A DNA stretch of 43,860 nucleotides from a virus. Positions within the stretch are counted from its first letter, which is position 1. Each line of letters starts with the position of its first letter. Positions 1 through 43,860 of this stretch are shown piece after piece. Both the position numbers and the translations under genes were made by a program. The notes beneath the pieces are model-generated. The model ran no database searches. It was not told the origin of the DNA and saw only the letters and a list, made by a program, of their open reading frames with translations. The stretch is taken from positions 1 through 43,860 of the IMG/VR virus record IMGVR_UViG_3300023179_000189. The stretch is one strand, 5' to 3'.

Positions 1-63
1 GTTTATGATTTTGCATAATTTGCCCCTGTTTTTTAGTTATTATTTGAAGAAAAGCCCTTCATC

Positions 64-87
64 GTGCCGCCGAAATCGCGGCGGCAC
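64..87 (-). terminator. GC-rich hairpin, possible terminator
   Basis: A perfect 9-bp inverted repeat (GTGCCGCCG / CGGCGGCAC, 6-nt loop) stands alone in AT-rich DNA. It lies 18 bp beyond the stop of the minus-strand gene 105-350. On the minus strand the stem is followed by a short stretch containing TTTTCTT about 11 nt later. On the plus strand a T5 run follows at a similar distance. A terminator for the minus gene is the simplest reading, but the T tract is not directly adjacent. Confidence 0.4.
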
Positions 88-104
88 TGGCAAGGCTCTT
101 GTTT

Positions 105-350
105 TTAATTTTTGATAGATTTTGAAACTAGTCCTGATTTTCCTAAGTCTTTTCTGAAGCCCCGAGCTCGTTGAAAGCCCTCTTTTCTTAAAAAGCCAAT
201 TGTTAAGCCCGTTTTTGCATTCACAATTGCTGGTGCGTGATTCCAATTTGTTACTGATGCAATATATTTTGTCTTGCCCGAAATTTCATAAAACATTCCG
301 CCGGCATTTGTCAATTTTGGGTTTAATTCATTAGAGTAATTGATTTTCAT
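105..350 (-). CDS. hypothetical protein, 81 aa
   Basis: An 81-residue, lysine-rich, soluble-looking protein that I do not recognise. It starts at an ATG with no clear Shine-Dalgarno sequence, which is common in this window. Upstream is a promoter/operator-like segment (398-432), and downstream is a GC-rich hairpin (64-87) that could end its transcript. The overlapping frame at 40-246 is less plausible because it begins inside this gene and runs through the hairpin. It is divergent from the small plus-strand ORF at 424. Confidence 0.55.
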   Translation of the reverse strand: MKINYSNELNPKLTNAGGMFYEISGKTKYIASVTNWNHAPAIVNAKTGLTIGFLRKEGFQRARGFRKDLGKSGLVSKSIKN

Positions 351-397
351 ATTTTTTACTTTAGTTAATTATTATTTCGAAACATTCTTATTTCGAT

Positions 398-432
398 AAA
401 CGTATAATAAACGTGGTTAAATTATGTTGCAA
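398..432 (-). promoter_or_regulatory. minus-strand promoter with AACGT operator
   Basis: On the minus strand TTGCAA (432-427) and TATTAT (409-404) are separated by 17 nt. The -10 is overlapped by two half-sites, read on the minus strand as CCACGT-N7-ACGTTT (398-416). The same 6-7-6 layout occurs at 29050-29068 and, less perfectly, at 34505-34523, each time over a -10 box. It would drive gene 105-350. The regulator is not known, but the ribbon-helix-helix protein at 28874-29029 is a candidate because one site sits on its own promoter. Confidence 0.45.
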
Positions 433-603
433 GTATTATTTAAAGTATTTTTTAAAGTATTTAAAAAAAGAATTGAAGCTAGAGCGAGTAAGACGCAAGA
501 GATAAAAGAATTGCAAAACGTTGAGGCTGTAAGCAATGCAAAGATTGGAAGCTGCAAAGCCGCGCTGGTATTGATTGCGCGAGAAAATGATTTAAGAAAA
601 TGA
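424..603 (+). CDS. small hypothetical protein, 59 aa, possibly truncated
   Basis: ATG to TGA, 59 residues. The N-terminus is a repeated hydrophobic/basic stretch (LFKVFFKVFKK) followed by a charged helix. No similarity is recognised. Past the stop, A-rich DNA up to about 720 contains further coding-like fragments in other frames, separated by poly-A tracts, so this may be the first part of a decayed longer gene. No Shine-Dalgarno sequence is visible. Confidence 0.4.
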   Translation: MLQVLFKVFFKVFKKRIEARASKTQEIKELQNVEAVSNAKIGSCKAALVLIARENDLRK

Positions 604-761
604 AAAAATAATTTAAAAAAGATTTAAAAAAAAGATTGGCAGAAATTGAGAGAAAGTAAGAAAAAAAAGCGCGGAAGAATTGCAAAAAATTGTGTCAAAT
701 AAAATTTTAAATAAATGTTGAAATAATTGAAAGTGTTTCAAATTGAGATTAAAAAAATTAC

Positions 762-840
762 TTGACAGTAAAGAAATAACTTGACAAAGTTCCGCGCGAT
801 GAGAATAGCAGACTTGCTATAATCCAACTGGAAATTCTCA
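762..840 (+). promoter_or_regulatory. leader of the late operon: tandem TTGACA, extended -10, nested inverted repeats
   Basis: Two TTGACA hexamers stand 19 bp apart (762-767, 781-786). Downstream lies an extended -10, TGCTATAAT (815-823), which is not at the right distance from either hexamer. The -10 overlaps a perfect 6-bp inverted repeat, ATAGCA-GACT-TGCTAT (805-820). This sits inside a 7-bp repeat, TGAGAAT / ATTCTCA (800-806, 834-840). The segment precedes the terminase genes, so promoter, operator or packaging-related roles are all possible. The rest of 604-904 shows only A-rich DNA. Confidence 0.45.
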
Positions 841-904
841 AATAATATTCGACATTATCAATAGCGACCAAGCGAAGCTGGCGCGGCAATCAAACAATTA
901 AAAC

Positions 905-1354
905 ATGCTTAAAAATAGCGTAAGATTTAGCTCAGAAATATTTGATGAAATTTGTGTGAGAATTGCTGAAGGGGAATCATTGCGCAAGATTTGCAAAGAT
1001 GAGAAGATGCCGAATTTGACGAGCGTTTGGAAGTGGTTGAATGGTAGCGAAGAATTAAGCAATCAGTACGCACGCGCACGCGAGGAACAAGCAGAAACTC
1101 TTGTCGATGAAATAATAGACATTTCTGATTATAAAATAGATGATACTTATTTAGACGAAGATGGAAGAGAAGTAATCAATCAAGAAGTTATCGCAAGAAG
1201 TCGCTTAAGAGTAGACGCAAGAAAGTGGGTTGCTTCAAAGTTAAAGCCAAAAAAATTCGGTGATTACACAAAAGTTCAAGCTGAAATAAAAGACACAAGC
1301 GCAAGCAGCTCTTGGCTTGGTGAAGTGTTGCAAGAAATTGATAACAATAAATAA
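905..1354 (+). CDS. terminase small subunit
   Basis: A 149-residue DNA-recognition subunit of the packaging motor. The N-terminal half carries a helix-turn-helix typical of phage small terminases (EGESLRKICKDEKMPN then VWKWL). It is followed by the family signature YARAREEQAETLVDEIIDI and a C-terminal R-x-DARKWVASKLKPKKFG stretch that matches many phage small subunits. It is the first gene of the late module and lies two genes before the large subunit, the usual order. In headful-packaging relatives the pac site lies in or near this gene, but no specific site is evident here. Confidence 0.9.
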   Translation: MLKNSVRFSSEIFDEICVRIAEGESLRKICKDEKMPNLTSVWKWLNGSEELSNQYARAREEQAETLVDEIIDISDYKIDDTYLDEDGREVINQEVIARSRLRVDARKWVASKLKPKKFGDYTKVQAEIKDTSASSSWLGEVLQEIDNNK

Positions 1355-1377
1355 TTTTAACAAATTGAGAAAATGAA

Positions 1378-1680
1378 ATGATTCAATGTGAAAGAAATGC
1401 TTTGAAAGAAATGCTACAATCCCAACCTAAATTAGGTGATGTCGTAACAATCAATAATGAATTACACACAATCATAAGTATTGATCCAGATCCATATGAT
1501 AATTATCAGAGGGTCATACTCTGCAACAAGTCAGATGATGACAAGTTAGTTGCAGAATTTGCAGAATTTTACGAAAAAAAAGCCAAAGAGTTAGAAAATA
1601 TGGATTTCGAAGTTAAAGTTGAAAGAGATGAAAACAGGAAAATAATTGTTAAATTACAACCAAAAATCGAAGTGTTATAA
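1378..1680 (+). CDS. hypothetical protein between terminase subunits
   Basis: A 100-residue acidic protein with no recognised domain. Its start is preceded by TTGAGAAAATGAA, close to the TTGAG-type context seen at several starts in this module. Its TAA stop (1678-1680) directly abuts the ATG of the large terminase, so the two are probably translated together. The position suggests a packaging accessory role, but the sequence does not show one. Confidence 0.75.
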   Translation: MIQCERNALKEMLQSQPKLGDVVTINNELHTIISIDPDPYDNYQRVILCNKSDDDKLVAEFAEFYEKKAKELENMDFEVKVERDENRKIIVKLQPKIEVL

Positions 1681-3216
1681 ATGAAGCACAGCGCCGAAGC
1701 ACTAGAGCAGTTCAAAAAAAATATTGCAAACAAGGCTTGGCGCATGTCCAACTTGTACTACTGCAAAGATGAAAACGGGAAAGAATTTAAGTTTATATGT
1801 AACGAAGCGCAAAGCGAATTAATAGAAGAGAAGCACCCTCTTAACATCATTCTTAAAGCACGTCAATTAGGAATCACAACATTCTATTGCATCAATTATC
1901 TTGACGACTGTTTGTTTAATTCAAACATTACAGCGGTTCTGATTGGTGATGATTTAGAAGATGCAAAGAAATTACTTAGAGACAAAGTGCGTTATGCTTA
2001 CGACAGATTGCCGCCTGAAATTAAAGAGCTTAGACAATTAATCACAGACTCAACGGAGATCATGCGATTTAGTAACGGATCAAGCTATTCAGTAACTACT
2101 TCTGCACGTTCAGGCACAGTTCAAAGATTACACATTACAGAGTTCGGTAAGATATGTCGCAAGAGTCCCGACAAAGCAGAGGAAATTATGTCTGGATCAC
2201 TTAACACAGTCCACCAAGGACAACAGATTGTTATTGAGTCAACAGCACAAGGCGCAAGCGGTCACTTCTTTAATCTTTGCAGTGTCGCCGAAATAAAGAT
2301 GCGGATGAGAGAAGAACTAACGCCTTTAGACTGGAAGTTTCATTTTTTTGGCTGGTGGAAAGATAAGAAATATCAGATGAATGCTGATTACAGATTGAAC
2401 GACAAGCAAAGCGATTATTTCTTAGAGCTTGAAGAAGAGGGCATCAAACTAACGAGACTACAGCAAATTTGGTATTGTAAGAAAGAAGAGACGCAGGGCG
2501 ACTTAATGAAACAAGAGTTCCCGAGTAATTCTAAAGAAGCATTTCAAAAGGCTATTGTTGGTGCTTACTGGTCGAAAGAATTAATCAAAGCAGAGCAAGA
2601 CGGGAGAATCGGGAGAGTTGGAATAGATCAGATGCTTCCAGTGCACACAGCTTGGGATTTGGGAATTAATGACACGACTTGCATCTGGTTCTTTCAGAAG
2701 AAGGGCTATGACTTCATGATTGTTGATTACTACGAGATGTCTGAAGAGCCTTTGCCTTTCTACTTCAAGATATTGAAAGAAAAGGGCTACAACTACGGAA
2801 AGCACTTTGCGCCGCATGATATTGCAAAAAGAAGCTATTACGATGGAAAGGACGGAATAGAGATTGCTTCCAACTTTGGCTTTAAGTTTGAGAAGATAAC
2901 GCGCGCACAAAACAAGATGGACTCAATCAATGAAGCAAGAGCAGTAATAAGCCGCTGTTGGTTCGATCAAAAGAGATGCGAGACTGGTATTGGAAGGCTT
3001 AGAGAATATCGCAAGAAATTTAATGATAAGCTTAACTGCTTCATGGATCAACCTTTGCATGATATTAATTCAAACGGAGCTGATGCTTTCCAGACTTTTG
3101 CGGCTTCAATTCATCGACTAGAGACTTACGCACAAGAACAAAAAGGCTTTGTTGATGATTGGGCTTATGAAGAGTATTTGAATGCGAGCAACAGAAATTC
3201 AATAACAGGGTATTAA
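1681..3216 (+). CDS. terminase large subunit
   Basis: A 511-residue packaging ATPase/nuclease. The Walker A-like motif KARQLGITT is near residues 59-67. A Walker B region, LHITEFG, lies near 150-156 with the catalytic glutamate at the usual place. A C-terminal RNase H-like nuclease half begins with HTAWDLGIND and ends with a conserved-looking DINSNGADAFQTFA segment. Length and motif order fit the terminase family of P22-like and related podoviruses. The ATG follows the previous stop without a gap. Confidence 0.95.
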   Translation: MKHSAEALEQFKKNIANKAWRMSNLYYCKDENGKEFKFICNEAQSELIEEKHPLNIILKARQLGITTFYCINYLDDCLFNSNITAVLIGDDLEDAKKLLRDKVRYAYDRLPPEIKELRQLITDSTEIMRFSNGSSYSVTTSARSGTVQRLHITEFGKICRKSPDKAEEIMSGSLNTVHQGQQIVIESTAQGASGHFFNLCSVAEIKMRMREELTPLDWKFHFFGWWKDKKYQMNADYRLNDKQSDYFLELEEEGIKLTRLQQIWYCKKEETQGDLMKQEFPSNSKEAFQKAIVGAYWSKELIKAEQDGRIGRVGIDQMLPVHTAWDLGINDTTCIWFFQKKGYDFMIVDYYEMSEEPLPFYFKILKEKGYNYGKHFAPHDIAKRSYYDGKDGIEIASNFGFKFEKITRAQNKMDSINEARAVISRCWFDQKRCETGIGRLREYRKKFNDKLNCFMDQPLHDINSNGADAFQTFAASIHRLETYAQEQKGFVDDWAYEEYLNASNRNSITGY

Positions 3217-3269
3217 ATAACACTTGACATTAAAAATATTATGAATTTATCTGAGAGCATCTTGAGTAA

Positions 3270-5522
3270 ATGTATTGTAAACGAAACGCAAAAATAGACT
3301 TGCTCACTCAAGACGCTGCCCAATATTTAGATTTTAAAACTATCCTAGAAACCGATAATCTCGCTGAGATATTGTCCGAAGAGATGCGCGCGTCTATTGC
3401 TAACAAAGTCAATACACGTTACAATACAGATTTACAATCAAGAAGCGAGAAGCAAAAGCAGCTTCAACAAATCATCCGCTATACGCTTTCACAATCAGAA
3501 AAGCGTTCATTTCCTTTTGAAGGCTCCTCAAACGTTATCTTTCCTTTAATCTCTACTGCTTGCGTTGAATTCGCGGCTAAATGTTACCCTGAAATTTTCA
3601 AAGATGGAAACATTGTAAAAGCTAAAGTTATTGGCAATGATGATGGCGAAGTAATGAAAGATATTGAAGGCAATGAGATGCGTAATGATGATGGCTCTAT
3701 TGCGACACTCGATGAAACGGGCTTGCCAGCTATTCAAAACGTAGGCGCTAAACTTAAGCGCGGACAAAGAATCGCAACTGTTATGAATTATCAGTTGAAT
3801 GAAGAGATTGAAGGTTTTGAGCAAGATATGGACGCTTTGTTCAGTGCTCTTGGCTCGCTTGGCACGATGTTTAAGAAAAATTACTTTGACGAACAAGAAC
3901 AAAAAATTTGCTCTCACTTAGTTTATCCTGATAAATTAATTATAAACGACTTTGCTCCTTCTTTTGAAGCCCCTGTTACACATATTATTGAAAAATACCC
4001 GCAAGACGTAGTTTCTTCAATTCGTTCTGGTGATTATATTGATTTTGATTTTGATCCAGATGCCGTAGATTCATCAACTGACACTAATAGTCTTGATAAA
4101 AATGACGAGAAAAGAACTTCTGACGAGGCGCAAGCTGGTTTAATTATATTCTTAGAGCAGCACACAAGATTTGATTTAGATAATGATGGTTATGCCGAGC
4201 CTTATATTGCGGTAATTCACAAAGCTTCAAACAAACTTGTAAAATTAATTAAAAGATTTCACGAAAAAGACGTTAAGAAAAACAAAAAAGGTGAAATTCA
4301 AAGCATCAAAGCAATTAATTTCTTTGTTCGCTATATCTTTACACCTTCTCCTGATGGCTCGTTTTATGGTGTTGGCTTAGGGCATTTATTATTCAACATC
4401 AACTCAGCAATCAATAGCTCGATTAACCAATTAACAGACGCTGGAACGCTTCAAAATACTGGAGGTGGCTTCATTTCTAAGTCTCTTAATATGGCTGGCG
4501 GTATGAAACCTTTTCGTCCTGCTGAATGGAAGATGGTTGAAAGCTTTGGTGGAAATATTCGTGAGGCGATTGTCCCTTTACCAGTTCCTGAGCCTTCACA
4601 AACGCTATTTGTATTGATGCAATTCTTGGTCAATGCAGGAAAAGAGCTTGGTTCTTTGAGAGATGTTCTGACTGGTGAAAATGCGGGCAACATTGCCGCC
4701 ACTACTTATATGGGAATGGCTGAACAAGGACAAAAACAATTTAAGTCCGTATTTATGCGGATTTATAATTCTTTGCGTCAAGAAATAAACATATTCTACG
4801 AGTTAAATTTAGAATATTTATCCCAAAAGAAATATGCTGAAATTTTAGACATTAAGCTTTTTGAAAGCCCAAGTGTTAAAGAAGATTTTTCTTTAAAAGG
4901 CTATGACATTGTACCAGTTGCAAATCCTGAAAATGTTATTTCTATGCAAAAGTTTGCCAAAGCTCAATTCTTAATGGGTTTTATTGGTTCTCCTATGGTC
5001 GATCAATTATTGCTCCACAAAACAGTGTTTGAAACTGCTGGAATTGAAAACTTTGACAAATTTATCATTAATCCACAACCGCAACCTGATCCAGTAATGG
5101 AAGTTGCAATGACGCAAGAAGAAACTAAGCGCATGGAAATTCAAACCAAAACGCAGATTGAAACTGCAAAATTAGAATTTGAGCAAATTAAATTCCAAAA
5201 AGATGCCGCTAAATCAGACTCAGAAATATTAGTAAACTATGCTCAAGCAGGTAAATTAGTTAAAGACACTGAGACGGCAGACACAAAAGATAAATTAGAC
5301 GTTTTGGACAACATGATTGATGCCGAATCAAGACAAAACGAAACTAATAATCGCAAAGAAGAAATGGAATTTAAGGCAGCAGTAGAGCTGGAAAAAATAA
5401 AAGACCGCAAAGAAGAAAGAAAATTTAAAGCGGCAGTAGTGCTAGGAAAACTAGAGAATCAGCAAGTTAAAATCCCTACAACCGAAAAAGAAAAGGAGGA
5501 TGAAACCTCTGCTGATATTTAA
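3270..5522 (+). CDS. portal protein
   Basis: 750 residues, close to the size of P22 portal (about 725). It forms the dodecameric ring through which DNA enters and leaves the head. Family-like stretches include FPFEGSSNVIFPLI near residue 80, an ALGSLGTMFKKNYFDE segment, and PSPDGSFYGVGLGHLL followed by IREAIVPLPVPEPS. The C-terminal ~130 residues are a charged coiled-coil-like tail rich in E and K, as in long P22-type portals. The ATG is fused to the recurrent motif TTGAGTAAATG. An upstream TTGACA (3225-3230) lacks a convincing -10. Confidence 0.92.
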   Translation: MYCKRNAKIDLLTQDAAQYLDFKTILETDNLAEILSEEMRASIANKVNTRYNTDLQSRSEKQKQLQQIIRYTLSQSEKRSFPFEGSSNVIFPLISTACVEFAAKCYPEIFKDGNIVKAKVIGNDDGEVMKDIEGNEMRNDDGSIATLDETGLPAIQNVGAKLKRGQRIATVMNYQLNEEIEGFEQDMDALFSALGSLGTMFKKNYFDEQEQKICSHLVYPDKLIINDFAPSFEAPVTHIIEKYPQDVVSSIRSGDYIDFDFDPDAVDSSTDTNSLDKNDEKRTSDEAQAGLIIFLEQHTRFDLDNDGYAEPYIAVIHKASNKLVKLIKRFHEKDVKKNKKGEIQSIKAINFFVRYIFTPSPDGSFYGVGLGHLLFNINSAINSSINQLTDAGTLQNTGGGFISKSLNMAGGMKPFRPAEWKMVESFGGNIREAIVPLPVPEPSQTLFVLMQFLVNAGKELGSLRDVLTGENAGNIAATTYMGMAEQGQKQFKSVFMRIYNSLRQEINIFYELNLEYLSQKKYAEILDIKLFESPSVKEDFSLKGYDIVPVANPENVISMQKFAKAQFLMGFIGSPMVDQLLLHKTVFETAGIENFDKFIINPQPQPDPVMEVAMTQEETKRMEIQTKTQIETAKLEFEQIKFQKDAAKSDSEILVNYAQAGKLVKDTETADTKDKLDVLDNMIDAESRQNETNNRKEEMEFKAAVELEKIKDRKEERKFKAAVVLGKLENQQVKIPTTEKEKEDETSADI

Positions 5523-5545
5523 TAATAACAACCTTGAGTAAGAAC

Positions 5546-5818
5546 ATGAGTCAAATCGAAATGAAAGAGTTAAAGGATTGGTTAAACGATCCAGCAGCGT
5601 TAAAATTCAAAAGAATCTTAACAAATTCACGCGGCAAGTTATTAAACAACATGGCGCACAATTACATAGGACAGCAAGGCAATTTTAATAAAGACCTTAT
5701 ATTGAGCGCCCTAGGCGGTTGTGAAGCATTAGAACAAATTTCTAACTATCTCGGTACAAAAGACGAGAACACGATAGAAGAACTGCTGAATTTATTTCAT
5801 GGAGGTTTGAGTGAGTAA
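5546..5818 (+). CDS. hypothetical protein, 90 aa
   Basis: A small, mostly helical protein between portal and GroES; the function is not recognised. I chose the ATG at 5546 because TTGAG lies about 7 nt upstream. A TTG at 5534 in the same frame would add four residues (MSKN). The 3' end overlaps the GTG start of the GroES-like gene by 8 bp and contains its GGAGG ribosome-binding site, indicating coupled translation. Confidence 0.75.
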   Translation: MSQIEMKELKDWLNDPAALKFKRILTNSRGKLLNNMAHNYIGQQGNFNKDLILSALGGCEALEQISNYLGTKDENTIEELLNLFHGGLSE

Positions 5819-6158
5819 GGAAATTAAAAATACTTCTGGTTGGAAGTCTTTAGAATATAGAATTTTGATTTTACCAGATGTGGTAGAAGAAAAAACAAAA
5901 GGCGGAATTATTTTGCCAACTAAAGCATTAGAAGACCAGCAACAAGCTAAAACAATTGCCACCATTATTGATTTTGGTGCAAAAGCTTTTGATGACAACA
6001 CTTGGAAAGAAAAACCAAGTGTTGGTGATAAGATTATTATTCCTACTTATTGCGGCTATAGAATATCTAAAGACCAAACAAAAGACGGAAAGGAATATCG
6101 CTCTATTTTAGACAGAGACATTTTAGCAATGCAAATAAATGAGGAAATATGCCAGTAA
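5811..6158 (+). CDS. GroES-like co-chaperonin
   Basis: A 115-residue Cpn10 homologue. The YRILILPD strand (residues 16-23), the mobile-loop motif EEKTKGGIILP (26-36) and the VGDKIIIPTYCG strand (71-82) are all present. Such proteins pair with the host GroEL ring; phage T4 gp31 does this to fold the capsid protein. The location between portal and scaffold supports a capsid-folding role. It starts at GTG (5811) with GGAGG at 5801-5805, one of the best ribosome-binding sites in the late module. Confidence 0.88.
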   Translation: MSKEIKNTSGWKSLEYRILILPDVVEEKTKGGIILPTKALEDQQQAKTIATIIDFGAKAFDDNTWKEKPSVGDKIIIPTYCGYRISKDQTKDGKEYRSILDRDILAMQINEEICQ

Positions 6159-7123
6159 TTGACCAATCAACAACAATAGATGATTCAAAACTTTATGGAT
6201 CAAAAGAAGCTCTTTCTAATCCCATCTTTGAGGATATGGAAGAGTCAGAATCAGAAAGTCTTGAAGTAGAGCAACCAGTCCAACAAAACCAATTTGTTGA
6301 CAGAAACACAGAGGAAAAAGCTTTTTATGCTTCCCTGTCTGATACTGAAAAGGACGCTTGGGATAGAGGTTGGAGAACTGGCAAATTCTTTAAAGGAAAA
6401 TTTAAAGATGGAACTCCTAAGCCTCACAAATCAGCAGAAGAGTTTTTATCTATTCAAGAAAGAGAAACTCCTATTCTGAATGAAAGAAATAGAAAGTTAG
6501 CTTCTGAAAAAACCGCTCTTGAAAGAGAAATGAGTGAACTTCGCAAGCAAATGGACGTTATGCTTAATGTTCAAAAAATTGCTTACGAAGAAAAGACTCA
6601 AAATAAATTTCAGTCTTTAGAAGAAGCTGAAGAGCAAGCTATTTTAGAAGGCGATGTTTCTAAAGTGAGAGCTATCCAAAAGCAACGCTTAGAACTTGAG
6701 AAAAATAAAATTTCTTTTGAAGAGCCTGAAATTGAGCAACCTAGAAACCAAATTAGTCGTGATGATAAATTTGTAATTGATAATTGGACTGCGGATAACA
6801 CTTGGTTTCATGAAGACAAGGTTCTACAGGCTTCTGCAACGGCATATTTTGGCACTTTATCCGAGAGAATCCCTTTGGAAGAAAGGTTAGAATTGGTAAG
6901 CGATGAAATCAAAAGTCGTTTTAGTGATAAATTAGGTTCTTCTAAAGCTCCTAGAGTTGAATCAGGAGTAAGGGGAGTTCAAAACACTAGAAAACAAAAT
7001 TCTTATAACGATTTGCCAGCAGAAATTAGAAAAAGCTGCGAGTTTTTTGCTAAAAGATACAATTTCGACAAAGAGAAAATTGCTAAAATGCAACAAACAG
7101 CCATTAAAGAATATTTTAAATAA
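6149..7123 (+). CDS. scaffolding protein
   Basis: A 324-residue acidic protein with a strongly charged, coiled-coil middle (roughly residues 95-175, with heptads such as ALEREMSELRKQMDVM) and a disordered-looking N-terminus. Its position between portal and capsid genes, and the WDRGWRTGKFFKG then PHKSAEEFLS pattern, match scaffold proteins of podoviruses. It overlaps the GroES-like gene by 10 bp. No protease motif is seen. The call rests on composition, position and motif pattern rather than on a catalytic signature. Confidence 0.75.
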   Translation: MPVIDQSTTIDDSKLYGSKEALSNPIFEDMEESESESLEVEQPVQQNQFVDRNTEEKAFYASLSDTEKDAWDRGWRTGKFFKGKFKDGTPKPHKSAEEFLSIQERETPILNERNRKLASEKTALEREMSELRKQMDVMLNVQKIAYEEKTQNKFQSLEEAEEQAILEGDVSKVRAIQKQRLELEKNKISFEEPEIEQPRNQISRDDKFVIDNWTADNTWFHEDKVLQASATAYFGTLSERIPLEERLELVSDEIKSRFSDKLGSSKAPRVESGVRGVQNTRKQNSYNDLPAEIRKSCEFFAKRYNFDKEKIAKMQQTAIKEYFK

Positions 7124-7139
7124 AAATTGAGGAAAAAAC

Positions 7140-7646
7140 ATGAAAGAAGCAAATAGAAATCCAAAAACACATTCTCTTGAAAGATTAGATATTCAAGATT
7201 CAAGAGCGGCAAGACCTACTAACAGAGACGTTGAAGTGGTAAAATTGCCAGATGGAAAAGAATTTATTAGAACTCCTCGTACTTCTTTAAAAAGAAGCGG
7301 TGCAGTTTCTGACTTGCCTAAAAAAGCAGGTTTTAAACGCAGATGGGTTTCTTCTAACATTCCAAATCGCATTCAAAATTTGATTGATTTGGGATACAGA
7401 CCAGCTACCGATGAAAACGGCATTGAAATTGCTCCAATAAGAGGTGGTACAAATAAACAAGGCGAAACATTTATGAGATACGCTTTGGAAATTTCTGAGG
7501 AAATGGATGCTCAAATTGAGAGAGACAATAAACAAAGAATAGAAGACCAAAACAATGAAGCATTGGAAAAAATGAAAAATGTGGATTTGGGAAGCGGTTC
7601 TTCAACTTATGTGAAACAAGATTCACAAAAATTCATAACAAGATAA
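7140..7646 (+). CDS. hypothetical head-region protein, 168 aa
   Basis: A 168-residue, charged protein of unknown function placed just before the head structural genes. It starts at an ATG preceded by TTGAGGAAAAAAC, a plausible ribosome-binding site. The middle carries a KKAGFKRRWVSSNIPNRI segment, basic and aromatic. Similar small proteins lie between scaffold and capsid genes in other podoviruses, but I cannot assign a role. Confidence 0.75.
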   Translation: MKEANRNPKTHSLERLDIQDSRAARPTNRDVEVVKLPDGKEFIRTPRTSLKRSGAVSDLPKKAGFKRRWVSSNIPNRIQNLIDLGYRPATDENGIEIAPIRGGTNKQGETFMRYALEISEEMDAQIERDNKQRIEDQNNEALEKMKNVDLGSGSSTYVKQDSQKFITR

Positions 7647-7661
7647 AATTAAAATTAAACT

Positions 7662-8273
7662 ATGGCTAACGCTAATACTCCTGCTGGCTTAACGCCGCTT
7701 AAGAACTCTCCTTTCGTGGAGATTCCTAAAAACTCTTACTACATTCCTGCAAGCTATGCAACTGCATTGTTTATCGGCGACCCTGTAGTAAAAACTGGTA
7801 CTTCTAACACTGCTAACGTTCTTACAAGTGGCAAGTTATATCCTGCTGGTTCTCTTCCTGAAATCAATAAAGCAACTGCTGGCGATGCTAATGCTATCAC
7901 TGGTGTTATTATTGGTTTTGAAGCTATCCCAAGCAATTTAACTTTAAATTATAACCCAGCTTCAACTGAAAGAGTTGCCATTGTTGCTGACAGCCCATTC
8001 CAAGAATTTTTAGTTCAAGAAGAATCTGCTGGAACTCCTTTGGCTGTTACTTCTGTTGGTTTGAACGCCAACGTGGTTTATGCTGAATCTGGTTCAACTG
8101 CAACTGGTTTGTCTGGTGCTGAATTGGATACATCTACTCCTGCAACCGATGCAACTTACCAATTAAAAATCAAACGTCTTCTTGACGCTCCTAAAAATGC
8201 TATTGGTCAGCACGCTAAATGGGTTGTTATTATCAACAATCACACAGAAGCCAACGGCAAAGCTGGTATCTAA
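7662..8273 (+). CDS. probable capsid decoration or head structural protein
   Basis: A 203-residue, beta-rich, Ala/Thr/Ser-rich protein. The pattern AGLTPLKN then YATALFIGDPV, followed by GVIIGFEAIP, resembles a widespread phage head-protein family. In that family a short N-terminus is followed by an S/A-x-A-T-A-L-F/Y-x-G-D-P-V segment. The gene immediately precedes the major capsid gene. Whether it decorates the shell or is an internal head protein cannot be told from sequence. Confidence 0.65.
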   Translation: MANANTPAGLTPLKNSPFVEIPKNSYYIPASYATALFIGDPVVKTGTSNTANVLTSGKLYPAGSLPEINKATAGDANAITGVIIGFEAIPSNLTLNYNPASTERVAIVADSPFQEFLVQEESAGTPLAVTSVGLNANVVYAESGSTATGLSGAELDTSTPATDATYQLKIKRLLDAPKNAIGQHAKWVVIINNHTEANGKAGI

Positions 8274-8299
8274 TTATTAATTAAAAATTTATTTAAAAA

Positions 8300-9205
8300 A
8301 TGTCTATTATTGTAACAGGAACTATTCCTACTTCATTAAAGCCCGGTATTACTACTTATTGGGGTTCTTACACAGAAGACGATCTTTTAGCCGCTAAATT
8401 GGTTAAAATGTCAACTACTGACGAGCAATTCGACAGAGACGTATTGGTAAGCCCTTTTGGTCTTTTCAATCCTAAAAACGAAGGTGCTGGCGTTTCTTAT
8501 GATTCAATGACTCAAGGATACGTTTCAACCTACAACCAAAGAACTCGCGCTTTGGGTTTCCAAGTTTCTTGGGAAGCTCGTAAGTTTAGTAAGTATCTTG
8601 ATGTTGTTGCTAAAGGTAACGAATATCTTTCTTCTTCTCTTCGTGAGACTAAAGAAGTTGACGTTGCGAATCTTTTCAACAATGGCTTTGATTCAAACTA
8701 CACTTTCGGCGATGGCAAGAAATTCTTTGCTACCGATCACCCAAGCCGTGCTGGTACTTTCTCTAACACTCTAGCAACTCCACAAGATCTTTGCGAAGAA
8801 GCTTTAGAAGAATTATGCACTCAAATCAAAGAAACAAACAACGACAGAGGAATCAAAGCAAGAATTAAACCAATTCTTCTTCAAGTTCCTCCTGCTTTGA
8901 TGTTTGAAGCTACTCGTATTTTAGAGTCTCAACTTCGTGTTAATACCGCAAATAACGATATTAATGCTATGAAATACATGGGATTGTTCTCTGAAGGCGT
9001 TGTTGTAAATCCTCATTTAACTTCAGATGATGCTTACTTCATTAAAACTGACGCTCCTGAAGGTGCTAAAATGATTACCGCTGTTCAAGGCGAATTTAGC
9101 AACGATGGCGCTTTCGAGTCTGGTGACGAGAAATACAAAATGATGACCTCTTACGCTATCGGCGTGACTGATCCTCGTGGTTACTTCGCTTCTGAAGGCG
9201 TTTAA
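8300..9205 (+). CDS. major capsid protein (HK97 fold)
   Basis: 301 residues. Motifs typical of HK97-fold/gpT-like capsid proteins appear in order: LFNNGFDSNYTFGDGKKFF then ATDHPSRAGTFSNTL, then KPILLQVPPALMFEA, RILESQLRV, NDINAMKY, and a C-terminal YAIGVTDPRGYFASE. Codon use is GC-shifted and pyrimidine-ending relative to the ejection genes, consistent with high expression. A hairpin follows the stop (9235-9253). The GroES-like protein upstream is probably its folding partner. Confidence 0.88.
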   Translation: MSIIVTGTIPTSLKPGITTYWGSYTEDDLLAAKLVKMSTTDEQFDRDVLVSPFGLFNPKNEGAGVSYDSMTQGYVSTYNQRTRALGFQVSWEARKFSKYLDVVAKGNEYLSSSLRETKEVDVANLFNNGFDSNYTFGDGKKFFATDHPSRAGTFSNTLATPQDLCEEALEELCTQIKETNNDRGIKARIKPILLQVPPALMFEATRILESQLRVNTANNDINAMKYMGLFSEGVVVNPHLTSDDAYFIKTDAPEGAKMITAVQGEFSNDGAFESGDEKYKMMTSYAIGVTDPRGYFASEGV

Positions 9206-9234
9206 TTCCTTTAACTGTTGTCCTATTGGGTAAA

Positions 9235-9253
9235 AGGGGGTGAAATTCCCCCT
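9235..9253 (+). other. G5/C5 hairpin after the capsid gene
   Basis: AGGGGG and CCCCCT form a 6-bp stem with a 7-nt loop in the 69-bp gap behind the capsid gene. No T run follows on the plus strand, so it is not a classical terminator. It could stabilise the 3' end of the capsid message or partly stop RNA polymerase. Confidence 0.45.
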
Positions 9254-9274
9254 ACAACTAAATTTATACATATT

Positions 9275-9973
9275 ATGCCAACTACAAATTTTACTAAAGG
9301 CGTTAATAACATTACCGCTCAAAACATTTTGGGACAAATGATCCAATTAGATCCAACCCAAATGCACACTTACTTTAACGATTTTGACTCTTATGCTGCG
9401 GCAGATTGGACAGTTACCGAAACTCAAGCTGGCGCAACTCAAGCACTAACTAACGTTGATGGCGGCGTGCTTTTGCTTACTAACTCAGCAGCAGATGATG
9501 ATCTAAACGCTTTGCAAAAAGTTGGTGAATCATTTAAATTTCAAGCAGGCAAAAAATTGTATTTCAAAGCAAGATTTGCAGTTTCTGATGCAACTCAATC
9601 TGATTTAGTTATTGGTCTTCAAATTACTGACACAACTCCTTTGGCTGTAACCGACGGTGTTTATTTCAGAAAAGATGACGGCGATGCTAACCTAGACTTT
9701 GTTGTTGTTAAAGATTCAACTGCATCAACTGCAACTGCTATTACAACCTTGACTGCCGCAACCTATATGACTGTGGGTTTCTATTATAACGGCGTTGATG
9801 AAGTTGTTTATGCCGCTTCAACAAATAGCAATAATCCAACAGTTCTTGGTAAATTAGCAATAACTAACCTTCCTGACGATGAAGAGCTAACTATCTCTTT
9901 TGGTATTCAAAACGGCGAAGCGGTAGCTAAAACTTTGTCTGTTGATTACGTTTTTGCAGCTAAAGAAAGATAA
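9275..9973 (+). CDS. probable virion structural protein with a jelly-roll-like region
   Basis: 232 residues from ATG 9275. A TTG at 9218 in frame would add 19 residues, but these would be translated through the 9235-9253 hairpin, so the ATG is preferred. The sequence DWTVTETQAGATQALTN, then LYFKARFAVSDA and TDGVYFRKDDG, suggests a concanavalin/LamG-like beta sandwich seen in several phage head or neck proteins. Exact role unknown. Confidence 0.6.
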   Translation: MPTTNFTKGVNNITAQNILGQMIQLDPTQMHTYFNDFDSYAAADWTVTETQAGATQALTNVDGGVLLLTNSAADDDLNALQKVGESFKFQAGKKLYFKARFAVSDATQSDLVIGLQITDTTPLAVTDGVYFRKDDGDANLDFVVVKDSTASTATAITTLTAATYMTVGFYYNGVDEVVYAASTNSNNPTVLGKLAITNLPDDEELTISFGIQNGEAVAKTLSVDYVFAAKER

Positions 9974-9987
9974 ATTAGGAGCAACTT

Positions 9988-10635
9988 ATGCGTAGAATAG
10001 AAATAAACATGGATTTAGCCAATGTTGATGATGATGGAGTTTTCCAAAATCAGACACTAGGTGGCGCTGGCAACTTTACTCTTAACGGGGCTGAAGTTGT
10101 TAGTGGCGAATGGGTTACGCCAGATCTATTTGCTAAAAAAATTGGTTTTGCTTCAACTGGTAATATTTCAGGAGTAAATTTTACTGTTTCTGGCTATCAA
10201 GACAAGAATAAAACAATTCCTATTTCTGAAACTATTGCTGGTCCAAACAACAACACTGTAAAAACAACGAATTATTTTTATTCAATTCAGAGTATTTCTG
10301 CAAGTGGAGCTGTTGGCACTAATACCAAAGCCGGTACAGTTGACGAAGCTATTTCTAAAATAATTCCTATTAAAAGAAGTTATTCCGATAGAAACGAAAG
10401 ACAAGTTGGGTTGACTTTTATTGTAACGGGAACCATTAGTTATACTGTTCAGCAAACTAACGATGATATTCAAAGTTTAACTGATAGAAATTTTAATTGG
10501 TTAAACCATGATGATTCAACTTTGATTAATGCTACTACTTCTAAAAACGGAAATTATATTGTTGTTCCTCAAGCAATGAGAGTTAAAATTAACTCTTATT
10601 CTTCTGGTGCGGAATTGTTAATTCAGGTAAACTAG
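9988..10635 (+). CDS. phage structural protein, 215 aa
   Basis: A beta-rich 215-residue protein with a good AGGAGC ribosome-binding site 9 nt before the ATG. The internal pattern SGVNFTVSGYQDKN then ETIAGPNNNTVKTTNYFYSI matches a small structural protein common in podoviruses and siphoviruses, found near the capsid gene. It ends in TAG, unlike most neighbours. Function unassigned. Confidence 0.65.
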   Translation: MRRIEINMDLANVDDDGVFQNQTLGGAGNFTLNGAEVVSGEWVTPDLFAKKIGFASTGNISGVNFTVSGYQDKNKTIPISETIAGPNNNTVKTTNYFYSIQSISASGAVGTNTKAGTVDEAISKIIPIKRSYSDRNERQVGLTFIVTGTISYTVQQTNDDIQSLTDRNFNWLNHDDSTLINATTSKNGNYIVVPQAMRVKINSYSSGAELLIQVN

Positions 10636-10636
10636 A

Positions 10637-10852
10637 ATGGATTACAGAGTCATTTGCGATAGAACTGGTTTTAAAAAATGGCGATCAGAATGCCGTCTCG
10701 AATGGGACGGCAAACTGGTTTGGAGTAAAGTTTGGAGAAGGAGACAACCACAAGACACCCCAATTGTTTATCCAACTCCTCAACCAATACCTGACGCTAG
10801 ACCAGAGACAACGGACAATTTTATTAACGTGCCAGTGCCTAATTACGATTAA
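10637..10852 (+). CDS. small conserved phage protein, 71 aa
   Basis: 71 residues with the layout DYRVICDRTGFKKWRSE, a WDG motif, R-x-PQDT and a proline-rich tail. This layout is familiar from small proteins in the head-to-tail region of many phages, whose function is unknown. It starts 2 bp after the previous stop, so translation is probably coupled. Confidence 0.7.
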   Translation: MDYRVICDRTGFKKWRSECRLEWDGKLVWSKVWRRRQPQDTPIVYPTPQPIPDARPETTDNFINVPVPNYD

Positions 10853-10854
10853 AT

Positions 10855-11202
10855 ATGAAACCAATCAAAATTGACGATTTCCATTATTTAGATAGCAATT
10901 ATGTTATTGGCGATAAAAATTACGAAGTCCAAGATTTAATTAAAGCAGCGGAAGGTTTAGAAGAATTTGATCTTCCACTTGCTGGCGTTAATATGAACCA
11001 TGCTCTTTGCCAAGCAACTTTAACTAGTTTTCTGTACCATTGGAAAAGAGTTGAAAAAGCAGATTTAAAATATCCAGTTATTATTGATTCAACTGGTTAT
11101 ATTTGCGATGGTTGGCATAGAGTAGCAAAAGCAATTTTAGAAGGTAAAACAACAATTAAAGCAAAGCGACTAGAAGTAATGCCAGAACCATTTAAAGGAT
11201 AA
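10855..11202 (+). CDS. ParB/Srx-like fold protein, 115 aa
   Basis: The C-terminal half contains KYPVIIDSTGYICDGWHRVA, a ParB/sulfiredoxin-like core in which a D/E-G-x-H-R turn follows a beta strand; here it reads DGWHR. Such small phage proteins are often called ParB-like, but a nuclease activity is not implied. It starts 2 bp after the previous stop. Confidence 0.65.
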   Translation: MKPIKIDDFHYLDSNYVIGDKNYEVQDLIKAAEGLEEFDLPLAGVNMNHALCQATLTSFLYHWKRVEKADLKYPVIIDSTGYICDGWHRVAKAILEGKTTIKAKRLEVMPEPFKG

Positions 11203-11205
11203 ATT

Positions 11206-11304
11206 ATGAAAAAAAAACCAATAAAATCAGAAAAAAAATCAATGAAAAATTCAATGAAACATATGGCAAAGTGCGGAACCAAAAAAGGCGGCAAGAAAAA
11301 ATAA
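11206..11304 (+). CDS. very small lysine-rich protein, 32 aa
   Basis: ATG to TAA, 32 codons, about half of them lysine. AAAGGA lies 6 nt before the ATG, a good ribosome-binding site overlapping the end of the previous gene. A basic peptide at the end of the head cluster could be packaged or bind nucleic acid, but that is inference. A strong terminator follows at 11374. Confidence 0.55.
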   Translation: MKKKPIKSEKKSMKNSMKHMAKCGTKKGGKKK

Positions 11305-11373
11305 TTCTTGCTATCTAAAAAATAATAATAATAGTTATTTTGTTGTCTGTTTTTCCTTAACGGGCAATTCAGG

Positions 11374-11417
11374 GCTTGTAGCTACACTGTCCAAGGTATT
11401 AGCTACAAGCTTTTCTT
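11374..11417 (+). terminator. rho-independent terminator
   Basis: A perfect 11-bp inverted repeat (GCTTGTAGCTA / TAGCTACAAGC, loop 15 nt) is followed at once by TTTTCTT. It ends the head-gene transcript. The recurrent TTGAGTAAATG motif begins 10 bp further on (11427). The rest of 11305-11373 holds nothing I can name. Confidence 0.85.
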
Positions 11418-11441
11418 AAGTAATATTTGAGTAAATGATGA

Positions 11442-12002
11442 TTGATAATAGAAGAAACTCAAATAGACATGGTCGAGCCATCAACAATTTCAGATGAAAA
11501 TTTAGTAGAAAAAGTTGAAGATAGCAATTGCTTCAATTTGCCTGTAATGGCAACCAAATATAATAAAGATGTTTCGGTTTTATCTAATATACAAAAAATA
11601 GAATTAGCAGAATATTACCTCAAAAACTATTTTGAAGGCACAGAGCAAGCTGCAAAAGAACTCCCACTAGAGCATTTTATCTGCAATAACACATATACTC
11701 GCCAAATAACCCTGCCTAAAGATATAATCCTAACTGGCAAGGTTCACAATTTCGATCACACTAGCATTTTGTCCAAAGGTGAAGTAACGATTATGACTGA
11801 CGAAGGAGTCACTCGCATAAAAGCCCCTGCAACATGGATTTCAAAAGCAGGTACAAAGCGCTTAATATATGTCCACGAAGAGACTATATGGTCGACTATT
11901 CATCGTAGCGAAAACACACTTGTCGAAGACCTAGAAAAAGAAATGGTGCATGAAAGCGATTTGTCTTGGATTAATAAAGAAATTTTAATAGGAGATAAAT
12001 AA
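11442..12002 (+). CDS. cupin-like phage protein, 186 aa
   Basis: The central part (TLPKDIILTGKVHNFDHTSI, then SKGEVTIMTDEGV, KAPATWISKAGTKRLIYVHE) reads as a small beta-barrel cupin. This type is common in podovirus genomes near the ejection genes, and its role there is unknown. The frame opens at TTG 11442; an ATG at 11469 would remove nine residues, and the start is not settled. Its TAA overlaps the next ATG by one base (TAATG). Confidence 0.65.
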   Translation: MIIEETQIDMVEPSTISDENLVEKVEDSNCFNLPVMATKYNKDVSVLSNIQKIELAEYYLKNYFEGTEQAAKELPLEHFICNNTYTRQITLPKDIILTGKVHNFDHTSILSKGEVTIMTDEGVTRIKAPATWISKAGTKRLIYVHEETIWSTIHRSENTLVEDLEKEMVHESDLSWINKEILIGDK

Positions 12003-12736
12003 TGACTTACGCAGCAGTAGCAATAGGTGGCGCAGCATTAGTTGGTGGCGGCATGGTGACTCAAGGATATTACGCGAATAAATCATCAAAAAGAGCAGCA
12101 AAGGCACAAGGAAACGCAATGAATGCTTACCTTGCAGAAATGCGTAGATCAAAACAAGCAGCTATTGGTTATCAACGCCCTTACGAAGAGGCAGGAAGAA
12201 GTGGATTAAGTTTATTGCAACAATATCTTACTGGCGATCCTGCGGCAACACAAAATCGCCTAGAACAATCACCAGGCTATCAATTCCGATTAAATCAAGG
12301 TCAAAATTCAATTCAGAATCTATTAGCTTCAAAAGGCGGTCTAAAATCAGGCGCGGCAATGAAAGCTCTTGAAGAATATGCTCAAGGTACAGCCTCGCAA
12401 GAATTTGGCAATCAAGTTGGATATTTACAAGGGCTTGCTGGAATTGGACAAAATGCATCAATAGCAATGGGTAATTATGAAATTCAAGCTGGCGCTAATA
12501 TGGCTAATGCTTCTCAGCAAGGAGTCCTAGGGCAAGGAATGGCTATGGCTAATAGAGATGCTCAAATGGGAAATATTATTGGTGGCGGAATGAGTCAAAT
12601 TGGAGGAACTGCGCTAGGTATGGCAATGTTAGGCATGGGTTCACAAAATCAACAAAATACTTATCAGCCGAATGGAGCTTCAACAGGGGCTTATGACAAT
12701 ACTAGATTAAACGCAACGTATCCATCACTTAGATAA
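12002..12736 (+). CDS. DNA ejection protein (P22 gp7-like position)
   Basis: 244 residues. The N-terminal hydrophobic glycine-rich segment AVAIGGAALVGGGMVTQGYY is followed by RRSKQAAIGYQRPYEEAG and a conserved-looking SPGYQFRLNQGQNSIQN, LASKGGLKSGAAMKAL, QEFGNQVGYLQGLAGIGQ block. This block is characteristic of DNA transfer/ejection proteins of P22-like and Bcep22-like phages. Such proteins leave the head with the DNA and help build a channel across the envelope. It is the first of three consecutive ejection-type genes. Confidence 0.8.
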   Translation: MTYAAVAIGGAALVGGGMVTQGYYANKSSKRAAKAQGNAMNAYLAEMRRSKQAAIGYQRPYEEAGRSGLSLLQQYLTGDPAATQNRLEQSPGYQFRLNQGQNSIQNLLASKGGLKSGAAMKALEEYAQGTASQEFGNQVGYLQGLAGIGQNASIAMGNYEIQAGANMANASQQGVLGQGMAMANRDAQMGNIIGGGMSQIGGTALGMAMLGMGSQNQQNTYQPNGASTGAYDNTRLNATYPSLR

Positions 12737-12740
12737 TAAA

Positions 12741-13919
12741 ATGCCAGAATTAATTCAACAACAAACCCCAGATTATGTAGGCAATATTCTTAAAGGCTAT
12801 CAGCTTGGTCAGTTTGGTCAGCAAGCAAAAGCTAACCAGCTACAGCTTCTTGCTGCCGAACAAGAAATGGATATTAATAAACAAAAATTTGCACAGACTC
12901 AAGCTGAAAATATTTTATCACAAACAGCCTCAATGGGCGATCAAAACGCCCTTCAAAGACTTGCTGGGTTAAACCCTGTTCGTGCGGAAGGAATAAGAAA
13001 GCAACAAGATTATAATGACGTTCAAGGAGCTAGAGTTTTAGAGGCTTTTGATACTTTACCACAATATGCTCGTAATCAAAAAAGATGGGAGCAAATGCAC
13101 GAAGAATATAAATCTGCTACTGGAAGAGAATTGCCTTTGCCAGCAAATTTTCCATCAGAAAGAAACGATCCAGCTATAGCTGAATTTAATGCTTTAAAAA
13201 CTCGTCTAAAAGGCAGAGAACAAGATTTAAAAGAACAATATCAAGCTGCACAAATTAAAACTGAAGGTTTCCAACAAGCTAAATATGGCGTTGATATTCA
13301 GAAAGGTAGACAAGACCTTCGTAAAGGTGAAATTGAATTATCTATTGCCGAGCAAGAAAATGAAAACATGTCTAAACTAGGCTTAAATCCTACTGCATAT
13401 AAATCTTACCAACAAAATGTAGGGCAAAATTTAGCAGATAGAACTAAGCCGCTTTCTCAAGAAAGTGCAAAAGTTGTTAGTCTTGCAGAAGGTGGCTTAG
13501 ATATTGCTGCTCAATTAAAAGACCAATTTTTTAATCCAAAAACAGGTGGTTTTGAAAAGGCTAAATTTGGCAGAGCCGCAGCTGGATCAATTTTGCCGAA
13601 TGTTATGGCTAGTGAAGACGCACAGTTTCTTGAAACAAGGAGACAAAATTTATCTGATTTAGTTGGGCGTATGCGTTCTGGCGGGGCTATTAATAAAGTT
13701 GAAGAAAAAAGATTTTTAAAATTAATTCCTAGGTTTGGTGACGAAGAAGAAACTGTTAAATATAAGCTAAATCAATTAAACAAAGAGTTTGCCGCAGTAA
13801 AAGAAGCGATGGATCCATATGGCGTGAGAGGAACTGATTATAAAAAACAAACTCTATTTAATTCTGTGAAAGATATGTCAGATGAAGACCTTCTTAATTC
13901 TTTAAGTGGGAGCAATTAA
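12741..13919 (+). CDS. probable ejection (internal virion) protein
   Basis: 392 residues, helical and rich in Q, A and K. Long heptad stretches (about 15-60 and 150-215) occupy the N-terminal half, and a more globular C-terminal part contains DAQFLETRRQNLSDLVGR and GGAINKVEEKRFLKL. Composition and position between two other ejection-type genes suggest a P22 gp20-like role. Its stop overlaps the next ATG (TAATG). Confidence 0.65.
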   Translation: MPELIQQQTPDYVGNILKGYQLGQFGQQAKANQLQLLAAEQEMDINKQKFAQTQAENILSQTASMGDQNALQRLAGLNPVRAEGIRKQQDYNDVQGARVLEAFDTLPQYARNQKRWEQMHEEYKSATGRELPLPANFPSERNDPAIAEFNALKTRLKGREQDLKEQYQAAQIKTEGFQQAKYGVDIQKGRQDLRKGEIELSIAEQENENMSKLGLNPTAYKSYQQNVGQNLADRTKPLSQESAKVVSLAEGGLDIAAQLKDQFFNPKTGGFEKAKFGRAAAGSILPNVMASEDAQFLETRRQNLSDLVGRMRSGGAINKVEEKRFLKLIPRFGDEEETVKYKLNQLNKEFAAVKEAMDPYGVRGTDYKKQTLFNSVKDMSDEDLLNSLSGSN

Positions 13920-16879
13920 TGAAGCCGAACCAACTAGAACTTATACAAGAAGCCAATCGCAGAGGTATTTTACCAGCTGATAAAAAGCCTTTATATGATG
14001 AAGCTGTTAAAAGAGGTTTAATTAAAGACCAAAGCCAACCAGAAATGTCAATGGGCGAAGCAGCTTTTACAACTGCAACAAACCCTTTTGGTTTTGGCGA
14101 TGAAATAAAAGCTGGAATTGCTGCTGGTGTTGCTAAAATATTTGGTGGAGCTGCAACAAAAGATATTGATATTGGTGATTTATATAGAGAAGCGAGAACT
14201 GCTGAAAGAGCTAAACTAGAAAAAGCTAGACAAGATCGCCCTTTTACTTCTTTTGCTGGGCAAGTATTTTCTGATGTTGGTATTGGTGGAAAAGCATTAG
14301 AAGCGGCTAGGTTAGCTGGTCAGGGATTTGGAACTGCTGTAAAAGGTGGAGCTATTTTAGGTGGCTCTAGTGCTTTAGGTGAAACTGAAGACTTAACAAA
14401 CATTCCGCAAACTTTAAAAGATGTTGCAACTGGGACAGTTGTTGGCGGCGTAGTTGGCGGAGCAGTCCAACAAGCTGCTCCTTATGTTGTTTCAGGAGCT
14501 CAAAATGTTGCTTCAAAAGCTAAAAAAACTAGTTCTTATGTTAAAAATTTATTTACAAAAGATACTGCTGAAGAAGTTGGTGCAAAAGCAATGGATCCAG
14601 AATCTGCAAAATTAGCTTTAAAAGAATTGTTAGATAAACCTAGCGATAAACCTTTGACGGCAGTTGATATTCAAAATCCCGAATTTAAAACTTTTGCAAG
14701 AAGTGTTGTTAATAAATATCCTCAAGCAAGAGAAATAGTTAAAGATTTTACAGAAGGAAGAAACAAGGAAGCTTTTACTAGAATAAATAATGATTTAAAA
14801 ATTATTTCTAAAATAGACAATGCCGATGATTACACCAAACAAATTAGCGACACACAAAAATCTTTAGCTTCTCCTTTATACGCAGAAGCGGAAGCCGATA
14901 GAACAATGGTGCCTAAATTTGAATTTAAAGAAGTTAAAACAACTACTTCTCCGCAAACTACGACAGTTTCCGAAGGTGTAAAAAGTTTTAAAACTGATTC
15001 TTCAACAAAAACTAAAACTGATTTTATTAATAAATATAATCTTCAAAGTAAGTCTAGGGATGTTGAAAAACCATTAGTTTCTAAAGAAGAAAAAGAATTA
15101 TTTAAACAAGGAAGGGGCAGTTTTGAAGGCTCTAGCAAAGAAGAATTATTTAATATTGCTGATAGATATAAAACTGCTACCCAAGATTTAAAAAAATATG
15201 CTCCAAAAAGTCCTTTGCAAGTTATAAAAGAATTAGGAGGTATTGCCGATTATCAGGGAGAATTAGCTTCTTTGGGAATTACAAATAAAACTTTACCGGG
15301 TTTATTAAGAAAAGAAGGTACTGCGGGAGTTGGAATTGATGATGTTGGGCAAAAACTTTATGAAGCTGGCTATTTTAAAGAAAGACCAAATGTAAATCAA
15401 GTTTTAGATTTTCTTGATAAAGAATTAAGAAACGCCACAAAAGGCAATAGAGCAACAACTTTTTCTGAAAATATCACAAAATACAATGAAGCTAAACAAT
15501 TTTTAGATGAAGCCAATTCTTTAGGAATAAATATAGACGCTATTAATAAATTAAAAAAAATAACCCCACAAATTTCCAAAACTGGCGTAGCTGGAATAAA
15601 AGCTGGATCATCTTATGATAAACGAGATTTATCTAAAAAAGGAATTGAAGAATTTCAAAACACCTTAAGAAAACAAACAACTAGAATTGAAGAAGGTGGC
15701 AAAATAGTTAATGTTAGAAAAGAAATTACTAATCTTAATCAAATGTCGCCAAAATCAATGGAATTAGCTAAACAACTTGATGAATTAGAAAATAATCAAG
15801 TATTTCAAGAAACAAGAAATAAAGCTAAACAATTTTTAAATCCTGATGCTCTTGATAATTCTATTGAAACATTGCACGCTACAAGAGAAATGTTTGATGA
15901 TAAAATTTCCGTAGCTATTAGAAATGGGCAAAACAAAGAAGTTAGAAGATTGTCAATTTTAAGAAACAAGGTTGATAATATTATTGGAGAAGTGTCTCCA
16001 ACTTTTAAAGAAGCAGATAATGTTTTTAAACCTTTGGCAATAAGAAAAGATGCCGTAGAATTTGGAAAAGAATTTTCAAAATATGAACCTTCTGAAATAA
16101 TAAAAAAGGTAAATGAATTTACTTCTAAATCTGGCTTAAAAAGACAGGATATTTTAGATGATATAAAAGTTGGGGCAAAAGATACAATTGTTAAAGATGT
16201 AGAAAAATTAATAAAATTTGATAGTTCTAATATACCAACAGAAATTCAAATAAAAAAAATAATCGAAAATAAATTTAAAAGAGATCAATTAAAAACTTTT
16301 TTAGGTGAAAAAGATTATAGAGAATTTATTGATAATATTAACAAAGAAGCTTTGTTTAATAAAGCTATTAAATCTTTAGGATTAAATAAACCAAGCACTC
16401 AAGAAGAAAGCACAAATTTTATTTTAAGAGCTTTTAATGGCTTAATTTCTTATGCTACAAGTAATTTTGGTAAATATGCAGCAATAACAAACGCAGCAAA
16501 AGCTGGCGAACAATTTTTAGTAAAAAATTATAGAGGTTTAAATCCTGAAAATGCTAAAGAAATTGCTAAAATCATTACTAATAAAAATGCCTCAATTAAA
16601 TATCTTGAAAATATTATAAATAAAGCATCTAAAAAGCAAAAGCCTTTTGTTTTTCAAGCGGTTACGGATTTAAAACAATTAGATAAATTTTCTGGGATAG
16701 TTGCTGCAAATACTTTAGATTTTGGCATTGATGATGCCAACGCAGAAGAACCAAACATGTCTCAAGATCAAATCCGCCAACAACTTTTACAGCGTCAAAA
16801 AGAACAACCAGTATTGATGCAAGGTATCAATCCTGAACAAGAAGCTCAAAAAATTAAAAATCGTTATTATAGAGACTAA
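13919..16879 (+). CDS. large ejection/internal virion protein, 986 aa
   Basis: The longest gene here. Residues 1-50 resemble short N-terminal helices seen in phage internal proteins. Residues 130-200 contain Gly/Ala-rich hydrophobic helices (GTAVKGGAILGGSSALGE, GTVVGGVVGGAVQQA) suited to membrane insertion. The remainder is long, charged, helical and very rich in Lys, Asn and Ile. It sits third in the ejection set, where P22 carries gp16. No lytic transglycosylase motif is evident. The DNA is visibly more A-rich than in the head genes. Confidence 0.7.
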   Translation: MKPNQLELIQEANRRGILPADKKPLYDEAVKRGLIKDQSQPEMSMGEAAFTTATNPFGFGDEIKAGIAAGVAKIFGGAATKDIDIGDLYREARTAERAKLEKARQDRPFTSFAGQVFSDVGIGGKALEAARLAGQGFGTAVKGGAILGGSSALGETEDLTNIPQTLKDVATGTVVGGVVGGAVQQAAPYVVSGAQNVASKAKKTSSYVKNLFTKDTAEEVGAKAMDPESAKLALKELLDKPSDKPLTAVDIQNPEFKTFARSVVNKYPQAREIVKDFTEGRNKEAFTRINNDLKIISKIDNADDYTKQISDTQKSLASPLYAEAEADRTMVPKFEFKEVKTTTSPQTTTVSEGVKSFKTDSSTKTKTDFINKYNLQSKSRDVEKPLVSKEEKELFKQGRGSFEGSSKEELFNIADRYKTATQDLKKYAPKSPLQVIKELGGIADYQGELASLGITNKTLPGLLRKEGTAGVGIDDVGQKLYEAGYFKERPNVNQVLDFLDKELRNATKGNRATTFSENITKYNEAKQFLDEANSLGINIDAINKLKKITPQISKTGVAGIKAGSSYDKRDLSKKGIEEFQNTLRKQTTRIEEGGKIVNVRKEITNLNQMSPKSMELAKQLDELENNQVFQETRNKAKQFLNPDALDNSIETLHATREMFDDKISVAIRNGQNKEVRRLSILRNKVDNIIGEVSPTFKEADNVFKPLAIRKDAVEFGKEFSKYEPSEIIKKVNEFTSKSGLKRQDILDDIKVGAKDTIVKDVEKLIKFDSSNIPTEIQIKKIIENKFKRDQLKTFLGEKDYREFIDNINKEALFNKAIKSLGLNKPSTQEESTNFILRAFNGLISYATSNFGKYAAITNAAKAGEQFLVKNYRGLNPENAKEIAKIITNKNASIKYLENIINKASKKQKPFVFQAVTDLKQLDKFSGIVAANTLDFGIDDANAEEPNMSQDQIRQQLLQRQKEQPVLMQGINPEQEAQKIKNRYYRD

Positions 16880-16882
16880 ACT

Positions 16883-18082
16883 ATGGCACAAAGATTCTAC
16901 GAACCAATCGCAAGAATATTCACTAACGCAGGAGCTGTTGGTGTCGGCTACAAATATTTTTTCTATCAAACTGGAACAACAACGCCAGTTACAACTTATC
17001 AAAATGCTGGCTTAACTGTTGCAAATACAAACCCAGTTTTATCTGACGCAAATGGTCGTTTTCCTGAAATTTGGTATTCTGATTTATCTCAATTAAAACT
17101 TATTGTTAAAGATTCTTCTAACAATACTATCGAAACAGTTGACCCAGTCGGGGAAACTGACGCCGCCGTTTCTCTTAATGATTTTGATGTTCGTCCAACT
17201 TCTTATTGGGGTTTAACTGCTGGCACTTCCACAGCTTATACTTTAGTTGCTAATCCGACAATTAGTGCTTATAATAACACTCAAACTTTTGTAATTCAGC
17301 CACATCTTGATTGCGGAAATAGCCCAACTTTAGCAATTGATGGATTATCTGTTTTAAATTGGAAAAAATATACACAACAAGGCACAAAAGTTGCATTAAA
17401 AGCAAATGATTTAAGAGCCAGCCAAAGATACTTTTGTATTAATGATGGCGTTGATATTGTTTGCTTAAATCCTTCTTCTTTGCCGATTCTTTCTGGCTCT
17501 GCGACAGCTTTAACAATTGCAACTGGAGCCGTAACTTTAACTAATAATTCAGGCTCTTATGTTTTAGATACCGAAGGAGCCGCTGCTACTGATAATTTAG
17601 ATACTATTAATGGCGGACAGGATGGACAGGTTATTTATGTTAGATCAGCAAATAGCTCTAGGGATATAACGCTAACCACATCTGGAAACATTGTTCCAAT
17701 GGGCAACGTATCTAATAAAATAAAAGATACTAATATTGTGATTGGGTTACGCTATGATTCATCACTAAGCAAGTGGGTAGCAATATCAAGCAATGAATTT
17801 ACCGTCTCCACATCTGGGAATGGTTATACATATTTGCCAAATGGAATGATTGAGCAATGGGGTTTTGAAACGGGAATTGGACCAACATCAACCAGAGCCG
17901 TCATTTTTCCAATTACATTTCCAACGGCAGTCCGAAATATTGGTGTCACCTTGTATCATACGGATACTATCAATTCTGATCCATTGACTGTTTTAGATGG
18001 TACACAAACTACCTCCGGTTTCTCAATAAGAAATAGTAATTCTGGTACCAAAAATGCTTATTGGCAAGTAATAGGGTATTAA
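16883..18082 (+). CDS. tail fibre/tailspike protein
   Basis: 399 residues. The N-terminal ~90 residues (YFFYQTGTTTPVTTYQNAGL, then DANGRFPEIWYSDLSQLKL, then TVDPVG) are the head- or tail-binding adaptor found on many podovirus spikes. The middle is beta-rich. The C-terminus (YTYLPNGMIEQWGFE, VIFPITFPTAVRNIG, ending YWQVIGY) matches the gp53-like receptor-binding tip domain of tail fibres. The gene after it encodes a DUF4376-like fibre-associated protein. Confidence 0.85.
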   Translation: MAQRFYEPIARIFTNAGAVGVGYKYFFYQTGTTTPVTTYQNAGLTVANTNPVLSDANGRFPEIWYSDLSQLKLIVKDSSNNTIETVDPVGETDAAVSLNDFDVRPTSYWGLTAGTSTAYTLVANPTISAYNNTQTFVIQPHLDCGNSPTLAIDGLSVLNWKKYTQQGTKVALKANDLRASQRYFCINDGVDIVCLNPSSLPILSGSATALTIATGAVTLTNNSGSYVLDTEGAAATDNLDTINGGQDGQVIYVRSANSSRDITLTTSGNIVPMGNVSNKIKDTNIVIGLRYDSSLSKWVAISSNEFTVSTSGNGYTYLPNGMIEQWGFETGIGPTSTRAVIFPITFPTAVRNIGVTLYHTDTINSDPLTVLDGTQTTSGFSIRNSNSGTKNAYWQVIGY

Positions 18083-18098
18083 TTAAAAAAACAAAACA

Positions 18099-18641
18099 AT
18101 GACAGTTAAAGTAAACTACGATATTAAAACAACTCTAGTTAAAGGATATTATCCTGATTCAATAGGATATTCCTCCATTCCTGAGCCATTTATTGAAATC
18201 TCGGATAAACAGCACCAAGAAGGCTTAGGCAAGCAAATGTGCGTTGTTGACGGCGTTTTTCAAGAATATGTTTTATCTCAATCTGAACAATTAGATGCAG
18301 CCAAAATAACAAAAATTGCTGAAGTAAAAACTGCTCGTCAAGTATTCCAAGAGCTGCCGATCACAATTGACGGACAAACCTTTTCTGCAACTGAAAGCGC
18401 AAAAAATAAATTCTGGGCTAAAGTTAATAGGTATGGAACACCCTCAAATTACTCTATAAATTGGCTTCTGACTGATGGCGTTACTTGGATTTCACTAAAC
18501 AAAACTCAAGCTTATGCGCTTTATGACGCAATGGAAGCACAAGAGGATAGCGCATATAAACAGCAGTCTATTTATCTTGCCGCTATTGAGGCAGCAACCT
18601 CTTTGGAAGAATTAAACAATATTAATATCAATTTTGAATAA
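18099..18641 (+). CDS. DUF4376-like tail fibre assembly-type protein
   Basis: 180 residues. The C-terminal two thirds carry KIAEVKTARQVFQELPITID, GQTFSATESAKNKFWAKV, INWLLTDGVTWISLNKTQ and AAIEAATSLEELNNI. This order is that of the DUF4376 domain found in proteins encoded beside fibre genes. The likely role is fibre assembly or attachment. It directly follows the spike gene at 16883 with a 16-bp gap. Confidence 0.75.
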   Translation: MTVKVNYDIKTTLVKGYYPDSIGYSSIPEPFIEISDKQHQEGLGKQMCVVDGVFQEYVLSQSEQLDAAKITKIAEVKTARQVFQELPITIDGQTFSATESAKNKFWAKVNRYGTPSNYSINWLLTDGVTWISLNKTQAYALYDAMEAQEDSAYKQQSIYLAAIEAATSLEELNNININFE

Positions 18642-18643
18642 GA

Positions 18644-19582
18644 ATGGCAGTAAGCGGCACTAATACATTCTCGCAAACAAGAAACGATATAATCAATAGA
18701 GCTTTATCAATTCTTGGCGTTAAAACTCGTGGAAGGGCACTAACTTCCGAAGAGGTAAACGAGGCTTCTGATGCTTTAAACTTGTTTGTAAAAGGCTTAA
18801 AAAGCGAAGGGATTTATCTTTGGAAATATGCCGAAGGAACTTTGTTTTTAACTGTAGGGCAAGAAAGCTATTTAATTGACGGATCAACCGCAAACGCAAC
18901 TGAATCATTTACACAAACAACAACAAGCGCAGCAGCTTCAAGCGGAGCAACGGCAATTGTAGTTACAAGCGCAACTGGTTTTACTGCGGGTTATTTTGTC
19001 GGTGTTATGAAAGATGATGGTGATATTTTTTGGACAACTGTTGCCAGCGTTGCAGGAACAACAATTAATTTAACTAATGCCTTAACTGACGATGTTTCAA
19101 GTGGCGCAACTATTGTTGTTTATCAAACTAAAATTACTCGCCCTGAAGCAATAACATCAGCAAGAAGGAGAGATTCTTCTAGTTATGATACGCCTTTAAA
19201 CGAATTAGCGAGAAGCGATTATTTTAATCTTTCTCAGAAAACAGTCACAGGGCAGCCGACTCAGTTTTATTATGATAAACAGTTAAGCTACGGAACTTTT
19301 TATTTATACCAAGCCCCTGATGATGCAACTAACACAATCAAATTTACATTTCAGAAAATGTTTTTTGATTTTACAAGCGGAACCGACAATCCCGACTTTC
19401 CTATTGAGTGGGCCGAGACCTTAGCTTTCGGTTTAGCCTCTCGACTTACCTATGATTATGGAATTGATAAAACAAAAGCAGAGTTAATTAAAAGAACTGC
19501 TGATGAAATGTTACGTAACCTTAAAGGCTATGACAGAGAAGATTCGGTTTATTTTGTGCCAACCTATAATTTATACCAATAA
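18644..19582 (+). CDS. head-to-tail adaptor / tail accessory factor (P22 gp4-like)
   Basis: 312 residues. The N-terminal helical domain (RNDIINRALSILGVKTRGRA, then NEASDALNLFVKGLKSEGIYLW) is typical of podovirus connector proteins. It is interrupted at about 88-165 by a Ser/Thr/Ala-rich beta insert (VTSATGFTAGYFVGV and following). After this the family pattern resumes with KITRPEAITSARRR, FPIEWAETLAFGLASRL and EMLRNLKGYDREDSVYF. It immediately precedes the gp10-like gene, as gp4 and gp10 lie together in P22-like phages. Confidence 0.75.
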   Translation: MAVSGTNTFSQTRNDIINRALSILGVKTRGRALTSEEVNEASDALNLFVKGLKSEGIYLWKYAEGTLFLTVGQESYLIDGSTANATESFTQTTTSAAASSGATAIVVTSATGFTAGYFVGVMKDDGDIFWTTVASVAGTTINLTNALTDDVSSGATIVVYQTKITRPEAITSARRRDSSSYDTPLNELARSDYFNLSQKTVTGQPTQFYYDKQLSYGTFYLYQAPDDATNTIKFTFQKMFFDFTSGTDNPDFPIEWAETLAFGLASRLTYDYGIDKTKAELIKRTADEMLRNLKGYDREDSVYFVPTYNLYQ

Positions 19583-21003
19583 TGCTTCAACCAATCCATT
19601 TTGGAGTAAATTCATATAAGGCGAAAAGCGGCTTAATCTCAGCGGAAAGAATGTTGAATTGCTATGCCGAAATAACTCCTCAAACAAGCCCTTTTCCTAA
19701 TATGGTTTTAGGAACTGCTGGTCTTACTGTTTGGAAAGACACTGGGGTTTCTTTGCCTGTTTATGGAATGCGCGTAATGGGTGAAAATCTTTATGTAGTA
19801 GTAGGAGATAAGGTTTATAAAATAGATGCTTCAAAAACAGTAACATTATTAGGAAATATTACCACAGAGATTGGAAATGTAATAATGACTGATAACGGAG
19901 AGCAAGTTACAATTGAGCTTCCAAATGGTATTACTTATTATTGTACCCCAACCGCTTCTTCTTTAGCTCAAATTACTGACGGTGATTTTAACGATTCAGG
20001 ATCAGTTACAACCCTAGACGGATTTACAATATCCGCTTTGCTAAATAGCAATGAATTTCAATGGTCAGATGTCAATACCACTCAAAATTGGAACGCTCTA
20101 AATGCCGCAACAGTTGAAGCTAACTCCTCTAAAATTGTTAGAGTTTATCAGAACAATTTAGAGCTTTGGTTTTTTAAAGAAAATATCATTCAAGTATTTT
20201 ATAACACTGGATCAGGCTCACCTTTATTCCAAAGAAAAGAAGGTGTTTATATTGAGAAAGGTTGCGCCTCCAAATATTCAATTGCCACAATGGACAATTC
20301 ATTCTTTTTTTTAGGAAATGATAGAATTGTTTATCAAACCATTGGCTATCAATTAAAACCAATTTCAACTTTCCCCATTTCTCAGGAAATAGAAACTTAT
20401 ACAACAATTGACGATGCAATTGGCTTTACCTATGTTCAAGACGGGCATAAGTTTTATTGTCTAACCTTTCCAAGCGAAGACAAGACTTGGGAATATGATA
20501 TCACAACTGAACTTTGGCACGAAAGAGAAAGCGTAAATAACCAAGGCGTTGATGGAAGATGGAGAGCTAACTGCCAAGCTTACTTTGCAGGCAAGAACTT
20601 GGTGGGTGATTTTCAAACTGGAATTATTTACGAACTAGACCCTGATGTTTATACTGAAAATGGAACAGTAATTAAAAGAGAAATTATTGGTACAACAATG
20701 TTTAAAAACTTTGCAAGATTCTCTTTAAATAAGTTTGTTGTAATGATGGACACGGGAGTTGGAATTGCAACTGGACAAGGTATTGATCCACAATTAGTTG
20801 GCAGATTTTCTGACAATGGCGGCAAAACCTATACGGATGAATTATGGCAGCCAGTAGGGACAGAAGGTTCTTTCTTAACAGAAGTATTTTGGACAAAAAT
20901 TGGTGGAAAAGCTCGTTCTTTCATTGCCAAACTTAATTACAGCGAACCAACTAAATTTCAAATTGTTGGAGCATTTGTAGAGGTTGAATCGGAAGATGAT
21001 TAA
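19582..21003 (+). CDS. packaged DNA stabilisation protein, P22 gp10-like
   Basis: 473 residues, against 472 in P22 gp10. The protein closes the portal channel after packaging and carries the tail needle. The N-terminal NSYKAKSGLISAERMLNCYA, the LGTAGLTVW turn, the SALLNSNEFQWSDVNTTQNW stretch and KEGVYIEKGCASKYSIA are characteristic of this beta-propeller family. It overlaps the adaptor gene upstream by one base (TAATG) and the following gene by 8 bp. Confidence 0.85.
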   Translation: MLQPIHFGVNSYKAKSGLISAERMLNCYAEITPQTSPFPNMVLGTAGLTVWKDTGVSLPVYGMRVMGENLYVVVGDKVYKIDASKTVTLLGNITTEIGNVIMTDNGEQVTIELPNGITYYCTPTASSLAQITDGDFNDSGSVTTLDGFTISALLNSNEFQWSDVNTTQNWNALNAATVEANSSKIVRVYQNNLELWFFKENIIQVFYNTGSGSPLFQRKEGVYIEKGCASKYSIATMDNSFFFLGNDRIVYQTIGYQLKPISTFPISQEIETYTTIDDAIGFTYVQDGHKFYCLTFPSEDKTWEYDITTELWHERESVNNQGVDGRWRANCQAYFAGKNLVGDFQTGIIYELDPDVYTENGTVIKREIIGTTMFKNFARFSLNKFVVMMDTGVGIATGQGIDPQLVGRFSDNGGKTYTDELWQPVGTEGSFLTEVFWTKIGGKARSFIAKLNYSEPTKFQIVGAFVEVESEDD

Positions 21004-21301
21004 TTTGCCGAATGTTCAACAACCAATTGTAGAAGAAAATAATATTGTAAAGCCTGAATGGAATACTTTTTTTCAGCAAATAAAAACAGCAATAAAAACT
21101 GATTTATTAGTTGATATAGGAGTACCAAATGCAGGGCAACCTTTAGCAAAAGAAAATGGCGAGATTGATTCAGTTTGGTTTTCATTTTTTGAGAAAAGTT
21201 ATAAAACAACTGGTGCAACTTTTGGTTTACCATCAGCGCAAGAAAAGCTAGGGAGAAATTGGAGTAATTTTTTTCAAAGCATGTATCAAGAATTAAAATA
21301 A
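20996..21301 (+). CDS. small tail-region protein with three internal repeats, 101 aa
   Basis: Start chosen at ATG 20996, inside the end of the gp10-like gene; a TTG at 20984 would add four residues. Three degenerate copies of a unit occur: QPIVEENNIVKPEWNTFFQQ, QPLAKENGEIDSVWFSFFEK and GLPSAQEKLGRNWSNFFQSM. Each unit has the form (Q/L)P-x(4-10)-W-x2-FF. The function is unknown. Position suggests a short tail or needle-associated component. The terminator 21285-21317 overlaps its last codons. Confidence 0.65.
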   Translation: MINLPNVQQPIVEENNIVKPEWNTFFQQIKTAIKTDLLVDIGVPNAGQPLAKENGEIDSVWFSFFEKSYKTTGATFGLPSAQEKLGRNWSNFFQSMYQELK

Positions 21302-21317
21302 AATCTTGATTTTTTTT
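21285..21317 (+). terminator. rho-independent terminator
   Basis: ATCAAG (21285-21290) and CTTGAT (21305-21310) form a 6-bp stem with a 14-nt AT loop, followed directly by seven T. It overlaps the 3' end of the preceding gene. The stem is short and AT-rich, so termination may be partial. A TTGAGTAAATG motif starts 25 bp beyond it. Confidence 0.65.
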
Positions 21318-21341
21318 ATTAACACGGCAAAATTTATTACA

Positions 21342-21380
21342 TTGAGTAAATGTAAAATTATGGCTATAAAAACATTTACT
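21342..21380 (+). promoter_or_regulatory. TTGAGTAAATG motif inside a 9-bp inverted repeat
   Basis: The exact 11-mer TTGAGTAAATG (21342-21352) also occurs at 3262-3272 and 11427-11437, each time just before a gene and twice just after a terminator. Here AGTAAATGT (21345-21353) pairs with ACATTTACT (21372-21380) four bases before the ATG of the fibre gene. It may act as a late-gene element, a translation-control hairpin, or both. Confidence 0.4.
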
Positions 21381-21384
21381 TATT

Positions 21385-22443
21385 ATGGGTGGATTATCAA
21401 ACAAATATAAAGGTTTATCAGGTGTAGAGCCTAGCGCAGAAGAAATAGGTGCATTGCCACTTACTGGCGGTACACTAACTGGCAGTCTTAACTTTAGTGG
21501 AAACGGCTTAAAAGTTACTGGCGATTTTTCAAACGCAACTCGCGCAAACCGCCTTGCCCTTCAAACATCAACTGTAAATGGAAATACCAGAGTTCCTATA
21601 CTGCCAAATGGAACTTCAAGACTTGCTGGCATAGATTGCCACGATGGCTCTGATGCTGACAATTCTTCATTTTTACAAGTCCATTCTGACGGCACAAATA
21701 ATCATGCTGGCTTAAATTCTGCAAAAGTTGGTACTGGCGCAACAAAAGATTTAGTGCTTCAAATTGACGGCGTAACTAGAGCTAAAGTTAATGCCGCGAA
21801 TGGTGGCTTCCAATATTTACAAACTGTCAATGTACAAACTGGTACTACTTATACTTTAGTTGCTGATGATTTTGCAAAATTAATTACTTTTAATAATGCT
21901 GCGGCAATTACAGTTACCCTACCGCAACAATCAACACTCACAACAACTACAGGTTTTTTCTGTAAAATTAGAAATTTGGGAGTTGGTGTTATTACTTTTG
22001 TTAAAGAAGGAGCAGAAACTCTGGACGGCAATACAACTTTGAATCAATTTGGCGAAGTACTTATTGAAAGACCTACTACAACTAAATGGTCGGTTGCTTA
22101 CGGCACTGCATTAAGACCTTCACAAATTGAAGCCGCAAGAGTTCCTTCAGTTCCAGTTGCTGGCACGACTTATGTCTTAGTAGCTAAAGCTAAAGACCCT
22201 TTTACAATTACTGGTTTTGTTCAACAAGCTACTTCTCTTGCCACGGCTGGGACTTATACCATAAACATTAATGGCGTAGCGGTAACTGGTTTAAGTGCCG
22301 TTGCAAATACAACTGCAATAACTGAAACCGCCGCAACTGCTTTAAATAGTGTTAGTGCTGGCGATCAAGTAACAATAGTCTTTGCGGCAATTGTAACACC
22401 AGTAGCTTGGGTTGGCTCTTTATCTATTTTACAAACTTTTTAA
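21385..22443 (+). CDS. tail fibre protein
   Basis: 352 residues, Thr/Ala/Gly-rich and beta-structured. The segment ALPLTGGTLTGSLNFSGNGL is the repeat-type motif widely seen in phage tail fibres, followed by LALQTSTVNGN and a TGTTYTLVADDFAKLITFNN block typical of fibre shafts. It starts a new transcription segment after the terminator at 21285-21317. Receptor specificity cannot be inferred. Confidence 0.75.
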   Translation: MGGLSNKYKGLSGVEPSAEEIGALPLTGGTLTGSLNFSGNGLKVTGDFSNATRANRLALQTSTVNGNTRVPILPNGTSRLAGIDCHDGSDADNSSFLQVHSDGTNNHAGLNSAKVGTGATKDLVLQIDGVTRAKVNAANGGFQYLQTVNVQTGTTYTLVADDFAKLITFNNAAAITVTLPQQSTLTTTTGFFCKIRNLGVGVITFVKEGAETLDGNTTLNQFGEVLIERPTTTKWSVAYGTALRPSQIEAARVPSVPVAGTTYVLVAKAKDPFTITGFVQQATSLATAGTYTININGVAVTGLSAVANTTAITETAATALNSVSAGDQVTIVFAAIVTPVAWVGSLSILQTF

Positions 22444-22445
22444 AT

Positions 22446-23144
22446 ATGGCAGTATTTCCGTTTGAACCAGTACCATTAATAATTCCAAGTGCCTCAAATT
22501 GTTTATTGTGGATGCGTCCTGACGACACTAGGTCGTCTAATATAACATCAAGTGCTGGTAGGCTTTCTGCAATAAAAAATTTGGCAAATAATCGCAATTT
22601 AATTAGAAACACAGTTACTGCTAATCAGCCGGGGACAGGAGTTGCAACAATTAACGGATTAAATGCTATAAGTTTTGACGATGACAACAACCGATGGTTA
22701 ACAACTGGTCTTCCATCTACAATGACCGATTTTACTTTTTTTACAGTTGCTCAAAAAGGGGGATCGACTACTCAATCAGTAATCATGTCACAGGTGAGAT
22801 TTACTACTAATGGTTCAGGTTTCGTCTCAGACGATGGGACAAGTGCAATTGGTTTAGTTTCTGGGGCATCAGCTGTTACTGCACCAGCAATTTTTGCAAT
22901 TACTGGAAATGTTGCAACATCGACTCGAAATCTTTATAAAAGTAGCACAACAATTGGAGCTTCTGGTGCTTATGACGGCAATATTACCCCAACTTTTTTT
23001 GGGACTTTAGTTGCAACTTCGGGTAGTGCTCGTGGTGGTTTTAATATGGGCGAAACTATTATGTATAATAAAGTTCTTTCAACAGCTGAAATAACTAGAA
23101 TTATTCGATATTTAGCTAATCAATGGGGAGTAATTCTAATTTAA
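22446..23144 (+). CDS. LamG/concanavalin-like fibre or tail protein
   Basis: 232 residues from ATG 22446, 2 bp after the previous stop; a TTG at 22407 would run through the end of the upstream gene and is rejected. The sequence has the lectin-like sandwich signature: NCLLWMRPDDTRSS at the start, INGLNAISFDDDNNRWL, TDFTFFTVAQK, and the end ETIMYNKVLSTAEITRIIRY followed by a WG motif. It probably binds carbohydrate at the tail tip. Confidence 0.7.
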   Translation: MAVFPFEPVPLIIPSASNCLLWMRPDDTRSSNITSSAGRLSAIKNLANNRNLIRNTVTANQPGTGVATINGLNAISFDDDNNRWLTTGLPSTMTDFTFFTVAQKGGSTTQSVIMSQVRFTTNGSGFVSDDGTSAIGLVSGASAVTAPAIFAITGNVATSTRNLYKSSTTIGASGAYDGNITPTFFGTLVATSGSARGGFNMGETIMYNKVLSTAEITRIIRYLANQWGVILI

Positions 23145-23145
23145 T

Positions 23146-23544
23146 ATGAAACTAAAAATAAATATTTTTGACACTTTTGCAGAAGCAAAGCAAGCTCAAG
23201 AATACGACCACTTATACCAAAAAGCCGTTGATTTGGCAACTGTTTGTGAAGTTAGTTTAGAAACTATACGCCAGAATAATTTACATATTTTACAAGATGG
23301 AGTTTTCCCTTTAGAGACTTATGTTATTGAAAATAATATTGTTATTCCTGATTTAGATTTGTTTGAGCAGATAATTAGACATTGGAAAATTACTAAGGAC
23401 TGGTCAGACCATTTTAAATACCAAGATAAATTTGCTTACCTAAAGGATCATTCGGATATTTCTTGGACTTGGATAGAAGTAGATCCTTCCGAAATAACAG
23501 TATTGGACAATGAAAGCAATTTAATTGAAGGAGAATTAAATTAA
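23146..23544 (+). CDS. hypothetical protein after the fibre genes, 132 aa
   Basis: An acidic 132-residue protein that starts one base after the lectin-like gene, so it is co-translated. No domain is recognised. Position after two fibre genes would suit a fibre assembly partner, but no motif of the known assembly families is seen. Confidence 0.65.
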   Translation: MKLKINIFDTFAEAKQAQEYDHLYQKAVDLATVCEVSLETIRQNNLHILQDGVFPLETYVIENNIVIPDLDLFEQIIRHWKITKDWSDHFKYQDKFAYLKDHSDISWTWIEVDPSEITVLDNESNLIEGELN

Positions 23545-23546
23545 AT

Positions 23547-23873
23547 ATGGACTTAGATTCTTTGTATAAAATAGCTGGATTGTTAGCTTTTATAATTGGC
23601 GGTATAAATTTTATTATTGTGGTTGTAGCTAAAACTTTTTGGAATTTAACTTTTAAAAAACTTGAGCAGGAAGTTGCAGTTTTAAAAGAAGCCGAACACA
23701 AAAACTCAATTGTGCGGCATGATTTTAAAAATGTTACCAATTCTGTTTATGAAAGAATGGATAAATTAGAAGCGACATTAATTAAATCTATTACTGACGG
23801 CATTGCAGCCGTCACAAAGATTTGCGATGTTGAAATAAAAAACATTAATAAGCGGATAGATGAAAGAAAGTAA
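23547..23873 (+). CDS. membrane protein with coiled coil, lysis region
   Basis: 108 residues. One N-terminal membrane segment (LLAFIIGGINFIIVVVAKTF, about 12-31) is followed by a long charged coiled coil. The layout resembles haemolysin-type (XhlA-like) or accessory holin proteins, and it opens the lysis cassette. Starts 2 bp after the previous stop. Confidence 0.6.
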   Translation: MDLDSLYKIAGLLAFIIGGINFIIVVVAKTFWNLTFKKLEQEVAVLKEAEHKNSIVRHDFKNVTNSVYERMDKLEATLIKSITDGIAAVTKICDVEIKNINKRIDERK

Positions 23874-23885
23874 AATTGATATTTT

Positions 23886-24161
23886 ATGCAAATAAAAAAG
23901 TTTTTACCAGATATTGAAAACCTTGCCAAAAAGGACTCCGAGCTTTCCACTAAAAGGTATGCAGATCTTAGGCTTATTAATCACGTTATTTTTCAAAGTT
24001 GGGTTGTTTTAATTGCTTTTATTTGTTTTCAAAAATGGGAAGAAGTAACATTGCATTTTATTTTTTTAAGTGCTTTGTGTTTTGGCAGGGGTTTACTTGC
24101 TAAAGATAATTTCTTGAATAAAATAATTAAACATGATAAATCAAATTCTACTGATTCTTAG
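23886..24161 (+). CDS. holin candidate, two membrane segments
   Basis: 91 residues with two hydrophobic stretches (INHVIFQSWVVLIAFICF and VTLHFIFLSALCFGRGLL) and charged ends. This is the size and layout of a class II holin. Located four genes before the M15 peptidase. Ends in TAG and overlaps the next gene by 29 bp. Gene 25018-25293 is a competing holin candidate. Confidence 0.55.
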   Translation: MQIKKFLPDIENLAKKDSELSTKRYADLRLINHVIFQSWVVLIAFICFQKWEEVTLHFIFLSALCFGRGLLAKDNFLNKIIKHDKSNSTDS

Positions 24162-24345
24162 CGCAATATTTACCGCTTTGGCTTATGGCTTCGTAAAAGG
24201 TAAAAAATCAATTGAAATATTAGAAAATGAAGAAGCAGCTAAACAAGTTCAGGAAAAAAACAAATATGTGGATGAAGCTCGCAAGCTTTCTGATGTTGAG
24301 CGCGCTAAACTCGTGCAAAAACTCACAAAAAAGCGAACCGAGTAA
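24133..24345 (+). CDS. inner-membrane spanin candidate (Rz-like)
   Basis: 70 residues. A single N-terminal membrane anchor (ILLILSAIFTALAYGFVKG) is followed by a charged helical periplasmic domain (KKSIEILENEEAAKQVQEKN). The reading frame of a lipoprotein-like gene begins inside it in a different frame, the classic arrangement of Rz with Rz1. It is shorter than lambda Rz (153 aa) but comparable to small i-spanins. Confidence 0.55.
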   Translation: MINQILLILSAIFTALAYGFVKGKKSIEILENEEAAKQVQEKNKYVDEARKLSDVERAKLVQKLTKKRTE

Positions 24346-24517
24346 AGATTTGTGTTATGGCGCGCACATGGAATATTTTATTGAAGGTAATAAATATTCC
24401 ACCGAACAAGAAAACGCGGTAATTGCGAATTGTAAATTTGTTTGTAATAAGTGTTTTGATAGCCTAACTCATAAAGAGCAGGATGATTGCAAAAAATTTG
24501 AAAATTGTAACGACTAA
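24266..24517 (+). CDS. outer-membrane spanin candidate (Rz1-like lipoprotein), Cys-rich
   Basis: 83 residues from ATG 24266; ATG 24272 would also give a good signal peptide, and an upstream ATG at 24227 adds a basic extension. MKLASFLMLSALNSC has a short basic start, a hydrophobic core and a lipobox-like L-N-S-C. It begins inside the preceding gene in the +1 frame and runs past its stop. Unlike lambda Rz1 it is not proline-rich: the mature part has six further cysteines (CYG, NC, VC, KC, DDC, NC). Confidence 0.5.
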   Translation: MWMKLASFLMLSALNSCKNSQKSEPSKDLCYGAHMEYFIEGNKYSTEQENAVIANCKFVCNKCFDSLTHKEQDDCKKFENCND

Positions 24518-24972
24518 TGTTTACTCTTGAAAACTTACGCCGCCCTAATTTTAAGCCAGAAGATTTTATAATATCAAACACGGCTGAACAGAAAGGAACT
24601 GACAACACCCCAAATCAAAATCAATTAATCGCGGGCATGGTGCTTGCGGATAAAATGCAAGAGCTACGTGATAAAATCAATTTGCCAATCATTATTTCAA
24701 GCGGGTTTCGCTCTTCTGAATTAAACAAGGCAATCGGTGGCGCGCCTAATAGTTGGCACATGCAATTCTTGGCTTGTGATTTTAACATTAAGGGGCTTGA
24801 TCCTTACGAAGCAGTTTTAAAAATTAAAGAGTCAAAAGTTAGCGTGGATAAATGCTTTGTAGAGCGGAATTGCGTGCATATTCAAACTTGCATGGATGAA
24901 TCTAAAAACCGTAATTTCTTTGGAACCGCAACAAAAGTAAATGGCAAGTGGGTTGTTACTAGTAACTTTTAA
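24517..24972 (+). CDS. endolysin, M15-type peptidase
   Basis: 151 residues. The zinc peptidase signature is present: SSGFRSSELNKAIGG (61-75), then S-W-H81-x6-D88 and H121 in CVHIQ, giving the His-Asp-His zinc triad of the M15 (VanY/peptidase_M15_3) fold. It should cut peptide cross-links in the host wall. The usual small residue pattern between H and D is replaced by MQFLAC. There is no signal peptide, so a holin is needed for export. It overlaps the upstream gene by one base. Confidence 0.85.
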   Translation: MFTLENLRRPNFKPEDFIISNTAEQKGTDNTPNQNQLIAGMVLADKMQELRDKINLPIIISSGFRSSELNKAIGGAPNSWHMQFLACDFNIKGLDPYEAVLKIKESKVSVDKCFVERNCVHIQTCMDESKNRNFFGTATKVNGKWVVTSNF

Positions 24973-24974
24973 CC

Positions 24975-24990
24975 GTGCCGAATTCGACAC
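24975..24990. repeat. 16-bp near-perfect palindrome
   Basis: GTGCCGAATTCGACAC is a palindrome with one mismatched pair, directly behind the endolysin stop. Neither strand shows a T run, so a terminator is not supported. It may be an operator or fortuitous. Confidence 0.3.
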
Positions 24991-25017
24991 CTTTAGATAA
25001 ACTTAAGATAAATTTAT

Positions 25018-25293
25018 ATGAAATCCCCAATCAAAGAAACGCCCGATCAGATCATTATCGACAAAGCAAAAGTAGAATCGCTCACAAAAAGGTTTTTATC
25101 TGCTGCTAAGGCTTTCCTTGTCAATGTAATCACGCAGCCAGAATGGGACAGACTAGGACTTGAAAAAACATGGCGTTATTTTCTGCCTTTAATTGCAATT
25201 GTTGGGCTTTGGGTGCTTTATTATTTAAGCTATTGGGTTGCTGGAATTACGCTTGCAATTACTGGTGTTTGGTTGTGGCGGTCTAGGAAGTAA
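25018..25293 (+). CDS. membrane protein, alternative holin candidate
   Basis: 91 residues. The soluble N-terminal half (KVESLTKRFLSAAKAFLVNV) is followed by two adjacent hydrophobic segments (YFLPLIAIVGLWVLYYLSYW and VAGITLAITGVWLWRSRK). It is the last gene of the late module and overlaps the convergent minus-strand gene by 69 bp, with no terminator between them. Confidence 0.6.
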   Translation: MKSPIKETPDQIIIDKAKVESLTKRFLSAAKAFLVNVITQPEWDRLGLEKTWRYFLPLIAIVGLWVLYYLSYWVAGITLAITGVWLWRSRK

Positions 25294-25629
25294 TATTACA
25301 TAACTATCATTACGCTTCAAAATCAACTTCTTCTCAAAGTCAACTGAATTGGAGGTTTTGTTGCTTTTAATACAATAATGACAGCCGCTATAATCTACCC
25401 CGCAAGCTAGACAGTGCCTTATTTGCACTTCCTCGGTTTCCTGAGAGTTAGAGTCTAGGAGTTCTTCGAAATGTTCAAAAAAAGTAGCCATATATTGAAT
25501 CCATAATCCTGAAGTTTGGCAATTAAGAACGCATTGATTAGATCTATAATAAACAAAGACACATTCATACTCGGCTTTGCTTGAATTATTTCTATATCTC
25601 TTCCCCACTACTGGTAATTTATTCGTCAT
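25225..25629 (-). CDS. small zinc-knuckle-like protein, 134 aa
   Basis: Start at ATG 25629, inside the end of the methyltransferase gene; a GTG at 25638 is possible. A C-x2-C-x6-C-x2-C cluster (CLACGVDYSGCHYC, about 75-88) looks like a zinc ribbon. The last ~23 codons lie antisense to the convergent membrane protein gene, so that end is less likely to be functionally important. Role unknown. Confidence 0.55.
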   Translation of the reverse strand: MTNKLPVVGKRYRNNSSKAEYECVFVYYRSNQCVLNCQTSGLWIQYMATFFEHFEELLDSNSQETEEVQIRHCLACGVDYSGCHYCIKSNKTSNSVDFEKKLILKRNDSYVILLPRPPQPNTSNCKRNSSNPIA

Positions 25630-26842
25630 AAATATCACTAATTAAATTATTATTTTTAAAATCTTGAAATCTCTTTTCAGCGGCTTCAAAATAATCTTTG
25701 TTCAATTCAAATCCTATAAAATCAAATCCAAGTTCATAAGCTGCTATTCGACTCGAACCAGAACCAAGATGAGTATCAAGAATTTTCTGGCCAGCTTTTG
25801 CATATTTTGTAAGTAACCATTTGTAGAGCGCGACTGGTTTCTGAGTTGGATGAATGCGTTTTTCATTCAATTTTTTATTACCTTGCTGAATGCTACCATC
25901 TTCAATACTTTTTCCTTGAAACATACCGTTCCACATAAAGCGAAAAATTCTAACACTTTTAATCAAGCTGCAACTAGCAATTTCGCAATTTGAAAAGTTA
26001 CTTTTATCATTAACTTTATCCCAAATAATTCGACCAACTGGTTGTTTGAAATGAAAATAATTTGTCCCCCAAATTATTTGATGCTTAGAAACTCGGCAAA
26101 GTTCGTCATAATATTCTTGACTAGGTACTTCCCAAGACTCAGATAATGGCTTGTATTCAACTCGCTTTGCACCACACGAACTAATCTCTGCACCATAAAA
26201 TTTCTTCTTTTCAGGGCCAGAGAAGTAAGGAGGGTCAACAATCGCAAGATCAAAATATTTATCGGGATATTTCTTCATCCCTTCCATACAATCTTGATTA
26301 AAAATTTGGTTTTTCATTATGTCGATTTTAGGCTCTTCAATAACTATTTCATGAATAGTTAGTTTTCCATTTTCATCTTTTGAAACTTTTGCTTTAGCGG
26401 TAAAGTCTTCTCCAACCTTACCTTCGTCAACAAATATTTCAGGCTCTGGTTTAGGCATATTTTTTTGCAATTCTTCTAATTCTTTTATCCATTTGTCTGG
26501 CACAATAAACGAAGCAATTTTATAACTTTTAATTATTTGTTCTAGTTCAGCAATTCTTTGCTTACTTTTTAAATTTTTCTCAGCTTCTAAAGCGGCAACA
26601 AGATTCTGTGCATTGGATTTTAGCGTATCAAACCAACTAGCTTTAAATTGTTGGGTAGTGGCACTCCAACTTTCCCCTATCATTTCGAGTAAATGCTTCA
26701 ACTCCTCCAAAGCCCTTTCAACTTCGTTATTTGTCTCTATTTTATTATCAACAACAGGTTTAGCTTGTATTTTAATGTTGTCTATAGGTGGAACATTGGG
26801 AATACCAATTATCAGATTTTGTCGAAATTCTTTTTCGGTCAT
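25619..26842 (-). CDS. DNA methyltransferase (beta-class) with an extra N-terminal region
   Basis: 407 residues. Residues ~177-400 form an adenine-N6/cytosine-N4 methylase: the catalytic DPPY is at 203-206, HPTQKPVALYKWLL follows, then the SAM-binding DTHLGSGSSR and FIGFELNKDYF. Motif IV before motif I is the beta-class order. The first ~170 residues are unrelated and helical (EVERALEELKHLLEMIGESW and AEKNLKSKQRIAELEQIIKS). An internal ATG at 26317 (residue 176) would start a free-standing methylase. Probably modifies phage DNA against restriction. Confidence 0.85.
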   Translation of the reverse strand: MTEKEFRQNLIIGIPNVPPIDNIKIQAKPVVDNKIETNNEVERALEELKHLLEMIGESWSATTQQFKASWFDTLKSNAQNLVAALEAEKNLKSKQRIAELEQIIKSYKIASFIVPDKWIKELEELQKNMPKPEPEIFVDEGKVGEDFTAKAKVSKDENGKLTIHEIVIEEPKIDIMKNQIFNQDCMEGMKKYPDKYFDLAIVDPPYFSGPEKKKFYGAEISSCGAKRVEYKPLSESWEVPSQEYYDELCRVSKHQIIWGTNYFHFKQPVGRIIWDKVNDKSNFSNCEIASCSLIKSVRIFRFMWNGMFQGKSIEDGSIQQGNKKLNEKRIHPTQKPVALYKWLLTKYAKAGQKILDTHLGSGSSRIAAYELGFDFIGFELNKDYFEAAEKRFQDFKNNNLISDIYDE

Positions 26843-26855
26843 AAATTATTTTGTT

Positions 26856-27152
26856 TTAAGCGTATTCTTTCAATTTTCCTTTAAGAGCCTCGTTCTCTTC
26901 CTCGATCTGAACATAATCTTTCGATAATGATTGCCAGTCTTGAGAACTTTTTATAAGTTCATTTTCAAGCTCCTTGTTCTTAGCTAGTAGTGTTTCGTTT
27001 TCTGCCTCAAGTTTGTTTATAATAGAGACTGCTTTTTCAGAATGTTCCTTCCATCTATTAGCACAATCAGGAAAAGGATTTTGATCGCTAAAAAAATATT
27101 CATTTTCTTCTTTAAATTCAGCGATTCTCTCGCTCATTGGTTTAGTTTGCAT
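26856..27152 (-). CDS. coiled-coil protein, 98 aa
   Basis: Start at ATG 27152 because GGAGG stands 6 nt before it; the frame stays open upstream to 27203, but that part overlaps the preceding gene. The second half is a long coiled coil (INKLEAENETLLAKNKELEN and onward). No family recognised. Overlaps the end of 27142-27291 by 11 bp. Confidence 0.65.
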   Translation of the reverse strand: MQTKPMSERIAEFKEENEYFFSDQNPFPDCANRWKEHSEKAVSIINKLEAENETLLAKNKELENELIKSSQDWQSLSKDYVQIEEENEALKGKLKEYA

Positions 27153-27291
27153 TTTTAGCCTCCAACACGCATTCCCAATTTCCTTTAATCCATTTTCCAT
27201 CAATCAATTCTTCTTTTAACTGATGAATGCTTCCGTCTTCCATAGTAATTTCCATAAAAACTCTGGTATTGATTGGTTTAATAGTATGCAT
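27142..27291 (-). CDS. small hypothetical protein, 49 aa
   Basis: ATG 27291 to TAA 27142. The protein has a strand-rich look (TRVFMEITMEDGSIHQLKEE, then DGKWIKGNWECVLEAK). Its end carries the GGAGG used by the next gene and its start overlaps the previous gene by 14 bp, so it is embedded in a coupled series. Function unknown. Confidence 0.6.
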   Translation of the reverse strand: MHTIKPINTRVFMEITMEDGSIHQLKEELIDGKWIKGNWECVLEAKNAN

Positions 27292-27463
27292 AAATTTTTA
27301 TAATTGAAAATTTAATATCTTGAAGTTCGTAGTATAAATACAAACTTTCTTTCAAACAATTCTCCGCTTGACTTAATGATGTGAATGTAACCATAAAACT
27401 AAAATGACTGGATTCTTTCAAAACTCCATTATCTAACTCCATTATTTTATAAGAAATTTTCAT
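27278..27463 (-). CDS. hypothetical protein, 61 aa
   Basis: 61 residues, no recognised domain. The ATG (27463) abuts the TAA of the upstream gene without a gap, and the end overlaps the next start. A strand-rich small protein in a chain of coupled early genes. Confidence 0.6.
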   Translation of the reverse strand: MKISYKIMELDNGVLKESSHFSFMVTFTSLSQAENCLKESLYLYYELQDIKFSIIKIYAYY

Positions 27464-27793
27464 TTATTGCTCCAAAAGTTGTTTTGATTTAATTAAAGCT
27501 TGATGAGCTATTTGTGCATTATTAAAAGTTATTGTGTGATGTTCATAATCACTGTGACACATTGATGTAACTGATTTTAAAGCAGAACTTTGAACCTCAA
27601 TCACTTCCTGAAGTCTTTTGATGATTTTCATTGCCTCTGTTGCAACTAACTTTTCCCCATCAAAAAAGCCGTGTCTGTAAATATAAAATTCAGGAGTATC
27701 AATCCTATAAACTCTAGCAGTTTGCGCCAATTGATTTGCTGCTTTTTCCATTTTCGCTATTTCTTGCGCTAGTGTTGGTTTTGTATTAGTCAT
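27464..27793 (-). CDS. hypothetical helical protein, 109 aa
   Basis: 109 residues, helical at both ends (IAKMEKAANQLAQTARVYRI; NAQIAHQALIKSKQLLEQ). No family is recognised. The stop abuts the next ATG (TAA-ATG). The early-operon position suggests a host-interaction or regulatory role, but nothing specific is visible. Confidence 0.6.
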   Translation of the reverse strand: MTNTKPTLAQEIAKMEKAANQLAQTARVYRIDTPEFYIYRHGFFDGEKLVATEAMKIIKRLQEVIEVQSSALKSVTSMCHSDYEHHTITFNNAQIAHQALIKSKQLLEQ

Positions 27794-27835
27794 AACTATT
27801 GTTCAATTTTAATATTTCAAAAAGCAGCGAGATTT

Positions 27836-28567
27836 TTAGGCCTCGCTCTTGTTAGTATTTTCTAATTTTTCAGCCTCTGCCGCAGCTCTCATGCTTTCAA
27901 GAGCTTCTTCGTTGTTTTTAAAGAACTCGTTCATCCCAACTTTAATTGATGAGCTTTCTCTATAAATCAAAGATGCTGCTAAAGCTGGTCCGAATCTTTT
28001 TTCTAAATCAGTCCCTTCTTTTCCAGCCAAGAAAATCACCCAACCAGCTCTGCAATGAGTTGTTTCGCAAGTATGCCACGTTGACATATTCAAAGCTCCA
28101 TCTTGAGCAGTTGCCGCTTTCAAAACTTTTTGATGAATATTTTCGATTTTAGGAATCTCAAATCTGTCTTGATTTTCAGAATCTTTTTTGTCGCGATATT
28201 TATAACAATTAGAGCAGTAAGAGCAGTCAGAGCAGTCAGAGCAGCCAGAGCAGTAAGAGCAGTAAGAGCAGTCAGAGCAGTCAGAGCAGCCAGAGCAGTA
28301 AGAGCATTTAGAGCAGTCAGAGCAGTTAAAGCAGTAAGAGCAGTTAGAGCATTTAGAGCAGTTAGAGCATTTAGAGCAGTAAGAGCAGTCAGAGCAGTTA
28401 GAGCAGTAAGAGCAGTTAGAGCAGTAAGAGCAGTTTTCTAAACTCCGCAACGCTTTCAAAGCTTTTTCTTCCGATCCCCAATATTGAACAGAACAGCGAT
28501 TGTTATCTTCATCGTAACACCATTTAACGCCATCAACTTCTTTCCAAATAATATTTTTTTCTGTCAT
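27836..28567 (-). CDS. Cys-Ser-x repeat protein with CETTHCRAGW domain, 243 aa
   Basis: Start at ATG 28567, a GTG 11 codons upstream being the alternative. Residues ~1-45 include WKEVDGVKWCYDEDNNRCSV. Then come 25 tandem C-S-x (once C-F-x) tripeptides, with x mostly Y, N, D, K or G. The C-terminal domain contains STWHTCETTHCRAGWVIFLA, a motif I have seen in phage proteins of unknown function with and without such repeats. The regular Cys every third residue could bind metal, as zinc or iron-sulfur sites do, but no known fold matches. No signal peptide. Confidence 0.75.
   Translation of the reverse strand: MTEKNIIWKEVDGVKWCYDEDNNRCSVQYWGSEEKALKALRSLENCSYCSNCSYCSNCSDCSYCSKCSNCSKCSNCSYCFNCSDCSKCSYCSGCSDCSDCSYCSYCSGCSDCSDCSYCSNCYKYRDKKDSENQDRFEIPKIENIHQKVLKAATAQDGALNMSTWHTCETTHCRAGWVIFLAGKEGTDLEKRFGPALAASLIYRESSSIKVGMNEFFKNNEEALESMRAAAEAEKLENTNKSEA
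28208..28432 (-). repeat. 25 x 9-bp tandem repeat encoding Cys-Ser-x
   Basis: 225 bp made of 25 units of 9 bp (minus strand TGC-TCT-NNN). The first two codons are nearly invariant and the third varies. Units are in frame with gene 27836-28567. The pattern fits growth by slippage under selection for the first two codons. Copy number is likely to vary between relatives. Confidence 0.9.
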
Positions 28568-28608
28568 AAAATTTCCATTTTTTGAATTAATAATTACCAC
28601 TTTAAGCT

Positions 28609-28683
28609 AAATAGCTTTTCACGCCAGACTGCGACACCTATACGATGCCCCAAATTCCTGCAATCTGGCGTGAGAAACTATTT
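28609..28683 (-). ncRNA. 20-bp stem-loop directly behind tRNA-Ser
   Basis: Arms 28609-28628 and 28664-28683 pair over 20 positions with one mismatch and one G-T wobble, enclosing a 35-nt loop. The core is a perfect TCACGCCAGA / TCTGGCGTGA. On the minus strand it begins within the CCA end of tRNA-Ser(GCT). The loop shares CTGCGACAC (plus strand) with that tRNA. No T run follows, so it may be a processing or stability element, or a small RNA. Confidence 0.5.
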
Positions 28684-28771
28684 GGCGGAAGGTAGAGGAT
28701 TCGAACCCCTGCGACACTTAACTATCCACTGATTAGCAATCAGCTCCAATAGACCACTCTGGCAACCTTCC
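28683..28771 (-). tRNA. tRNA-Ser(GCT)
   Basis: Cloverleaf with acceptor GGAAGGT/ACCTTCC, anticodon loop with GCT flanked by the stem CTGAT/ATCAG, a long variable arm as in serine tRNAs, T arm GGGGTTCGAATCC, G discriminator and encoded CCA. Reads AGC/AGT. Confidence 0.92.
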
Positions 28772-28778
28772 CTATAAA

Positions 28779-28868
28779 TGGCGGATGGGGTGAGACTCGA
28801 ACTCACGAGACCCCGAAAGGTCTTGGCGGTTTTCAAGACCGCTGCAATAGCCGCTATGCGACCCATCC
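28779..28868 (-). tRNA. tRNA-Ser(TGA)
   Basis: Acceptor GGATGGG/CCCATCC, anticodon loop CTTGAAA (anticodon TGA), a long variable arm (AGACC-TTTC-GGGGTCT region), T arm GTGAGTTCGAGTCTCAC, G discriminator and encoded CCA. It lies 7 bp from tRNA-Ser(GCT) in the same orientation. Reads TCA and probably other TCN codons. Confidence 0.92.
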
Positions 28869-28873
28869 ATAAT

Positions 28874-29029
28874 TTAACTACTTTTCTTACTCATCATTGA
28901 TTTTAAAGTTTTGCAAAAAACCTCTGAGAAATTAATTTTTTCCTCACATTTGTAAGCCATGATTTTCTTATAAAGCTTCTCGCTCTTAATGTTAATCGTG
29001 ATTCTATTTTGTTTTCTTTCCGTAGTCAT
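28874..29029 (-). CDS. ribbon-helix-helix DNA-binding protein candidate, 51 aa
   Basis: ATG 29029 to TAA 28874. A short strand, NRITINIKSEKL, is followed by two helices (YKKIMAYKCEEK and FSEVFCKTLKSMM), the layout of Arc/MetJ-type repressors. An inverted repeat CAACGT-N7-ACGTTG covers the -10 of its own promoter (29050-29068), so autoregulation is likely. Similar sites occur at 398-416 and 34505-34523. Confidence 0.6.
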   Translation of the reverse strand: MTTERKQNRITINIKSEKLYKKIMAYKCEEKINFSEVFCKTLKSMMSKKSS

Positions 29030-29049
29030 TGTTAGTATTAATTAGATTA

Positions 29050-29085
29050 CAACGTTATTTATACGTTGGATATTTTAGATGTCAA
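29050..29085 (-). promoter_or_regulatory. early promoter with perfect AACGT operator
   Basis: On the minus strand, consensus TTGACA (29085-29080), a 16-nt spacer and TATAAA (29063-29058) are seen. The perfect inverted repeat CAACGT-N7-ACGTTG (29050-29068) covers the -10. It drives the ribbon-helix-helix gene and, by read-through, the two tRNA-Ser genes. The sequence CTATTGACA is also shared with 41768-41775 and 37036-37043. Confidence 0.65.
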
Positions 29086-29089
29086 TAGC

Positions 29090-29449
29090 CTATTTAGAAC
29101 TTTTTTTTCTTTTTTTTAAACCCGTCTCGATGAAGATGTAATCAGGGTATTTGTATTGGAAAAGTTTTGAACGCATTTTGTAGCCTTCAGTTTTAAATCC
29201 CTTTGATTCTTCTGCGACCATGGCTTTAAGTTTGCAGTCAAAATAAACAAAATCAGGCGTGTATTCCATCTTCCTAATAGTCTTTCCTTGATTGTTTTTG
29301 AAAGAGGGTTGTAGCTCAAAAAAAACTTGCTCTTGTAGATTTTTGATTTCTCCAGCTTTCTCTAATAATTTTAATTGCTGAAGTCTTTGGTATTCAGTTT
29401 TGGAATCACTTCCTTTGTATTTTTTTGTTCTAAAATAGTTATTTCCCAT
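29090..29449 (-). CDS. DUF1064-like nuclease-fold protein, 119 aa
   Basis: Start at ATG 29449 (an in-frame ATG at 29464 adds MRGLR). Conserved points are SKTEYQRLQQLKLLEKAGEI, then EYTPDFVYFD and VAEESKGF. The PD...E-x-K pattern (PDF...EESK) fits a PD-(D/E)xK restriction-endonuclease fold, as proposed for DUF1064 phage proteins. Likely a DNA-processing enzyme of the early module. Overlaps the preceding gene by 11 bp. Confidence 0.7.
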   Translation of the reverse strand: MGNNYFRTKKYKGSDSKTEYQRLQQLKLLEKAGEIKNLQEQVFFELQPSFKNNQGKTIRKMEYTPDFVYFDCKLKAMVAEESKGFKTEGYKMRSKLFQYKYPDYIFIETGLKKRKKSSK

Positions 29450-29744
29450 ACGCAAACCCCGCAAAATATTTTACCCAAGTTTTGAAATTATACTTCGGCA
29501 ACGATTCATCATAATAACAGTCTAATTCATAATCATAGAACTGGATTAGAAGCTCGTAGGAGCAGTTTATTTCTAAAGCATCCACAATCCTACCAAGTCC
29601 GAAATAATAATCGGCAACCTCAAGAACTCCTCCAATATCCTCTCCTATCCAACGCCAATCTTTGGTTCCATCGAAGTATTTATGGCAGAACTCTTGAGCA
29701 AGTTTATTAGTTGCTTTTTGCCAGTCTTTCAGTACTTTGTTCAT
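29439..29744 (-). CDS. conserved phage hypothetical protein, 101 aa
   Basis: Start at ATG 29744, which overlaps the TGA of the upstream small gene (ATGA). Sequence features: NKLAQEFCHKYF, then W-I-G-E-DIGGVLEVADYYFG and a terminal acidic region. Similar small proteins occur in other phages near replication genes; their function is unknown. Confidence 0.65.
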   Translation of the reverse strand: MNKVLKDWQKATNKLAQEFCHKYFDGTKDWRWIGEDIGGVLEVADYYFGLGRIVDALEINCSYELLIQFYDYELDCYYDESLPKYNFKTWVKYFAGFAYGK

Positions 29745-29908
29745 CCTATTTGCTCCCATTTTTTACGTCTCGATTCAAAAGACTGTTTTGTTATTATTTC
29801 CTCGACCTTTTTGCCTTCGATCTTGAGCCTTACATTGTAAGAATCAAAAGTGACAATGATTTTACGATCGAGATTATCTTTGTAGATTTCTGTTATTTCT
29901 TTTTTCAT
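29741..29908 (-). CDS. small hypothetical protein, 55 aa
   Basis: ATG 29908 to TGA 29741; the end GGATGA provides the start of the next gene, so the two are coupled. Basic, with a C-terminal KQSFESRRKKWEQIG. It lies immediately downstream of the tRNA-Met gene (29920-29996). Not recognised. Confidence 0.6.
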   Translation of the reverse strand: MKKEITEIYKDNLDRKIIVTFDSYNVRLKIEGKKVEEIITKQSFESRRKKWEQIG

Positions 29909-29919
29909 GTTTAATCGAA

Positions 29920-29996
29920 TGGTGGAAGAGGCTGGATTTGAACCAACGACATAGGCTTTATGAGAGCCTTGTTCTGACCAACTGAACTACTCTTCC
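29920..29996 (-). tRNA. tRNA-Met(CAT), possibly tRNA-Ile2
   Basis: Acceptor GGAAGAG/CTCTTCC, D arm with AGTTGGT, anticodon loop CTCATAA on the stem AGGCT/AGCCT, T loop TTCAAAT, A discriminator and encoded CCA. The CAT anticodon belongs to elongator Met or, if the C is lysidinylated, to Ile reading ATA. The latter would suit an AT-rich phage. Confidence 0.9.
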
Positions 29997-29999
29997 TAT

Positions 30000-30074
30000 T
30001 GGCATAGCCTCTTGGTTCTGCCCCAAGACTTCCGATTTTGGAGATCGGCGTGCTGCTGTTGACACTAAGGCTAT
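30000..30074 (-). tRNA. atypical tRNA-Trp(CCA)-like gene
   Basis: A full 75-nt cloverleaf can be drawn: acceptor ATAGCCT/AGGCTAT, TA linker, D stem GTGT/GCAC, anticodon stem CCGAT/ATCGG with loop CTCCAAA (anticodon CCA), 4-nt variable loop, T stem CTTGG/CCAAG, G discriminator, encoded CCA. The anticodon loop equals that of bacterial tRNA-Trp. The T loop is GGCAGAA instead of TTCxAxx, and the D loop CAACAGCA lacks the GG pair. It lies 3 bp upstream of tRNA-Met in the same orientation. Confidence 0.6.
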
Positions 30075-30087
30075 TTGTTATTATTAA

Positions 30088-30435
30088 TTACCAAGGAATC
30101 TCATCTGAAGATTCCTCAACATAATTAGACTCTGGCGCATAACCATTGCCCTTTGATTGAGAATGTGCGTCAATAGGCTTATCTTGTTTTACATAAGCCT
30201 TTTTGATTGTTCCTGACATGTATTCATCACCAGTTTTAGAAATTGCTTTGTAGATTGAAACCTCATAATCACCAGCAGACAATCCTTCTGGCAAATTGAT
30301 TTTGCCGTTAAAATTACCTTGATTAATAGGATTTCCTTTTGAATCAGTTACAAAAGTTCCGTCTTTTCTTTTGATTGGTGATCCCGCGTATTTATTAGTA
30401 AAGATTGTTAGCCTTGGTTTTTGTGTGTAGTCCAT
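30088..30435 (-). CDS. SSB-like protein candidate, 115 aa
   Basis: 115 residues, with a beta-rich N-terminal ~80 residues (KPRLTIFTNKYAGSPIKRKD, then GKINLPEGLSAGDYEVSIYK) and a flexible acidic tail ending in ESSDEIPW. The acidic tip with a terminal D-x-I-P-aromatic is like the C-terminal peptide of single-stranded DNA-binding proteins. The body does not clearly match the OB fold of classical SSB. It lies in the recombination/replication half of the early operon. Confidence 0.5.
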   Translation of the reverse strand: MDYTQKPRLTIFTNKYAGSPIKRKDGTFVTDSKGNPINQGNFNGKINLPEGLSAGDYEVSIYKAISKTGDEYMSGTIKKAYVKQDKPIDAHSQSKGNGYAPESNYVEESSDEIPW

Positions 30436-30438
30436 TTT

Positions 30439-30987
30439 TTACTCCTTAATTTTAAAAAATTCATTAAAAGCTCTTTCCTCTTCTGGCAAAAGAACCATCT
30501 CATGCCAGCCTCTATTTATCACAAACTCTTCTTGCACTTTGTTTAGAAGCTCCATGCCTTCCTCTTTAGTTAAAAGAGTAAAAGATTTAGGGACTTCAAA
30601 AGTTTGCTGAAGCTTCTCGACAAGAAAGTTAAAATCTTTTAAAAGCATCTTCTGCCCTAAAAGTTCTTTCTCCCTTCTTATCTTTAAAGCCTCTCTGAAA
30701 GCCTCGTCATAATTAGCTAAACGAGTTATTCCAAATTGATATTTGAAAAGCTCCTTAGCCGTGTCCTCGCTGATAAAGTTTCCTTGCTTCTCGATTAGTC
30801 TCAGAGCAAATAAACGAATCAAGCGATAAATCCCGCGCAATTGCTTATTTGTTTTACTTTCTTTGATTAGATCGAAGCTAACCTCAAAATCTTTCCCACC
30901 AGCAAGATATTTCATAATCGCATCAGAAAGCTCGACCTGCAATTTAGACCAGTTTGGCTTGTTGGATTGTAGGAAAGGGATTTTCAT
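30439..30987 (-). CDS. putative recombination-associated protein (NinB-like?), 182 aa
   Basis: 182 residues, helical. ESKTNKQLRGIYRLIRLFAL and ELFKYQFGITRLANY resemble phage recombination/replication helpers that share a K-T-x-x-Q-x-R segment, such as the NinB group, but the match is loose. It has a short gap to the SSB-like gene and an ATGA overlap with the gene upstream. Placement with a nuclease and an annealing protein supports a DNA-metabolism role. Confidence 0.5.
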   Translation of the reverse strand: MKIPFLQSNKPNWSKLQVELSDAIMKYLAGGKDFEVSFDLIKESKTNKQLRGIYRLIRLFALRLIEKQGNFISEDTAKELFKYQFGITRLANYDEAFREALKIRREKELLGQKMLLKDFNFLVEKLQQTFEVPKSFTLLTKEEGMELLNKVQEEFVINRGWHEMVLLPEEERAFNEFFKIKE

Positions 30988-31136
30988 TCATTTTCCTTAG
31001 CTTCTAAGGTGATTAAGATTAAAATCAAAAACCCCACAACCTCGTTATGTTGTGAAAGTTCATAATCCCCAGCAATAAAAGCAATTACGCCGCTGCAAAT
31101 ATTAGCTATTAATAAAATTGCATAAAAATAAATCAT
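30984..31136 (-). CDS. small membrane protein, 50 aa
   Basis: ATG 31136 to TGA 30984 (ATGA overlap with the next gene). Two hydrophobic segments (YFYAILLIANICSGVIAFIA and VVGFLILILITL). A strong ribosome-binding site GAGGGAG lies 3 nt before the ATG, in the GGGAGTAGATG context repeated in this operon. Function unknown. Confidence 0.6.
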   Translation of the reverse strand: MIYFYAILLIANICSGVIAFIAGDYELSQHNEVVGFLILILITLEAKENE

Positions 31137-31147
31137 CTACTCCCTCA

Positions 31148-31330
31148 TTAATTTTTGTTTTGTTTTCCAAGATATTTTTCAAACAAATCTTGCATTGTTA
31201 TTTCAAGTCCAAAACCAACTATAAAAATAGCAATAAAAATTTGGTCAATCTTATTGTCTTGGTATAAAAACACTGCAAAAGCAATTAAAAGATATTTGCA
31301 TTGCCATAATTTTTTTAAGAAATTTTTCAT
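31148..31330 (-). CDS. small membrane protein, 60 aa
   Basis: 60 residues. Two hydrophobic stretches (YLLIAFAVFLYQ and QIFIAIFIVGFGLEI) are followed by a polar tail. It starts at ATG 31330 after GGGGGAGTAG, whose TAG ends the 12-codon mini-cistron 31331-31369. A second small membrane protein follows it. Roles in superinfection exclusion or lysis timing are possible but unsupported. Confidence 0.6.
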   Translation of the reverse strand: MKNFLKKLWQCKYLLIAFAVFLYQDNKIDQIFIAIFIVGFGLEITMQDLFEKYLGKQNKN

Positions 31331-31369
31331 CTACTCCCCCTTAATTTGTTTTAAAATTTCATCACGCAT
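31331..31369 (-). CDS. 12-codon mini-cistron, copy 1
   Basis: Encodes MRDEILKQIKGE, with the final GGGGGAGTAG supplying the ribosome-binding site of the next gene (ATG immediately after TAG). A near-identical copy lies at 32154-32192 (MRDQILKQIKGE). About 50 bp around each copy are conserved at the DNA level. Confidence 0.5.
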   Translation of the reverse strand: MRDEILKQIKGE

Positions 31370-31382
31370 TGTTATTGTTTGT

Positions 31383-31571
31383 TCAAGTTTCAACTATTTC
31401 TCCGTCTTTTTTTAACAAATAAAGTCCAAGTTTTTTTAAAATTGTATCGGAATGTTTATCGGTAATATTGATATTGCCGCTTACTTTAAAAATTTGTTGT
31501 ATTTTTTTTCTTAACTCAGGAAGCATTGCTTCATATAGCTCCTTTTCTGTCGCAGATAAATCTTTACTCAT
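31383..31571 (-). CDS. hypothetical protein, 62 aa
   Basis: 62 residues: a helical first half (SATEKELYEAMLPELRKKIQ), then ITDKHSDTILKKLGLYLLKK. Preceded by GGAGG 10 nt before the ATG. Ends in TGA. No family recognised. Confidence 0.6.
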   Translation of the reverse strand: MSKDLSATEKELYEAMLPELRKKIQQIFKVSGNINITDKHSDTILKKLGLYLLKKDGEIVET

Positions 31572-31692
31572 CTCTTTAATTCCTCCAATTTCTTTTTTAT
31601 TTCCAATTTTTGAATTTTTCTTAAATCTTTCTCAATTTCAGTTTTATCTTCAAAAAGATAGGAATTACCGCCCCTTTATCTGAATTTCTCAT
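31568..31692 (-). pseudogene. small coding segment with an apparent frameshift
   Basis: An ATG at 31692 opens MRNSDKG, but the frame then runs to an early TAA after 23 codons. Adding one G to the GGGG run (about 31670-31673) would join it to a coding-like frame, GNSYLFEDKTEIEKDLRKIQ and onward, ending in a TGA that overlaps the next ATG and carries its GGAGG. Either a homopolymer error, a true lesion or programmed -1 slippage. Confidence 0.4.
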
Positions 31693-31694
31693 AT

Positions 31695-31868
31695 TTACCC
31701 AAAAATGATAATTTCTCTTTCGGCCCATCCTTTCTCAATGGTAATCTTTGACATATCGGCCGCTCCCTCGTGATCAATTGTTTGGTCTAAAGTAACCTCC
31801 ATTTCCAAAGCCTCTGGTCTTTCTTTAGCTAATTGGTTTAGTTGCTCTATTAGTTCTTTTACTTTCAT
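31695..31868 (-). CDS. small hypothetical protein, 57 aa
   Basis: ATG 31868 to TAA 31695. Begins MKVKELIEQLNQLAKERPEA, the start pattern of many short phage proteins (MxVKELIExL), and then has alternating strands. Its ATG directly follows GGGGGAGTAG of the upstream gene, so translation is coupled. Function unknown. Confidence 0.65.
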   Translation of the reverse strand: MKVKELIEQLNQLAKERPEALEMEVTLDQTIDHEGAADMSKITIEKGWAEREIIIFG

Positions 31869-32153
31869 CTACTCCCCCACAAGTAATTTTTCAATTTTTG
31901 CAATTTTCCTTTCCAATAAAACATTTTTCATTAGTAGGTAACTGCTAAAATCTTTTAAACGGATTAAACCGCCCTCAATTCTTCTTATGCAGTTTTGAAG
32001 ATGCTGATCATCCATATCGTAAATGCGCTTTGTGCCAGACTTAGATTTCCAGAAAAACATTGAATTAAAATTAAATTCAAACTCTTCCTCGTCTTCCATA
32101 TAGTCTTCATACATTGCCGCGCCGTGTTCCATATCATCCGTTGTATCACTCAT
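31869..32153 (-). CDS. hypothetical phage protein, 94 aa
   Basis: A very acidic N-terminus (DMEHGAAMYEDYMEDEEEFE), then W-K-S-KSGTKRIYDMDDQHLQN. The DMD-x-x-HLxN pattern is common in small phage proteins that start with a request for tabulated items (D-M-x-x-x-H-L-x-N-x-I). The gene ends in LLVGE with the GGGGGAGTAG ribosome-binding site of the next gene. Start follows the mini-cistron 32154-32192. Confidence 0.65.
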   Translation of the reverse strand: MSDTTDDMEHGAAMYEDYMEDEEEFEFNFNSMFFWKSKSGTKRIYDMDDQHLQNCIRRIEGGLIRLKDFSSYLLMKNVLLERKIAKIEKLLVGE

Positions 32154-32192
32154 CTACTCCCCCTTAATTTGTTTTAATATTTGATCGCGCAT
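32154..32192 (-). CDS. 12-codon mini-cistron, copy 2
   Basis: Encodes MRDQILKQIKGE with TAG directly before the ATG of 31869-32153. It overlaps the C-terminal end of the nuclease gene 32164-32814 in another frame. Sequence and surroundings duplicate those of 31331-31369. Confidence 0.5.
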   Translation of the reverse strand: MRDQILKQIKGE

Positions 32193-32814
32193 TGTTATTG
32201 TTTTTTGATTCCCATTTGGTTAAAAACATTTCTTTAGCTTCTAAATCATTATCAAGGTAACTCATAAAATCAGCAATCTTGCTTTTGATCTGGTCTTCAA
32301 CTTCATCATGATTGTGATAGTCCTCCCTCCACCAATCCTTGCCGTCAGAGATAAGGTAGGAAAAGTTAGGCAAATCAGAACAATAAAGATAAATCAAGTG
32401 CTGGCTCGAATCTAGGAATTTACCTAGCTCATAGTTTCCTGTGAATTTAATATCGTAAATAGTATCTCGTTTAATGACATCGGTGCGTCCGTAAAGTAAA
32501 AACTCTTGGTTGCCAACCTTGATTTCTTTTTTGACTGACTGTTGCCAAAGTCCACCTTTTACGATTTCGCCAATTGATTTTACGCAGTCCCAATAACAAG
32601 GCTCTTTTACTTCAATTTTTAAAGCACCCTTGCAAAAATCATTTACAGAGTCCTCGAAGAAAATCTCTTTAGCCATAGCCTCGTTAGGCTCAAACCTCTC
32701 TCTACTCAAAGTTTTAAGGAAGTCAGCCCTACTATCTTCTGACGATTTGAATTCGTCTTGAATGTAGTAGGCGTAACTCGAAAGAAGGCTAGGGGTGATT
32801 AGATATTTAGTCAT
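32164..32814 (-). CDS. RecB-like PD-(D/E)xK nuclease
   Basis: 216 residues. The core LLYGRTDVIKRDTIYDIKFT carries the catalytic D112 and D121-I-K123, followed by the Q-x3-Y motif SSQHLIYLY (Q138, Y142), typical of RecB/Cas4-type exonucleases. It is separated from the Sak-type annealing protein by one small gene, the usual partnership of phage two-component recombination. The ATG overlaps the upstream stop by 8 bp. The last codons overlap mini-cistron 32154-32192. Confidence 0.8.
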   Translation of the reverse strand: MTKYLITPSLLSSYAYYIQDEFKSSEDSRADFLKTLSRERFEPNEAMAKEIFFEDSVNDFCKGALKIEVKEPCYWDCVKSIGEIVKGGLWQQSVKKEIKVGNQEFLLYGRTDVIKRDTIYDIKFTGNYELGKFLDSSQHLIYLYCSDLPNFSYLISDGKDWWREDYHNHDEVEDQIKSKIADFMSYLDNDLEAKEMFLTKWESKNNNNARSNIKTN

Positions 32815-33118
32815 TTAAATCCTGAATAAATTCTATGTTCATTTTCTTCATAAAGTCGTAAAACAACTTCAAAATAGATTCTTTTTCCTCACTAAATTCA
32901 CCAGAATCTAAAGCCTTTGCAATATGACCGATTTGTATTCTTTCTAATTTAAACGACCCAATCTCGCTTCCATCAGCGTCTAATTCTGAATAGGTTTTGC
33001 AAAATCCTTCATCAAAAAGTTCAGAAAGATTGCCTTTTAATTGCGCGGGCAAATCTTCATATTTGCAGAAAGTTCTAAGTTTTGTTGTTTTTATCAATTC
33101 CTCTAAAAGAAAACTCAT
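32807..33118 (-). CDS. hypothetical protein between nuclease and annealing protein, 103 aa
   Basis: Start at ATG 33118 because GGAGC precedes it at proper spacing; frames open upstream would overlap the annealing-protein gene. Acidic, helical C-terminus (EEKESILKLFYDFMKK). The position suggests a link to recombination. No domain recognised. Confidence 0.65.
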   Translation of the reverse strand: MSFLLEELIKTTKLRTFCKYEDLPAQLKGNLSELFDEGFCKTYSELDADGSEIGSFKLERIQIGHIAKALDSGEFSEEKESILKLFYDFMKKMNIEFIQDLND

Positions 33119-33137
33119 TTCTTGCTCCATTAATTTT

Positions 33138-33839
33138 TTAAGAAACACTCAATTTTGCCGCATCAATAGCTTCCAACAGCATCTCGTGCAAATTAGGATA
33201 ATTCTTTGCCAGCTTCGCAATTTTAGCTTTGTTAGCTTCTTCTAAGCCCTGCACCTCTGCCAAACTTCCGCAACCTTCAATATCTTTCTTTATTTTAGCA
33301 AAGAAATCTTGAGCAGCTTTGGCAAAAGTTTCAGTCATATCTGCGCCAGAAGCTAAATCACCATCTTTAGAAAGACCGAAAGCGTTTTTAGATTCTTTCT
33401 TGGGTTTTGCAACTTCTTCACCCTCGGGCAAATCTTCACCAGCGTAAATATAAAGTCCTAAACCATGGCGCGCGATTGCTTTAGTGATAGCTCTTTGGAT
33501 TGTTGTATTTACTGCGGTTGATGTAATCCTTTCAAGAGGCACTGCTTGATTCTTAAAATCCATTACTGGCAAATATTCTACCTCTTTAATATCAGCGTTA
33601 GGATTATCATTCATTGGTATAATGACAGCCACCTCTACCCAGCAAGTTTTGCCATCGGTATGGTAAAGCCAACCATTCTCATTCTTATAAACTACTTTTT
33701 CAGCTCTTGGATATTTCTTTTTCAACTCTCCCCAAGCCCAAGCCCAAGAAAGATAAGACAAGCCGTTCTTCTTCTCAATCTTATCGCTTACGTTAATCTC
33801 GTTTAATTCTTCAAAGTAATTCTTTGTTTTTTCTGTCAT
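33138..33839 (-). CDS. Sak-type single-strand annealing protein (DUF1071)
   Basis: 233 residues from ATG 33839, with AAAGGAG 6 nt upstream; an ATG at 33902 in frame is less likely. Diagnostic segments are NGLSYLSWAWAWGELKKKYP, YLPVMDFKNQAV, STAVNTTIQRAITKAIARHG and LGLYIYAGEDLPEGEE. DUF1071/Sak proteins are Rad52-like annealers that pair complementary strands during phage recombination. The C-terminal ~80 residues are a helical tail. Works with the nuclease at 32164. Confidence 0.88.
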   Translation of the reverse strand: MTEKTKNYFEELNEINVSDKIEKKNGLSYLSWAWAWGELKKKYPRAEKVVYKNENGWLYHTDGKTCWVEVAVIIPMNDNPNADIKEVEYLPVMDFKNQAVPLERITSTAVNTTIQRAITKAIARHGLGLYIYAGEDLPEGEEVAKPKKESKNAFGLSKDGDLASGADMTETFAKAAQDFFAKIKKDIEGCGSLAEVQGLEEANKAKIAKLAKNYPNLHEMLLEAIDAAKLSVS

Positions 33840-33898
33840 ATTTTCTCCTTTAGTTATTTTGACTTGCCCAATAGCAATAATATTCTTCCCAGTTAAAT

Positions 33899-34081
33899 TC
33901 ATCCATGTACCACCTCAGCCTTGAATCTCGGTCTTTCTGATTCAACCCAACGAAATTCACTATTATCATCTTTTACCTGCATAATAGCGTTTCTCTTGGC
34001 TTCCAAATCATTCTCAGCCTCAACTTCTAATATCTCGAAGTATTCTTCAATCTTAATGACGCAGACTTTAAATTTCGGCAT
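33899..34081 (-). CDS. small hypothetical protein, 60 aa
   Basis: 60 residues: strand-helix layout with LEVEAENDLEAKRNAIMQVK, a form common in short phage proteins. An excellent AGGAGG stands 5 nt before the ATG, inside the end of the preceding gene (14-bp overlap). Ends in TGA. Confidence 0.7.
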   Translation of the reverse strand: MPKFKVCVIKIEEYFEILEVEAENDLEAKRNAIMQVKDDNSEFRWVESERPRFKAEVVHG

Positions 34082-34256
34082 CTTCCTCCTGAGTTTCAGT
34101 TAATTCTAAATATTCTTTGCACAAATCTTTAATTTTTTCTGCAAATTTTTTTTCACGATCAGATAGGTCTTCTAATCCGCTTTCTTCTAAAGCATCAACG
34201 CAATCACTTAAATCGCCGTAAGTGTTCTCGAAACGGCAATAGCTCATATTTGACAT
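34068..34256 (-). CDS. conserved MSYCRFENT phage protein, 62 aa
   Basis: The start MSNMSYCRFENTYGDLSDCV belongs to a small protein family met in many unrelated phages; its function is not known. Start at ATG 34256, overlapping the upstream TAA (TAATG) behind the ribosome-binding site GGGGGAA. Confidence 0.75.
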   Translation of the reverse strand: MSNMSYCRFENTYGDLSDCVDALEESGLEDLSDREKKFAEKIKDLCKEYLELTETQEEDAEI

Positions 34257-34480
34257 TATTCCCCCTTCAATTGTCTTAAAGTGCAATCAGCACCACCGAA
34301 ACTATCCACTAGTTCCTCAACTTTTTGGCTTTCTTCAACCAACTCAATCTTTTTTTGTAAAATCTCAATGGCTTCATTTGCAAGCTCAATAAAGTCTTCT
34401 GCCGATAAATCGCCTTTTGAATTATCGACCATGCTTTGAATGTCTTGTAAATAATCTTTTTTATCCGGAGTTAATTTCAT
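34256..34480 (-). CDS. hypothetical helical protein, 74 aa
   Basis: Start at ATG 34480, about 24 nt downstream of the predicted transcription start of promoter 34504-34539; a TTG at 34507 is possible. Helical and acidic (ELANEAIEILQKKIELVEES). The last codons read QLKGE-TAA and contain the ribosome-binding site of the next gene, like the mini-cistrons. First gene of the recombination transcript. Confidence 0.65.
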   Translation of the reverse strand: MKLTPDKKDYLQDIQSMVDNSKGDLSAEDFIELANEAIEILQKKIELVEESQKVEELVDSFGGADCTLRQLKGE

Positions 34481-34503
34481 ATTTTTTAATTTAGTTGATA
34501 TTA

Positions 34504-34539
34504 CCAACGTATGTTAAGCGTTACTTTCTTAATATGCAA
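34504..34539 (-). promoter_or_regulatory. early promoter with AACGT operator, recombination operon
   Basis: On the minus strand TTGCAT (34539-34534) and TAACAT (34516-34511) are 17 nt apart. An imperfect inverted repeat, CAACGT-N7-GCGTTA on the plus strand (34505-34523), covers the -10, as in promoters 29050-29085 and 398-432. It would start the recombination gene series. Confidence 0.5.
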
Positions 34540-34558
34540 CCAATTATTTTAATATTTT

Positions 34559-34801
34559 TTAGATATCCTTTAGAGATAGGCCTAGCTTGCTTCCGATCTC
34601 TTTGCAGATCTTTATTTCGTCAGATAATTCATCGAAAATAATTTGATCGGATTTGGAAAAAATGTTTTTCAAAGAATTGATATTTTTGCGGAGTAGTTCT
34701 GCATTTTCCTTGTCAAGAAAATCTTTTGATAGTGTTTCATTTAGAAGCAATTGGTCGAAGTGGATAAGCCAATTAATCATTTCTAAGATTCTGGTTTTCA
34801 T
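34559..34801 (-). CDS. hypothetical protein, 80 aa
   Basis: An 80-residue helical protein (INWLIHFDQLLLNETLSKDF; NINSLKNIFSKSDQI). No family recognised. It lies 7 bp after the previous stop and ends about 20 bp before promoter 34504-34539, which suggests it is the last gene of an upstream transcription unit. Confidence 0.6.
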   Translation of the reverse strand: MKTRILEMINWLIHFDQLLLNETLSKDFLDKENAELLRKNINSLKNIFSKSDQIIFDELSDEIKICKEIGSKLGLSLKDI

Positions 34802-34808
34802 ATTTGCT

Positions 34809-35000
34809 TTATTTAGCGTTGTTTTCTAAAGCATTAAATGGAATTGGCTCAAATTTTCTGTAATTAGTCATATCGTAATTATTTTCTTTCATTAGGTCGT
34901 AATAGGCTGCTGGCAGGAATATTGGAGAATATTCTATTGGTTGGCTGCAAATTTTAATCGCATTTTGAAGCATTTTTTCTGTTAAAACATTTTTGCTCAT
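34809..35000 (-). CDS. hypothetical protein, 63 aa
   Basis: 63 residues without a recognised domain. It contains IKICSQPIEYSPIFLPAAYY and a polar C-terminus. Short 4-bp gap to the zinc-cluster gene upstream. Coding potential is supported by tight packing in the operon. Confidence 0.6.
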   Translation of the reverse strand: MSKNVLTEKMLQNAIKICSQPIEYSPIFLPAAYYDLMKENNYDMTNYRKFEPIPFNALENNAK

Positions 35001-35004
35001 AAAT

Positions 35005-35169
35005 TTATTTATTTGTTGACGTGTTTTCCGATTTTACTTGATGCTTTTTTTCATTCACGCACTGGAATTTATCAGGATAATATTTCGGATCACCGCTGTT
35101 AAATTTTAGGCTATATGATATTTTGTTGCCGCAGTTCTTGCATTTTTCAACAAATTTAGAATTAGGCAT
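35005..35169 (-). CDS. small zinc-cluster protein, 54 aa
   Basis: ATG 35169 to TAA 35005. C-x2-C near the start (EKCKNCGNK) plus C37 and H43 (FQCVNEKKH) could form one zinc site. Ribosome-binding site GGAG lies 6 nt before the ATG. Function unknown. Confidence 0.6.
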   Translation of the reverse strand: MPNSKFVEKCKNCGNKISYSLKFNSGDPKYYPDKFQCVNEKKHQVKSENTSTNK

Positions 35170-35172
35170 TCC

Positions 35173-35355
35173 TTACTCCTTATTCGATTTAATAATTTCC
35201 TCAATCTTCCTAAAATTCCCAGCTAGTATCAAAGCCTCATATTGATGCGCTGAATCAAAATATTTCAAGAAAATATCGGTGTTGTGCGTATAAAATTTAG
35301 CTTTACTTGCGTTTTCTTTTGATTGTGCAATTAGGATGTTTTTAATGTCGATCAT
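35173..35355 (-). CDS. hypothetical protein, 60 aa
   Basis: Start at ATG 35355. The frame is open upstream to 35472 but would overlap the methyltransferase by over 100 bp, so the shorter form is chosen. Helical; no family recognised. It lies 4 bp after the methyltransferase stop. Confidence 0.6.
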   Translation of the reverse strand: MIDIKNILIAQSKENASKAKFYTHNTDIFLKYFDSAHQYEALILAGNFRKIEEIIKSNKE

Positions 35356-35359
35356 AAAA

Positions 35360-36319
35360 TTAAAATAAAGTTTCTTGTCTAATATGTTCTTGATAACGCT
35401 GCTCTGCTTGCTTGAAATAATCTTCATCAAGTTCGCAGCCAATAAATTGCCTCTTTGTGTTATGACTCGCAATTCTGTCCGTTCCGCTTCCTACAAACGG
35501 ACTAAAAACCAAATCGCCTTCCTTTGTGGTGGTCATGATTAACTTTTCAATAACTGCTCCATCTTTCGTGGTGGGGTGGAAGCTAGATTTAAGCTTTGCA
35601 TCAATCACATCAGTTAGTCTAAATTGATTATTGAAAGGTCGCCGTAAATCTTCGTATTCTTTGCGTAAATCTTCGTATTTTTTGCGTAAATATTCGTATT
35701 TTTTGCGTAAATATTCGTTGTTCAGATATTCCCTAATGAATAAATATTTTTCTTCTGAAATAATACTATCTCCCTCAAACCATCTATTGACCATTGCAGA
35801 ATCCATTTTCAAAATATTAACCACAAATTTTCTAATTTCTGTAATAGTTCCAAAATGTCTCAGTAACTCGCTTTGTAAATACTCCGCAAAAGGATTGGGC
35901 ATAATCTTTTTAATCATCTCAAGCCCTGTCTTATTCTCTCCTTTGTCGTAGAATAGGATTCTTTCAGTAACTGGTGCAAAACTGTTAAAATTGTCAATTC
36001 CCATCATTCCCATTGCTTGGCTTTTTCTATAAACAATACTATTCAACAAATTAAACTTTTTGTCAAATTCGACCTGTAAATAAGCAATATTCTTTTCATC
36101 ACCAAAAACAAACAAAGAGCCATTGTCTGCCATAATCCTTTCAAACTCATCTCTTAAAAGGATGTGCCAATCAATCCACTCTTTCATTGTTTTAAAAGCC
36201 CAGTCAAACCCTCCGCAAATTTTGAAATAAGGGCCATCACAAATGATTAAATTGATTGATCCAGTTTCAATTCGCTTCATTGTCTCAAAGACATCTTCGT
36301 TGTAAAATTCGCTTCTCAT
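35360..36319 (-). CDS. DNA methyltransferase with heptad repeats
   Basis: 319 residues. Catalytic motif DGPY at 28-31 and SAM-binding FSPFVGSGTDR at 272-282 with FIGCELDEDYF give the beta-class order. Between them, residues 203-228 hold four copies of a seven-residue unit (EYLRKKY, EYLRKKY, EDLRKEY, EDLRRPF) encoded by 21-bp repeats. Such YEDLR-type repeats recur in phage methylases and probably lengthen a helical spacer near the target-recognition region. The ATG overlaps the YopX-like gene stop (ATGA-type overlap). Confidence 0.87.
   Translation of the reverse strand: MRSEFYNEDVFETMKRIETGSINLIICDGPYFKICGGFDWAFKTMKEWIDWHILLRDEFERIMADNGSLFVFGDEKNIAYLQVEFDKKFNLLNSIVYRKSQAMGMMGIDNFNSFAPVTERILFYDKGENKTGLEMIKKIMPNPFAEYLQSELLRHFGTITEIRKFVVNILKMDSAMVNRWFEGDSIISEEKYLFIREYLNNEYLRKKYEYLRKKYEDLRKEYEDLRRPFNNQFRLTDVIDAKLKSSFHPTTKDGAVIEKLIMTTTKEGDLVFSPFVGSGTDRIASHNTKRQFIGCELDEDYFKQAEQRYQEHIRQETLF
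35643..35720 (-). repeat. 21-bp tandem repeats in the methyltransferase gene
   Basis: Three full 21-bp units (35643-35663, 35664-35684, 35685-35705) and a 15-bp partial unit differ at only a few positions. They keep the reading frame and add one heptad each. Confidence 0.9.
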
Positions 36320-36690
36320 TTCATCCCCTCAAATTTATTTCCAATTACTTCGCAACAAGCTTCAATAAAGCCAGAAGTTTGCATGTCTGCAATAGCGTTC
36401 CAGCCAGTCCAAAAATCTTTTTGAAATTCATCGTTAAAAACATTTATTGCTAAACCACCTTTAACCCTTCTTACCTCGTATCTGTGAAAACCGTTTTGGT
36501 TAGTTTTTGCTTCTAAATAATCTCCTTCAAAAATTTCTTTGCCGCCTCTGTCTTGCAAGCCCGTTGATTGCATAAGCTCTTTATCTGCGCCAAATAGGCC
36601 AGTAAAGCCTTTTTGAATATCTTTGAAACTGACTTCCGCAGTCATTATCTTCCACTCCTTGTCCCATGACCTAAATTTTATTTCTCTCAT
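36316..36690 (-). CDS. YopX family protein
   Basis: 124 residues with the YopX signature: MREIKFRSWDKEWKIM at the start, then STGLQDRGGKEIFEGDYLEA. YopX proteins are small beta-rich phage proteins of unknown function, common in early operons. Ribosome-binding site GGAG lies 5 nt before the ATG. Last codons overlap the methyltransferase start by 4 bp. Confidence 0.85.
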   Translation of the reverse strand: MREIKFRSWDKEWKIMTAEVSFKDIQKGFTGLFGADKELMQSTGLQDRGGKEIFEGDYLEAKTNQNGFHRYEVRRVKGGLAINVFNDEFQKDFWTGWNAIADMQTSGFIEACCEVIGNKFEGMK

Positions 36691-36708
36691 AAATCTCCTT
36701 AAAAATTA

Positions 36709-36978
36709 TTAATTCATAATGTATTCTAAGAATCTCGTCACAAACTTATTTAGTTTTTTCTTCGCGCAATTCTTATTATCTGCAAACTGCAAAATAAGAT
36801 GCGGCTCAATATCAAAAACTTCCGAATATTTATAGACCAGTTCAAGAGTTGGCTTTTTGTTGCCTTTCTCAATCTCACACAAATAAGAACGAGATATTTC
36901 AAGTTTCGGTGCAAGTTCTTCTTGAGTCATTCGATTAAATTTCCTTAATGATTTTAAGATTATTCTAATATTTTTCAT
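36709..36978 (-). CDS. XRE-type helix-turn-helix regulator
   Basis: 89 residues with a Cro/cI-like domain: LRKFNRMTQEELAPKLEISR then SYLCEIEKGNKKPTLELVYK (about 11-50). The C-terminal 25 residues are basic. It is likely to be an early regulator. A consensus TTGACA lies about 60 bp upstream (37036-37041). No integrase is seen, so it need not be a lysogeny repressor. Confidence 0.85.
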   Translation of the reverse strand: MKNIRIILKSLRKFNRMTQEELAPKLEISRSYLCEIEKGNKKPTLELVYKYSEVFDIEPHLILQFADNKNCAKKKLNKFVTRFLEYIMN

Positions 36979-37012
36979 GTTCGTTGTTGGTTAATTTATT
37001 ATTGCCATTGGC

Positions 37013-37041
37013 GAATCTAATTAATAAAAAAATGTTGTCAA
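37013..37041 (-). promoter_or_regulatory. possible promoter of the XRE gene
   Basis: A consensus TTGACA (37041-37036, minus strand) within CTATTGACA, as at 29080 and 41768. With a 17-nt spacer the -10 would be AGATTC, a poor match, so activity may need help. No AACGT site is present. Confidence 0.35.
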
Positions 37042-37044
37042 TAG

Positions 37045-37305
37045 CTAATATTTTCGATAATGGTAAACCACATATTTCAAAATCCTCTTATCAATAAAGA
37101 TTTTTCCGCATGTATCGGGTTCTTTAACTTGAGCAATAAACTTTTCTGCTGCTGTCCTTGATCTAAAATATACCGCTTCTTTTATAATCCTATTTTCCCT
37201 TAACCATTCTTTGCTTTTTACCTGCTCTTGTTGAGTTTTAAAAACCGTAGATGTTTGAGGAATTCTTTTTCCAACAATCTTTTTGGTAATGAAGAAATTT
37301 TGCAT
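37045..37305 (-). CDS. hypothetical protein, 86 aa
   Basis: 86 basic residues with ITKKIVGKRIPQTSTVFKTQ and a C-terminal ILKYVVYHYRKY. No domain recognised. It starts 2 bp after the helicase stop, so it is probably co-translated with it. Confidence 0.65.
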   Translation of the reverse strand: MQNFFITKKIVGKRIPQTSTVFKTQQEQVKSKEWLRENRIIKEAVYFRSRTAAEKFIAQVKEPDTCGKIFIDKRILKYVVYHYRKY

Positions 37306-37307
37306 GA

Positions 37308-38612
37308 TTAAAAATTATTATTATCAATCTCTGAAAACCTTTGAAACTCTCCTTCAAAGTGTAATTTAGCATCGCCGCATTTCCCGTCACGAACCTTAGC
37401 AACCATGCAATAAGCCACACCCTTAAGTCTTTGCATCTCAGCTTCCCACTGCCTTAATTTGACAACATCATCCGGCTTTTGTCTTTCAAGATAATATTCT
37501 GGCCTAAAAGTAAACATTACCACGCTTGCATCTTGCTCAATTGAACCAGATTCACGCAAATCTGAAAGCATAGGGCGTTTATCATCTCTTGATTCGACGG
37601 CTCTTGATAGTTGCGACAAGGCAATAATTGTGATGTTAAACTCCATCGCCAAATCTTTCAAAGTATTAGTGATTTCCGTTACATCATCAACACGCTGCCC
37701 TTTGGTTTTGTGCTTAATCAATTGAAGATAATCAATTATCACTACTTTCCCCTTTGTTTTATTCACAAATCTTTTAATCTGGTAACGAAGTTTTGGTAAA
37801 GTTAATCCGCCATTATCTTCGATTGTGATCGGTAAAGTATCAGCAAGAGTTATAGCATCTTGAAAAGCTTCAAATTCGTGCTGCGTAGTAAGATTATTAT
37901 TTTTCAGTTTTGTTAAATGGATTGACGAAAGGCAAGCTATCATTCTTTTTGAAATTTGGTCTGCTTTCATTTCAAGAGAAATAAACAAGATAGGGTTTCC
38001 CTCTTTCGCTAATCTTAAAGCCACATTTGCTACTAAGGCACTTTTGCCCATAGCAGGACGACCAGCAATTATCACCAAATCACCAAGATCAAATCCATTT
38101 ATGATTTTATCGATTGCTTTGTAACCCGAAGAAATTGAAACAACTTTGTCTTTTGCGAATGCTTCCCGCGCGGCTTTACCAAGAGAAACTGGCTGATTTT
38201 GGCTTTTTATCGAAACAGCTTCCAATCTTTCAATTATTAATTCTTTGATTTCTTGGCTGTTTTTAGAAGCGTCTGATAACATTTCCTTAGTAGAAAGTGT
38301 AATCTCCTCTAATTCTCTTTTATGTCTCAATTCTCGAAGAATTTGTAGGTATTCTGATGCGCTTATTAATCCACTTCTACTTCCTAGCAATTCCATAGCA
38401 GATTCTTTTAAACCTGAACTTTCAAAGAATGGTCTGAGACTGATTAAATTTGCAGATGCTGCATTATCAATGCACGACTTTATGTGTTTGAAGATCTTTT
38501 TATGACTTATTTCTAGAAAATCTTCTTCTTCAATTCCAAGTCGTATTACATGGTCATTATCGTGAATGATGTAATCAAGTAATCCTTGCTCTGCTTCTAA
38601 GTTAAAGTGCAT
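37308..38612 (-). CDS. dnaB: replicative DNA helicase, DnaB family
   Basis: 434 residues from ATG 38612, which overlaps the upstream stop (TAATG); an ATG at 38627 would add five. The N-terminal DnaB domain starts at NLEAEQGLLDYI. The helicase core has Walker A GRPAMGKSA (about 184-192), Walker B VVIIDYLQLI (290-299) and the DnaB motif LSQLSRAVESRDDKRPML followed by SDLRESGS. It unwinds the phage replication fork. The gene upstream probably supplies the loader or initiator. Confidence 0.93.
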   Translation of the reverse strand: MHFNLEAEQGLLDYIIHDNDHVIRLGIEEEDFLEISHKKIFKHIKSCIDNAASANLISLRPFFESSGLKESAMELLGSRSGLISASEYLQILRELRHKRELEEITLSTKEMLSDASKNSQEIKELIIERLEAVSIKSQNQPVSLGKAAREAFAKDKVVSISSGYKAIDKIINGFDLGDLVIIAGRPAMGKSALVANVALRLAKEGNPILFISLEMKADQISKRMIACLSSIHLTKLKNNNLTTQHEFEAFQDAITLADTLPITIEDNGGLTLPKLRYQIKRFVNKTKGKVVIIDYLQLIKHKTKGQRVDDVTEITNTLKDLAMEFNITIIALSQLSRAVESRDDKRPMLSDLRESGSIEQDASVVMFTFRPEYYLERQKPDDVVKLRQWEAEMQRLKGVAYCMVAKVRDGKCGDAKLHFEGEFQRFSEIDNNNF

Positions 38613-39253
38613 TAGTATTTGCTCCATTGGGTTGAGTTAAAACTAGAATCAGTTGATTTAGCTTGAGTGTAATCATCCTTCCAGCATTCGTTGTGCAACC
38701 AAGTAGATGGATGTTTCCAATATTGAGAATCAGATCCCCTTGCCTTAATGTATTTCTCAAGACCAGTAATGATGTTTTCAAAAGTGTCTTTCTTGAGAGC
38801 TGCTTTGAATTTCTTTTCAGCATCAGGTCTGCTTTTCTTTTTGTCGTAAAGATTCCAAAAAGATTCGAATTGAGATTTTAATTCTGATTTACATTCTTCA
38901 TTAGCATTACTAATTTTACTTTCACTTCCACTATCAATACCACTATCGGCTTTTTTGGGTTCTTTTGGGTTTGATTGGGTTTCCAAATAACCCATTGGGT
39001 TTTTAGGTCTTCCACCCTTAGAGCCATTAAGCTTGTTACGCTCTACAATGTTCTGATATTTTTCAGAATCTCTTAAAAATTGATTTAAAAATGGCTCAAA
39101 AACAATAGAAATAAAATCATCTTCTTCTGGCAATAACCCATCTTCTTGGAAAAGAGCGATTGCCTTAAAAAGCTTTCCAGCTTGTTCGTCTTTTAGTTTT
39201 TTTAGCACGGACAAACTATCCACATGGATTATAAAACTTCTCTTAGTTGCCAT
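38612..39253 (-). CDS. replication initiation/helicase-loader-type protein
   Basis: 213 residues. The N-terminal half (FIIHVDSLSVLKKLKDEQAG, RDSEKYQNIVERNKLNGSKG then GRPK) matches the DUF6291-like domain found in phage replication proteins. A Ser/Lys linker follows, then ESFWNLYDKKKSRPDAEKKF, WKHPSTWLHNECWKDD, the C-terminal pattern of phage initiator/loader proteins. Directly before the helicase with a one-base overlap. Confidence 0.75.
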   Translation of the reverse strand: MATKRSFIIHVDSLSVLKKLKDEQAGKLFKAIALFQEDGLLPEEDDFISIVFEPFLNQFLRDSEKYQNIVERNKLNGSKGGRPKNPMGYLETQSNPKEPKKADSGIDSGSESKISNANEECKSELKSQFESFWNLYDKKKSRPDAEKKFKAALKKDTFENIITGLEKYIKARGSDSQYWKHPSTWLHNECWKDDYTQAKSTDSSFNSTQWSKY

Positions 39254-39290
39254 TTTTACCTCTTTTGCTGTGGATTTTCTCTGACATGAT

Positions 39291-40154
39291 TTAACAGGTA
39301 ATTAATTTAAGGAATTTTCCATCTACATCTTTTGGATGAGAAAGATAACATTTCCGGCTGCAAAATATCGCCTTGAGCCTTTCTTTCTTTTTAAAAGTAG
39401 AATTACAACTAGGGCAGATTTTCTCGATTAAGGGACTTTTTTTAGAAGAATCAGAAACTCTTTTTGGAAGCGACGTAAGATAACATTTTCTAGAGCAGTA
39501 AAGTTTGTATCCTTGATTTAATCTAAATATTTTTGCAGCATTTTGTGGTCTGAAATCCTTAGAACAGCAAGGACAAGTGACAAAATCGGCGCAGCTTTCT
39601 ATTTTGAGAGCATGTTTCCTTAGTGCTAACACAGAATTTTCTTTGGAGCAGTTTTTGCAGAGAACATCTATTTTAGCCGATTTTGTTAAAAATCTTTTGT
39701 TACATTTAGGGCAACAGGCATTTCTTCTTTTTAACAGCGATTTTCCACTATTAGCGGTTCGTAATCTTTTTCTAATTACTTCTCTTTTTTCTTCATCTAA
39801 ATTACTAAATTCTTCCTTTCTACAATTGCTAATAGTTTTTCTAATTGATTGACCCACTAAAGTTGTAGAGGGAGGAATACCATATCTTAAACAATAATCT
39901 TCTCTGGTCATTAAGTGAGAATGGTGAAGATGCAAAGTTAGATGATTATAATGTAGGCCACATTCTAGACACTGGATTGTGTCTCCCATTAAATAAGTTT
40001 CCAATTCACTTTCCGACATTCTCTTGCCGACGTAATGATTGAAATCTTTCTTTTTAAAAGTTGGTGATGCTTGTTTTAAAGCTTTTTGATAATGTTTAGT
40101 GCTGCTTTCTTTGGCTCCACTGCCTCCGAACAAAGCTCCTTTTCTTCCCGCCAT
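39291..40154 (-). CDS. Ros/MucR-type zinc-finger protein with extra zinc ribbons
   Basis: 287 residues from ATG 40154; the frame is open for 57 codons more, but those overlap the structured RNA segment. The Ros/MucR finger IQCLECGLHYNHLTLHLHHS plus MTREDYCLRYGIP occupies about 60-93. Three further Cys clusters follow: CCPKCNKRF...CKNC, CPCCSKDF...YCSRKC and CPSCNSTF...FCSRKC. Ros/MucR regulators are typical of alphaproteobacteria. GGGGAAGAG lies 2 nt before the ATG and may be masked by a pseudoknot. Confidence 0.7.
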   Translation of the reverse strand: MAGRKGALFGGSGAKESSTKHYQKALKQASPTFKKKDFNHYVGKRMSESELETYLMGDTIQCLECGLHYNHLTLHLHHSHLMTREDYCLRYGIPPSTTLVGQSIRKTISNCRKEEFSNLDEEKREVIRKRLRTANSGKSLLKRRNACCPKCNKRFLTKSAKIDVLCKNCSKENSVLALRKHALKIESCADFVTCPCCSKDFRPQNAAKIFRLNQGYKLYCSRKCYLTSLPKRVSDSSKKSPLIEKICPSCNSTFKKKERLKAIFCSRKCYLSHPKDVDGKFLKLITC

Positions 40155-40158
40155 AACT

Positions 40159-40203
40159 CTTCCCCTGTAGTTGGTTAGCAAGGCTGGGGGAAGCCAACCT
40201 TGC
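40159..40203 (-). promoter_or_regulatory. pseudoknot masking the ribosome-binding site of the Ros-like gene
   Basis: On the minus strand GCAAGGTTGG (40203-40194) and CCAGCCTTGC (40187-40178) form a 10-bp stem with one G-T pair and loop CTTCCC. The loop is perfectly complementary to GGGAAG (40164-40159), part of the purine-rich leader GGGGAAGAG before ATG 40154. This is an H-type pseudoknot layout that could block translation. Confidence 0.5.
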
Positions 40204-40550
40204 CGATTTGCCGCGTGGGCATATGATAATTTCGGATTCTTCCCAATCCTAATAAAATTTCTTCTAACACTTCCAACGCCCCTAGCCCGAGTTTCCAACT
40301 TACATTGACTGGCTTTCACTCCCACGGTTTGTCTTACGACTTAACGCTAGCGCGTGCGTTGGTGTCTAACACAATCAACCTTTATTTCCAAGAATCAAGA
40401 GAAATTGCCTTTTTACAGAAGGACTAACTGGCAAGAATTCTTACCACGCTTGCAGATGTGATATTACTAGCTTTTGAGTTATTGCTAACTCTACCATTTT
40501 ATTGATATTCCCGCCTTCATCTTTACTTGAGCGAAGCGCCTTTTTACATC
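40204..40550 (-). ncRNA. structured non-coding segment, possible 3' module or second RNA
   Basis: About 350 nt without a credible gene. G+C reaches 31/60 in 40321-40380. On the minus strand CCAACGC (40362-40356) pairs with GCGTTGG (40279-40273), closing a 90-nt domain that contains a GTC-GTAA-GAC hairpin (40331-40340). GTAAAGATGAAGGC and CTTCTGTAAAAAGGC also occur in the larger RNA candidate 40883-41740. It may be a part of one long transcript, a duplicate module, or a long 5' leader of the Ros-like gene. Confidence 0.45.
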
Positions 40551-40772
40551 TTAAGCCGTTGCCGCTTTTACTGCCCACATTGCGGCTTCTTCGTATTTGG
40601 TTTGAGCAATGGCTATCAAGCGATTTTTTTCACTTTGACCACCGTCTGTTTGTAAGTGTTTTAATAGGTCAATCATTTGTGCCGAATTTCTTTTTATGTC
40701 GTTCACAGTTGAATTACCTGACGCATTAAAATCTATTCTTACCCTTATTTCCCCTAATGTTTTTTCTTCCAT
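40551..40772 (-). CDS. Acb2/Tad1-like nucleotide-sponge candidate, 73 aa
   Basis: The sequence GEIRVRIDFNASGNSTVND then IKRNSAQMIDLLKHL and NRLIAIAQTKYEEAAMWAVK matches the small helical-hairpin phage proteins (R-V-x-FN-S-x-N ... A-x-T-x-EEAAMWAVKA) that I associate with the Acb2/Tad1 domain. Acb2 sequesters cyclic oligonucleotides and so blocks CBASS; Tad1 binds the Thoeris signal. The family call is from memory of the motif, so the ligand is not implied. Weak ribosome-binding site. It lies between two structured RNA segments. Confidence 0.6.
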   Translation of the reverse strand: MEEKTLGEIRVRIDFNASGNSTVNDIKRNSAQMIDLLKHLQTDGGQSEKNRLIAIAQTKYEEAAMWAVKAATA

Positions 40773-40777
40773 TTTAT

Positions 40778-40882
40778 TTATAAAAAATTTATTAGTAATA
40801 ATATTCCAAATAAAGAAGTAATTAAAAAAGCCATAACACTACAAAGAAATATTACAGTCATTATTCTTTCTTTAATCCACAT
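40778..40882 (-). CDS. tiny single-pass membrane protein, 34 aa
   Basis: ATG 40882 to TAA 40778. Nearly the whole product is one hydrophobic helix (TVIFLCSVMAFLITSLFGIL) after MWIKERIM. It ends 5 bp before the Acb2-like start. No good ribosome-binding site. It could be a toxin-like or regulatory membrane peptide, or a chance ORF. Confidence 0.4.
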   Translation of the reverse strand: MWIKERIMTVIFLCSVMAFLITSLFGILLLINFL

Positions 40883-41740
40883 ATAACTATTGTTTGGTTA
40901 ATATTTGCCTTTTTACAGAAGGCTAACTTGTCATTGATAAGGAACTACCCCTTATATGCCCAAAATTAACACAAATTCACCCAATTAAACGGGAATAGTT
41001 AATTTACCTTTTGGCGCATTACTGGTCTTTCTAGAATAACCAAAGATTGTCACTTACTTTCAAACAATCCTGCTGCGTCTTTATTTCCGCCACAATGATC
41101 TATTGCCTTCATCTTTACCTAGGCTAGGTTGCCGTCTTTCCGAGCTGTCAGGTCGCTACTTTTGGGAACCCCGCACCCGCTTTATCCCTGCCTTGCGCGG
41201 TAATACTTGCAGCCGTTGGGAACCGATATCAAATATCTTAAGCGTTTATAACCGCCGCCCTAGCTCTAACAGAGAGTATTTTTGCACTAATCTTTCCCCG
41301 TGCCAAGGTTCGCCCCGCCAGATTGATTACTGACCTCTCCACCTATGCGATGGCGTCCTAGTTATAGACGAGGGGCGGTATTTACTCCCCGCCTTTGCGT
41401 GCAGGGCTTGTCCTTTCGGAATTTAAGAAAACCTAATTTTTCAGCTTTCCCGCTATTTCTAGCTAGTTTGGCAAGATTTTATTGGCTTTCGCCTCACGGC
41501 AGGAGACTTGCCAGCCCCTTAGTCCGATTTGTTTCATCCCCCGCTACGCAGTGAACAAAACACTTGGCAAAGTCTCAACGCCACATCTCGAATATTAGTG
41601 ACGCTGAGAAATTACACAAAAAGACTTTCGTCTCAATAAGCTAGCCGCCCTGCGTGGAAATACGAAAACCACAACGACTAGCCAATTGAAAAGAAAGCTG
41701 GGAATTTTTAAGCTCCCAGCTAATGAGTGATTCAGACTCA
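40883..41740 (-). ncRNA. large structured non-coding RNA candidate, about 0.85 kb
   Basis: No believable gene lies here on either strand, and G+C is far above the neighbours (36/60 in 41161-41220, 33/60 in 41341-41400, 32/60 in 41281-41340). Read on the minus strand, hairpins abound: 41724-41740, 41697-41720 (GCTGGGA/TCCCAGC), a 45-nt domain closed by TGGCAAG/CTTGCCA (41507-41513, 41469-41475), GATTGT/ACAATC, and ATAAGG/CCTTAT. Four end in GAAA loops: 41622-41633, 41484-41493, 41452-41463, 41411-41420. A TTGACA lies just upstream. Size and phage setting recall GOLLD/ROOL, but membership is unproven. Confidence 0.65.
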
Positions 41741-41743
41741 AAA

Positions 41744-41773
41744 CAACGTTACTTTTGTGAAATTAAATGTCAA
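41744..41773 (-). promoter_or_regulatory. promoter-like site before the large RNA
   Basis: Minus strand CTATTGACA (TTGACA 41773-41768) is followed after 16 nt by TAACGT, a weak -10 that coincides with an AACGTTG half-site of the early operator family. Transcription would begin near 41738, at the first hairpin of the RNA candidate. It lies inside the 3' end of a small frameshifted gene. Confidence 0.4.
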
Positions 41774-41938
41774 TAGACTTTGTTCGACCTTTTTTCAAAA
41801 TTTCTTCGATCTTGTCGAATCTTTTAATATCCTGCATGTGCTCGCTGTTTTCTAGCATTAATTGACTTAAGTAATAATAAACGCAGAACATTAAGACTAT
41901 TAGTGCTGGCAATATTAATTCTTCTAAAAGTTTTTTCA
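41763..41938 (-). pseudogene. small membrane protein interrupted by a frameshift
   Basis: ATG 41938 encodes a good membrane anchor (LLEELILPALIVLMFCV) but stops after 23 codons. In the -1 frame the sequence continues naturally as YYLSQLMLENSEHMQDIKRF and on to TAA 41763. One added base at the GTTATTATTAC stretch restores a ~58-residue protein. Either a sequencing indel, a real lesion or programmed slippage. Confidence 0.45.
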
Positions 41939-41943
41939 TTTTA

Positions 41944-42828
41944 TTATCTCGTTTGTTGTTGAATCTTAGGATTTGTTTTTCTTTTGAAACTTACAGCTTC
42001 TTCATGCGATTTAGTTTGTCGGCCTTCTAAAAATAAACCTCTAACCCACTTTCCCTCGCTACTAGCCTCTGGTGCCCGAGATTTAACCAGATCACTAACC
42101 GCCTTCTCATCAAGATTGCCTCCTTCGTCAAGGAAAGACTCGATTTCTAATCTATCCCGCCCTTCTTGCAATTTCGGACTCTCGAAACTCTGATAACGCA
42201 ATTGAAGCTTGTTGTCTTCAAATCTATTTTGCCACATTCTAGCATAGCGCGGCAAGTTCATGACATAAGTTGTCTCCGACTGGTCACTTTCTGTGACCGC
42301 TTCAGCTGCACTTATCGAAATTGAATAATCAATCGGAGTCGGCAAATCGCGCTTCGGATTTGAGAGCATCGTCATTATTTTGTTTAGCGTAAGCGAAAAC
42401 AGCCCATTTCCTTTAAAATTCTCGTCAGTGATGACGTGTGTAATATAAACAAACGTGCCAACGTCTTCAGAAACTTTCATTGTCTCGCGGTAGTGCGGGC
42501 AGTTAATCAATGCTATCGTCGCGGAAATTGGCTTTCCTGCTTCGTTTTCGATGATAAAAACATTTCTGTTTGATTCATTCTCAAAAGACGTTGAAAGCCA
42601 TTCCTCGCTAATTTGCCAAAGTTGGTGCGGTTCATGTAAAGTCTTTAAACGCTCGCCGCGAGTTCTCAAGCTCTTATCTAAATCAATTTCTGACTCAGTA
42701 GCTAGTCTATTAAGCATTGAAATAAGCTCAACTTGTTCGCGCATTGTTTGTTCAGTATTGACAATTTTCAAATAGAATTTCTCGCCGTCTTTTTGAAAGA
42801 ATTCTTTTCTTCTGTTATTTGTAAACAT
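41944..42828 (-). CDS. GNAT-like acetyltransferase-fold protein
   Basis: 294 residues from ATG 42828, with GGAG 9 nt upstream; an in-frame start at 42858 is less likely. The central part (NVFIIENEAGKPISATIALI, TFVYITHVITDENFKGNGLF, SLTLNKIMTML) has the strand order and the (x)xxGxG-type CoA loop (NFKGNGL) of GNAT enzymes. N- and C-terminal extensions are unique. The substrate is unknown; modification of a host protein, tRNA or small molecule is possible. It lies just upstream of the large RNA candidate. Confidence 0.55.
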   Translation of the reverse strand: MFTNNRRKEFFQKDGEKFYLKIVNTEQTMREQVELISMLNRLATESEIDLDKSLRTRGERLKTLHEPHQLWQISEEWLSTSFENESNRNVFIIENEAGKPISATIALINCPHYRETMKVSEDVGTFVYITHVITDENFKGNGLFSLTLNKIMTMLSNPKRDLPTPIDYSISISAAEAVTESDQSETTYVMNLPRYARMWQNRFEDNKLQLRYQSFESPKLQEGRDRLEIESFLDEGGNLDEKAVSDLVKSRAPEASSEGKWVRGLFLEGRQTKSHEEAVSFKRKTNPKIQQQTR

Positions 42829-43021
42829 TTTTAATCTCCAAATTGTTGTAAAAAACAATAACTTCTTGCACGCTTTTTTCCTCTAAGTCAAAAAGCTGAT
42901 TGATTAGTTCTGAATAGCTAATGTTCAATCTAGCGATAACTTTGCGTAGCTCTTCGTCAGAGATACGATTAAACCAGCGGTCGATCTTGTCGATAAGCTC
43001 TTCTTTCAAATTAACAATCAT
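42815..43021 (-). CDS. hypothetical protein, 68 aa
   Basis: An acidic, helical 68-residue protein (EELIDKIDRWFNRISDEELR). Start behind GGGCGGGTT; overlaps both neighbours, by 14 and 11 bp. No family recognised. Confidence 0.65.
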   Translation of the reverse strand: MIVNLKEELIDKIDRWFNRISDEELRKVIARLNISYSELINQLFDLEEKSVQEVIVFYNNLEIKNVYK

Positions 43022-43175
43022 AACCCGCCCTATTTAAAAGTTTTTGTAAGCATTTAAGCTGTATCTCGTTTGCACGTTCAAAGACCATGATCAGGACAAC
43101 CATCACATCAGGAATATTCTTGATGTCAGTATTATCTATGTAGTTGATTATTGCTTCGCTCATTTTTTCTTTCAT
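43011..43175 (-). CDS. small hypothetical protein, 54 aa
   Basis: ATG 43175 to TAA 43011. A hydrophobic centre, DVMVVLIMVFERAN, suggests a helical hairpin rather than a membrane anchor. It overlaps the next gene start by 11 bp. Not recognised. Confidence 0.55.
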   Translation of the reverse strand: MKEKMSEAIINYIDNTDIKNIPDVMVVLIMVFERANEIQLKCLQKLLNRAGYDC

Positions 43176-43210
43176 AATTTTTAAATTAAATTTTGATCCC
43201 AGATTTCAAT

Positions 43211-43384
43211 TTATTTCTCTAATTCAAATTTTTTCTTTCTGCCAGAATTTCTCTTTCTGCCATCAAGTTTAATATTTGCTTCTTTTAGCAAGCGATAAAC
43301 AATCGGAATCGAGCAATCGAGCTTTTCAGATACTAGATCCGCGCCGCCTTCCAAATATAATTTTTCCAACGTTTCTTTATCCAT
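43211..43384 (-). CDS. small helix-turn-helix protein, 57 aa
   Basis: ATG 43384 to TAA 43211. LEGGADLVSEKLDCSIPIVY followed by RLLKEANIKL is a homeodomain-like helix-turn-helix, with a basic tail (DGRKRNSGRKKK). Likely to be a DNA-binding regulator or a recombination-directionality-type factor. No strong ribosome-binding site. Confidence 0.6.
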   Translation of the reverse strand: MDKETLEKLYLEGGADLVSEKLDCSIPIVYRLLKEANIKLDGRKRNSGRKKKFELEK

Positions 43385-43430
43385 TTTCTTGTTCTTTGAT
43401 TTTTTTAAGACTCATTGCTTACCTGCCTAA

Positions 43431-43640
43431 TTAATGTTTTAATAAATTTTCGTATTGCTCTAAAATATGTTCGTAAATTTCCTCAGCATCATCGTCTAAA
43501 TGATACCCGCCTTGTGCCGCCTCGTTGTAAAGAGTGTCGATTTCTTTACTAAGTTGCTCTTGTAGCTCGCCTTCGGGTGCGGTGTGGATTTGGTAGATGT
43601 CAATTTCACCATCGAGCATTTGATTGATTAGTTCTTTCAT
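43431..43640 (-). CDS. acidic hypothetical protein, 69 aa
   Basis: 69 residues, strongly acidic (EGELQEQLSKEIDTLYNEAA; DDDAEEIYEHILEQYENLLK). Such small acidic early phage proteins sometimes mimic DNA or bind host enzymes, but that is speculation here. No family recognised. Confidence 0.6.
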   Translation of the reverse strand: MKELINQMLDGEIDIYQIHTAPEGELQEQLSKEIDTLYNEAAQGGYHLDDDAEEIYEHILEQYENLLKH

Positions 43641-43653
43641 TTTTTTACCTAGT

Positions 43654-43833
43654 TTAGTTGATTAAAATTCGTTCAAGTTCTGGTTTAATAAAGTGCTTAA
43701 CGGAATAAATCGCGTTGCCATTCCATAGCCTTTGCCAGCAGGAATTTAAGGGGGACCATTTGAAGCCGTGTTTTTTCATTAGATCGATTACTTCCCGCGC
43801 GGGCTTTCCGTCAAAAAAGAATTGTAGGCGCAT
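43654..43833 (-). CDS. GFKWSP...WQR phage protein, 59 aa
   Basis: ATG 43833 to TAA 43654. The core REVIDLMKKHGFKWSPLNSC then WQRLWNGNAIYSV is a motif I know from the ends of phage and plasmid proteins, where G-F-x-W-S-x ... W-Q-R forms a small domain of unknown function. GGAAG lies just before the ATG. Upstream the window ends after 27 bp, so further context is missing. Confidence 0.65.
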   Translation of the reverse strand: MRLQFFFDGKPAREVIDLMKKHGFKWSPLNSCWQRLWNGNAIYSVKHFIKPELERILIN

Positions 43834-43860
43834 TTCTTCCGTTTTGAATTACTTTCACGC

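Follow-up and report, generated by a model that had tools for sequence, protein, structure and literature searches.

A strict Cys-Ser-x repeat in phage proteins as a probable new rod type built on a cysteine core

A virus record of 43,860 bases (the whole stretch of DNA analyzed here, hereafter the window) encodes a protein with 25 tandem Cys-Ser-x units, an array that we consider a probable new type of cysteine-cored rod. We propose, at a probability of roughly one in two, that the array forms a thin beta-solenoid in which cysteines would make up the entire core and a rapidly reshuffled polar surface would serve as a binding rod. The proposal starts from direct observations (the array itself, its strict conservation, its replacement by other repeats, the pattern among unit variants and the gene context), and the main reason for considering the array a solenoid-type rod is that two unrelated C-terminal domains (heads) swap Cys arrays for known solenoids. 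The original prediction had called a coil conceivable, and a coil with inward-pointing cysteines now gains support from these swaps with beta-solenoids and from a low-confidence AF2 model.

In the translation of an open frame at 27836-28600 (minus strand, 254 residues), 25 uninterrupted 9-bp units occupy 28208-28432 and are followed in step by a closing 26th cysteine (28205-28207, likewise on the minus strand). The original prediction of 25 Cys-Ser-x units thus holds to the exact coordinates, with Ser as the middle residue in 24 units and Phe in one, and its description of the codons as a fixed TGC-TCT applies to nearly all units, the exceptions being a single TGT beside 25 TGC and a single TTT beside 24 TCT. 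The third-position codons are TAC (8), GAC (6), AAC (5), AAA (3), GGC (2), and AAT (1). TRF delimits the array at 28211-28434 (period 9, 24.9 copies, score 294) and also reports a 45-bp higher-order period (5.0 copies, 92% match). As the cysteine pattern is kept by relatives in other phages, we do not consider it a product of chance.

The protein, 243 residues long when counted from the ATG at 28565-28567 (minus strand; a likely start, which we chose), would consist of three parts, i.e., a cap, a rod, and a helical head (Table 1). AF2 models the cap with pLDDT values of 82-95 per ten-residue block up to residue 50, and a similar cap is present in all 56 other rows of a 57-row alignment of cap and array. 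Across the linker pLDDT climbs from 41 to 75 to 98. The predicted CETTHCRAGW domain is borne out as a THCRAGW domain that follows the array in the same frame; this head of ca. 106 residues carries WHTCETTHCRAGW, is modeled mostly at pLDDT 90-98 with helices at residues 144-152, 173-192, 194-205, 212-216, and 219-242, and matches the phrog_31265 profile (E 3e-22, residues 143-249 of the 254-residue frame).

Table 1 Parts of the array protein in the window
Feature	Position	Strand	Basis
N-terminal cap, 45 residues, short strands and a helix, leading directly into the array	28433..28567	-	AF2
Array, 25 Cys-Ser-x units and a closing Cys	28205..28432	-	translation, TRF, codon count
Charged linker	28157..28204	-	sequence; AF2 pLDDT
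Helical C-terminal domain (head) with invariant W-H-x-C and H-C-R-A-G-W	27839..28156	-	AF2, 23-row alignment, phrog_31265

Conservation of the cysteines is nearly absolute. Among 101 distinct reading frames carrying either of the two heads, 2,810 of 2,816 in-step positions are Cys (the six exceptions being one Phe, two Ala, two Ser, and one Leu), and the frame is kept from the first to the last cysteine in 100 of the 101 arrays, breaks being counted inside arrays and not at their ends; the remaining array (L055) slips once. Frameshifted repeats in most relatives, which the original prediction had named as a sign of neutral slippage, are therefore not what we see. Even in arrays with a diverged middle residue, Cys occupies 248 of 251 in-step positions. 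The number of units, which the original prediction proposed to compare, ranges from 6 to 59 among the 64 in-step arrays with the THCRAGW head and differs even between close relatives: two arrays whose heads are 95% alike have 59 and at least 26 units, and further pairs have 35 and 6 (heads 80% alike), 27 and 23 (86%), and 21 and 41 (83%). Three close pairs have equal numbers, and in one pair (L143/L152) one array is cut. In a near relative of the window (L165) the cap region is ca. 92% identical and the first array units are ordered differently, the sequence breaking off inside the array. Many contigs end within the Cys array (e.g., L004, L009, L016, L017, L018, L023, L165), probably because the repeat breaks assembly, and array lengths there are lower bounds.

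The repeats that precede the THCRAGW head are exchanged among relatives, which we collected by motif-based scans of IMG/VR with the C-terminal stretch (45 loci, with near-duplicates within L010-L012, L037-L038, and L044-L046) and of GTDB genomes (35 loci). The head lies behind Cys arrays at 27 of the viral and 17 of the genome loci (among the latter, L060 is cut by a contig end and L064 has only four cysteines) and behind pentapeptide repeats at 12 and 15 loci, respectively. Matches to Pfam PF00805 and PF00132 confirm the pentapeptide and hexapeptide repeats ahead of it, the hexapeptide type being a single case (L024). A GCTGLTSLAGMGSVGG repeat occupies this place in a near-identical trio (L044-L046), an LPxGLxVGG-type repeat in L070, and Ala/Trp repeats, which need not be a beta-solenoid, in L082; three loci (L007, L042, L077) are cut or almost without repeat. 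Absence of the repeats from relatives, the other sign of slippage named in the original prediction, does occur in part (a Cys array is missing at 18 of the 45 viral loci and at 18 of the 35 genome loci), with other repeats present instead. Within the annotated phage collection the head occurs in a single record, Flavobacterium phage FL-1, together with a Cys array, and the sole plasmid record with the head is a pentapeptide protein. In the FL-1 deposition (KY421186.2, L001:2648-3352) the array is given in another frame (Ala-Pro-x) and the head, which is interrupted by a frame change, as a separate gene. A pentapeptide-type relative is encoded twice, as identical proteins ca. 37 kb apart on one contig, in Xanthomonas sp. 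NCPPB 1128 (L071 and L072).

DNA-pattern scans for the array, irrespective of the THCRAGW head, returned at least 164 loci with at least 165 reading frames, of which at least 47 have this head, at least 22 are cut, and at least 96 are neither. Many of these 96, with (CSG)n or (CSC)n repeats, resemble unrelated low-complexity genes read in a wrong frame and were discarded on visual inspection; about two dozen, also judged by eye, share the cap type and end otherwise. A second head, IGSR...CGCF, which is unrelated to the first, lies behind Cys arrays in at least 10 of the pattern-scan frames and in more from a further set, and some Cys arrays end in a short tail or in nothing. This second head also lies behind hexapeptide repeats (Ruminococcus phage phiRM10 gp34, Bacteroides BF766P1_00032), degenerate repeats (Paenibacillus Pd_22F), and a short pentapeptide stretch (Listeria LWP01). 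The statement of the original prediction that the array matches no known beta-helices thus needs revision, given that it occupies the place of beta-helices in sister proteins, and we postulate that the rod is a functional stand-in for the pentapeptide and hexapeptide beta-solenoids that sister phages carry on the same head. According to record titles, Cys arrays occur in viral contigs and genomes of Alphaproteobacteria, Betaproteobacteria, Bacteroidota, Acidobacteriota, and Patescibacteria. One viral contig carries at least 10 Cys-array genes in ca. 10 kb (L235:1426-11711, minus strand), with diverged arrays and kept cysteines. There, Cys-array proteins and unrelated small proteins share a short C-terminal tail (e.g., DRKLELEL, RRLELDL, DRLLEPDL) that looks, from its sequence, like a sorting or processing tag; it ends the frames at 5367-5660, 7089-7427, 8070-8303, and 11708-12235, among others, as well as Cys-array genes, and a comparable tail is found on L206, L208, L233, L244, and L247.

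A given array almost always uses the same Cys wobble base and the same Ser codon, whereas between arrays the codons differ (TGC or TGT; TCT, TCG, TCC, TCA, AGT, or AGC), and the use of different Ser codon boxes and Cys wobble bases indicates that the protein is what is kept. For counts of unit variants we dropped the 119 of 230 rows without a recognized cap, arrays of fewer than 12 units, and identical arrays. Across 97 arrays with 2,635 units, the nine bases of the unit have entropies of 0, 0, 0.15, 0.39, 0.54, 0.42, 1.15, 0.88, and 0.20 bits, the first two values being zero by construction as only unbroken Cys runs were entered. The x codons follow the pattern NRY (pyrimidine-ending in 640 of 649, purine in the middle in 629 of 649). 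In the same 97 arrays, single-base steps between unit variants, which in related arrays are not fully independent events, comprise 21 synonymous changes where 87.5 are expected and 246 non-synonymous changes at position x where 101.7 are expected (transition weight 2, stops excluded, 88 multi-base steps set aside). The 23 pentapeptide arrays with the THCRAGW head behave likewise, with 5 synonymous steps against 35.8 expected and 113 non-synonymous steps at surface codons against 53.9, codons 2, 4, and 5 of the pentapeptide having 52, 30, and 31 changes against 19.1, 17.6, and 17.2 expected. Cysteine and pentapeptide repeats alike thus hold their core codons, silent bases included, and vary outside. 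Fast amplification from few founder units, together with selection for varied outer residues, would explain this pattern, and codon-use or mutation bias may contribute.

Structure modeling is consistent with a coil, at low confidence. When AF2 was given a gapped 25-protein alignment, the cap and the head came out well folded and the array had no structure (pLDDT 29-41). A second run with 57 nearly ungapped rows of similar length (126 columns) placed bridges with a three-residue spacing (E--E--E--) between residue 47 and approximately residue 107, at the low array pLDDT of 40-68 (53-68 over most of the array, 40-48 at its end). Foldseek found no significant match in the PDB for the first whole-protein model, for which the best hit in BFVD has an E of 0.0029 (A0A1P8VWG3, a 74-residue protein, over 68 columns) and VIA returned one match (Z 2.1). 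With the second model Foldseek likewise returned nothing significant, the best hit (E 1.0) being the Tenebrio antifreeze protein, and VIA returned 16 PDB entries with Z of 2.0-3.5, none significant, most of which are, judging by their titles, beta-helix proteins. The titles include cyclase-associated protein, RP2, tubulin cofactor C, polysaccharide enzymes, epimerases, a tailspike, and again the Tenebrio antifreeze protein, against which the low-confidence array model scores Z 3.5 (75 residues aligned, rmsd 4.1). The latter is also the best PDB sequence match, with E values of 0.011 (whole protein), 0.0011 (array), and 0.0005 (profile), which is no proof of kinship since the bias (33 bits) exceeds the score (22). 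In this alignment the array cysteines are paired with C, A, C, S, C, A, C, S in the Tenebrio coil, i.e., the small residues of its 12-residue turn. In the published structure these small, every-third residues point inwards. One account of this protein (PMC4838330) has the X of its T-X-T motif pointing into the structure and counts eight disulfides in 8.4 kDa. Along 94 arrays the x residues have no common structural period, only lag 2 stood out for the middle residue (z 3.0 among 24 lags), and unit numbers have no preference for multiples of 4 (19, 15, 15, and 15 of the 64 arrays by remainder), so that no coil length is visible.

Taken as a solenoid, the rod would be built from units of three residues in which every third residue, the cysteine, points inwards while Ser and x face outwards or sit at corners, and the cap would nucleate the first coil. 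Gain and loss of 9-bp units would change rod length and outer residues quickly while the Cys core is held. As a varied surface on a constant core fits binding, the rod would most likely be a long adjustable binding surface and the head a constant working or docking part.

Two rival explanations concern the origin of the variation, and both are disfavored. The array could be the product of neutral slippage, a 9-bp repeat that expands and contracts while the protein is indifferent; the fast change in unit number (as in the pairs with 59 and with 35 units) and the 45-bp block period within the window array are in keeping with this, yet we consider it very improbable, given that Cys and frame are maintained in nearly all arrays, that Ser is maintained through both codon boxes, TCN and AGY, and that synonymous changes are fourfold too few. 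A diversity-generating retroelement could instead vary the x codons by targeted mutation, as might be suspected from variation that is largely limited to bases 7-8 of the unit and from the NRY codons. However, a reverse transcriptase (PF00078) was found in none of the 19 array-bearing records searched, the window included, some of which may be fragments, and we hardly give this source any credence.

The other rivals concern what the cysteines do. A flexible or metal-ordered CxxC chain could bind zinc, iron-sulfur, or copper and act as a metal or redox sink, in effect a phage metallothionein that head and cap only put in place. The near-absolute cysteines and the CxxC spacing suit such a sink, and AF2, being blind to metals, would give the array low confidence without them, but on the same heads the rod is replaced by cysteine-free solenoid repeats, the strong variation at x would be superfluous, and the window protein has no match to a metallothionein or zinc-finger model, which makes this reading unlikely. 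An improbable alternative is a polyproline-II bundle with three residues per turn and all cysteines on one side. It would account for the exact three-residue period and has a precedent in springtail antifreeze proteins, whose polyproline-II bundles have Gly at every third residue (PMC10235112). Such a bundle would require several short helices and loops, whereas 100 of the 101 arrays run unbroken in step; moreover, Pro is rare in the arrays and AF2 draws beta bridges, albeit at low confidence. For the cysteine-core solenoid itself there are hints that the thiol matters, since Ala and Ser almost never occur at the core although a small-residue core, such as that of the antifreeze coil, tolerates them, and near-absolute Cys exceeds the apparent need for packing, so that thiol chemistry (metal, redox) may count. 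As for the metal-rich or disulfide-ladder coil of the original prediction, the cysteines may bind metal, form disulfides, or stay as plain reduced thiols. By the same token, the stacked thiol ladders of a solenoid could enclose an unbroken string of metal ions or iron-sulfur units, i.e., a metal-cored protein wire of adjustable length with a reshuffled surface, an idea that we regard as a long shot.

Pfam and NCBIfam match the window protein with no family, in accord with the original claim that the array matches neither known metallothioneins nor zinc fingers; PADLOC has no match for the four proteins tested, this one included; and PHROG 15341 (cap and array) and PHROG 31265 (head) are both without assigned function or structure. 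No description of such repeats was found in the open-licence literature of PubMed Central, and we propose to regard the array as a repeat of the solenoid type whose very short unit is previously undescribed and whose core is unusual. The window protein is a match neither to the pentapeptide repeat (PF00805, A(D/N)LxX, score over 20.2) nor to the hexapeptide repeat (PF00132, [LIV]-G-x4, score over 27). Pentapeptide proteins (e.g., L008) share with it the head, a frozen core codon, and varied outer codons, but have a unit of five residues with an Ala and Leu core instead of three residues with a Cys core. The hexapeptide left-handed beta-helix (L024, phiRM10 gp34) is found before the same two heads and, unlike the array, has a unit of six residues with an aliphatic core position and no cysteine. 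The Tenebrio molitor antifreeze protein (PDB 1ezg, 1l1i) resembles the array in that each third position of its coil is Cys, Ser, or Ala. The coil of this family is a 12-residue TCTxSxxCxxAx, and the protein is secreted and disulfide-bonded with Cys only at every sixth residue; the array, by contrast, has a period of 3, Cys at all third positions, and no Thr-Cys-Thr face. With metallothioneins the array shares its richness in cysteine (about one third of its residues); it differs from them in its long stretch of CxxC spacing only, its many Tyr, and its folded partner domains.

To our knowledge, a three-residue unit with an all-Cys core would be the shortest such solenoid unit, and the array is widespread, yet given a function by none of the four profile libraries searched. 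Judging by the swaps on two heads, different solenoids serve phages as a single interchangeable component, so that what solenoid proteins do in phage early regions becomes open to experiment, and should the thiols bind metal or act in redox, the rod would represent a new kind of metalloprotein.

The window encodes a portal protein, a DnaB helicase, a Sak annealing protein (SSAP_Sak), two N6/N4 methylases, and a Holliday-junction resolvase, and the array gene lies within a minus-strand run of DNA-metabolism genes (SSAP_Sak, DnaB, DNA methylases, Holliday resolvase). As its same-strand neighbors are replication and recombination genes, it is likely expressed early, and the protein would be made together with their products early in infection. 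Among 108 neighbor proteins scanned around relatives (a chosen subset of 265), recombination genes are frequent (YqaJ 5, ERF 4, RecT 3), and a few neighbors are solenoid proteins too (YdcK-type beta-solenoid 2, bactofilin 2, pentapeptide 1). Directly upstream of the array gene, which has 35 Ser codons, the window carries two tRNA-Ser genes (anticodons gct and tga, 28683-28771 and 28779-28868, minus strand). That serine tRNAs travel with the array gene is not borne out, as tRNA-Ser is present in none of the loci of 51 relatives, and the adjacency in the window may thus be a coincidence. Elsewhere in the window, TRF reports a 21-bp tandem repeat at 35643-35718 (3.6 copies, 96% match).

Follow-up and report, generated by a model that had tools for sequence, protein, structure and literature searches.

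The described RNAs most comparable to the locus reported here are of several kinds. Among the large ornate RNAs, tRNAs occur in the linker regions of GOLLD (PMC12286853). In phage PhiTE, pseudo-ToxI repeats occupy ToxN (PMC3475682), and RNA anti-CRISPRs (Racr) are small phage RNAs that mimic CRISPR repeats and have been described as solitary repeat units (PMC10651486). The abiF RNA motif has been shown to be an antitoxin RNA (PMC12373285). We analysed a tailed-phage contig of 43,860 nucleotides (IMG/VR record IMGVR_UViG_3300023179_000189; hereafter the window, or W), which has genes for terminase, portal, major head protein, a Sak-type annealing protein and DnaB. An array of structured RNA modules lies on the early, minus-strand side of this contig, and it belongs to a previously undescribed family of mosaic RNA arrays found in tailed phages. 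The existence of such a mosaic structured-RNA locus is highly probable in our assessment. To our knowledge its architecture fits no established type, and no published match was found in the open-licence literature searched.

The DNA from 41740 to 40905 is non-coding and is flanked by a 58-aa gene ending at 41763 and by an acb2 gene at 40772-40551; the structured region extends beyond the acb2 gene to about 40155. The initial annotation had proposed a single giant structured RNA at 40883-41740. Its observation that no credible gene lies there holds, the only open reading frames of at least 60 aa being two plus-strand TTG/ATG frames of 69-76 aa, both running antisense to the early operon. The raised G+C content was likewise confirmed, at 0.46-0.50 per 200-nt segment versus about 0.35 for the contig, and single 60-nt lines can exceed these values. 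The TTGACA at 41768-41773, noted earlier, is located inside the last codons of the 58-aa reading frame (41763-41939) and has no scored -10 partner; sigma-70 promoter matches around the array stayed at chance level in a search of the area. Two tRNA-Ser genes and one tRNA-Met gene are present at 28683-29996 on the minus strand of the window, distant from the array.

The minus strand of 40905-41762 folds at -274 kcal/mol compared with -245 +/- 6 kcal/mol for dinucleotide shuffles (z -4.58), beating 20 of 20 shuffles; the plus strand gives a z of -1.37. Stronger folding of the sense than of the antisense strand was also obtained for four further array members that were folded. The four GAAA-capped minus-strand hairpins listed earlier are all present (GAC-GAAA-GTC, GGC-GAAA-GCC, GCTA-GAAA-TAGC and TCC-GAAA-GGA), and they represent an enrichment, with 0.34 expected from mononucleotide shuffles and only 1 of 2000 shuffles reaching four. 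The statement that the GNRA sense occurs on the minus strand only was too strong, as the plus strand carries two GAAA-capped hairpins as well. That first reading holds in so far as the minus strand does specify a structured non-coding RNA; other phages carry relatives of it, and some of its elements show covarying base pairs.

The family was recognized through the replication initiator protein, which led to two IMG/VR relatives whose co-located non-coding DNA shares blocks with the window. Exact-pattern scans with the conserved blocks identified further members, giving 18 in total (W, L085, L087, L095-L100, L102-L106, L108, L125, L128 and L135). The arrays follow several small early genes in a row, the last of which is often small and membrane-protein-like, and their 3' neighbours, where the contig reaches that far, are the replication initiator and DnaB genes. 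No integrase was detected above the cut-off in any of the 18 records, and no similar DNA was found when the array DNA was compared with INPHARED and PLSDB. In L097 (2524-2997) and L125 (1260-1796), both given in array sense, the array is closely preceded by small genes for proteins with tandem C-S-F-G-E/K-R/G/Y repeats, which resemble a beta-helix protein.

Mapping of module seeds over the 18 members defined about 27 recurrent module types of 20-140 nt, separated by short A-rich linkers. In a given member a module is usually either present at 85-100% identity or absent; no module is universal, and no tandem or long direct repeats were found in the window array. The features of the window are as follows, in the order of the predicted transcript.
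41696-41721, minus strand: terminator-like hairpin of 9 bp with a T-rich tail, between the upstream 58-aa gene and the array.
41531-41561, minus strand: module A2, a hairpin whose 17-nt head, UCACUGCGUAGCGGGGG, is carried on a stem that varies freely; 13 of 18 members.
41469-41526, minus strand: module B1, a GGCAAG/CUUGCC hairpin enclosing GCC-GUGA-GGC and GGC-GAAA-GCC.
41382-41467, minus strand: module B2, a group of at most four short hairpins, of which two have GAAA caps; nine members.
41310-41380, minus strand: module Q, shared with L098 (100%) and L135 (98%).
41284-41308, minus strand: H-type pseudoknot, copy 1, with stem S1 CCUU/GGGG, stem S2 GCAC/GUGC and loop AAAGAUUA.
41153-41283, minus strand: structured stretch for which module mapping gave no match and which is so far without a relative.
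41131-41152, minus strand: module KW, shared with L103.
41104-41130, minus strand: module K, which is pseudoknot copy 2 (pseudoknot at 41105-41128), with S1 CCUA/UAGG, S2 GCC/GGC and loop UAAAGAUGAA.
40905-40928, minus strand: module T, copy 1, hairpin GCCUU-CUGUAAA-AAGGC, an exact repeat with 40405-40422; nine members.
40551-40772, minus strand: acb2-like gene (anti-CBASS) of 73 aa between RNA modules; Pfam PF24729, 45.9 bits, cut-off 27.
40513-40537, minus strand: pseudoknot copy 3, weaker, with S1 GCUU/AAGU and S2 GCU/GGC.
40405-40429, minus strand: module T, copy 2.
40375-40404, minus strand: module E, a GAAA-capped hairpin found in more members than any other module (16 of 18, two of which have it twice).
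40273-40362, minus strand: module F, a domain of about 90 nt closed by CCAACGC/GCGUUGG; eight members.
40155-40256, minus strand: leader U, a separate putative control element 3' of E and F.
39291-40154, minus strand: next gene, encoding a ROS/MUCR- and HNH-like protein; start moved from GTG 40325 to ATG 40154.

Modules are found at 95-100% identity in phages that have little other DNA in common. The B1-B2 block of the window and L105, for instance, is 97% identical over 149 nt, and the two otherwise share only module F (77%) and 47 nt. B1 is 100% identical in six members and 98% in a seventh. The order A0-A1-A2-Y/Z/X1-B1-B2-P-C-Q/H/M16-G-K-D-T-E-F-U is mostly kept. Exceptions are A2, which stands before or after A1, F, which lies mid-array in L108, and K, which takes at least three positions; the direct 3' neighbour of C may be H, Q, G, M16, M20 or E. 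The shortest arrays consist of A2-C-E (L095) and of A2, a DUF3800-IX RNA, the pseudoknot and E (L128). L093 and L100, which come from two data sets, are identical over 1231 nt, and assembly error is ruled out because module junctions recur in independent data sets.

Compensatory base changes were observed in three elements, namely the A2 hairpin, the recurrent pseudoknot and the leader hairpin. The A2 head is flanked by complementary arms at 33 places with 25 distinct flank pairs; since the 17-nt head was fixed by the search pattern, its invariance is no evidence. The mean uninterrupted A2 stem measures 5.92 bp versus 1.48 bp with the arms shuffled, and none of 20000 shuffles exceeded 3.24 bp. 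A2 hairpins also occur on their own in unrelated phage contigs of 30-64% G+C (L112-L124, L126, L127 and L129-L134), often at the ends of genes or operons and in some cases with a T-run, and A2 is apparently a new widespread phage RNA element. A2-like matches in Pectobacterium phage CB7 and Pseudomonas phage KPP25 were partial with E values of 2-6 and were rejected, so no link is drawn to the pseudo-ToxI locus of PhiTE, which sits in another part of the PhiTE genome. For the pseudoknot, stem 1 is paired in eight of eight distinct versions, which 13 of 20000 shuffles reach; stem 2, with six cores and 94% pairing, is weaker (880 of 20000 shuffles). The G-U pairs of the A2 and pseudoknot stems show that the sense strand is the minus strand of the window. 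A few double changes were seen in M17, F, C, D, X1 and A1, with two among the 27 pairs of the F consensus fold. B2 (whose consensus fold shows little sequence variation), G, H, P and E show almost no variation or changes on only one side, so that their variation does not test the fold, and most modules vary too little to prove the folds drawn. Nitrospira matches of the F pattern turned out to be coding sequence. Palindromic UUGCAA hairpin loops on varying stems are present, in array sense, in L087 (695), L098 (3242), L125 (2160) and L135 (2470), and are a possible kissing-dimer site.

Leader U shows a different kind of conservation. Its hairpin loop is complementary to the Shine-Dalgarno sequence at 40166-40159 or to a copy of it in the upstream hairpin at 40249-40234, and both matches are kept over seven diverged versions (window, L087, L095, L096, L104, L108 and L128), in which the anti-Shine-Dalgarno loop, the Shine-Dalgarno sequence and its copy change together. 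The complementary runs within the same locus average 6.9 and 7.3 nt, lengths reached by 3 and 24 of 5000 permutations, respectively, and the hairpin stem covaries. Judged by these sequence patterns, leader U appears to be a true element of translation control, and it moves the start of the following gene to ATG 40154.

The earlier proposal had considered the RNA a member or diverged member of GOLLD or ROOL, or else a new class, and membership of either family is not borne out. With the RF02032 model none of the 18 records exceeded the GOLLD threshold of 150 bits (chance-level scores of at best 9.5 in L098 and 6 in L087), and with RF03087 none exceeded the ROOL threshold of 99.1 bits, a single chance match scoring 7.8 bits. 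An Rfam search of the window region gave nothing meaningful up to an E value of 10. Over the window and its relatives, with gathering and relaxed thresholds, Rfam recognized only tRNAs, chance matches, a DUF3800-IX RNA in L128 and a sub-threshold isrG. The last of these, on the stored minus strand of L135 (2884-3081), scores 49 bits against a cut-off of 100 (E 3.7e-10) and overlaps the array.

The DUF3800-IX RNA (RF02968; L128:32-104, on a contig fragment of 8.7 kb) scores 57.5 bits with a cut-off of 36.8. RF02968 has no match in the window; only one of the roughly 27 modules, that of L128, matches a known partner RNA. Among 396 sampled Nitrospirota genomes the RNA was detected in 18, of which 17 exceed the cut-off; a convergent DUF3800 gene lies 79-119 nt from it in 15 of the 18. 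Three of the encoded proteins have matches among the candidate-defence models of PADLOC. At several Nitrospirota loci (among L139-L154), TTGACA followed by a TATA-like box could be seen by eye before the RNA, a sequence arrangement suggesting that the RNA has its own promoter there. The 18 phage records, several of which are fragments, gave no PF12686 match to a DUF3800 gene. The RNA that normally stands beside a candidate defence gene therefore occurs alone in the phage array, among exchanged modules.

The arrays accommodate genes and tRNA-like pieces as well as RNA modules. Protein genes of up to several hundred bases lie between modules in five of the 18 members (W, L085, L097, L103 and L106); acb2 is inside the arrays of three members only (W, L085 and L097), an HNH gene is within that of L106, and other small reading frames are in those of L103 and L106. 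Degenerate CCA-ended tRNA-like modules with a CUCAUGA anticodon-like loop are located at L096:31-110 and L104:12646-12723; those of L104 and L096 score 18 and 21 bits, respectively, under the tRNA cut-offs. A similar CAU-like loop is found near L108:5800, and tRNA genes or borderline tRNAs lie directly 5' of the L104 and L102 arrays. That tRNA-CAU-like loops serve as decoys of anticodon nucleases is only a speculation.

One alternative is a single large ornate RNA of the GOLLD/ROOL sort, belonging to a new class and perhaps homo-oligomeric, in which the modules are optional peripheral domains. The mostly conserved module order agrees with such an RNA, as do the GAAA loops, the pseudoknots and the palindromic UUGCAA loops of L098, L125, L135 and others, which resemble ornate RNAs, and the tRNAs or tRNA-like modules in or at the edge of arrays, as in GOLLD linkers. 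However, the GOLLD and ROOL models do not match, no module is shared by all members and the shortest keep few (L095 and L128), protein genes interrupt five arrays, A2, F and K change place, and an unsystematic look revealed no scaffold pairing between modules. We consider this alternative unlikely, if a serious contender. The notion of one continuous giant RNA is not sustained by modules that are gained, lost and sometimes moved independently and by the genes between them; a new class survives as an option, of a different sort than first proposed, namely a mosaic array. A second candidate is a cis-acting leader with hairpins that control transcription elongation or stability as well as translation of the downstream replication operon. 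The array always lies directly upstream of, and co-oriented with, replication genes, leader U fits such control, and A2 is at operon ends in unrelated phages, in some with a T-run. Mosaic module turnover and the insertion of tRNAs and genes would nevertheless be odd for a leader, and the bacterial DUF3800-IX RNA, convergent to its gene, is not a leader; the proposal appears about as unlikely as the first.

Location beside the replication initiator and DnaB genes would also suit a DNA-level element such as a replication origin, with the hairpins acting as single-stranded DNA. This is improbable, given that the G-U pairs frequent in the stems of A2 and the pseudoknot would become A-C mismatches in the opposite strand, that folding is strand-specific and that tRNA-like modules are present. 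Hardly credible is an artefact or a decayed coding sequence, to which the plus-strand frames of 69-76 aa overlapping the array might point: members with only B1 or only B2 (L100, L104 and L125) cannot contain the complete frame that runs antisense to B1-B2, and module boundaries recur in independent metagenomes (L093/L100).

We tentatively favour a co-transcribed string of separately folding RNAs that probably imitate, as decoys, the partner RNAs of host defence proteins, a reading made by analogy and held at somewhat less than even confidence. That the modules act separately rather than as one giant RNA is the likelier of the two, whereas a mostly kept order could also reflect one RNA architecture. 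The decoy function itself, argued from analogous systems, is possible and rather short of probable. RNA mimicry is the most likely reading on account of the DUF3800-IX RNA in L128, acb2 in the arrays and the precedents of pseudo-ToxI, Racr and abiF. According to this model, the array would be transcribed from the minus strand together with the early genes, and the transcript would be read as a string of small modules comprising hairpins, pseudoknots, multi-branched domains and tRNA-like pieces, which we infer to be processed and to act separately. By imitating the partner RNA, or the target, of a host defence protein, each module would occupy that protein, and recombination between modules would allow phages to gain, lose and exchange them like accessory cassettes. 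It is doubtful, if conceivable, that the arrays are hypervariable RNA-only counter-defence cassettes in which each module neutralises a different RNA-dependent defence protein, such as DUF3800.

The arrays add some two dozen recurrent structured RNA elements without an Rfam match, among them the A2 hairpin, which covaries across phages that have no other detectable similarity, and they indicate that phages can assemble and exchange non-coding RNA by modules in the manner of protein genes. Should the decoy reading be right, the arrays would represent a new form of RNA mimicry, and each module, as a bait for one RNA-dependent defence, would lead directly to defences not yet recognised; if the cassette reading is true, modules would be exchanged between phages like anti-CRISPR protein genes. 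DUF3800 is an uncharacterised candidate-defence family with associated RNAs, and its link to the arrays is testable.

Compared with known systems, the arrays share with Racr the idea of a small phage RNA that mimics a host RNA partner, mimicry being only inferred for the arrays; an Rfam search of the window region revealed no resemblance to CRISPR repeats. The abiF motif/RCd22 antitoxin is a conserved structured RNA beside a gene whose protein it neutralises; it adjoins its toxin gene in a prophage, and no sequence relation to the arrays was found. With GOLLD and ROOL the arrays have in common a non-coding, phage-encoded length of several hundred nucleotides, pseudoknots, GNRA loops and tRNAs near or inside, but they swap modules between phages and have protein genes inserted between modules. 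Moreover, GOLLD has a universally conserved 3' half, whereas the commonest 3' module of the arrays, E, is a 30-nt hairpin and the rest is optional. Pseudo-ToxI and the type III antitoxins (ToxI, CptI and TenpI) resemble the arrays as small pseudoknotted RNAs, phage-encoded and subject to recombination and repeat expansion. No ToxN gene (PF13958) was detected in the 18 records, in a search run without a positive control. The H-type pseudoknot is a type III antitoxin feature that the arrays possess, in an unrelated pseudoknot sequence; type III antitoxins are built from tandem repeats of a 34-50 nt unit, whereas the arrays are built from many different modules.
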